Below the pieces are notes generated by a model. It did no database searches. It worked only from the letters and a program-made list of their open reading frames with translations, and was not told the origin of the DNA. This document shows positions 1 through 35,448 of a stretch of DNA of 35,448 bases, piece by piece. Position 1 is the stretch's first letter; every line of letters begins with the position of its first letter. The stretch comes from Chthoniobacterales bacterium (lineage in GTDB: Bacteria > Verrucomicrobiota > Verrucomicrobiia > Chthoniobacterales > JACTMZ01), in contig JAJTYZ010000032.1 in NCBI GenBank assembly GCA_021463515.1, positions 1 to 35,448 of the forward strand. Reading direction: 5' to 3'. Both the position numbers and the translations under genes were made by a program.

Positions 1-74
1 AATATTACTTGCTACATATCGAGACACACTTATTGATTTACAACGACTTACGTGGATTTTAGGGGGAAGTTAGG

Positions 75-488
75 TTAGTGGGTTGCTTCTTGTCGAAGAC
101 TGATGAGTTCCAGCACTTGGGTTTCTTTCAGGTTAAAGAGCCCAAGTCCGGTAAAGTAGCGGTTCGGCCAGCGTTGATGGTTAGCCCCTCGTCCACGCCC
201 TCGGCCTTTCCTGCGTTTTCGCAATATGGATCGTAGCCTCATTCGTAGCCATTGGTCTATTCCTGCTAGCTCGCTGGGATGCGCGTGTTTAAAATATCCA
301 TACCACCCTTTGAGCGTTCGGTTCACGTTGCTCACGATGACTTCTATGCTCTTGCCATTGGTTCGCCGTGCTTGAGGTTTGATGGCCTCTCGCAACTTGC
401 GCTGACTTTTAGGTCGCACGAGTCGCAAGATTTCTCCCCGTTGGATTCGTTTAAACCGATAACCCAAAAAGTCAAAATGACTCTTAAG
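75..488 (-). pseudogene. ltrA-like: Group II intron reverse transcriptase/maturase, C-terminal remnant
   Basis: The open frame begins right after an in-frame TGA (489-491) and reads HFDFLGYRFKR, then a maturase-type block with RTNGKSIEVIV, LKGWYGYFK and RWPNRYF, ending in a basic tail. FDFLGYRF at the end of the RT part and the GWYxYFK / RWPNxYF block are hallmarks of the group II intron maturase-specific (GIIM) domain. Only about 137 codons remain. The whole RT palm with its YADD motif is missing, and no ATG opens the frame. I see no domain V-like hairpin in the 74 bases downstream, although the window ends there. Best read as a 5'-truncated, non-functional intron-encoded protein. The flanking bases 1-74 are AT-rich and hold nothing else I recognise, and 492-597 shows no coherent gene. 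Confidence 0.85.
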
Positions 489-597
489 TCAGATCGGCCC
501 GAACTTGAAAACCTTCATCACTTCGTCACCCAGACGTCGGTGTTGATCTCGGCTTTGAGGGTGGTCTTAAATTTTTGAGCACAGAGAAAAACACCGA

Positions 598-3414
598 TCA
601 TCCCGCCGCAATTAACTCCCGCAAAACAAAGGGCAAAATGCCGCCGTGGCGGTAGTATTCGACTTCAATGGGGGTGTCTATGCGCAGAATGACGGGAACT
701 TCCTGCGTGGTGCCGTCGGCTTTGGTAATGCGGAGGGTTAGTTTTTGACGCGGTTTGATCGTGTCGGAAAGTCCAGTTACATCAAATGTCTCCGAGCCGT
801 CGAGTCCGAGGGTTTTGGCACTGGTTCCGTCTTCAAATTGCAAGGGCAGCACCCCCATGCCTACGAGGTTGGAACGATGGATGCGTTCGTAGCTTTGGGC
901 AACAACGGCTTTGACGCCTAACAACATCGTGCCCTTGGCAGCCCAGTCGCGGCTGGAACCGGTGCCGTATTCTTGGCCAGCGAGAATGACAAGTGGCGTT
1001 CCTTCGACTTTGTATTTTTCCGCAGCATCATAAATGTCCATTACTTTGCCCTCGTGGGCACGCTTGGCAAAATACTTTGTCACGCCACCTTCAACGCCGG
1101 GGACCATGAGGTTTTTAATACGAACGTTGGCGAAGGTTCCGCGTGTCATGACGCGGTCATTTCCGCGGCGTGAGCCGTAGCTATTGAAGTCGGGTTGTTC
1201 GACACCGTGTTCGAGAAGGTAACGACCGGCGGGTGATGCGGGCTTAATGGCACCTGCGGGAGAAATATGATCGGTCGTGACAGAGTCGCCAAAAATTCCC
1301 AAGGGACGCATTCCGACGATGTTGGTGATTTTTCCCGGATGCTTGGCGAAACCTTCAAAAAATGGCGGATGTTGAATGTAGGTGCTCTTGGCATCCCATC
1401 CGTAGAGCTGACCTGCCGATGAAGGAATTTCGTTCCATTTGGGATTTTGTCCGGCGAAGTCGCTATAAAGCTTACGGAAAATCTCCGGTTTAAGTGCCGA
1501 GCGCATGGCGGTGCTAATTTCTTCCAGCGTCGGCCAGAGATCCCGAAGATAGACATCGTTGCCCTCATTATCCTGCCCGAGTGGCTCGCTCGTAAGGTCA
1601 ATATCCACGCGACCCGCAAGTGCGAAGGCGACAACCAGTGGCGGCGACATAAGAAAATTCGCTTTCACGTTTTGGTGAATGCGGGCTTCGAAGTTACGAT
1701 TGCCAGAGAGGACAGACGCGGTGATGAGATCGTGTTCAGTCACGGCAGCCTCCACGGATTGTGGGAGCGGGCCCGAATTACCAATGCAGGTGGTGCAACC
1801 GTAACCCACGATTTGGAAGCCGAGCTGATCGAGGTATGGTTGAAGTCCCGTGGCGGAGAGGTAGTCCTGCACCACACGTGACCCGGGAGCGAGCGACGTT
1901 TTGACCGCCGGTGAAATCGTCAGTCCGCGTTCCACCGCTTTTTTTGCCAACAGTCCTGCGCCCAACATCACGCTGGGATTGCTGGTGTTGGTGCAGCTCG
2001 TGATGGCAGCAATCACGACACTGCCATGGTCGAGCGACGCCGCACCATTGCCTTTGCGCCCTGCCACATTATCCGGCGTGGGGCGGTCACCTTCCATCTC
2101 CTGAACCTGCTTGCGCTCGTCCGCAGGGATTTCAAAACGCTGACGCTCGACTGTAATATTGGCGGGAGCTTGACGTCCGGTAGCCGGCTTATTGTATCCG
2201 CCTTCGGCAACCGGCCTTTCTAACAGCGAGTTGAATGTATTTTTGAGGTCCGGCAAATTGATGCGATCTTGGGGACGTTTGGGGCCGGCCACGCCAGGGT
2301 GAACATCGGCTAAATTGAGTTCGACATCCGTGCTGTAATCAATCTCGCCTTTTTTAGGCATCCCGAACATTTTCTGGGCTTTGAAATAAGCTTCAAACGC
2401 GGCGCACTCTTCTTCGGTACGACCGGTGGCCCGCAAATAATTCACCGATTCCTCATCCACAGGAAAATATCCCATCGTCGCACCATATTCGGGTGCCATG
2501 TTGCCGATGGTCGCACGATCGGGCAGCGGCAAGGAGGCGGCTCCTTCGCCGTAGAACTCCACAAACTTTCCAACGACCTTCACTTTGCGCAGCAGCTCGG
2601 TGACATGCAGAGCGAGATCGGTGGCCGTGACGCCTTCTTGCAGGCGTCCGGTGACATGCACGCCGACAACTTCGGGCGTGAGGAAATAAACCGGTTGCCC
2701 CAACATTCCTGCTTCCGCTTCAATCCCCCCGACGCCCCAACCCACGACGCCGAGTCCGTTGATCATCGTCGTGTGCGAATCCGTCCCGACGAGACTGTCG
2801 GGATAATACAATGTGCCATCTTTGCGAGGCTTAGAAAGGACGCCCTTGGCGAGGTATTCGAGATTTACCTGATGGACAATGCCGATTCCCGGAGGAACGA
2901 CGCCAAATGTCTTAAAAGCTTGCTGCCCCCATTTAAGAAATTGATAGCGTTCGCGGTTGCGCTTGAACTCCATATTGAGGTTCAACTGCATCGCCTCTTT
3001 GCTCCCGAAAAAATCCACCTGAACTGAGTGATCCACCACCAAATCCACAGGAACGAGCGGTTCAATTTTCGACGGATCCTTCCCTGCCGCCGCCATCGCA
3101 TCACGCATTGCCGCCAAGTCCACGAGCAACGGAACGCCGGTAAAATCTTGGAGGACAATCCGCGCCACCACGAAAGGAATCTCCTCCGCCACGGGCTTTT
3201 TGGCATTCCACGCGGCGAGCGTTTTGACGTCCTGTTCCCGCACCTTGCGTCCATCACAATGCCGCAGCACCGATTCTAGCACCACGCGGAGACTGACAGG
3301 CAGGCGCGAGATGCGTCCGAGGCCGGCAGCTTCAAGCTGGGGCAAGGAATAAAATAAACCTTCGCGTCCATGGCCGAGATCAAACTTTTGCAGGGAATCA
3401 AATGTGTCGTTCAT
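598..3414 (-). CDS. acnA: Aconitate hydratase A
   Basis: Interconverts citrate and isocitrate in the TCA cycle in the cytoplasm. The 938-residue product has all aconitase parts. The [4Fe-4S] ligands are Cys474 (SCTNTSNPS), Cys540 and Cys543 ([12 protein letters not shown]), with the same 66/3 spacing as E. coli AcnA. The C-terminal swivel domain carries [16 protein letters not shown] and [15 protein letters not shown]. It is somewhat longer than the usual ~890 residues because of an enlarged linker around residues 370-450. The frame stays open for 125 more codons upstream, but these lie antisense to pyruvate kinase and look non-coding. I start at [11 protein letters not shown] (MEMNDTF at 3420 is equally possible). 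Divergent from pyk with 100 bp between the starts. No clear Shine-Dalgarno. Family assignment is secure; AcnA rather than AcnB follows from the domain order. Confidence 0.97.
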
Positions 3415-3514
3415 CTCCATGCAAGAAACCGCCCCTAGAGCCTTGCGGCAAGTCCAATTTTCCCAAGGCACATCGCTTGACCTTGCTTCCACTCCACGGC
3501 ACCGTTCTTTTTTC

Positions 3515-4918
3515 ATGCGCAAAACCAAGATTGTCTGCACCCTCGGCCCCGCCACCGAGTCACCCGAAACACTCTCCGCTCTCATTGCGACGGGGACGAA
3601 TATTTTTCGTCTGAACATGAGCCATGCTTCGCATGATTGGGTGCGTGCAATCGTCCCGCGCATCCGTGAAGTCGCACGACAAACGTCCGCTAATATTGCC
3701 ATCATGATGGATACCCAAGGTCCGGCGATCCGCACGGGAACGGTGGCTACGAGTCTTAATCTTAAACCCGGAGACATCATTGAGTTCACTGTGCGCGGTG
3801 CACGAAGTGAGGAGCAATATTCGGTAGATGTGAATTACGACGGGCTGGTGGATGACATTGCCGAGGGTGATGTCGTGCTTGTGGACAATGGAAACTTACA
3901 CATGAAAGTTCTTGGAAAAGCAGAAAATCGCGTGCGTTGTGAGGTTCTTACAAAAGGCGTACTTGGCTCACGTCGCCACATCAATTTGCCCGGTGTGAAA
4001 GTCAATTTACCGCCGCTCACCGAAAAGGACATTCACGATATGAAACTCGGCGTGGAGCTAAACGTGGATTACTTTGCACTAAGTTTTTGCCGTGAGGCAG
4101 CGGATATTGAGGTCATGCGGAAAGAGCTTCGTCGGCTGGGAAGTGACACTCACATTATTGCCAAAATCGAAGACCAACATGCCGTCCAATATGTCAAAGA
4201 CATCATTGCCGCCGCAGATGCGATCATGGTTGCGCGAGGTGACCTTGGGATTGAATGTCCGATGGAAGAACTCCCCATTATTCAACGCCGCATCGTAAAA
4301 CTCTGCCTCAAAATCGGGACGCCCGTCATTGTGGCCACCCACATGCTGGAATCCATGATTATCAATCCCCTCCCCACACGTGCGGAAATCACCGATGTGG
4401 CCAATGCCGTTTTTGAGCAAGCCGACGCCATTATGCTCAGTGGAGAAACAAGTGTCGGGCGTTATCCCGTGGCGTGTGTCGAAGTTTTTGATCGTGTGGC
4501 GCGACGCATTGAACGTAGCGGTGGCGCGGACTTTGCCTCCGGTGTTCCCGCCGACGGCCCTCGAGAAAAAACAGCCGCAGCCGCCGTGAGTATTGCCAAT
4601 GATTTTCCTCACTCAAAAATTGTCGTCTTCACCTTTCACGGGTACATGGCACGCTTTGTGGCCCACCTGCGCCCAAGACATGCGCCCATCCACGCTTTTA
4701 CTCCCGATGAGCGCGTCTGCCGTCGTATGGCTCTGTGGTATGACGTGCAAGCGCACCGTATGAAATTTCACCCCGAGCCTGACAAAAATGTCTTTGCTGC
4801 CGAAGAAGCACTCCTGCTTAAAGGCCTCGCCACCTCCGGCGATCATCTCATTGTCGTCACCGACATCGTCGAAGGCGACAGACGTCATGCGTCGGTGCAA
4901 TTACGAGTGATTCCGTAA
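3515..4918 (+). CDS. pyk: Pyruvate kinase
   Basis: Transfers phosphate from phosphoenolpyruvate to ADP, the last step of glycolysis. The 467-residue protein starts [16 protein letters not shown], the typical N-terminus, and has [21 protein letters not shown] (usual form DTKGPEIRTG), the active-site region [11 protein letters not shown] / [11 protein letters not shown], and the [20 protein letters not shown] and [12 protein letters not shown] blocks. The C-terminal allosteric domain is complete. The frame is open 37 codons further upstream into acnA on the other strand, but only the ATG at 3515 gives the family N-terminus. Bases 4916-4938 can form a 6-bp stem (TAAGGG/CCCTTA) that begins in the stop codon. 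It lacks a following T-tract, so I do not call it a terminator. Confidence 0.97.
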
Positions 4919-5003
4919 GGGTCACTAGATAGCCCTTAAGCAAACGATCGTGCCCCTTGGCTTTTTTTGACGGGTGACGCTCTCGGAACTTTACGCTTGG
5001 GGT

Positions 5004-5861
5004 TTAGGCCGGGCGTGGTGTTGCTGCTGATGATGATGCGGGTGGTTCCTCGCATTTTGTGAGGGCACGGCGCATTTTTAGTAGTGCCATGTTTTGCAAC
5101 TGACGAATACGCTCTCGCGTCACGCCGAACTTGCGCCCGACTTCCTCCAGCGTCCGCTCGCGTCCGCCGCCAAGTCCGAAACGAAAAGCCAAAATCCGAC
5201 GCTCGCGTTTATCCAACTTTTCCAGCAGTCCGCCCACTTCTTCACGCAGGTCTTTATCACGCAGAACTTCAAAGGGATGCTCGGCGCGGTCATCTTTCAC
5301 GAGGTCACCGAAGGGCGTTTCATCCTCGGAATTAATCTGCGCATCGAGCGACGCCGGACGTATGCCCACGCTTTTCAAATGCGTCACTTTCGCTACCGAG
5401 AGACCCAGCTCTTCTGCCAACTCCTCATCGGTAGGCTCGCGGCCAAGTTCCTCGGTCATGTGCGCGGCAACGCGGCGAATTTTACTAATTTTATCCACGA
5501 GGTGAACGGGCAGGCGGATTGTTTTGCTTTGATTGGCGAGGGCACGCTTGATGGCTTGCTTAATCCACCATGCGGCATAGGTGCTGAGCTTGCCGCCTTT
5601 TTGAGGGTCAAAGCGCTCCACTGCTTTCATAAGGCCAATGTTACCTTCAGAAATTAAATCCGGCAGCGGCAGACCATAGTTGTTGAAATCGTTGGCAATT
5701 TTGACCACGAGGCGCAGGTTGGCTTCGATCATTTTTTGACGTGCCATTTTATTGCCGCGCTTAATTTGGCCCGCCAACTTGACCTCCTCCGCCGCCGTCA
5801 AAAGCGGCACTTGGCCGATTTCGCGGAGATACAGCCCCATGTTGGTTTCCGGAGAGTTCAT
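5004..5861 (-). CDS. RNA polymerase sigma factor, sigma-70 family (RpoD/RpoS-like)
   Basis: Promoter-recognition subunit of RNA polymerase, 285 residues. Region 1.2 (GLYLREIGQVPLLTAAEEV) is followed by region 2 with FDPQKGGKLSTYAAWWIKQ and AIKRALANQSKTIRLPVH, region 3 (MTEELGREPTDEELAEELGL) and region 4 with RTLEEVGRKFGVTRERIRQ, the helix-turn-helix for the -35 element. There is no long region 1.1 or non-conserved region as in primary RpoD. The size matches group 1/2 factors of RpoS or small SigA type, so it may be an alternative rather than the main sigma factor. The frame extends upstream to a TTG at 5924, but that extension (rich in Ser, Cys and Thr) is not family-like, so I start at ATG 5861. 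No Shine-Dalgarno. A perfect inverted repeat lies 33-54 bases upstream (separate entry). Confidence 0.93.
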   Translation of the reverse strand: MNSPETNMGLYLREIGQVPLLTAAEEVKLAGQIKRGNKMARQKMIEANLRLVVKIANDFNNYGLPLPDLISEGNIGLMKAVERFDPQKGGKLSTYAAWWIKQAIKRALANQSKTIRLPVHLVDKISKIRRVAAHMTEELGREPTDEELAEELGLSVAKVTHLKSVGIRPASLDAQINSEDETPFGDLVKDDRAEHPFEVLRDKDLREEVGGLLEKLDKRERRILAFRFGLGGGRERTLEEVGRKFGVTRERIRQLQNMALLKMRRALTKCEEPPASSSAATPRPA

Positions 5862-5893
5862 AGAGGTATTTTTCAATGTGATTTCTTTGCTAG

Positions 5894-5915
5894 TGTTCGA
5901 CAAACAACTCGAACA
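5894..5915. promoter_or_regulatory. Perfect inverted repeat upstream of the sigma factor gene (candidate operator)
   Basis: TGTTCGA-N8-TCGAACA has 7-bp arms with no mismatch and sits 33-54 bp ahead of the chosen sigma-factor start, in the 104-bp gap after the SRAP gene. A second small hairpin, CTTTTC-N6-GAAAAG (5948-5965), directly follows the SRAP stop codon. The 22-bp symmetry resembles a dimeric repressor site. Its GTTC/GAAC half-sites recall LexA/DinR-type boxes, but the 8-base spacer does not match the Gram-positive box (GAAC-N4-GTTC) and I see no second copy in front of umuD. Function is inferred. It could equally be an RNA hairpin in the leader. Confidence 0.4.
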
Positions 5916-5965
5916 AGCGTTCAAAATGATGAGCTAAAGCATCTGCACTTTTCGTTCAAGAAAAG

Positions 5966-6658
5966 CTAGGCGTCACCAAAAAAATCGGATTGTAAAGTCA
6001 GGGGTGTTTCCGGTGCCGCTTGAATTAAATCGGGACCATCATTTCGCACATTTCCAACCGCACGATTCACCGGCCACGAGGCAAGCGTCCCACAGGGAGC
6101 AGGCACGAGAAATTCTGACTTCTCTTGGTCTGTGAGTGGCGCGGAGCTCAGCCATCTTGGCCACTGCTCACGCGGAAGGATGAGAGGCATACGGTCATGC
6201 ACGGCACCTGTGTCACCATTGGCTGCAGTCGTAATGATGCACGCACTTAATCCCGCATCATCCCCCTCCTCATAGATTCCACCCAGCGCGAGAGGGGCAT
6301 CATCGGCTCGGGTAAAATAGAATGGCTGCTTATCGGGTTTACGCCATTCGTAATATCCACGGGCAGGAATAAGACATCGTCGCGTCTTAAAAGCGGAACG
6401 AAAACTTGGGCGCGTACTCACCGTTTCCGCACGAGCATTGTAGAGAAGTTTGCTTGATTCGGGAGGTGCCCACGAGGGTTTAAAGTTCCAAACAGCCTCG
6501 GCAACTTCCCTCTCGCCTCGCACATCATTTCGAATCATCGCGACATGGGAAGTCGGCGCGACATTATATCCTCCGAGCTGCCGATACTTCACTTTTTCCG
6601 ATTCCGTAACGTCAAAGGAAGAAAACTCAATCCCACGGGTATTCATGCGTCCACACAT
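5966..6658 (-). CDS. yedK-like: SRAP-domain protein (YedK/HMCES family), abasic-site DNA-protein crosslinker
   Basis: SRAP proteins form a thiazolidine crosslink through Cys2 to abasic sites in single-stranded DNA, shielding them during replication. This 230-residue protein starts MCGR with Cys2, and has Asn32 (YNVAPT), NARAET (74-79), CLIPARGYYEW with Glu104, and HDRMPLIL with His154, matching the catalytic Cys/Asn/Glu/His set of E. coli YedK. It is preceded by one of the few strong Shine-Dalgarno sequences in the window (AGGAGG, 7 bases before the ATG). It is third in a minus-strand run umuD-umuC-SRAP, 32 bp behind umuC. That fits a joint DNA-damage role. Family assignment is firm; shared regulation is inferred. 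Confidence 0.95.
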   Translation of the reverse strand: MCGRMNTRGIEFSSFDVTESEKVKYRQLGGYNVAPTSHVAMIRNDVRGEREVAEAVWNFKPSWAPPESSKLLYNARAETVSTRPSFRSAFKTRRCLIPARGYYEWRKPDKQPFYFTRADDAPLALGGIYEEGDDAGLSACIITTAANGDTGAVHDRMPLILPREQWPRWLSSAPLTDQEKSEFLVPAPCGTLASWPVNRAVGNVRNDGPDLIQAAPETPLTLQSDFFGDA

Positions 6659-6690
6659 AACAGCCCTCCTCTCTAGTTGCAGAGTGTTGC

Positions 6691-7926
6691 TTAAGCTTTG
6701 GCGATAGGAAGTTCATGAACATGGGTCGTCCAGCGGTGGCTTTTGTATTCCGCCCGCAATTGCCAACTTTCATCATAGCCCATCGAGCCCCAGCGAACAG
6801 CACCATGGAGGCTATCCACGGCAGCTTGCAGGCGATTTCGCGTTTCCCAATTTTTCTTAGGCTCCAATAAATCGAGCTGCGTGCGTTGACTTAAATCCTG
6901 AAGAACAACGCCAACTTTCTTAAATTGGAACCCGGGTTTCCAAATTTTGCGCAGTAATTCAAGAGCCACCGCTATCAATGCAGGCGCATAGTTTGTGGCT
7001 TCGTGGATGACGGTGATCATGGAAGGATTGTACTGAGGTTGATCGGGGCGGTGGCAATTGGTGAGGAGAAAGACTTGCACGGCGGCACAAACCAAACCTT
7101 GTTCGCGCAATTTTTCACTCACACGATTGGTGTAAGATGCGAGGGGAATTTCAATATCTTCAAGATGTGTGAGAGGGCGACCAAAAGATTTTGCGGAGAC
7201 AAATTGTTTTTGAAGCGGCGGGATTTCCTGCAAGGACAGACAGGAAATTCCCTGTAATTCATAAAGCATACGAAGTCCCACGACGCCCATGGACTTTTGG
7301 ACATCTCTTGGATTCATTAAGGAAAAATCCCGTGCGGTGATAATTTTTTTCGCAAGCAAACGAGCTTCGTGCTGAGGGCCAATGCCCCAGAGCTTACCCA
7401 CAGGAAGTTTGTCGAGCCACTCCTCACGATTTTCCGGCGTGATGTGCAAGACGCCCACATCGCGACGATGGTGCTTGGCGAGGCGATTGGCGGCTTTCGC
7501 TAAACATTTCGTTTGTCCAATACCAATGGAAATCGGAAGCCCCGTCCACTGCTTGACCTTGGCCCTGATCCTATAGCAATGCGCGTCGGGCTGTGAGATT
7601 CCGCGCAAATTTAAGAACATCTCGTCAATGGAATAGACCTCACACGATGGCACCTCCGACGCGAGTACTTGGTGCATACGTTGACTCATGTCGCCATAGA
7701 GCGTGTAGTTTGAAGAAAAAACTTTCACGCCATGCCGCTGTATCAACGCACGCATCTTAAATGCCACGCTCCCCATTTTAATCCCGAGAGCCTTTGCTTC
7801 CTCGCTCCGCGCCACGATACAGCCGTCATTGTTGCTCAATACAACCACGGGAACGCCTTCCAGCCTCGGTTGAAAAACTCGCTCGCAAGAAGCGAAAAAA
7901 TTATTCCCATCCGCCAGCGCAATCAT
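6691..7926 (-). CDS. umuC: DNA polymerase V catalytic subunit UmuC (Y family)
   Basis: Translesion polymerase of 411 residues. The Y-family palm has Asp6 ([17 protein letters not shown]) and the catalytic Asp101-Glu102 pair ([11 protein letters not shown]). The steric-gate position is a Phe (residue 10 or 11). [15 protein letters not shown] is the classic UmuC block. Helix-hairpin-helix ([16 protein letters not shown]) and little-finger regions follow, and the C-terminus ([19 protein letters not shown]) is the DUF4113 tail typical of UmuC/MucB/SamB rather than DinB. It starts 3 bases after the umuD stop, so the two are almost certainly co-translated as in umuDC operons. No frameshift or missing catalytic residue. 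Confidence 0.96.
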
Positions 7927-7929
7927 GGC

Positions 7930-8370
7930 TTATCGCAGCGTGTGAATAACGTGTTTCACGACGCCCCAAATTTTATTTTCTGAGCAGTCCGAAACCTCCA
8001 TGGGCGGGAATGAGGCGTTGGCAGATTCGAGAAAGCAGCGCCCGCCACGATACACGAGTCGCTTTAGACAAAACTCATCATCCACCACAGCCACAACAAT
8101 GCGGCCATGGGAGGGCGGGAGTGCTCGGTCCACGATGGCAATATCGCCATCCAAAATCCCCGCATCCTTCATCGAGTGACCTTCGACCTTAATTAAAAAG
8201 GTGGCCGCAGGATGCTCAATGAGCATGTCCTGCAATGACAAAGAGCCTTCCAAATAATCGTCCGCAGGACTCGGAAATCCGGCGCGAACTCCGCCGTCAA
8301 AAAAAGGAATTTCCTCGGAGGAGAGGAGATCTTCAGCGGGGCCAAGGACGGTGACGCGCATTTCCTTCAT
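7930..8370 (-). CDS. umuD: UmuD, self-cleaving S24-family subunit of DNA polymerase V
   Basis: After RecA-stimulated self-cleavage, UmuD' pairs with UmuC to form Pol V. The 146-residue protein has an Ala30-Gly31 cleavage site ([14 protein letters not shown]) and the Ser/Lys dyad Ser66 ([11 protein letters not shown]) and Lys103 (FCLKRLVY). The 37-residue Ser-Lys spacing equals that of E. coli UmuD (Ser60/Lys97). It has no DNA-binding domain, so it is not LexA. First gene of the umuD-umuC-SRAP run and divergent from comM across 81 bp. In that gap I see a CTTGTT-N29-AACAAG symmetry (8402-8442), but no CTGT-N8-ACAG or GAAC-N4-GTTC SOS box, so damage control is expected from the family but not shown here. 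Confidence 0.96.
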
Positions 8371-8451
8371 TTACAAGCGAGGCGAGAAAAAAGCGAGACT
8401 CCTTGTTTCCATTGGTATCGGCCTCCATTCTCGCATAACAAGATAAGTGAC

Positions 8452-9987
8452 ATGCTCACCAAGGTTTTTTCTGCGGCACTTTACGGGGCGGATGCCATTG
8501 AAGTGGAAATCGAGGTCAACGAAGGCAGCGGCGATCCCAAAGTTGTTCTCGTCGGACTCCCGGACGCCGCCGTCAAAGAAAGCAAAGACCGCGTCACCAC
8601 CGCCATTGCCAACAGCGGCTACCGCTGGCCACGCGGGCGAACCACGATCAATCTCGCGCCGGCGGACATTAAAAAAGAAGGGCCAAGTTTTGATCTTCCG
8701 ATTGCCTTGGGAATGCTCTCAATCGTTCACGGGCGCGATCTTCCACGGTTGGCGGATTGCTGCATCACGGGAGAGCTCGCCCTCACCGGTGCCATTCGTC
8801 CGGTCAAGGGCGTTCTGCCCATGGCGCTCGAAGCGCGTCGCCAAGGAAAGCCCGTTTTCATCGTGCCCGAGGAAAACGCACCCGAGGCTTCCGTCGTGCA
8901 AGGACTCTCGGTGCATGGCGTAAAAAACTTGCGCGAATGTTTTGAGTTCCTCGATGGACAACGTCAAATCCCCGCCACCATTTCCGATCTCGATGCCGTA
9001 TTTCACCGCAACCAGAACTCGGACATAGATTTTGCCGATGTGAAGGGGCAGGCCGGTGTGAAGCGTGCTTTTGAAGTTGCTGCTGCGGGCGGACACAATT
9101 TGCTCGTTCTTGGTGCTCCGGGTGCTGGTAAAAGTATGTTGGCAAAGCGCATTCCCACGATCATGCCGCCGATGACTTTGGAGGAAGCTATTGAAACGAC
9201 GAAGATTCATAGCGTTTGCGGCTTACTCTCGGGAAAACACAACTTTGTCGCCGTGCGTCCGTTTCGCTCCCCGCATCATACCATCTCCGATGCGGGACTT
9301 CTCGGCGGCTCTACCAATCCGACGCCAGGGGAAGTCAGCCTCTCCCATCACGGCGTCCTTTTTCTCGACGAACTTCCCGAATTTAAACGCTCCACGCTCG
9401 AAGTGTTGCGTCAACCTCTCGAAGATGGTTGCGTCACCATTTCACGGGCAGCCGGAAGCCTGACTTTTCCGGCGGATATCATGTTGGTGGCTGCGATGAA
9501 TCCGTGCCCGTGCGGATTTTTTGGGCATCCAAAGCGTGATTGTCATTGCACGCAGACGCAAATTGAGCGTTACCGTCAGCGCATTTCCGGCCCGCTTCTC
9601 GACCGCATTGATATCCATATCGAAGCACCGCCGGTGGAATACGATCAGCTTACCTCTACAGCACCTGCAGAATCATCAGCGGCGGTGCGTGCGCGGGTGG
9701 AGCGTGTTCGCGCTATCCAAGCCGCACGCTTTCAGGGCTCTCTCTCCCCCGCCCTCAACGCCCGTATGCAGCCACGGCACATGCGGAAATTTTGCGTCAT
9801 TTCGGACACCTGCCATAGCTTACTAAAACACGCGATGGAAGACCTGCATTTGAGTGCGCGGGCTCACGATCGCATTTTGAAAGTTGCCCGCACCATTGCG
9901 GACCTTGCGGAGTCCGAAAACATCACCGAAGACCACCTCCTCGAAGCTCTCCAATACCGCAGTCTTGATCGTTCGCTCTGGATGTAG
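8452..9987 (+). CDS. comM: ComM/YifB-family AAA+ ATPase (Mg-chelatase-like)
   Basis: Hexameric AAA+ helicase that promotes branch migration during recombination of transformed DNA (ComM), a family formerly annotated as magnesium chelatase. The 511 residues start with the Lon-like N-domain ([20 protein letters not shown]). Next come the AAA+ core with Walker A GAPGAGKS (221-228) and Walker [12 protein letters not shown] (about 301-311), then a zinc-like Cys cluster ([18 protein letters not shown]) and the C-terminal Mg_chelatase_C helix bundle ([19 protein letters not shown]). Full length. Divergent from umuD. The 258 bp to the next gene hold no clear terminator, only a repeated GCGTCAAAA word (10038-10046 and 10081-10089). 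Confidence 0.95.
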
Positions 9988-10245
9988 AAACAATGCCGAA
10001 AGGTTGCGTTTTCCATTTTTATTGAGCCTCTCTTTAGGCGTCAAAAATTCCCCCATTTTTCCGCAGCGCAAGCTTCCCATCGCGTCAAAAGCATTTAGTA
10101 TGCGAGGCGATTGCTTTCTTGGCATCCATCTGTCTTCTTTACGAAAAATCTATGGTCGCCCTTCGGCTCCAGAAAAACGTGCCGCCGTCCCTCTCCGGCT
10201 TTCAACGCCTTTTGCCCGTACAACACCTCACCCTACCACATCACG

Positions 10246-10884
10246 ATGTTCTCGATTAAAAAGCTCTTTGGAAAAGACGAAAAATTTTACGATTTATTGG
10301 AAGCGAGTGCGGAAGAAACTTGCACGAGTACCAAACTGCTTTCGAGCTATCTACAAACCTGCCGCTCCACCGATTCTTCCACGCACCACGAGGAAATAAT
10401 TGAAACTCGTCGCAAGGATAAGGACATCAATCGGCAGATCAACGAGGCACTTTGTAAGACATTCGTCACGCCTATTGAACGTGAGGATATTGACGCTCTT
10501 GCTCACGCGCTTTACCGCATTCCTAAAACTGTCCAAAAGCTCGTGCAACGGCTTTCCATCTACTCGGGTCGCCTCCCCGTTGCCGGATTTCAAAGCCAGG
10601 CGGAGCTTCTCGAAAAAGCCGGAGAAACCGTGGTCTCCATGGTGAAACAACTGCGCCGAGGAACACGCCTCGTGATTGTGCGTGAAAAAAATGAATACCT
10701 GCAACAAATCGAAGGTGATGCCGATAAACTCATGCTCGATTTGCTGCGCGATATTTATGACGGCCCGTATGACGCCAAGGAAACCATGATTTTGCAGGAG
10801 CTATTCGAGCTGACAGAAAAAGCCGTGGATCGTTGCCGCGACGCCGGCTCTATCGTGTTTCAAATTATTCTCAAATACTCCTAA
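10246..10884 (+). CDS. DUF47/PhoU-like protein, partner of the phosphate transporter
   Basis: A 212-residue, all-helical PhoU-like protein of the DUF47 family (COG1392), starting MFSIKKLFGKDEKFYDLLE. Such genes are commonly next to pit and are thought to regulate low-affinity phosphate uptake. Here pit follows 175 bp downstream on the same strand. Recognisable blocks are PIEREDIDALAHALYRIPKT and EGDADKLMLDLLRDIYDG, the second matching the PhoU metal-binding-like helix. The frame is open upstream to a TTG at 10111, but the ATG at 10246 gives the family N-terminus. The gap to pit contains a large palindromic repeat that could influence read-through. Confidence 0.93.
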   Translation: MFSIKKLFGKDEKFYDLLEASAEETCTSTKLLSSYLQTCRSTDSSTHHEEIIETRRKDKDINRQINEALCKTFVTPIEREDIDALAHALYRIPKTVQKLVQRLSIYSGRLPVAGFQSQAELLEKAGETVVSMVKQLRRGTRLVIVREKNEYLQQIEGDADKLMLDLLRDIYDGPYDAKETMILQELFELTEKAVDRCRDAGSIVFQIILKYS

Positions 10885-10948
10885 ATAACTCACGGTTACC
10901 ACGGAGCCCTATCATCCTTGTGTCTATCTACCCATTGAAAAAACTCAA

Positions 10949-11007
10949 GGGGCACAGGCGTCTCGCCTGTGATCCACAAACAATCACAGGCGAGACGCCT
11001 GTGCCCC
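10949..11007. repeat. Nested palindromic repeat (REPIN-like) between DUF47 gene and pit
   Basis: Two perfect 25-bp inverted arms, 10949-10973 and 10983-11007, flank a 9-base spacer. Each arm is itself a palindrome: CACAGGCG-TCT-CGCCTGTG (8-bp stem, 3-base loop). The structure can fold as one long hairpin or as two small ones. Two short REP-like palindromes in opposite orientation is the layout called REPIN. Related copies with changed bases occur at 34704-34756, so this is a dispersed family rather than a unique terminator. No T-tract follows the right arm. Confidence 0.9.
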
Positions 11008-11059
11008 CTGGCCAGTCAAATTTCTCGGATGTCCCCCAGTTACTTCACCTCGGAAGATT

Positions 11060-12121
11060 ATGACCCTATTTATCATCGTCCTCATTGCAGCGATTGTCTT
11101 TGAGTACATCAACGGTTTCCACGATGCGGCCAATGCCATTGCGACGGTCATTTCGACCAAGGTACTCACGCCACGCAAAGCCATTTTCATGGCGGCATTT
11201 TTTAACCTATTTGGTGCTCTCATGGGCACGGCGGTGGCAACCACAATTGGCAAAGGACTTGTGGATGCGGAAGCCGTCAATATGGTCACAGTCTTTGGTG
11301 CACTTTTCTCCGCAATTGTCTGGGGATTATTCACGTGGTGGCTCGGGCTCCCCTCGTCCTCCAGTCATGCCCTTGTCGGCGGACTCTGTGGTGCTGCGGT
11401 GGCAACGGCAGGCGGCAATTTTGGCGTGTTGCATTGGATCGAAACCATCAATGGAAAAGCTTCCGGCCTTCTTCCCAAAATCGTTTTGCCCATGTTTGCC
11501 TCGCCACTCCTGGGTTTCTTTGGAGCTGCGACGCTCATGCTGATCCTTTATATTTTTCTCAAACGCTGCACACCTTACTTCGTCAATAAGTACTTCGGGA
11601 AACTCCAGCTTCTCAGCGCAAGTTGGATGGGATTTTCACACGGGTCTAATGATGCGCAAAAGACCATGGGCATTATTGCGCTGGCTTTATTCACCGGCAC
11701 ACGCTCCGGCGCATTTGATGATCTTCCACAATGGCTCTCCTTCCTGCACACACCGGAATTTGTCGTCCATCGCTGGGTGATGATTTCCTGTGCTCTCATC
11801 ATGGCCGCAGGGACAGCAGGCGGCGGATTGCGCATCATTAAAACCATGGGTCACAAAATGGTAAAACTTCAACCGGTTCACGGTTTTGCCGCCGAGACCA
11901 CCGCTGCCGCCATCATCGGTGCCGCCTCACACATCGGCATCCCCCTCTCCACCACGCACGTCATTTCTGCCTCCATCATGGGCGTCGGTGCTACAAAACG
12001 CCTCAGTGCCGTGAAATGGGGCATCGTCTCCCGCATTGTCTGGGCATGGGTGCTGACCCTGCCTATCACCGGATTACTCGGCTACCTTGTGTGCCTCGGC
12101 ATCCACGCGTTGGGGTATTGA
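11060..12121 (+). CDS. pit: Inorganic phosphate transporter, PiT family
   Basis: Low-affinity phosphate permease in the inner membrane, usually driven by cation symport of metal-phosphate. The 353-residue protein carries both PiT signatures: EYINGFHDAANAIAT (residues 15-29) and its C-terminal half counterpart GFSHGSNDAQKTMG (191-204), in a background of about ten hydrophobic segments. The paired GFxHxxND motifs reflect the internal duplication of the family. It follows the DUF47 gene, its usual partner. Its last 48 bases overlap the 3' end of the convergent deacetylase gene, an unusually long tail-to-tail overlap where both strands code. Confidence 0.95.
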   Translation: MTLFIIVLIAAIVFEYINGFHDAANAIATVISTKVLTPRKAIFMAAFFNLFGALMGTAVATTIGKGLVDAEAVNMVTVFGALFSAIVWGLFTWWLGLPSSSSHALVGGLCGAAVATAGGNFGVLHWIETINGKASGLLPKIVLPMFASPLLGFFGAATLMLILYIFLKRCTPYFVNKYFGKLQLLSASWMGFSHGSNDAQKTMGIIALALFTGTRSGAFDDLPQWLSFLHTPEFVVHRWVMISCALIMAAGTAGGGLRIIKTMGHKMVKLQPVHGFAAETTAAAIIGAASHIGIPLSTTHVISASIMGVGATKRLSAVKWGIVSRIVWAWVLTLPITGLLGYLVCLGIHALGY

Positions 12122-13000
12122 TTTCCCATTTTCTTCGGGTGCCGGAATACTTCCGCTCACAGAAATGGACGGTGCATCCGGCTTCTTTTGCATCGGTGAT
12201 TTTTGGAGCGTTGGTTCATCCATCGCCAGCAATTCGCTCACAGTCGCAAAAGAAAATCCCTTGGCTTTGAGTTGGGCAATGGTAGCGGGGATGGCGGCAA
12301 TGGTGCCGGGATGAATGTCATGCGCGAGTAAAATAGCACCCGGATGCGCTCCGCTCACCAACCGCCGTGTAATGGCATCCGAGCCCGGGCGTCTCCAATC
12401 CAGCGGGTCCACATCCCAGAGAATGACATCAAGTTGGTAGTCTTCCAACAAAGCCTTTGTCACACGGTGATTCAAGGCCCCATAGGGCGGACGCATCATG
12501 GTCACGCGCTGGCCCGTTGTTCTTTCAATGATGTCCGTCGTATCGCGAATTTCATGTTCAAAACGGCCCGCACTTACTTTAGTCAAACTCGGATGACTCC
12601 ACGAATGACTCGCGATCTCGTGCCCTTCGGCAACGATACGCCGTGCAATATCGGGGTAAGCACTCACATTACTTCCCAAGACAAAAAAAGTCGCCCGCAC
12701 ATGAGCGTCGCGAAGAATATCGAGAAGTTTGGGCGTGAGAACGCCGTGAGGGCCGTCGTCAAATGTAAGTGCCACGACCGGACGACTTGTGCGCGAAGTA
12801 TTATAGACAGCCTTGGGTCTCGATTTTTTATCGGAAGAAAATGTCAGTGACTCCGCTTTGCTAGGTGTGCGCCAAAGCTCCGCCGCATTGGTCATCTGGA
12901 GGTTCCAACCTGTGTCCTCTGCCGCTAACGTCGAATGTCCGCACCACAACATCGCGATACCGAGTAAGAGAAAAAACATTTTGGAAAGCGCATTTAACAT
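12074..13000 (-). CDS. Secreted polysaccharide deacetylase (NodB domain, CE4)
   Basis: Likely removes acetyl groups from N-acetylglucosamine polymers such as peptidoglycan or chitin-like glycans. The 308-residue protein has a signal peptide (about residues 1-26, ending STLAAED) and NodB motifs: TFDDGP with Asp81/Asp82, SHSWSHPSL with metal ligands His132/His136, RPPYG with Arg170, DVDPLDW and LAHDIHPG with His227. All catalytic positions are present. The GTG at 13003 precedes an ATG at 13000, which I use. The last ~65 residues are a low-complexity Pro/Lys/Glu-rich tail, and its end overlaps pit by 48 bp. Last gene of the rseP-ispG run, 19 bp after the small membrane protein. Exact substrate unknown. 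Confidence 0.92.
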   Translation of the reverse strand: MLNALSKMFFLLLGIAMLWCGHSTLAAEDTGWNLQMTNAAELWRTPSKAESLTFSSDKKSRPKAVYNTSRTSRPVVALTFDDGPHGVLTPKLLDILRDAHVRATFFVLGSNVSAYPDIARRIVAEGHEIASHSWSHPSLTKVSAGRFEHEIRDTTDIIERTTGQRVTMMRPPYGALNHRVTKALLEDYQLDVILWDVDPLDWRRPGSDAITRRLVSGAHPGAILLAHDIHPGTIAAIPATIAQLKAKGFSFATVSELLAMDEPTLQKSPMQKKPDAPSISVSGSIPAPEENGKSIPQRVDAEAHKVAE

Positions 13001-13019
13001 CACGAAATACAGATTATTT

Positions 13020-13493
13020 TTAGAAAAGTGAAAATCCCCAATGTGTTGCCAAAGCGAGTCCCAAAGCCCACGGAACCGCTCCTAAAGAAATCGCGATCGC
13101 GAGACGTACAGGATGTTCACCGAGGGCAAGCCCCATTAAGGCGGCAACCTTCGGGCCAATCGTCACGGGAGAAATAATTCCCAATCCAAAAAGCCCTGTT
13201 TTATCCCAGCAACGCCAAAAGAGTTTGTTTTGGGAGCGATTGAGTTCGACGTTAATCTTTCGAGAAACCAATTCGCGTGCCCAGCATCCCAAGACCGTGA
13301 CAATAAAACCTGCCGCCGAATATCCGGCCCACGCTAAAAAGGCCGCCGTGGGCCACGATAAGCCCAACGCCATTCCCGCTGTTGGAGCGGAAATAAAATA
13401 AATCACGCCCAATCCCACCGTGCTAAAAACTGTCGTGACGATGGTCATAATGCCTTTATATACCCAAAACCATGGACGGCAAAAAACCCGCAT
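13020..13493 (-). CDS. Small integral membrane protein, possible small multidrug-export/DedA-like
   Basis: A 157-residue protein with about four hydrophobic segments (roughly residues 15-45, 48-70, 98-125, 130-155) separated by a basic, polar stretch (ELVSRKINVELNRSQNK). The block IISPVTIGPKVAALMGLALG, with a conserved-looking Pro and Gly between helices, resembles the re-entrant region of small export/DedA-like proteins, but I cannot assign a family. An internal ATG at 13448 has a better ribosome site (AAAGG, 4 bases before) and would give 142 residues starting MTIVTTVFSTVG. The true start is undecided. It lies 26 bp after ispG and 19 bp before the deacetylase, likely in one operon. Confidence 0.7.
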   Translation of the reverse strand: MRVFCRPWFWVYKGIMTIVTTVFSTVGLGVIYFISAPTAGMALGLSWPTAAFLAWAGYSAAGFIVTVLGCWARELVSRKINVELNRSQNKLFWRCWDKTGLFGLGIISPVTIGPKVAALMGLALGEHPVRLAIAISLGAVPWALGLALATHWGFSLF

Positions 13494-13519
13494 TTACAGC
13501 GTGAATGTCGAAGCATGGC

Positions 13520-15286
13520 TCAGGATTCATTTTCTGTCTTGGCCTCCATCCAGCGCCCATGTTCTTTGATCAGCTCGACTAAGCGAGCCACAGCTTCTAC
13601 TTCGGGGATATTAAACTTCACGGCTTTTTTCCCGACATAGAGATTCACCTTACCCGGAGCACCACCGACATAACCAAAGTCCGCGTCAGCCATTTCACCG
13701 GGGCCATTCACAATGCAACCCATGATGCCAATTTTGAGACCTTTCAAATGACTCGTCGCCGCTTTAATGCGAGCCGTGGTTTCCTGAAGATTAAAAAGCG
13801 TGCGCCCACAACTTGGACACGCCACGTAGTCCGTCTTGAAAATCCGTGCCCCGACACCTTGCAAAATATTGTAAGCCAGTCGGAGTGTCTGCCCTGGTGC
13901 ATCTTCCGTACGCAGGAGAACAGCATCTCCAATTCCATCACACAGCAATGACCCAAGCCTCGCCGCCGCCGCCAACAATGTTCGTACAAAAGAGGCTTCT
14001 GGATCGGGCTCCGGATGGAGCGTGTCCTTAAGCAAAATCGGATGACGCGCTTCAATTGTTGCAGCCAATAAACGAAACGCGGCAATCACGGGAAGCTCGA
14101 CTCCATCACGCACCGAGACAAGACATGCCTCCTTGCGTGCATGGAGGCGTTGCACTTCCTCTGCGTTCCGTGGATCGAGTTCCACAAGCGGCAAATCTTC
14201 ATAGACCAACTCCGGCTGATAATCCCCCAAGCCCGCCAATTTATGAGCCACGGCATCATAATGACGTCGCGTTACCACAACACGGGGAACTTCATCCTCT
14301 CCCAGCGCGACATCCCCAAGCATCATTTTTTCACTCATTCGACGCGTGTAGGTAAATGGATCAAAGGAAAGCCTCTCCTCCCCCACCCATCCCTCGCACG
14401 GCCCGTCAAAAATTTTCACCAATTCCTGCGCTACGGGAATTTCGTAAACACTATCTTCCGTAAGGCTCACGCGAATGGTGTCACCAATGCCATCGGCCAA
14501 GAGAGACCCGATTCCCACCGCGCTTTTAATGCGTCCATCTTCACCATCACCCGCTTCTGTCACACCTAAATGAATCGGATAATTCCAATCCTCCCCCTCG
14601 GCGGCCAAACGCGCCACCAACAGGCGATAGGCTTCGATCATCACCTTGGGATTCGAGGCCTTCATCGAAAAAACAAAATCGTGATAATCCCATTCCCGCG
14701 CAAGGCGTGCAAATTCCAGCGCACTTTCCACCATCCCCAGCGGCGTATCGCCAAAGCGATTCATAATGCGATCGCTAAGCGAACCATGATTGGTTCCAAT
14801 GCGCATCGCCACATCATGCGTCTGACAAAACTTTACTAAGGGTGCAAATTTTTCTCGCAGGCGATCTATTTCCGCCGCATATTCAGCATCGGTGTATTCG
14901 CGGACGGCAAATTTTTTCGAGTCGGCAAAATTTCCCGGATTAATCCGCACTTTCTCCACCCAGCGTGCTGCTTCGAGAGCAGCATCAGGCTTAAAATGAA
15001 TATCCGCGACAAGCGGTACGGAACATCCACGAGAACGCAAACCGTCACGAATCGCCTCCAAATTTCGAGCATCCTTCACCGTAGGTGCCGTGATACGCAC
15101 AATTTCACAACCCACCTCTGCCAACGCCAATGTATCCCGCACGCAGGCATCCGTATCCATCGTGTCGCATGTGAGCATGGACTGCACACGCACGGGATGT
15201 CCTGCACCGATGCCTACCGTGCCAACGAACATCTCACGCGTACGCCGACGTTGCGGATAAAATGGGAGCGGCAATTCGTTTTTCAT
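13520..15286 (-). CDS. ispG: 4-hydroxy-3-methylbut-2-enyl diphosphate synthase, long three-domain form
   Basis: Makes HMBPP in the non-mevalonate (MEP) isoprenoid pathway using a [4Fe-4S] cluster. The N-terminal TIM barrel (VRVQSMLTCDTMDTDACV, PLVADIHFKPDAALEA, VRINPGNF, RIGTNHGSLSDRI) reaches about residue 290. The cluster domain has Cys490 and Cys493 (ACPSCGRTLFN) and Cys524 (IGIMGCIVNGPGE) with Glu531. Against the 372-residue E. coli enzyme, this 588-residue protein carries roughly 190-220 extra residues between barrel and cluster domain. That is the insert known from plant, chlamydial and Bacteroidetes enzymes. It follows rseP by 30 bp, the arrangement common in bacteria (dxr-rseP-ispG), though dxr is not in view. 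Confidence 0.97.
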   Translation of the reverse strand: MKNELPLPFYPQRRRTREMFVGTVGIGAGHPVRVQSMLTCDTMDTDACVRDTLALAEVGCEIVRITAPTVKDARNLEAIRDGLRSRGCSVPLVADIHFKPDAALEAARWVEKVRINPGNFADSKKFAVREYTDAEYAAEIDRLREKFAPLVKFCQTHDVAMRIGTNHGSLSDRIMNRFGDTPLGMVESALEFARLAREWDYHDFVFSMKASNPKVMIEAYRLLVARLAAEGEDWNYPIHLGVTEAGDGEDGRIKSAVGIGSLLADGIGDTIRVSLTEDSVYEIPVAQELVKIFDGPCEGWVGEERLSFDPFTYTRRMSEKMMLGDVALGEDEVPRVVVTRRHYDAVAHKLAGLGDYQPELVYEDLPLVELDPRNAEEVQRLHARKEACLVSVRDGVELPVIAAFRLLAATIEARHPILLKDTLHPEPDPEASFVRTLLAAAARLGSLLCDGIGDAVLLRTEDAPGQTLRLAYNILQGVGARIFKTDYVACPSCGRTLFNLQETTARIKAATSHLKGLKIGIMGCIVNGPGEMADADFGYVGGAPGKVNLYVGKKAVKFNIPEVEAVARLVELIKEHGRWMEAKTENES

Positions 15287-15316
15287 CGCACGCGTTCGTC
15301 AAAAAAGACGTTCACG

Positions 15317-16771
15317 TTATTCCTCTCCCGAAGCCCCGTGTGCGTGAGCAGGTGTCCCCGAAGGTGGCGCAAATTTTAATTCCGTAGGTGTGTCTCCCTT
15401 TCCTCGTCGCCACGGTAGATCCTGCACATCATAAAATGTGATGTAGAGCATGTAGCCAATAAGCAAGAGGGCAAATCCGGTCTGAATTATGCCAAGGAAT
15501 CCGGCATTCATCGGGCGCCCGCGAATCGCTTCGATAATGGCAAGCATGATGTGCCCGCCATCAAGCACGGGGATGGGCAGCAAATTGAGTAAGGCGAGAT
15601 TTACATTAAGCACCACGCTAAACCACAGAGCTAAACGCCAGCCATCGGGAGCCTCAAAGAGCATGTAATAAATCCGCAAAATCCCCACCGGCCCGCTGAG
15701 ATGTTCCGCTTTAATATCACTGCGCGGAGAAAACACCGCCGAGAGAGTGTCCACCATCGTACGCACACTCCCAACTACCAACGACCACGGATTCGGATGC
15801 TCCAAAACCGTGGCACCGCGATCATCCCACAGAATCCCTACACGTGCCTGTGTATCACCTTCGGGAACACGCGGGGTTACGGAAAGCGAAAGAGTTTCTG
15901 TCCCTCGCTGAATGGTCAATTGTAGGGGTGTTCCCTCTTGACTGTTCTTGAGGTGTTCGGACAATGCAATAAGGCTCAGCAACGGTTTTCCATCTGCAGC
16001 CACAATCAAATCACGCGGGCGAATCCCCGCTTCTGCCGCTGGGCTCTGCGGATAAACACGTGCAACCATGGGCGTTTGTGCAGGCAATATGCCGATGGTT
16101 CGCAATTTTTTTCGCCCCCATCCTTCCCGCTCCGGCAATGTCGGCTCAACCTCAACCGTCCGAATTTCTCCCGCCCGCTCAAACTTAATCGGAATCACCG
16201 GCTCTTCGCTGCGCACGATATTCCATGTCACACTCTCACCCATATTTCCCATGCCGGTGAAACGCGTGACTGGCTGATTATTCACTTCGAGAATTTTATC
16301 ACCGACCTCGAGGCCGGCCTTAGCCGCCGGGCCATCGGCAAGCACATAGCCAATCACCGTCGTGCGTTCCATATCACTCACGGGACGCCCCACCCACCAC
16401 ACCATCACCGCGCAGAAAAAAGCCAGCGTCATACTTGCCGCAGGACCTGCAAGCGCGACGATAATTTTATCCAATGCGGTTACCGGCGGCAGCTCTGCCT
16501 TATCAAGTTTGCTTTCCCCTTCGACCGCTTCCATCGGTGCCATCTGCGGCAGCGCCACAAAGCCACCTGCAGGAATGCTACCAAGGCTATACTCGACACC
16601 ACCTATTGTTTTTTTCCAAAGCGGTTTGCCAAACCATATTCCGAACTTCTCTACAACCAAACCGCGCCATCGCGCCGCAAGAAAATGTCCCAGCTCGTGG
16701 GCAATAATAATCAGGTTAAAAAGCAGCAGAACTTCCAGAAGAATGCCTGCCATCCGCAAATAATCGGCCAT
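15317..16771 (-). CDS. rseP: RIP zinc metalloprotease RseP (site-2 protease, M50)
   Basis: Intramembrane protease that cuts anti-sigma factors and leftover signal peptides. From ATG 16771 it has 484 residues: HELGH zinc site (25-29) in the first membrane helix, SLGSIPAGGFVALP, two PDZ domains (one containing ADGPAAKAGLEVGDKILEVN, the other YPQSPAAEAGIRPRDLIV), then LLNLLPIPVLDGGH (LDGGH 403-407), which supplies the third zinc ligand, and a final membrane helix. Both halves of the active site are intact. A GTG at 16792 and a later ATG at 16753 are alternative starts. The C-terminal ~30 residues are polar and unlike E. coli. Upstream of ispG in an apparent operon. No cognate anti-sigma factor gene is visible nearby. 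Confidence 0.95.
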   Translation of the reverse strand: MADYLRMAGILLEVLLLFNLIIIAHELGHFLAARWRGLVVEKFGIWFGKPLWKKTIGGVEYSLGSIPAGGFVALPQMAPMEAVEGESKLDKAELPPVTALDKIIVALAGPAASMTLAFFCAVMVWWVGRPVSDMERTTVIGYVLADGPAAKAGLEVGDKILEVNNQPVTRFTGMGNMGESVTWNIVRSEEPVIPIKFERAGEIRTVEVEPTLPEREGWGRKKLRTIGILPAQTPMVARVYPQSPAAEAGIRPRDLIVAADGKPLLSLIALSEHLKNSQEGTPLQLTIQRGTETLSLSVTPRVPEGDTQARVGILWDDRGATVLEHPNPWSLVVGSVRTMVDTLSAVFSPRSDIKAEHLSGPVGILRIYYMLFEAPDGWRLALWFSVVLNVNLALLNLLPIPVLDGGHIMLAIIEAIRGRPMNAGFLGIIQTGFALLLIGYMLYITFYDVQDLPWRRGKGDTPTELKFAPPSGTPAHAHGASGEE

Positions 16772-16820
16772 AAGAATCGGTAACTGTAGCACAAGTTAGG
16801 CGACTTTCATCTCTCAAATC

Positions 16821-16846
16821 AAAAAAAGCGTCGTGCGATTTCGCAC
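16821..16846 (-). terminator. Candidate Rho-independent terminator after the nitrilase-family gene
   Basis: Read on the minus strand just past the stop codon at 16854, GTGCG-AAAT-CGCAC (16833-16846) forms a short stem, extended by an A-T pair, and a run of seven T follows after five bases (16821-16827). It would separate the nitrilase gene from rseP. The stem is short, so confidence is moderate. Confidence 0.5.
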
Positions 16847-16853
16847 CCCCATT

Positions 16854-17798
16854 TTACACGGTGCATTTCTTGCAGAGACGCTTCGCATAATCAGCGAAAT
16901 AATCGCGTGCGGTAATGAGATCAAATTCTCGCAGCAATTCCTGCTCGTGCAAACCGGCATCACGTGATTCGAGAAACCAAAGACAGTTACCCTGATCGAA
17001 AGTCATCCGAACGCGCTTTCCATATTTTTCCGTCACGGCGATCATCTTCTCCTGATTAAGCCCACCATAGAGAGAAAGCCGATCAAAGTTTAACGTGGCG
17101 GTATAAACCGGCGCGCCAAATCCAAAGCGCAGTGTTTCATGACGGTACCCTCCTTCGACAACTTCCAAGCCATCTATATCAATAATGCGGCTCCATGCCG
17201 GATACGAGAGTGCCACGCGGGCTGCGTGTATTTTGCAAAAGTTATTGAGCTGACTTCCCCCGGGCCACAGCGAGGCAACAATGCCAAGCTGAACATCATG
17301 AGATGCCCAGTGTTCAAGATTTTCGGGGAAACATGTGTCAAAACAAATAGCACCGCCCAAGCGTACGCCTTGCCAGTCGTAATAACTCGGCACCCCGATT
17401 TGCACCCCTTGATCAAGTTCCCCGGGTGTCGGAGAAACTTTGTCGTAACGCCACACGGCTTCACCCTCGGGAGAAATTAGAAAAAAGGAATTCCATAATC
17501 CCTTGGCGTCACGATGCAGCACGGGAATCACCAGCCAAATTTTTCGCTGCATTGCGGCTTCAATCAGCACGGAGGTCGCCCCGCACCAATCGTCAAAAGC
17601 CGAGCCTGCGATGGTGGGTGGATTGGGATGCGCATAGCCATCGCCATAATAATAATTCAGACACTCCGGCAACACGACCAACTCCGCCCCCTGCCTTGCG
17701 GCCACATGAACCCACCGCACCGCCTCCTCGAGTTTCGCCACAAGCGATGGGTAATCCGCACTGCTCAGCGCAATCACCGAAATCGTTCGAGGATTCAT
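16854..17798 (-). CDS. Carbon-nitrogen hydrolase (nitrilase superfamily)
   Basis: Hydrolyses a C-N bond in an amide, nitrile or carbamoyl substrate; the substrate cannot be read from the sequence. The 314-residue protein has the family triad: Glu45 (LVVLPECLNYY), Lys120 (WRYDKVSPTPGE) and Cys152 (GGAICFDTCFPEN). The start MNPRTISVIALSS fits the first strand of the alpha-beta-beta-alpha fold. The ~80 residues after the core are unlike biotin synthase or beta-ureidopropionase types and may be a private extension. It stands alone on the minus strand, with a likely terminator behind it and 190 bp of AT-rich upstream DNA shared with the divergent HU gene. Confidence 0.9.
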   Translation of the reverse strand: MNPRTISVIALSSADYPSLVAKLEEAVRWVHVAARQGAELVVLPECLNYYYGDGYAHPNPPTIAGSAFDDWCGATSVLIEAAMQRKIWLVIPVLHRDAKGLWNSFFLISPEGEAVWRYDKVSPTPGELDQGVQIGVPSYYDWQGVRLGGAICFDTCFPENLEHWASHDVQLGIVASLWPGGSQLNNFCKIHAARVALSYPAWSRIIDIDGLEVVEGGYRHETLRFGFGAPVYTATLNFDRLSLYGGLNQEKMIAVTEKYGKRVRMTFDQGNCLWFLESRDAGLHEQELLREFDLITARDYFADYAKRLCKKCTV

Positions 17799-17907
17799 TC
17801 GCGCCTTCTACAAGCCACCTCATCGCACCTCAAGAGTTTTCCTATGCAAAATGAAAGAGCATTTTTACCCCTGCCAAAAAATAATTTTACGAAGTAAAGG
17901 ATATCAT

Positions 17908-17913
17908 TTGACA
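17908..17913 (+). promoter_or_regulatory. Candidate -35 box upstream of the HU gene
   Basis: A perfect TTGACA lies 75 bases before the HU start, in the AT-rich 190-bp gap between two divergent genes. At the usual 16-18 base distance I find only GAAAAG-like sequence, not a convincing TATAAT, so only the -35 part is supported and its use is inferred. Confidence 0.25.
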
Positions 17914-17988
17914 GCACCCGCTAGATGCGTGAAAAGCCATATGGTTCTCACACAAAAAACAACCACCCATCACCACTTCCAAAAATAA

Positions 17989-18261
17989 ATGAGCAATAAA
18001 AAACACATTGTTGAATCCGTTCAAAAAGCACTCGACTCCTCGAAGGCTGATGCCGAACGCGCCGTGAATGCCGTTATCGAAAGCATCAAAACGCATATCA
18101 AAAAAAGCAAAACCCTACAGCTTGTCGGCTTCGGCACCTTTAAAGTCGTCCATCGCAAAGCGCGGAAAGGCATCAATCCGCAAACCAAAGCACCCATCAA
18201 AATCAAAGCTTCGAAATCGGTAAAATTTAACGTGAGCAAAGACCTAAAAGGGAAACTCTAA
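17989..18261 (+). CDS. hup: HU-family DNA-binding protein
   Basis: Nucleoid protein that bends and compacts DNA as a dimer. Its 90 residues show the HU fold: helical N-terminus (HIVESVQKALDSSKADAERA), the hinge LVGFGTFKVVHRKARKG, the DNA-binding arm with INPQTKAPIKI (NPxT/K...I arm) and the closing KSVKFNVSKDLKGKL. It is very Lys-rich, including KTHIKKSKT near residue 37. HU rather than IHF is the likelier reading, but the two cannot be separated safely. Single gene, no Shine-Dalgarno, followed 20 bases later by a strong terminator. Confidence 0.93.
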   Translation: MSNKKHIVESVQKALDSSKADAERAVNAVIESIKTHIKKSKTLQLVGFGTFKVVHRKARKGINPQTKAPIKIKASKSVKFNVSKDLKGKL

Positions 18262-18281
18262 AAATTTCCCCCTCGCAAGGG

Positions 18282-18324
18282 AAACCCGTTCTGCCTGTTG
18301 GCGGAACGGGTTTCTTCATTTTTT
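18282..18324 (+). terminator. Rho-independent terminator of the HU gene
   Basis: A 14-bp stem (18282-18295 with 18300-18313; one T-G pair) closes a TGTT loop and is followed by CTTCA and a run of six T (18319-18324). The strongest terminator in the window, it isolates hup from mdh. It also shows that the longer frame of mdh reaching back to 18298 is not translated. Confidence 0.92.
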
Positions 18325-18363
18325 GGTCGAGATGCGTACGGCATTGCGGTACCATCCTCTTCG

Positions 18364-19350
18364 ATGAGCACACCCATTCGCGTAGCGGTCACCGGCGCAG
18401 CCGGCCAAATCGGTTATTCTATTCTTCCTCGAATCGCCAGCGGGCAAGTCTTTGGAGAAAATCAACCCGTCATTCTTCACCTCATCGAAATCGAGCCCGC
18501 CCTCCCCATCCTGCAAGGCGTCGCGATGGAGCTGCAAGATGGAGCTTTTCCGCTCCTAGAAAGCATCGAAATAACGAGCGATCTCGACAAGGGATTCAAC
18601 GGCGTCAATTGGGCATTTCTCATCGGCAGTGTTCCTCGCAAAGCCGGTATGGAACGTAAGGATTTACTCGGTATCAATGGGAAAATCTTCATCGGGCAAG
18701 GCCGTGCTATTGAAAAAAATGCCGCCGCCGATATTCGCGTTCTTGTCGTCGGCAATCCGTGCAACACGAACTGTCTCATCGCCATGAATAACGCCCCCGA
18801 TGTTCCTGCGGATCGCTGGTTTGCCATGACGCGCCTCGATGAAAATCGGGCAAAATCTCAGCTGGCACAAAAAGCCGGTGTGCCTTGGCGCGATGTCACC
18901 AACATGACGATTTGGGGAAATCACTCCAACACGCAATTCCCCGACTTTTTTAACGCTCGTATTGACGGAAAACTTGTGCCGGATGTCATCACCGACACCG
19001 CTTGGCTCGAAGGTGAATTTATTAAAACCGTACAAGAACGCGGTGCCGCCATCATCAAGGCCCGTGGCTCTTCATCGGCCTTTTCCGCCGCTCACGCCGC
19101 CATTGAAACCGTTCGCAGCCTGCGTGGAAATACTGCGGCGGGAGACTGGCATAGCGTCGCTCTTTGCTCCGATGGTTCCTATGGCATCGAGTCCGGCTTA
19201 ATTTCCGGTTTCCCCGTGAGCAGCCGTGCTGACAAAGCCACCATCGTACCGGGAATTCCCGTGTGTGATTTCGCACGGGAGCGCATCAATCGCTCCGTCG
19301 CTGAACTCATCGAAGAACGTGCGATGGTTTCGGATTTGCTTCCGAAATAA
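18364..19350 (+). CDS. mdh: Malate dehydrogenase (NAD-type, LDH/MDH superfamily)
   Basis: Interconverts malate and oxaloacetate in the TCA cycle. The 328-residue protein starts [20 protein letters not shown], giving the GxxGxxG nucleotide loop. Active-site residues are Asp159/Arg162 ([10 protein letters not shown]) and His187 ([12 protein letters not shown]), with [17 protein letters not shown] in the cofactor region and [14 protein letters not shown] further on. Length and motifs match the cytosolic-type/MDH2 group common in proteobacteria and PVC bacteria, not the shorter lactate-type bacterial MDH. Start chosen at ATG 18364 because the upstream frame runs through a terminator. No dedicated ribosome site is evident. 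Together with acnA it puts two TCA genes in the window, but not in one operon. Confidence 0.96.
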
Positions 19351-19385
19351 TGACCACGCTTCGCGTGTAGATTCGTGATTTTGGA

Positions 19386-19410
19386 AAGAAAACGCGTTCT
19401 ACGTTTTCTT
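19386..19410. terminator. Likely bidirectional terminator between mdh and the methyltransferase gene
   Basis: AAGAAAACG-N7-CGTTTTCTT is a perfect 9-bp stem in the 67-bp gap between two convergent genes. Its A/T-rich outer halves put a T-rich tract on the 3' side in both directions. A smaller stem CACGC-TTC-GCGTG (19354-19366) lies just after the mdh stop. Confidence 0.65.
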
Positions 19411-19417
19411 CGCGAAA

Positions 19418-20050
19418 TTACGAAACCTTTGCTATGGCGCGAGAGCGTTTGGCTTTTTTACGCGGTTTCGATTTAACGGTCGTTTCCGCTTTATGAAATG
19501 TCAAAATGAACATCGGCGGAATCGAAGCGATGCAGTATTCCACTTCACACGCCACAAACATGCGGGCATGACCTTTAAGTTCCGGCGTGACTTGATAAAC
19601 GACGAAAAGGCCATCCTCCGAAAGTCCCTCATGAACCGCATGGAGAATTTCCTTTTTCTTGCGCGGTGGGATGTAGCTAAAGGGAATACCGGAGATAACA
19701 CAATCGGCCTGTGCAATGCCGTGCTTGTGAAGTTCATCTCGAAATAAGGCGGCATCCGATTCGCAGATAATCACGCGAGCATCATCCCGAAATTGTTTGC
19801 GCAAATGCTCGGCGAGATGCGGGTCTAATTCAAAAACGAAGAGGCGACCATCGGATGAGAGACGCTTGGCAATTTCACGGGTATAACACCCCTCACCTCC
19901 ACCAAACTCCACAAAGGTCTGAATTTTACCAAAGTCCAAATGATCAAGAACGCGAGCCACAAGTTTCTTAGAGCTGGGCAGCACATAAGCAACTTGCATG
20001 GGACGAGCGAGAAAGCGGCGGAAGAGTATGGAACTCATGCGAGGTGTCAT
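19418..20050 (-). CDS. SAM-dependent methyltransferase, phospholipid N-methyltransferase-like
   Basis: A 210-residue class I methyltransferase. FVEFGGGEGCYTREIAKRL (about 47-65) is motif I, FVFELDPHLAEHLRKQF motif II, and CVISGIPFSYIPPRKKKEIL the substrate region. The start RRFLARPMQVAYVLPSSKKL matches the N-terminus of PmtA-type enzymes (COG3963), which methylate phosphatidylethanolamine toward phosphatidylcholine. Some relatives are only annotated as rRNA-adenine-methyltransferase-like. The last ~25 residues are strongly basic (KSKPRKKAKRSRAIAK), possibly for membrane or RNA contact. Single gene, convergent with mdh. An ATG at 20038 is an alternative start. Methyltransferase is sure; the lipid substrate is probable. 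Confidence 0.8.
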   Translation of the reverse strand: MTPRMSSILFRRFLARPMQVAYVLPSSKKLVARVLDHLDFGKIQTFVEFGGGEGCYTREIAKRLSSDGRLFVFELDPHLAEHLRKQFRDDARVIICESDAALFRDELHKHGIAQADCVISGIPFSYIPPRKKKEILHAVHEGLSEDGLFVVYQVTPELKGHARMFVACEVEYCIASIPPMFILTFHKAETTVKSKPRKKAKRSRAIAKVS

Positions 20051-20112
20051 GCTAGGAGATTGCAGGATAAACTGGCAAGAATAAGCCGCGTCCCGCTTAA
20101 TGTTGCGCAGCC

Positions 20113-21411
20113 ATGAAAAAAGCGTCTGTCGGACTCATCGCTTGCACTGCCCTCGTCGTTGCCAACATGGTGGGCACCGGCATTTTTACAAGCCTAGGGC
20201 TTCAACTTGCAGAAATACCTTCGCATCCCGCCATTCTCCTGCTGTGGCTCTTAGGTGGACTCCTCGCCCTCTGCGGTGCCTTGTGTTATGCGGAGCTTTC
20301 GGCCGCTCTCCCACGTTCCGGCGGGGAATACAATTTCCTCGGTGCGATTTACCACCCGGCACTCGGCGTTATGGCCGGGCTTGTCTCCATCGTGGCCGGT
20401 TTTGCCGCACCCGTTGCTCTCGCGGCCATGGCATTTGGCTCCTACTTCCAAGGCGTTTTCCCCACCGTGCATCCACAGGCATCTTCCCTTGCCATTGTTG
20501 CCATTGTAACGCTGGTACATTTGCGCGACTTGCGTGTTAGCAGCATTTTTCAAATTACATTCACCACGCTCAAAATTGCCCTCGTCATTTTTCTCTCTCT
20601 TGCTCTTTTTCAAACACGCGGTGTTCCCCCTGCTCCGACACAAGCTTGGAGCACCTACGTACTCACGGCACCTTTCGCCGTGTCCCTCATGTACACCCTC
20701 TACGCCTATTCCGGATGGAATGCCGCCGCCTATATTCTTGGCGAAGTTCAAACGGCGAGTCGAATCGTTCCACGAGCGTTAATTGCCGGAACGCTGATCG
20801 TCACTGTGCTCTATCTTGCGCTTAATGCGGCATTTCTTCATGCCGCGCCCATGACGGCATTATCTGGGCATATCAATGTCGCGCAGATTGCCGCCGAGGC
20901 TGTGTTTGGGGCATCGGGAGGAAAAATTATCGCGGCGATTATTTCACTCGGTCTTATTTCGGCCATCAGTGCCATGGTCTGGGTTGGTCCACGCGTGACG
21001 ATGGTTATGGGTGAAGATTACCCATCCGCCTTTGGATGGCTGAAAACTCGCAATAAAGCCGGCATTCCCATCGTCGCCGTTCTCGCGCAAAGTGCTTTGA
21101 CCATCATTCTTCTCCTCACTTCCGTTTTTGAAAAAGTACTCATCTGGGCACAATTCGCGTTGCTACTCTGCAGTTTTCTTGCCGTCCTTGGCGTCATTGT
21201 CCTGCGCCGGACACAACCGTACCTTCCACGTCCCTTTCGCGTTCCATTTTATCCTCTTACACCGCTCTTATTCCTCGCCATTGGCGGATTTACGATGGTT
21301 TATACGGCCACGACGCGCCCTGTCGAATCTGTGGCAGGGCTACTCGTGTTCGCTGCAGGATTACTGGTTTACGTCATCGCGGTACGAGGCAAGAATGACC
21401 GTAAGCCATGA
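20113..21411 (+). CDS. Amino acid permease, APC superfamily
   Basis: Inner-membrane transporter of 432 residues with about 12 hydrophobic helices. The first helix has the APC substrate-binding signature VVANMVGTGIFTSLG, and LCYAELSAALPRSGGEYNFL follows in helix 2-3, as in LAT-type and related amino-acid exchangers. YTLYAYSGWNAAAYILGEVQ is the helix 6 region with the unwound segment, and ALIAGTLIVTVLYLALN comes next. Substrate cannot be told. Its stop overlaps the start of the next gene (ATGA), so the two are translationally coupled. That hints that the secreted partner works with the transporter or its substrate. Confidence 0.9.
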   Translation: MKKASVGLIACTALVVANMVGTGIFTSLGLQLAEIPSHPAILLLWLLGGLLALCGALCYAELSAALPRSGGEYNFLGAIYHPALGVMAGLVSIVAGFAAPVALAAMAFGSYFQGVFPTVHPQASSLAIVAIVTLVHLRDLRVSSIFQITFTTLKIALVIFLSLALFQTRGVPPAPTQAWSTYVLTAPFAVSLMYTLYAYSGWNAAAYILGEVQTASRIVPRALIAGTLIVTVLYLALNAAFLHAAPMTALSGHINVAQIAAEAVFGASGGKIIAAIISLGLISAISAMVWVGPRVTMVMGEDYPSAFGWLKTRNKAGIPIVAVLAQSALTIILLLTSVFEKVLIWAQFALLLCSFLAVLGVIVLRRTQPYLPRPFRVPFYPLTPLLFLAIGGFTMVYTATTRPVESVAGLLVFAAGLLVYVIAVRGKNDRKP

Positions 21412-22535
21412 AGCGACTTTCCATTATCGCCGCAAGCATCCTGCTGTCCGTAATTTCTGCCTACGCGATTTCACCGACGGAACTTGGAGCATTTTTGGCC
21501 GGGCGTACGTTGCCGGAATCAAGTCCACTTGCTCCTCTACAAGCATCACCGGAATATCAAGAACACGCGCGGCAATATGCAGCCATGTGGTTTCGTTACG
21601 ACGAACGCTATTTTGCACCAATGCGTGCATGGTCGGAGGCAGAGCTCACACCGCGCATCGGTACTGTTTCGCAGGTGACTTACCTTTTTGGAGGGCCAGA
21701 TTTAATTAGTGCCCTCGGCCTTTTTCCTGCCGCAAGGCTCTATATTCTTGGTGGTTTAGAACCCGTAGGGAAACTTGACAATCCCCTTGATCTCACGCCC
21801 GAGCAACTGCACGCCAGTCTTGCAACATTACGCAAATCTACGGAGGTAATTCTCAGTTTCAGTCACTTCATCACGAAGGATATGAAAAACGATCTCGCGG
21901 CATCGTCATTTCAAGGCGTATTCCCCATCATGCTGGCATTTCTTTCATTCACCGACGCTCGCATTGATGCGGCAGAACGTTACACCCTTAGCAGCAATGG
22001 CACGCTTCAACCCGGAGAATCGGCATCCGGACAGCCTGCTTTGCGTCTCGTTTTTCGTTCACTGCCGGGAGCAGCACCCGCAGAGGTTTATTATTTTCAG
22101 GCTAATGTTGCAAACAGTGCCCTTAAATCCAATGCGGGACTTCTCGAATGGCTCGGGCGACGCGGGCCTACAACAGGCTATCTCAAGGCGGCTTCCTACC
22201 TGTTGCAGGAAGAAAGTTTCTCTCACATTCGAGATTTTCTACTCAGCCATAGCAATGCCATTGTGCAAGATGATTCAGGCATTGCTTTATCAGCATTTCG
22301 TTCACGCGGATGGCAGGTGATTTTTTTCGGAAACTACACGACGCCCTTAGATATTTTTACGAAATACGATCAGCCGGCCTTACGTTCCGCTTATTCTGCG
22401 GGAGCCGGATTCCCGTTGCCCTTTGGCTTTGGTTACCGCTGGCAAAAAGGGGAATCCACCCTTCTCCTCGCCGTCCCACCGGAGCAAGCACCTCGCGCCA
22501 TTCCCGTGCCGCCTTCCACACGCCCTCAAGGCTGA
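21408..22535 (+). CDS. Secreted protein of unknown function, coupled to the permease
   Basis: A 375-residue protein with a clear signal peptide (MKRLSIIAASILLSVISAYA, cut before ISPTE) and no other membrane segment, so periplasmic or exported. I do not recognise a family. Visible landmarks are YLFGGPDLISALGLFPAARL (about 90-110), LSFSHFITKDMKNDL (148-162), YYFQANVANSALKSNAG (about 226-242), HSNAIVQDDSGIALS (277-291), a Gly/Phe/Pro-rich GAGFPLPFGFGYRW near residue 345 and a Pro-rich end. No catalytic motif stands out. It overlaps the permease by 4 bp and the convergent hydrolase gene by 10 bp. Coding is supported by the signal peptide and coupling. Confidence 0.8.
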   Translation: MKRLSIIAASILLSVISAYAISPTELGAFLAGRTLPESSPLAPLQASPEYQEHARQYAAMWFRYDERYFAPMRAWSEAELTPRIGTVSQVTYLFGGPDLISALGLFPAARLYILGGLEPVGKLDNPLDLTPEQLHASLATLRKSTEVILSFSHFITKDMKNDLAASSFQGVFPIMLAFLSFTDARIDAAERYTLSSNGTLQPGESASGQPALRLVFRSLPGAAPAEVYYFQANVANSALKSNAGLLEWLGRRGPTTGYLKAASYLLQEESFSHIRDFLLSHSNAIVQDDSGIALSAFRSRGWQVIFFGNYTTPLDIFTKYDQPALRSAYSAGAGFPLPFGFGYRWQKGESTLLLAVPPEQAPRAIPVPPSTRPQG

Positions 22536-23503
22536 GCAAATAGCCTTCGCAAAAATTCTGCATCGGAAAAGCCGCGACGTCCGCCCAAACGTATCACAAT
22601 CAAATCCTGCGACGGCACTACGTAAACTCGTTGACCGGCTGTTCCAATCATGGCCACCAAGTCCGGCGGTGCCGCAAGGCTGAGGCATTTATTGCGCCAA
22701 AAATCGGCAGGGTGTGGGTGCCCCAAAACGGACTCCACCTCCACCTCACGCGCACCGGAACGAGTGCTTTGACGATTAAGCCAAAAGCCAAGGGCATACA
22801 TCCGATTGGCCTCCGTCCCGTTGCTCAACAATGTTCGCACCTCACTCGACCATTTTTCCTTTTTGATACCGCCCCATGCTTCTCGCCCGGTAGGTAAAAG
22901 TTCTCGTGCATTTAAACGTGCGCCGGTAGAAAAAAATATGACCCCCTGATCATCCCGACGCCACCGTGCGAGCATAGACGAAGTTGCGCCGGGAACAAAA
23001 CGCCTTATCCAATCCTCGACGGACTTTCCACGATGCTGGCGAATTTCTTCACCTAAAACCTCCCAATGGGAAGGCCCATAAACAAAGGTTCCGCGTGTTC
23101 CATTTTTTTTGAGGCCGCGTAGAACACGTTGCTTATCATGCAATCCCTCTCCATAAAATTCGTGTGCGGCAGTGGGTAATCCGGAAATCTGATTCATTAA
23201 ATCAGCCACGGTTATCCCACGAAAAATGCCGCAAACTCGATGATCTAATGACATTCCCCCCTGCCGCCCATCTCGAAACACACCCATCGCCACAAGACTC
23301 TTCGTAATGCTGTAAACCCGAGGAGTTGCCGTGCGTGATCCGCGCTCATAAATAATATGCCCATCCTCCCAAACAAGGAGAGCGGCCTCGCGAAACTTTG
23401 CAGAATACGCGGCAGCTTGCGTTAAGTGGTTTGAATTGAGATCCGCTTGGGCGGCAGACATCCCCAAAAGCACTAAGGCGAAAAAGCACAAGGGACGCAT
23501 CAT
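22526..23503 (-). CDS. Serine hydrolase, beta-lactamase/class C-like (SxxK) family
   Basis: Exported 325-residue protein with a signal peptide (MMRPLCFFALVLLGMSAAQA). It carries the SxxK catalytic motif Ser65-Ile-Thr-Lys68 (YSITKSLVAMG) and ADLMNQISGLP, typical of beta-lactamase-related esterases and 6-aminohexanoate hydrolases. FVYGPSHWEVLGEEI stands where family members have the YxN motif, and GTAGQRVYVVPSQDLIVIRLG resembles the final beta strands. The third motif (usually KTG or HxG) is replaced by GTAG. Start: the ATG at 23503 overlaps the recR stop (ATGA) and has GGAG four bases ahead, better than the ATG at 23518. Substrate unknown; a true antibiotic-resistance role is unlikely. The last gene of the kinase-to-recR run. 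Confidence 0.85.
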   Translation of the reverse strand: MMRPLCFFALVLLGMSAAQADLNSNHLTQAAAYSAKFREAALLVWEDGHIIYERGSRTATPRVYSITKSLVAMGVFRDGRQGGMSLDHRVCGIFRGITVADLMNQISGLPTAAHEFYGEGLHDKQRVLRGLKKNGTRGTFVYGPSHWEVLGEEIRQHRGKSVEDWIRRFVPGATSSMLARWRRDDQGVIFFSTGARLNARELLPTGREAWGGIKKEKWSSEVRTLLSNGTEANRMYALGFWLNRQSTRSGAREVEVESVLGHPHPADFWRNKCLSLAAPPDLVAMIGTAGQRVYVVPSQDLIVIRLGGRRGFSDAEFLRRLFAQP

Positions 23504-24108
23504 CCTTCTCCCGCCCATCGCCGCCCGGCCAAAGCACGCGCCAATGTCAGTTCATCAGCATGTTCCAACCCTCCACCTGCAGGAACGCCCTGCGCCAAAC
23601 GCGTGACACGCACAGCGCGAGACGCCAGCAATTGCGTCAAATAATTCGATGTGGCCTCTCCCTCCACATCGGTACTCAATGCAAGAATCACCTCGGAAAA
23701 CACATGACGCTCTAATCGCGACGTTAATTGCTCCAAGCGCAAATCCTCCGGCCCAATATGCTCCAAAGGCGACAACCTTCCACCCAAGGCATGATAATGA
23801 CCTCGAAATGCACCGGAGCGTTCTATCGGTAAAATATCCGTGGCTCTCTCCACAACACACAAGATGTTCTCGCGATCGTCATCCGCACAAAGATCACAAA
23901 CTTCCGTCATGCTAAAAAATCCACATTCCGCACAATGCCGCACTTTTGCCCGAGCCTCTCCCAGAGCCTCCGCCAGAGCAGAAGATCGTTCGCCATCTTC
24001 CAACGCCCACAAGGCCATACGCTCGGCACTGCGTGGGCCCACGCCGGGGAGGCGACGCAGCTCCCGCACTAAAGCACGGAAAGGCTCGGGATAGTCCGCG
24101 CTTTTCAC
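23500..24108 (-). CDS. recR: Recombination mediator RecR
   Basis: Works with RecF/RecO to load RecA at gaps. The 202-residue protein has the helix-hairpin-helix (RRLPGVGPRSAERMALWAL), the zinc finger Cys59/Cys62/Cys71/Cys74 (CAECGFFSMTEVCDLC), the Toprim core beginning ILCVVERATDIL, GGRLSPLEHIGPEDL and the C-terminal GVPAGGGLEHADELTLARAL. It starts with GTG overlapping the stop of the cyclase-like gene (GTGA), with GAGG 5 bases upstream, and its own stop overlaps the next start. It is embedded in a coupled run and lacks its common partners dnaX and ybaB. Confidence 0.97.
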   Translation of the reverse strand: MKSADYPEPFRALVRELRRLPGVGPRSAERMALWALEDGERSSALAEALGEARAKVRHCAECGFFSMTEVCDLCADDDRENILCVVERATDILPIERSGAFRGHYHALGGRLSPLEHIGPEDLRLEQLTSRLERHVFSEVILALSTDVEGEATSNYLTQLLASRAVRVTRLAQGVPAGGGLEHADELTLARALAGRRWAGEG

Positions 24109-25247
24109 AAATCCTCATCATGGCGACGAGCGGCCGCACTGCGCAGTGCAAAGATGCGTGCGGCAGCGTCATCGCGTTCACGCGCCAGTGATGCAAAGCC
24201 GTTTTCAGCTTCTACCCAATGTCCGCGCCAAAAGGCGTCCCACGCACGATCCCAACGCGCCACATCGGCGGATACTTCCGGCGGTGCACCTTCTACGGGG
24301 CTGTTTATTTCGTGAAGAAGAATGCGTTCACCTTCAAAGTCCCACCATGCCATGCGGCGCGCCATCCATGCTCCAGCGAGCTCTTTAGCGAGAGAATCCT
24401 CGACCAAAAGTCGCGCCGCAGATCCACGAGCCGCTGACGCCATGCGTGTCGCCTTACGTGGCGAAACTCCGCCTACGGTCCAACGCTTGCCCGAAGGAAA
24501 ATCGGCGGCACCACTCACACATTCTCCGCGTGTGATGGCCACACATCCTCCCGCTTTGCGCACCCAATTCCAAGCGGCTTGCACCAACGAGGACAATGCG
24601 ACGGTCTGTCCCCAGCAACCAAAAACAAAACAAGCCCCACCCGCATCACAGCGTTCGAGATAACCACCTTGCTCTTGAAAATGACGCGCTGCTTCCTCAG
24701 CCACACCGGTCATTCCTCCCCACGTTGTCACCTCATCCCCACCCCCGGGCCACAGCACTTCAAGTACCGTAAGCGTTTCACGACGCGGCTCTTCATCCAA
24801 ACGTTGCTCATCCACGCGCTCACGAAGAAAGGCAGGTGCGACACGTCCACCGACAAGAGATTGCCAACGAACACGACGAGAACCGGCGGGAGTGAGCGAA
24901 AAAATGAGTGCTGCCATTCCCGCAACTGCAGCGGCAGTAAGTGGCACGAGTGAGCTAGAATCATACCCATACAAACCAAACAGCCAAATCCCGCTCCCAA
25001 GTAGCCATAGCGTTGCGCCCCACACGAGCACCTTGAGTCCTCCTCGCGGAATATCCACCACACACCACGCCACCCAAAATGCCATCACCGACGCCAAAAT
25101 GGCCTCCACACGCGGATTCACAACCGGCGGACGCCATCCTTGCCACGCAGGAAGGAGCGGCACCCAAAGCAAAGGCAGGGCAACAATGATACCAAGGAAA
25201 CCGCACAAAAGGGCGGCTTTAAGATGCAGCGTCAGAGGACGATTCAT
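24105..25247 (-). CDS. Membrane protein with degenerate class III nucleotidyl-cyclase-like domain
   Basis: A 380-residue protein, not confidently recognisable by name. Residues 10-115 hold about four hydrophobic helices. Residues 134-316 follow the order of class III adenylate/guanylate cyclase domains of CHASE2 type: GGRVAPAFLRERV (usual GRYVSPEVVEEL), RETLTVLEVLW (usual VTVLFSDIRGF), GGYLERCDAGGACFVFG (usual GGTVDKFxGDGxMAxFG), VAITRGECVSGAAD, WTVGGVSPRKATRMASAAR and a closing ILLHEI. WDRAWDAFWRGHWVEAENGF (about 332-351) matches the helical tail of such cyclases. Both metal-binding Asp positions appear to be lost, so it is probably catalytically dead. Coupled to recR by a 4-bp overlap and overlapping the ClpX-like gene by 29 bp. 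A GTG at 25286 is an alternative start. The similarity is my reading of motif order. Confidence 0.65.
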   Translation of the reverse strand: MNRPLTLHLKAALLCGFLGIIVALPLLWVPLLPAWQGWRPPVVNPRVEAILASVMAFWVAWCVVDIPRGGLKVLVWGATLWLLGSGIWLFGLYGYDSSSLVPLTAAAVAGMAALIFSLTPAGSRRVRWQSLVGGRVAPAFLRERVDEQRLDEEPRRETLTVLEVLWPGGGDEVTTWGGMTGVAEEAARHFQEQGGYLERCDAGGACFVFGCWGQTVALSSLVQAAWNWVRKAGGCVAITRGECVSGAADFPSGKRWTVGGVSPRKATRMASAARGSAARLLVEDSLAKELAGAWMARRMAWWDFEGERILLHEINSPVEGAPPEVSADVARWDRAWDAFWRGHWVEAENGFASLARERDDAAARIFALRSAAARRHDEDL

Positions 25248-26793
25248 GAGTTGTACGTTCACGATAGGCTTGCACAACCAATTCACTCAAGAACTTGTCA
25301 GGAGCTTCCACCGCAGCACGAGGCAAAATGAGTGGTGCCCCCTCGGGTGAACGTTGAACAAAGCGGAGGCCAAATTCGTAATCTTTGAAAAGCTCTGTAC
25401 ACAACTCCCGCATGGGGCGCTTTTCCGTCGTTGCTTTTTCCACCAGCAAATCAAGAGCCTCCGAAGAAAAGCGCAAAGCAACTCCATGACTTTGCTCAAA
25501 GCGCGTCAAAAATTCCGTCGCCGCACGTCGCAATACCTGCGCTTTTTCTCCAAGACCGCATTGTAAAAGCGTGGCAAGGCGAGCGGACGGGCGGTCTATC
25601 AAATCCGCATCCACTTTCAACGACGTAACACCGGAACCGGGCAGATCAAATTTGAAATCGCGCAAAAGCCGTTCACAAACTGTGAGAAGCCCGCGTGCTC
25701 CCGTTCCTTCCTCCGCCGCCATCGCCGCAATGCGATCCAAGGCGTCATCCTCAAACACTGCTTCAATACCATAGGCAAGAAATGATCTTTCGTATTGCCG
25801 CAAAATACTTCCTTCGGACTCCGCAAGAATCCGCCGTAAATCCCCCGCATCAAGCGCATCACACGCCACACGCACAGGAAGGCGTCCGATAAACTCGGCT
25901 TCCATACCGTATTCCACAAAATCCGCCGTCGTGACTTCATGCTGCCACGGTTTAAGGGCATCCCCCTCGGATGCCGCACCAAATCCAATTTGCGCATGAC
26001 GGCGCCGCTTTTCGACGATGTCTTTGAGACGTGAAAATGCGCCGCTGACGATAAAAAGAATGCTACGCGTATTCACCGATTGACGTCCGGGTTTTCCTCC
26101 GCGCTGAACTTCCATCACCGCCTGCATCTGACCTGCTAAATCCATGGGATTGCGCAGGGAAACTTCGGTTTCTTCCATGAGTTTTAGAATGGCCGTTTGA
26201 ACACCGCGTCCGCTGACATCACGTCCTATCGAACCACCTGCTGTGGCAATTTTGTCCACCTCATCAATGTAGATAATACCGTGTTCCGCCTTGGAAACAT
26301 CGCCATCGGCCTTTTGCACAAGTTCGCGCACCAAATCCTCGACATCGCCTCCCACATAACCCGTTTCACTAAATTTCGTGGCGTCTGCTTTCACAAAGGG
26401 AACTCCGATGAGATCAGCGATGTGACGTATGAGATACGTTTTTCCGACACCCGTGGGGCCAATGACAATGATGTTCTGCTTTGCATATTCCAACGGTGTC
26501 GCCTCTCCGCGTTGCGTCCGCTCGTGCAGCAATTTGGCATGGTTGTAATGATCACACACCGCAATGGAGAGAACCTTTTTTGCATCGTCTTGCTGAATCA
26601 CAAAACGATCCAAATGCGCCTTTATCTCCCGTGGTGTGAGGTGAAAATCGAAGGTGTCATCTTTTAATTTCGTCGGTAACTCGGGTTCGCCGACAGGCTC
26701 TGTTGCGGCACCGGATTGAGGAAATGCAGACTGAAAAAACGCTTGAAGGCGGCGTTGCATTTCTTCCGGATCGGGAAATTTAGAATCACTCAT
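25219..26793 (-). CDS. clpX-like: ClpX-like AAA+ unfoldase without zinc-binding domain
   Basis: A hexameric AAA+ protein unfoldase, 524 residues. Walker A GPTGVGKT (112-119), the pore-1 loop GYVG (145-148), Walker B IIYIDEVDK (173-181), arginine-finger region EFIGRLPV (Arg304) and sensor 2 GAR (365-367) all follow ClpX. AQIGFGA (267-273) keeps the IGF loop by which ClpX docks on ClpP. The four-Cys zinc domain at the N-terminus of true ClpX is absent, replaced by a short Pro-rich leader. After the normal C-terminal small domain (about 347-390) a second, similar block follows (about 441-485), so the protein is some 100 residues longer than ClpX. It lies 39 bp after the kinase gene. No clpP is in the window. 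Partner and substrate unknown. Confidence 0.88.
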   Translation of the reverse strand: MSDSKFPDPEEMQRRLQAFFQSAFPQSGAATEPVGEPELPTKLKDDTFDFHLTPREIKAHLDRFVIQQDDAKKVLSIAVCDHYNHAKLLHERTQRGEATPLEYAKQNIIVIGPTGVGKTYLIRHIADLIGVPFVKADATKFSETGYVGGDVEDLVRELVQKADGDVSKAEHGIIYIDEVDKIATAGGSIGRDVSGRGVQTAILKLMEETEVSLRNPMDLAGQMQAVMEVQRGGKPGRQSVNTRSILFIVSGAFSRLKDIVEKRRRHAQIGFGAASEGDALKPWQHEVTTADFVEYGMEAEFIGRLPVRVACDALDAGDLRRILAESEGSILRQYERSFLAYGIEAVFEDDALDRIAAMAAEEGTGARGLLTVCERLLRDFKFDLPGSGVTSLKVDADLIDRPSARLATLLQCGLGEKAQVLRRAATEFLTRFEQSHGVALRFSSEALDLLVEKATTEKRPMRELCTELFKDYEFGLRFVQRSPEGAPLILPRAAVEAPDKFLSELVVQAYRERTTHESSSDAAS

Positions 26794-26832
26794 AGATTTA
26801 TTTTAAGCACAACACGTCAAGTCGCAAACGGG

Positions 26833-28506
26833 CTACGAGGCAGACAGCAAGCGACGTGCAATTTTTTGATATGTCTCCCACGAGGCGACATTGCTTGGAA
26901 TAGGGGCAGCTAAAAAATAATTAAAAAGCTCATTTGCTTCTTCCTTGTGGCCATGCGCCCAATCACTCACCCCCGCAAAAAATAGGAGCATCGCCGCAAC
27001 ATCTTCTTGGGGGTAGTTGTTAAGTGCCTCAAGATTGATGACACCCGTGCGCGATCCAAAATCTGCAGTATAAAGAAATGTATTGGCCAGCGCATGCTGC
27101 TCGCTGTCGTCGCTAAACAATCCCCGCTGTGTGATTTTTTTCATTTGTGCAATCCCCTCCTCGCGTTTTCCAGCCAACGTCAACGCAAGCGCATAATTCA
27201 ACCGCGCCCATACGCCTTGCTCGGTGCGTGGAGATGTCTCCGCGACGGCTTTTTGGAGAAGCTCCTGCGCCTTGTCATATTTTCCCGCTTCTAATGCCCG
27301 CATTCCCGTAACAAATGGGTCGCTTGCCCAACTCGATTCCAAACTTTCCCGCAACGCCATGGCACTCTCCGTTTTGCTTTGGAGTACTAAATACGCCGCA
27401 ACGCTAAGAATCACCAGCAACGCGGCGATGGAAATGAGCATGCCATAAAGTTTTGTCCGCTTTGTTTCAATCTTAACCACCTCGCGTTTTTTTTGAGTCG
27501 CCGGGCGTCCCGCGTGCTCCATCACTTTGGCTCGAGCAAATTCCAAATGTTCGATCAATTCGCCATAGGACGCGTAACGATCTGCAGGATTTTTTTCGAG
27601 CATCCGGTTGATAACAAAAGCCGTCTCGGACGCAACATCGGGAACAAAGGCTTCGAGGCTCACGGGCTGACTTTTAATCTGCTTAAGAGCCACCATACTT
27701 GCACTCTCTGCCTCGAACGGCGGACGCCCCGCAATGGCGTGAAAAAGCGTGCCACCGAGGCTGTAAATGTCACTGCGAAAATCCTCCGGTTCGTAATTGA
27801 GTCGCTCCGGCGCAATGTAGTAAGGCGTTCCCCAAATTTCCCCACGGGCTTCTGCTTCCTCCTCCAAAACCCGCGCCAAACCGAAATCCACAATCTTCGT
27901 GGTATGCGAATCCGCAAAGAGAATATTGCCGGGTTTTACATCACGATGAATCAGTCCCTTTTCTACAGCCGCCTCTAACCCTTGCGCGATTTGAATTCCA
28001 ATTTCCAACACCTGCGCTTCAGGCACTCGCGTTTGAATGCTCATCAAATCATCCAAGGAGCCTTTTTCCACCAGCTCCATCGCCAAATAAAATTGTCCAT
28101 TGGCCTCGCCGAAGGAATACACGCGAACAACATGGGGGTGATTCACCGAGGCGGTGATTCGCGCCTCTTGCTCGAGCTTGGCTTTCTCTTCTTCCTTGGC
28201 ACTCATCTCACGGCGCAAAACTTTGAGTGCCACCATGCGTTCTAAAGAATGATCGTAAGCCTTAAACACCGAGCCCATCCCGCCTTCTCCAATAAGTTCC
28301 ACCAGCTCAAAGTTGTTGAACATTTTCCGCGCCCGCATCCCCTGGCTGCAATGAGGACAAAAAATTTGCGCAAACGGCAATTCGCCGGAAACATCAATGG
28401 AACCACCACACGAAGGACATGTGTCTATAATCGTTGGTGAAGTTTGTTCCACGTCGACATCATAGCCAGCCGCAACGCCTTTCGGCAAACCTTGTGCGCC
28501 GTGCAT
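26833..28506 (-). CDS. Membrane-anchored Ser/Thr protein kinase with zinc ribbon and TPR-like tail
   Basis: A Hanks-type kinase of 557 residues. An N-terminal zinc ribbon has Cys30/33 and Cys50/53 (CPSCGGSI, FCPHCS). The kinase domain has the P-loop LIGEGGMGSVFKA, Lys95 (VALKVLRRE), HRDVKPGN (187-194), DFGLARVLE (207-215) and GTPYYIAPERL, so it is active-looking. A single membrane helix lies near 353-378, and a helical, TPR-like region (ALEAGKYDKAQELLQKAV, RLNYALALTLAGKREEGI) follows outside. A GTG at 28452 would start at MEQTSPTIIDTCPSC and is equally plausible. It leads the minus-strand run kinase, ClpX-like, cyclase-like, recR, hydrolase, and is divergent from rluD with 24 bp between the starts. 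No substrate can be read from sequence. Confidence 0.93.
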   Translation of the reverse strand: MHGAQGLPKGVAAGYDVDVEQTSPTIIDTCPSCGGSIDVSGELPFAQIFCPHCSQGMRARKMFNNFELVELIGEGGMGSVFKAYDHSLERMVALKVLRREMSAKEEEKAKLEQEARITASVNHPHVVRVYSFGEANGQFYLAMELVEKGSLDDLMSIQTRVPEAQVLEIGIQIAQGLEAAVEKGLIHRDVKPGNILFADSHTTKIVDFGLARVLEEEAEARGEIWGTPYYIAPERLNYEPEDFRSDIYSLGGTLFHAIAGRPPFEAESASMVALKQIKSQPVSLEAFVPDVASETAFVINRMLEKNPADRYASYGELIEHLEFARAKVMEHAGRPATQKKREVVKIETKRTKLYGMLISIAALLVILSVAAYLVLQSKTESAMALRESLESSWASDPFVTGMRALEAGKYDKAQELLQKAVAETSPRTEQGVWARLNYALALTLAGKREEGIAQMKKITQRGLFSDDSEQHALANTFLYTADFGSRTGVINLEALNNYPQEDVAAMLLFFAGVSDWAHGHKEEANELFNYFLAAPIPSNVASWETYQKIARRLLSAS

Positions 28507-28530
28507 GAAAAACTTAAAAGCAGCACCTCC

Positions 28531-29439
28531 ATGTCATCATCGTCACCTTTGTCCGCTATCGCCGAAGCCTCCGCACCACGCCTTGATCGCTGGCTCGCGG
28601 AGTATTGGCCAGAGTTTAGCCGCGTGCGTTGGCAACGCGTCATTTCTGCCGGACTCATAAAGATCAATGGCATTCCCGCCCGTGCCTCCGACGCCATCAA
28701 GGTCGGCGATCGTATTACAGCCGTGCCCCCACCCCCCGCCGAAGCCGCCACCACAGCGAAGCCGCAGCCCATTCCACTGGCGATTATCTACGAAGATGAC
28801 AGCCTGCTTTGCATCAATAAACCCCCCGGGCTTGTTGTTCATCCTGCCGTCGGCCATTGGGATGGCACGCTGGTTAATGCCATTTTACACCACTGTCATG
28901 AGCTTTCTCAAGGTGCTCATCCCTTGCGGCCGGGCATTGTTCATCGCCTCGATAAAGACACGAGCGGGTGCATTCTGGTGGCTAAGACGGCGGCCGCTCA
29001 CCTTGCGCTTGCTCGCCAATTTTCCGAGCGCACCGCTCGTAAAACCTACCTCGCCATCGTACGTGGCAACCCTCGCGCCACGGCTGGAATTATCTCCGGT
29101 GCCCTCGCACGTCATCCCGTCCACCGGCAGCGTATGACGGTCACACAACGCGAGGGTGCTCGCGAAGCAGAAACATCATGGCGACTCCTCCGCAGCGAAG
29201 GACGCCTCTCCCTGCTCGAATGTCGGCCCAAAACCGGACGCACCCACCAAATTCGCGTTCATCTCAAACACCTCGGGCATCCTGTCGCCGGAGACCGCAT
29301 CTATGGCGGAGGTGCGAATTTACCACGCCAATTACTTCACGCATGGAAAATCAGCGTCGCCCATCCCATCCATGGTAAACCCCTCGATTTCGAAGCACCG
29401 GTGCCCGATGATTTTCCGGAAACCTTGCGCCCACGTTAA
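28531..29439 (+). CDS. rluD: RluA/RluD-family rRNA pseudouridine synthase
   Basis: Converts uridines of 23S rRNA (positions 1911, 1915 and 1917 for RluD proper) to pseudouridine. The 302-residue protein starts with an S4 RNA-binding domain (RLDRWLAEYWPEFSRVRWQR) and has YEDDSLLCINKPPGLVVHP, the catalytic HRLDKDTSG block with Asp141, and KTGRTHQIRVHLKHLGHPV. Length and the S4 domain favour RluD over RluA; which rRNA site it modifies is inferred. The frame is open upstream to 28444 over the kinase gene, so the ATG at 28531 is the likely start. Convergent with the rhomboid gene, only 8 bp apart. Confidence 0.94.
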   Translation: MSSSSPLSAIAEASAPRLDRWLAEYWPEFSRVRWQRVISAGLIKINGIPARASDAIKVGDRITAVPPPPAEAATTAKPQPIPLAIIYEDDSLLCINKPPGLVVHPAVGHWDGTLVNAILHHCHELSQGAHPLRPGIVHRLDKDTSGCILVAKTAAAHLALARQFSERTARKTYLAIVRGNPRATAGIISGALARHPVHRQRMTVTQREGAREAETSWRLLRSEGRLSLLECRPKTGRTHQIRVHLKHLGHPVAGDRIYGGGANLPRQLLHAWKISVAHPIHGKPLDFEAPVPDDFPETLRPR

Positions 29440-29447
29440 CTGTCGCC

Positions 29448-30206
29448 TCACCACCGCCCGGATTTTCCCTGCGTATTTTTTCTCGAAGCCAACATCTCGA
29501 GGCGCTGTTTCTCCTCGCGGCTAAGGCTGTCAATTCCTTCCTCCATCACGCGACGAAGTACATCATCCGTCGAAGGCATTGCCGTTGGTAAAGGCGGCGG
29601 CATTCCGGCACCGGAGCGTCTCCACAATTTGGTGAGTCCCGCTCCCGCCAAAGCTCCACCCAAATGTGCGAGATGACCAATGATGGGCATGATGTTTAAT
29701 GCCGCACAAACGACGGAAAAAACAATAAGCCCACGTCCCAGTGTTTTGGCACGCATCCGCACAGGAAGAACGAAGAACAACAATGCCTGCAAAGGCACCT
29801 CGGGGTAGGACGTGGTGAACGCAAGTAAGATGCCGCATACCGCGCCAGATGCACCAATCAGCTCGGCGTTTAGGGGTGAAAATGCCGTCTGCAAAATCCC
29901 ACCGGCAATGCCTGACACGAAATAAAGCAGAAGGAATTTCTTTCTACCAAGCGTAAACTCAACGATGGGGCCAATGAACCAAAGGCCGAGAACATTCATC
30001 GCCAAATGCAGCAAATTGGCGTGAAGAAACATGTGGGTTACTAATGTCCACCACAGGCCGGACTTCAACGCATACCCGCTCAATCCAAACCAACGAACCG
30101 AGGAGCCCATTCCCACAGCAGTCTCCAGTACAAACCCTACCACCATCGCTGCCGCCAAGCCTATCGTCACAGGCGAGCGGCGAAATTTTCTAAGTAAGTC
30201 TTCCAT
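29448..30206 (-). CDS. Rhomboid-family intramembrane serine protease
   Basis: Cleaves membrane proteins within the bilayer. From ATG 30206 it has 252 residues with about six hydrophobic helices, the catalytic Ser120 in LIGASGAVCGILLAF and His181 in GHLAHLGGALAG, plus THMFLHANLLHLAMNVLGLW in helix 2. The active site is complete. The C-terminal ~30 residues (DDVLRRVMEEGIDSLSREEK) resemble the short domain found at the end of many bacterial rhomboids (DUF6576-like). The GTG at 30233 gives a longer form that would overlap pyrF; I prefer the ATG, with GGTGA ahead of it. Directly behind pyrF (10 bp), so probably co-transcribed. Confidence 0.93.
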   Translation of the reverse strand: MEDLLRKFRRSPVTIGLAAAMVVGFVLETAVGMGSSVRWFGLSGYALKSGLWWTLVTHMFLHANLLHLAMNVLGLWFIGPIVEFTLGRKKFLLLYFVSGIAGGILQTAFSPLNAELIGASGAVCGILLAFTTSYPEVPLQALLFFVLPVRMRAKTLGRGLIVFSVVCAALNIMPIIGHLAHLGGALAGAGLTKLWRRSGAGMPPPLPTAMPSTDDVLRRVMEEGIDSLSREEKQRLEMLASRKNTQGKSGRW

Positions 30207-30216
30207 TAACTTCACC

Positions 30217-30945
30217 CTACACCAACTTCCCACCGCGAGCAGCTTCCGCTTCGGCTAAAATTCGCAGATAAGCCTTCACCGGCTCTTCCGCACGAGAAAT
30301 CGGGCGTCCAATAACCAAATGCGTTGCTCCGGCAAGCACCACATCGGCGGGGGTCGCGACACGTTTTTGATCACCCAAGGCACTCCCTGCCGGACGCACC
30401 CCGGGGATGACAAAGAGCGATTCATCACCAAGCTCCTTGCGTAGCATGGGCAATTCTAACGCACTGGCCACAAAACCACGTACACCCACTTTATGCCCCA
30501 AGCGTGCAAGCCGCATGACTTGCTCACCAATGCTGCCATGAATACCGCAAACTTCTTGTCCTTCAATCGTCGAACTCGTCAGCACCGTCACGCCAAGAAT
30601 CATCATTTCCTCTCCAGCCGCCTCCACCGCCGCTGCCGCCATTTCCGTTCCCCCGCAAAGATGAATCGTGCATAAGTCCACACCCAGCTCCCGAGCGGAA
30701 GCAACCGCAGATGCCACAGTATTGGGAATATCGTGCAATTTGAGATCGAGAAAAACTTTGGCTCCCCGCGCCTTTACCGCTTCTACCGCCGCAGCACCGG
30801 ACGCCGTAAAAAGTTGGAGGCCGACTTTGTAAAAACGCGGGCGATTTTCCAAGCGGTCCATCAATCGCCGCGCGTCATTCAGCGAAGGCTCGTCCAAAGC
30901 CACAATGATTTCCGCAGGGTGCTTGCTTAATCGCGTAGGAAACAT
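30217..30945 (-). CDS. pyrF: Orotidine 5'-phosphate decarboxylase
   Basis: Last step of UMP synthesis, OMP to UMP. The 242-residue protein has EIIVALDEPSLNDARRLMDR, Lys40 (FYKVGLQLF), the catalytic Asp67-x-Lys69-xx-Asp72 array (VFLDLKLHDIPNTV), VTVLTSS and the closing VIPGVRP and LVIGRPISRA phosphate-binding block. All catalytic residues are present and the length is normal. First gene of a pair with the rhomboid gene and divergent from the small ORF/membrane protein locus. Confidence 0.97.
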   Translation of the reverse strand: MFPTRLSKHPAEIIVALDEPSLNDARRLMDRLENRPRFYKVGLQLFTASGAAAVEAVKARGAKVFLDLKLHDIPNTVASAVASARELGVDLCTIHLCGGTEMAAAAVEAAGEEMMILGVTVLTSSTIEGQEVCGIHGSIGEQVMRLARLGHKVGVRGFVASALELPMLRKELGDESLFVIPGVRPAGSALGDQKRVATPADVVLAGATHLVIGRPISRAEEPVKAYLRILAEAEAARGGKLV

Positions 30946-31035
30946 AGCCCTTCATGCAAATCACCACGCCAAGGAAAATCAATCTCAACTTGCTTGCTTG
31001 CTGGACAAGCACGCAACAGACGTTAATATCGCGGC

Positions 31036-31104
31036 ATGATATTTCTGCTCACCAAAACCGTTATTGCAACCTCGGTCGGCCTCATCATTGCCTTGGCCCT
31101 TTGA
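31036..31104 (+). CDS. 22-residue hydrophobic small protein, coupled to the next gene
   Basis: ATG to TGA encodes MIFLLTKTVIATSVGLIIAL plus Ala-Leu, a single membrane-spanning helix with one Lys near the start. Its TGA overlaps the TTG start of the downstream membrane protein (TTGA at 31101-31104), in a different frame, which suggests translational coupling. No Shine-Dalgarno is visible. Either a real small membrane protein or a leader peptide. Coding is inferred from composition and the stop-start overlap only. Confidence 0.45.
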   Translation: MIFLLTKTVIATSVGLIIALAL

Positions 31105-31472
31105 GAACATTCCGCTATCTGCGGGATCCTCTGTTTCTTAGTTCCTGTCTGCTCTACGCGATTAATCGTTGGACACTCAAACCGTATGCCCCTCACGGAT
31201 TTTTAGCATGGTGGTTCAACGATCTCCTTCTCATCCCCTGTGCCGTTCCAATCTGTTTGTGGATTGAGAAAAAGCTCGGTGCTCGCAAGCACAACAACCC
31301 GCCAACTCTCGGCGAAGTCACCTTTTACCTAATATTCTGGTCTATATTTTTTGAAGTTCTCACCCCTCACTTCATTGCCCGAGACACCGGCGACTGGCGC
31401 GACGCCCTCGCCTACACTCTCGGTGCCTTAGCCGCCTGGCTCTGGTGGAATCGTCCGCAAAAAAAGAAGTAA
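31101..31472 (+). CDS. Small integral membrane protein of unknown function
   Basis: From TTG 31101, 123 residues start MRTFRYLRDPLFLSSCLLYA and continue with about four hydrophobic segments. FNDLLLIPCAVPICLWIEKK and the polar DTGDWRDALAYTLGALAAWLWW are the most distinctive parts. The pattern resembles small uncharacterised membrane proteins from Bacteroidetes-like genomes, but I cannot name a family. The frame is open back to an ATG at 30954, yet the 49 residues gained look non-coding and lie over the small ORF in another frame. I therefore prefer the TTG that overlaps that ORF's stop. Divergent from pyrF. The 138 bp after it hold no gene or clear terminator. Confidence 0.68.
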   Translation: MRTFRYLRDPLFLSSCLLYAINRWTLKPYAPHGFLAWWFNDLLLIPCAVPICLWIEKKLGARKHNNPPTLGEVTFYLIFWSIFFEVLTPHFIARDTGDWRDALAYTLGALAAWLWWNRPQKKK

Positions 31473-31610
31473 CGATTCAGGCAGAAAGGGGGGTGCCGCT
31501 GGAGGTGTGGAAGCAGGCGTCCCAGAGGGTTCAAGCGACCTGAATAATTACGCATTTTGCCAATCGGCGACGACACGTACAGGCACGTTCAGAAACAGCC
31601 CAACCGCTTC

Positions 31611-32225
31611 TCACCCTCCACCCACAAACGGATTCGTCGCCTTTTCTCTGCCGACGGTGGTCGCGGGGCCGTGGCCGGGCCAGACTTCGACTACCTCGGG
31701 TAAAGTGAGGATTTTCTCGCGGATTCCTCGCCTCAGCAATTCTCCATCCCCGCCGGGCAAATCCCATCGCCCGATCCCGCCCGCAAAAAGCACATCTCCC
31801 CCAATAAGGATACCCGCCTTCATGTCGTAAAAACATAGACTCCCCGGACAATGCCCAGGAACCTCCAGCACATCAAATGTCCTTCCCAAAAAGTTCTGCC
31901 CCCTCCCTTCCGTCACCAATTCATCCGGCTCCACCGTTTCAATACGCATCGGAAATCCCATGCGCTCAAAAAAATCCTCCTCCGCAATCATCGGTTGCGT
32001 TTCAGGATGGCATAAAACGCGACATCCGTGACGCCGTTTAATAGCCGCCGCATCCGCCACATGATCCCAATGTCCATGCGTCAGAATCAGCAAGTCCACT
32101 TGATCCTCGGCGAAGTGAGCATCCGCCCCTTCCGGCGCATCAAAGAGAATGTTTCCCTCGGGTGCTTCGACGAGAAAACAGTTGGTTTCAAAAGGGCCGC
32201 CGGTAAAATTTTTGAACTTAAACAT
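31611..32225 (-). CDS. MBL-fold metallo-hydrolase (glyoxalase II-like)
   Basis: A 204-residue zinc hydrolase. ILTHGHWDHVADA gives the HxHxDH site (His50, His52, Asp54, His55), then VPGHCPGSLCFYD and GDVLFAGGIGRWDLPGGD supply further metal ligands, and WPGHGPATTVGREKATNPF closes the fold as in the YcbL/GloB-like group. It lacks the C-terminal HAGH domain of true glyoxalase II, so the substrate (glutathione thioesters or another ester) is open. A TTG at 32267 would add 14 residues; MFKFKNFTGGPFETNCFLV at 32225 is the family-like start. Alone on the minus strand and divergent from the protease gene. Confidence 0.9.
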   Translation of the reverse strand: MFKFKNFTGGPFETNCFLVEAPEGNILFDAPEGADAHFAEDQVDLLILTHGHWDHVADAAAIKRRHGCRVLCHPETQPMIAEEDFFERMGFPMRIETVEPDELVTEGRGQNFLGRTFDVLEVPGHCPGSLCFYDMKAGILIGGDVLFAGGIGRWDLPGGDGELLRRGIREKILTLPEVVEVWPGHGPATTVGREKATNPFVGGG

Positions 32226-32297
32226 GATGACGTGGTCAAAGCTACGTGTCTCATTTTTCTTGCGCAATACGCGATTAAGGGCGACCTCTAACGTTTC

Positions 32298-34622
32298 GTG
32301 ATTTCCTTGACTACTAAACTACTTCGCACGCTTCTTGTGCTGACCTTGCTTCCGGCGGTCTGCCAAAGCGCGACAACCACCGAAAACGATGCACCCAAAA
32401 TGGGCGATGTGGCAACGACGGTTGCCCGTATGTTGGAAAGTGCCCACTACAGCCGCACACGCCTCGATGATGATGTCACTCCAGGCGTCACGCAGGCGCG
32501 ACGTGCCCTAGAACGCTACCTCCAACTCCTCGATTACAATCATCTCTTTTTTACCCAAAGTGATATTGACGACATTCTCGCCAAGCACGGAGATAGCATC
32601 CAAAACGATATCATGCTCGGTAATCTTAAGCCTGTGTATGATATCTATGATCTTTTCCTGAATCGCGTAACCTCTCGCGTGGAGAAAGTTCAAACGTTGT
32701 TGGCAAAAGATTTTACCTTCGATAGCAAACGCACGCTCTCCCTCAATCGCGATAAACTGCCATGGCCTGCCACAGAAAAAGAAGCCGATCGCATTTGGTC
32801 GAATCGTATCGAAGGAGAGCTGCTGCAGGCCAATTTAGCCGAAGTCGCACTTAAGGAGGCTGCGGAGAAAGCTAAAGAAAAAGCCCCCTCCGCATCAGCC
32901 TCCGCCACCGCAACCCCCGCAGCTTCCCCTGCTCCCGACACCACGGAGACCGCACCCGCTCCACCCGAGCGTACCCCGAAGGAAAAAATTCAGAAACGCT
33001 ATGAACGCCTTCTCAAATCCCTGCACGAAGAAAGTCGGGAAGATCAGGCCAATGCTTTTCTCTCCGCCCTCGCCCAAAGTTACGATCCTCATTCCGATTA
33101 TATGAGCCAACGCGCTTTGGATAATTTCAATATCCAAATGCGCCTTTCACTCGTCGGTATCGGCGCGGAGCTGCGCAGCGAAGATGGCTATGCGAAAATT
33201 ATGGGCCTCATTCCCGGAGGCCCCGCAGAACGTGGCGGCCAGCTGAAGGTCAATGACCGCATTGTTGCCGTCGCCCAAGGCAATAATGAATTTGAGGATG
33301 TCGTGGACATGAAGCTTGATCGTGTGGTCGAGCTGATTCGCGGAAAAAAAGGCACGACCGTGCGCCTGCAAGTTATCCCGGGCAATTCCGCCAATTCCTC
33401 GAAACTTAACGTCATCACCATCGTTCGTGATGAAGTGAAGCTTAAGGATGAGGAGGCCAAAGCACAGGTCATTAATACCCAGGATAAAAATGGAAAAGAC
33501 GTACGGATTGGATGGATTACGCTGCCGAGCTTTTATGCCGATATGACTCAACGCGGTGGTACCGCCAAAAGCACGACCAAGGATGTTGCCGCCCTTCTCA
33601 AACGCCTCAAACGCGAAGGCATTGAAGGATTGGTGATTGATCTTCGTCGCGATGCTGGAGGCTCGCTGGATGAGGCCGTACGCCTCACCGGACTCTTTAT
33701 ACCCAAAGGCCCCATCGTCCAGGCCAAGGATACCGATGGCACTATTAAAGCCCTCAGCGATCCCGACCCAGGCGTTCTCTGGGATGGCCCTCTCATTGTT
33801 CTCACCAATCGCCTCAGTGCTTCGGCCAGCGAAATTTTTGCCGCTGCCCTGCAGGACTACGGACGAGCTATCATCGTGGGCGACACGCAGAGCTTTGGTA
33901 AAGGAACCGTACAAACCTTACTCGATGTCGATCGTTTCATGCCGCTCTTCGCCAATACCGGAAAATCCGGTGCCCTTAAACTCACCATCCAGAAATTTTA
34001 TCGCATCAAAGGCGGCTCCACACAGCTTCGCGGCGTTACGTCGGACATCATTCTCCCCTCCATCACCGACCAGCCCGATTTTGGAGAAAGTGCTCTTAAA
34101 AACCCTCTCAACTACGATGAAGTTCCCGCCCGTTCCTTCACGCCGGAAGACACCGCCACCGCAGTCCTTTCTCAATTACGCGAAGCAAGTGAAGTCCGCA
34201 TCGCCTCCAACCCCGAGTTTTCCTACCTCAGCGAGGACAACAAACGCATCCACGAGCAATTAGAAAAAAACTCTGTAAGCCTCAATCGAGCCGAACGGAT
34301 TGCAGAAATTGATGCTGATAAAGCCCGCCGCGAAGCTCGCAATACAGAGCGTAAAGCCCGCCCCAAATCCCCCTACAAGGCTGTTGAGCTTACCCTCGAT
34401 AATGTCAACGCTCCCACCCTTCCCGAAGTCTCCCTTGATAAACCGCCTAAAAAGACTCCTGGAGAGCGGCTCGATGAGGACGGCAAGCCTGTAGTGGATG
34501 ACGACTTTGTCTTTGTGGACCCCGTGCGTGACGAAGCCCTGCTCATCATGCAAGACTATATCCGCCTCGAACACGCCCCCACTACTGCCCAAGCCAAAGC
34601 CGCCGAAATCTCGGCACCGTAA
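32298..34622 (+). CDS. prc: Tail-specific (C-terminal processing) protease Prc, S41 family
   Basis: Periplasmic protease that degrades proteins from non-polar C-termini. The 774-residue product starts at a GTG with a signal peptide (LLRTLLVLTLLPAVCQS). It has the N-terminal helical domain, a PDZ domain around residues 270-360 (VGIGAELRSEDGYAKIMGLI), and the S41 catalytic core with VIDLRRDAGGSLDEAV, Ser509 (RLSASASEIFAAAL) and Lys535 (QSFGKGTVQTLL), matching the Ser/Lys dyad of E. coli Prc. A DUF3340-like C-terminal region follows. A private insertion rich in Ala, Pro, Ser and Thr (about 195-230) sits ahead of the PDZ domain. Single gene on this strand. It is followed by non-genic DNA to the window end. 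Confidence 0.95.
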   Translation: MISLTTKLLRTLLVLTLLPAVCQSATTTENDAPKMGDVATTVARMLESAHYSRTRLDDDVTPGVTQARRALERYLQLLDYNHLFFTQSDIDDILAKHGDSIQNDIMLGNLKPVYDIYDLFLNRVTSRVEKVQTLLAKDFTFDSKRTLSLNRDKLPWPATEKEADRIWSNRIEGELLQANLAEVALKEAAEKAKEKAPSASASATATPAASPAPDTTETAPAPPERTPKEKIQKRYERLLKSLHEESREDQANAFLSALAQSYDPHSDYMSQRALDNFNIQMRLSLVGIGAELRSEDGYAKIMGLIPGGPAERGGQLKVNDRIVAVAQGNNEFEDVVDMKLDRVVELIRGKKGTTVRLQVIPGNSANSSKLNVITIVRDEVKLKDEEAKAQVINTQDKNGKDVRIGWITLPSFYADMTQRGGTAKSTTKDVAALLKRLKREGIEGLVIDLRRDAGGSLDEAVRLTGLFIPKGPIVQAKDTDGTIKALSDPDPGVLWDGPLIVLTNRLSASASEIFAAALQDYGRAIIVGDTQSFGKGTVQTLLDVDRFMPLFANTGKSGALKLTIQKFYRIKGGSTQLRGVTSDIILPSITDQPDFGESALKNPLNYDEVPARSFTPEDTATAVLSQLREASEVRIASNPEFSYLSEDNKRIHEQLEKNSVSLNRAERIAEIDADKARREARNTERKARPKSPYKAVELTLDNVNAPTLPEVSLDKPPKKTPGERLDEDGKPVVDDDFVFVDPVRDEALLIMQDYIRLEHAPTTAQAKAAEISAP

Positions 34623-34703
34623 TGGGCCATCCTGCGGACGTGAGGAAAAATGAGTCATCTCCGCCTCTGGCTTCGGTTGGTCTGTTTTGAAAAAAATAGG
34701 AGG

Positions 34704-34756
34704 CAGGGGCGTCTCGCCCGTGATCTAAAACCCAACCATGGGCGGTCTCGCCCGTG
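34704..34756. repeat. Two copies of the dispersed palindromic repeat
   Basis: CAGGGGCGTCTCGCCCGTGAT (34704-34724, split as C-AGGGGCG-TCT-CGCCCGTG-AT) and CATGGGCGGTCTCGCCCGTG (34737-34756) are variants of the arm at 10949-10973. Both keep the GGCG-TCT-CGCC type centre and occur here as direct, not inverted, repeats. Against the copy at 10949, an A-T stem pair is replaced by G-C, a compensating change that keeps the hairpin. Confidence 0.8.
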
Positions 34757-34850
34757 TCACCTCAACTTTCCATACACTCCACATTATGTGGGTTTATGAC
34801 TTAAAAGAAAGCGGGTTAGCCTTGTATCTTCCTCCTCTCATCAAGGGGGC

Positions 34851-34908
34851 GCCGAGGGGAGTCTCCGAGAATGGGCCACAAAGCTCGTCGGAGGAGACTT
34901 CCCTCGGC
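34851..34908. repeat. Long inverted repeat, 16-bp arms
   Basis: GCCGAGGGGAGTCTCC (34851-34866) pairs with GGAGACTTCCCTCGGC (34893-34908) with a single G-T pair, around a 26-base spacer. It is unrelated in sequence to the other palindrome and lies in the gene-free stretch 34623-34975, which otherwise holds only the dispersed repeat copies. It could be another mobile palindrome or a structured RNA hairpin. Confidence 0.75.
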
Positions 34909-34975
34909 GGTGGTGGGTCAGGATTTGCCTGCGTTGGAAGTCTCGATAACGAGCCTTTAGAATGTAGGCACTCTG

Positions 34976-35156
34976 GCAGCGGAGGGAACCGACTGGTGTC
35001 TTCCGCAGCAATTAGGACAGTCCGAATTCAAACCTCGGTGGTTATACACCGTAAGTCAGCAAGGTCGCCTGATTGCGCCAGAGATAAACTCGAACTGTTG
35101 ATTGGGCCACGAGGTTGCTCACGAGCCCGCATTTGCAAGAAGGAGAATACCCACTG
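34976..35156 (+). other. IS110-family left end, candidate bridge-RNA region
   Basis: The 181 bases directly before the IS110 transposase start fold into small stems: GCAGCGGA with TCCGCAGC (34976-34983 / 35002-35009, one mismatch) and CGGTG-GTTATA-CACCG (35036-35051). A good Shine-Dalgarno AAGGAG (35140-35145) precedes the ATG at 35157. IS110 elements express a bridge RNA from the non-coding left end next to the transposase gene. Position, length and hairpins fit, but I cannot assign target and donor loops, and the element is decayed. Confidence 0.5.
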
Positions 35157-35328
35157 ATGAAAACGCAACCGAACAAAGAAACCATCTACATCGGACTCGA
35201 CGTAGCCAAGGCCCATCTGGACTTGGCCGGGGCCCGGAATTAAAGAGCAACGCTTTAGCAACAACGCGGAGGGCTTTGCGGCCCTGATTGCGATGTTGGC
35301 GGCCCTTAAACGCACTTTCTTTTCCTAA
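35157..35328 (+). pseudogene. IS110-family (DEDD) transposase, frameshifted N-terminal fragment
   Basis: The ATG frame reads IYIGLDVAKAHLDLAGAR and stops at TAA 35241. The text then continues in the +1 frame as GIKEQRFSNNAEGFAALIAM up to a stop at 35326. GLDVAKxxLDxA carries the first catalytic Asp of the DEDD RuvC-like domain, and RFSNNAEGFAALI is its next conserved block. A one-base gain or two-base loss near 35236-35244 breaks the gene. The remaining 300 or so residues, with the Tnp_IS116/110 C-terminal Ser domain, are missing, because the similarity ends near AALK. Non-functional remnant. Confidence 0.85.
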
Positions 35329-35387
35329 ATATACGTAAGCCGCTCCAGATTATTTTGTTTCATAAATCTAAAATTTCACGAAAATGG

Positions 35388-35448
35388 CTACAATTTTATG
35401 TTGAGTGCATGGAGAATTTCTTCTTGGTCGGCTTCGGGAGTGGTGATT
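35388..35448 (-). pseudogene. 3' end of a minus-strand frame running off the window (transposase-like?)
   Basis: Nineteen codons, ITTPEADQEEILHALNIKL, end at TAG 35388 and continue past the window edge. The pattern xxPEAxQxEILxALxIxL looks like the C-terminal end of some insertion-sequence transposases, but the stretch is too short to assign. The AT-rich gap 35329-35387 holds nothing else. Whether the gene is intact cannot be judged. Confidence 0.35.

What the first reader, a model, noticed from the sequence alone, without database searches (positions are those of the whole stretch)
34976..35328. Decayed IS110 element with a candidate bridge-RNA left end
IS110 transposases use a bridge RNA made from the non-coding end to choose target and donor. 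The 181 bases before a clear IS110 start contain two hairpins and a Shine-Dalgarno, while the transposase is frameshifted and cut after about 55 codons. The RNA part may have survived its enzyme, which could be supplied in trans by a full copy.
Basis: partly seen in the sequence, partly recalled or inferred. Interest (0 to 1): 0.6.

Follow-up and report, generated by a model that had tools for sequence, protein, structure and literature searches.

The report
IS110 remnant with shared mobile-element hairpin
This is the dead front half of a known kind of RNA-guided jumping gene; it is ordinary in itself, but it carries a hairpin with an unchanging 20-base core that also sits inside many unrelated jumping genes and small viruses, has no match in the RNA-family library and has no known job.

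Summary
Positions 34821-35319 are the 5' part of an IS110-group insertion sequence. Its left terminus is CTTGTAT and its non-coding left end is about 336 nt, not 181. The transposase is frameshifted and truncated.

A donor-binding-loop model built only from relatives hits 35083-35142 (44.7 bits, E 2e-9). The fold shows stem-loops plus a target-binding-loop arm. Intact relatives (six and two near-identical copies) show guides matching their own target and donor ends, so this is a bridge-RNA left end of the IS110 group, not IS1111.

'RNA outlives enzyme, works in trans' is not supported. No full copy is in the 66%-complete genome, the right end is gone, and the predicted target guide does not match the left flank.

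The unexpected part is a hairpin at 34847-34912: a compensatory-changing stem around an invariant core, GAGAATGGG...CTCGTCGGAG. It is absent from Rfam. The core occurs in 70 of 388 sampled genomes of the phylum (reversed pattern: 0), inside or beside IS110, IS256, IS3, ISL3, IS481-like and IS21 transposase genes and upstream of microvirus Rep, nearly always reading inward. Its function is unknown; I favour an RNA element acting on transcripts entering the mobile element.

The parts
34821..34829 (+). left terminus of the element (CT core + TGTATCT); flank before it is AGCGGGTTAGC
   Evidence: same CTTGTATG terminus where six copies (G331) and two copies (G578) of relatives diverge from their flanks; also L077, L118, L078, L034 (sequence)
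34847..34912 (+). hairpin A: variable 17-bp stem around invariant core CGAGAATGGG-CCACAAAG-CTCGTCGGAG
   Evidence: covariance model R1 71.9 bits, E 2e-15 (the window is one of the 31 model sequences); pattern also in 70/388 phylum genomes, 0 control; inside the element boundaries in relatives
34926..34969 (+). stem-loop B (GCCTGCGTTGGAAGTCTCGATAACGAGCCTTTAGAATGTAGGC)
   Evidence: MFE fold of the left end; a stem-loop also folds at the corresponding place in L008 and L070
34971..35083 (+). forked structure closed by CTCTGGC/GCCAGAG, with arm 1 (34979-35006) and the target-binding-loop arm (35007-35077)
   Evidence: folds of window and L008 agree; same layout in L067, L069, L070
35027..35035 (+). 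predicted left target guide TTCAAACCT
   Evidence: position homologous to CTGGATCCTT in G331, which matches its own target; inference for the window
35055..35064 (+). predicted right target guide GTCAGCAAGG (reverse complement CCTTGCTGAC)
   Evidence: position homologous to AGTGAAG in G331, which matches its right flank CTTCACT; inference for the window
35083..35142 (+). donor-binding-loop region (AACTCGAACTGTTG ... GGGC/GCCC stem ... GCATTTGCAAG)
   Evidence: model R2 built from 17 relatives without the window: 44.7 bits, E 2.1e-9; next window hit 6.5 bits
35140..35145 (+). Shine-Dalgarno AAGGAG
   Evidence: sequence
35157..35319 (+). IS110 transposase remnant: 28 codons in frame, then a frameshift and about 25 more codons; RuvC-like domain cut short, serine Tnp domain absent
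   Evidence: translation, tblastn to L008/L034

Best explanation
Window 34821-35319 is the 5' remnant of an IS110-group insertion sequence. Shown: left terminus, hairpin A, bridge-RNA donor loop, and a broken transposase start. Shown in intact relatives: the left-end RNA carries target guides and donor guides that match the element's own junctions around a CT core. Inferred for the window: when the element was whole, excision joined right and left ends, a promoter formed across the junction, and a bridge RNA of about 300 nt guided the recombinase. The remnant is now inactive, with no enzyme and no right end. Hairpin A is not specific to IS110. It is a module of about 66 nt present in several unrelated IS families and in microviruses. 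My best reading of its role (about 40%, inferred) is an RNA element that acts on transcripts running into the mobile element from outside, by stopping, processing or protein-binding them, because its forward strand almost always reads inward from the nearer end of the element. When the element is an IS110, it would also form the 5' part of the bridge RNA.
For: Identity. Donor-loop model from relatives without the window: E 2e-9, next hit 6.5 bits. The model also hits IS110 elements of Gammaproteobacteria, including one annotated ISEc32, just upstream of their start codons. Boundaries and guides of intact copies. G331 has target CTGGATC|CT|TCACT, guide CTGGATCCTT, guide AGTGAAG (reverse complement CTTCACT), and donor ACCGCTG equal to its guide ACCGCTG. 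Hairpin A: one copy in the own genome, so not a local dispersed repeat. It lies 237-331 nt upstream of, and in the same sense as, 11 of 12 distinct IS110 loci (411 nt in the twelfth). Stem covariation: 12/12 stem pairs with both-sided changes, 201 double-changed cells against 74 in shuffles, score 0.98 against 0.23, and it collapses on sliding by one column. Pfam identities of neighbours. Element ends. Orientation: 25 of 27 contig-start hits; about 15 of 16 classified element types.
Against: The window's predicted left target guide (TTCAAAC) matches the actual left flank (GGTTAGC) at only 2 of 7 positions. No expression data exist. The sequences used for the hairpin model were required to pair in at least 6 of 8 stem positions; without that requirement 42 of 53 strict-core instances still do. 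Some hairpins (for example three in G024) have no recognised transposase beside them. One IS3-type case (L143) carries the hairpin at the 3' end in the same sense, against the inward rule.
Confidence: 0.82

Rival explanations
1. The remnant still works: its bridge RNA is made and is used in trans by a full-length IS110 elsewhere in the genome.
For: Donor-loop sequence and the forked fold are intact. The conserved GAGC/GCTC stem is GGGC/GCCC in the window, a two-sided change that keeps pairing. The genome is only 66% complete.
Against: No full copy found. The right end, and with it half of the junction promoter known from IS621 (PMC11208160), is missing. No convincing promoter inside (one weak match at 34934-34963, about chance). 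The target guide does not fit the flank.
Confidence: 0.07
2. Hairpin A acts as DNA, not RNA: extruded on single strands it is a host-factor site (for example primosome or DnaA loading), useful to replicating elements and ssDNA phages.
For: Present upstream of the rolling-circle Rep gene in microviruses. A subset of stems carry DnaA-box-like feet (TTATCCACA/TTATCCATA).
Against: The DnaA-like foot is missing in most stems, including the window. IS256, IS3 and ISL3 elements have no known need for such a site. The apical core is asymmetric and strand-specific.
Confidence: 0.15
3. Hairpin A is an ordinary, bidirectional terminator-like hairpin that elements acquire to shield themselves; the core is conserved only by descent.
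For: Strong stems at element ends; plausible role in blocking read-through.
Against: No T-run follows it in the copies inspected. The 20-nt core is invariant while every stem pair has been replaced by different pairs, which descent alone does not give.
Confidence: 0.15
4. Hairpin A is a component of the IS110 recombinase RNP (an enlarged 5' stem-loop of the bridge RNA).
For: Sits at the 5' side of the bridge RNA in IS110. In L077 it occupies the place of the usual 5' stem-loop.
Against: Same hairpin occurs in DDE transposons and microviruses, which have no bridge RNA. Many IS110 left ends lack it (terminus -139 to -186 from the donor motif instead of -224 to -266).
Confidence: 0.08

Closest known systems
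IS110 group (IS621, ISEc32) with left-end bridge RNA (PMC11208160)
   Same: IS110 transposase N-terminus, long left end, very short right end in relatives, CT core, target loop 5' of donor loop, donor loop adjacent to the start codon; intact relatives have matching guides
   Different: The window copy is truncated. It and some relatives carry an extra 66-nt hairpin between terminus and bridge RNA. The donor-loop model does not hit IS621 itself, so it is a different subfamily.
IS1111 group
   Same: Same recombinase family
   Different: Guide RNA in the right end in IS1111; here in the left end.
Acido-Lenti-1 RNA (RF01687)
   Same: An Rfam RNA that scored near its threshold in one locus of this phylum (L134)
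   Different: That match lies about 1.5 kb from hairpin A; hairpin A matches no Rfam model.
REP / CGTC-tagged palindromes (PMC3733652)
   Same: Palindromic, intergenic, some linked to mobile elements
   Different: REP loops are mostly short and the tag is at the foot of the stem. Hairpin A has the invariant part at the apex, unrelated stems, lies inside element boundaries, and has a single copy in the window's genome.
IS10/IS50-type protection from read-through transcription (own knowledge)
   Same: Hairpin near an element end that would be present only in transcripts from outside
   Different: There the hairpin sequesters the start region by base-pairing and has no conserved core shared across families.

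Membership tests
IS110 family | RuvC-like DEDD recombinase N-terminus (PF01548) | tested here: met
   48% identity over 42 residues to an IS110 transposase; too short for Pfam alone
IS110 family | C-terminal Tnp domain with catalytic serine (PF02371) | tested here: not met
   ORF ends after about 54 codons; nothing IS110-like to the contig end. It is a remnant, not a working member.
IS110 group versus IS1111 | guide RNA in the left end, left end much longer than right end | tested here: met
   left end about 336 nt in the window; relatives G331/G578 have about 310-330 nt left and about 10 nt right ends
Bridge RNA | structured RNA region conserved with other IS110 left ends | tested here: met
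   model R2 without the window: E 2.1e-9
Bridge RNA | target guides complementary to the target site | tested here: not met
   met in G331 and mostly in G578; in the window the left guide matches the flank at 2/7 positions; right flank lost, so the right guide cannot be tested
Bridge RNA | donor guides complementary to the element's own ends | tested here: inconclusive
   right donor guide GCAAG can pair with CTTGT at the left terminus (one G-T); left donor cannot be tested because the right end is gone
Bridge RNA | RNA expressed and bound by the recombinase | not testable with these tools
   needs small-RNA sequencing and binding assays
Rfam families (hairpin A) | match to any of 4227 models | tested here: not met
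   no match in the window even at E 1; none over hairpin A in 20 related loci
REP / CGTC palindromes | short stem-loop with GTAG or CGTC at the foot, many near-identical copies per genome | tested here: not met
   one copy in the own genome; invariant part at the apex, stems unrelated

The most novel reading that the evidence does not exclude
Hairpin A is an undescribed class of regulatory RNA (or folded DNA) carried by otherwise unrelated mobile elements (at least five or six IS families in one bacterial phylum, and ssDNA microviruses). All would use one conserved apical motif that a shared host factor or the RNA itself recognises, placed to act on transcripts entering the element.
Probability: 0.5. 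Interest if true: 0.8.

Novelty: new variant of a known kind. Interest (0 to 1): 0.52.

Why it matters
The IS110 remnant itself is routine. The hairpin is not. Unrelated transposons and a phage lineage sharing one covarying RNA-like motif with an invariant core implies a common host interaction that mobile elements of this phylum converge on or exchange. If it acts on incoming transcripts, it would be a general insulation device for mobile elements and a candidate part for bounding expression. If it is part of IS110 bridge RNAs, it shows that these RNAs can carry extra modules.

Tried and rejected
(1) Rfam on the window and on 20 related loci: nothing over the feature. (2) Hairpin A as a dispersed target repeat (REP) into which the IS jumped: rejected, single copy in the genome and inside the element ends of multi-copy relatives. 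(3) Hairpin A as a recently copied mini-element: rejected, stems are unrelated and only the core is shared. (4) Conserved leader peptide (the core contains ATG): rejected, the apical spacer varies between 6 and 11 nt and frames differ. (5) Resemblance of AGAA/GUC in the core to hairpin-ribozyme loop A: flanking pairs do not fit; dropped. (6) A donor guide in the 5' arm: dropped after relatives placed the donor loop next to the start codon. (7) RNAalifold on the MAFFT alignment of target plus donor region found only the 4-bp donor stem; variable guides prevent a full consensus fold. (8) Plasmid collection search for the core: none; phages: only chance-level hits. (9) Literature: nothing on this motif; REP paper read and excluded.

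Full report
WHAT IS THERE. The window is a complete contig (G000:C67, 35448 nt) of a 66%-complete genome. An IS110 N-terminus begins at 35157, shifts frame near 35240 and stops being recognisable near 35319. The nearest relative found, L008 (same order), aligns at 48% over 42 residues. The second transposase domain and the right end are absent. After 129 nt of other sequence the contig ends.

WHERE THE ELEMENT STARTS. In six copies of a relative in G331 and two in G578 the flanks diverge just before CTTGTATG. The same terminus occurs in L034, L077, L078 and L118, and in the window as CCTTGTATCTT at 34820-34830. The left end is therefore about 336 nt, not 181.

BRIDGE RNA. Most IS110 relatives examined carry AACTCGAACnGTTG...GAGC...GCTCGCATnACAAG shortly before the start codon. 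A covariance model from 17 of them, without the window, hits window 35083-35142 at E 2e-9. It also hits IS110 elements of Xenorhabdus, Klebsiella and E. coli (one annotated ISEc32) at the same place, but not IS621. In intact relatives the parts behave as guides. For G331 the target is CTGGATC|CT|TCACT; the RNA has CTGGATCCTT and AGTGAAG, the reverse complement of CTTCACT. Its right end ACCGCTG equals the donor guide ACCGCTG, and ACAAG is complementary to the terminus CTTGT. For G578 the right guide and donor guide match and the left guide matches partly. The order (5' stem-loop, target loop, donor loop) is that of IS621 (PMC11208160). In the window the homologous positions read TTCAAACCT and GTCAGCAAGG. 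Both contain the CT core in register and predict a target TTCAAAC-CT-TGCTGAC, but the actual left flank is GGTTAGC-CT, a poor match.

SURVIVAL OF THE RNA. The assembly contains only two other IS110 scraps, on C64 and C104. In IS621 the bridge-RNA promoter forms across the joined ends (PMC11208160). Here one end is gone and only one weak promoter-like match is present. Function in trans is therefore unsupported, though not excluded because the genome is incomplete.

HAIRPIN A. At 34847-34912 lies a 17-bp stem around CGAGAATGGG-CCACAAAG-CTCGTCGGAG. A strict pattern is unique in the own genome and rare in the order (model search of 210 order genomes: 9 positive). In the phylum it occurs in 70 of 388 genomes, often in many copies, with zero matches for the reversed pattern. 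In viral contigs a stricter pattern gives 7 matches against 0 for the control. Thirty-four distinct stems show an invariant core and 76-100% pairing at each of 12 stem positions, with four to six pair types at each. On 31 of them all 12 stem pairs have two-sided changes, the covariation score is 0.98 against 0.23 shuffled, and it falls to 0.34 or less when slid by one column or more. The base after GGG and the base before CTCG also covary (C-G, T-A, A-T). Selection for pairing is not the cause: of 53 strict-core instances 42 pair in at least 6 of 8 positions, while 22 relaxed-core matches pair in 0-4.

WHERE HAIRPIN A OCCURS. It is in 12 distinct IS110 loci, upstream and in the same sense. It is also inside or beside IS256-type (L172, L177, L190, L121), IS3-type (L107, L109, L114, L116, L143), ISL3 (L111), IS481-like (L120), IS21 IstB (L136) and other integrase-core elements, and upstream of the Rep gene of microviruses (L140, L155, L163). 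In bounded multi-copy elements it lies 47 to 156 nt from one end. It reads inward: in the same sense when 5' of the transposase, antisense when 3' of it, with one exception (L143). Of 27 listed hits within about 100 nt of a contig start, 25 have their 3' side facing the contig break, as expected if the repeat continues inward. Some copies have no recognised transposase nearby. The motif is absent from Rfam 15, and I found no paper describing it.

READING. IS110 left ends without hairpin A are 139-186 nt from terminus to donor motif; most with it are 224-266. So it is an added module, and in L077 it replaces the usual 5' stem-loop. Because DDE transposons and microviruses share it, its job cannot be bridge-RNA function as such. 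The inward orientation makes an RNA acting on incoming transcripts the simplest common role, at about 40%. A folded-DNA host-factor site and a plain terminator are the main rivals. None of these steps is shown experimentally.

LIMITS. Range outside this phylum was not testable except in viral contigs, plasmids and phages.

Noticed in passing
window 75-467 (-): The contig begins inside what looks like the C-terminal part of a group II intron maturase / reverse transcriptase, so both contig ends break at mobile-element remnants.
   Followed up: no
window 34706-34722 and 34740-34756: A 17-nt GC-rich imperfect direct repeat (GGGGCGTCTCGCCCGTG) 34 nt apart, just upstream of the IS110 left end.
   Followed up: no
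L119, L120, L122, L127, L128, L131 (next to the hairpin motif): A subset of hairpin-A stems have feet resembling DnaA boxes (GAGTTATCCACAG ... CTGTGGGTAACTC).
   Followed up: partly
L099-L104 (G331): Six near-identical IS110 copies inserted in a REP-like palindrome (GAATCCA...TGGATYCTTC), with guides that match it: a clean natural example of bridge-RNA targeting outside Proteobacteria.
   Followed up: yes
L134:2921-2985 (-): Acido-Lenti-1 RNA match just under its gathering score (35.4 against 37 bits), 1.5 kb from an IS256 element with hairpin A.
   Followed up: no
L198, L206, L208 (G024): Three solitary hairpin-A copies sharing a downstream TCAATA-CCCCC-type tail, without a recognised transposase.
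   Followed up: partly
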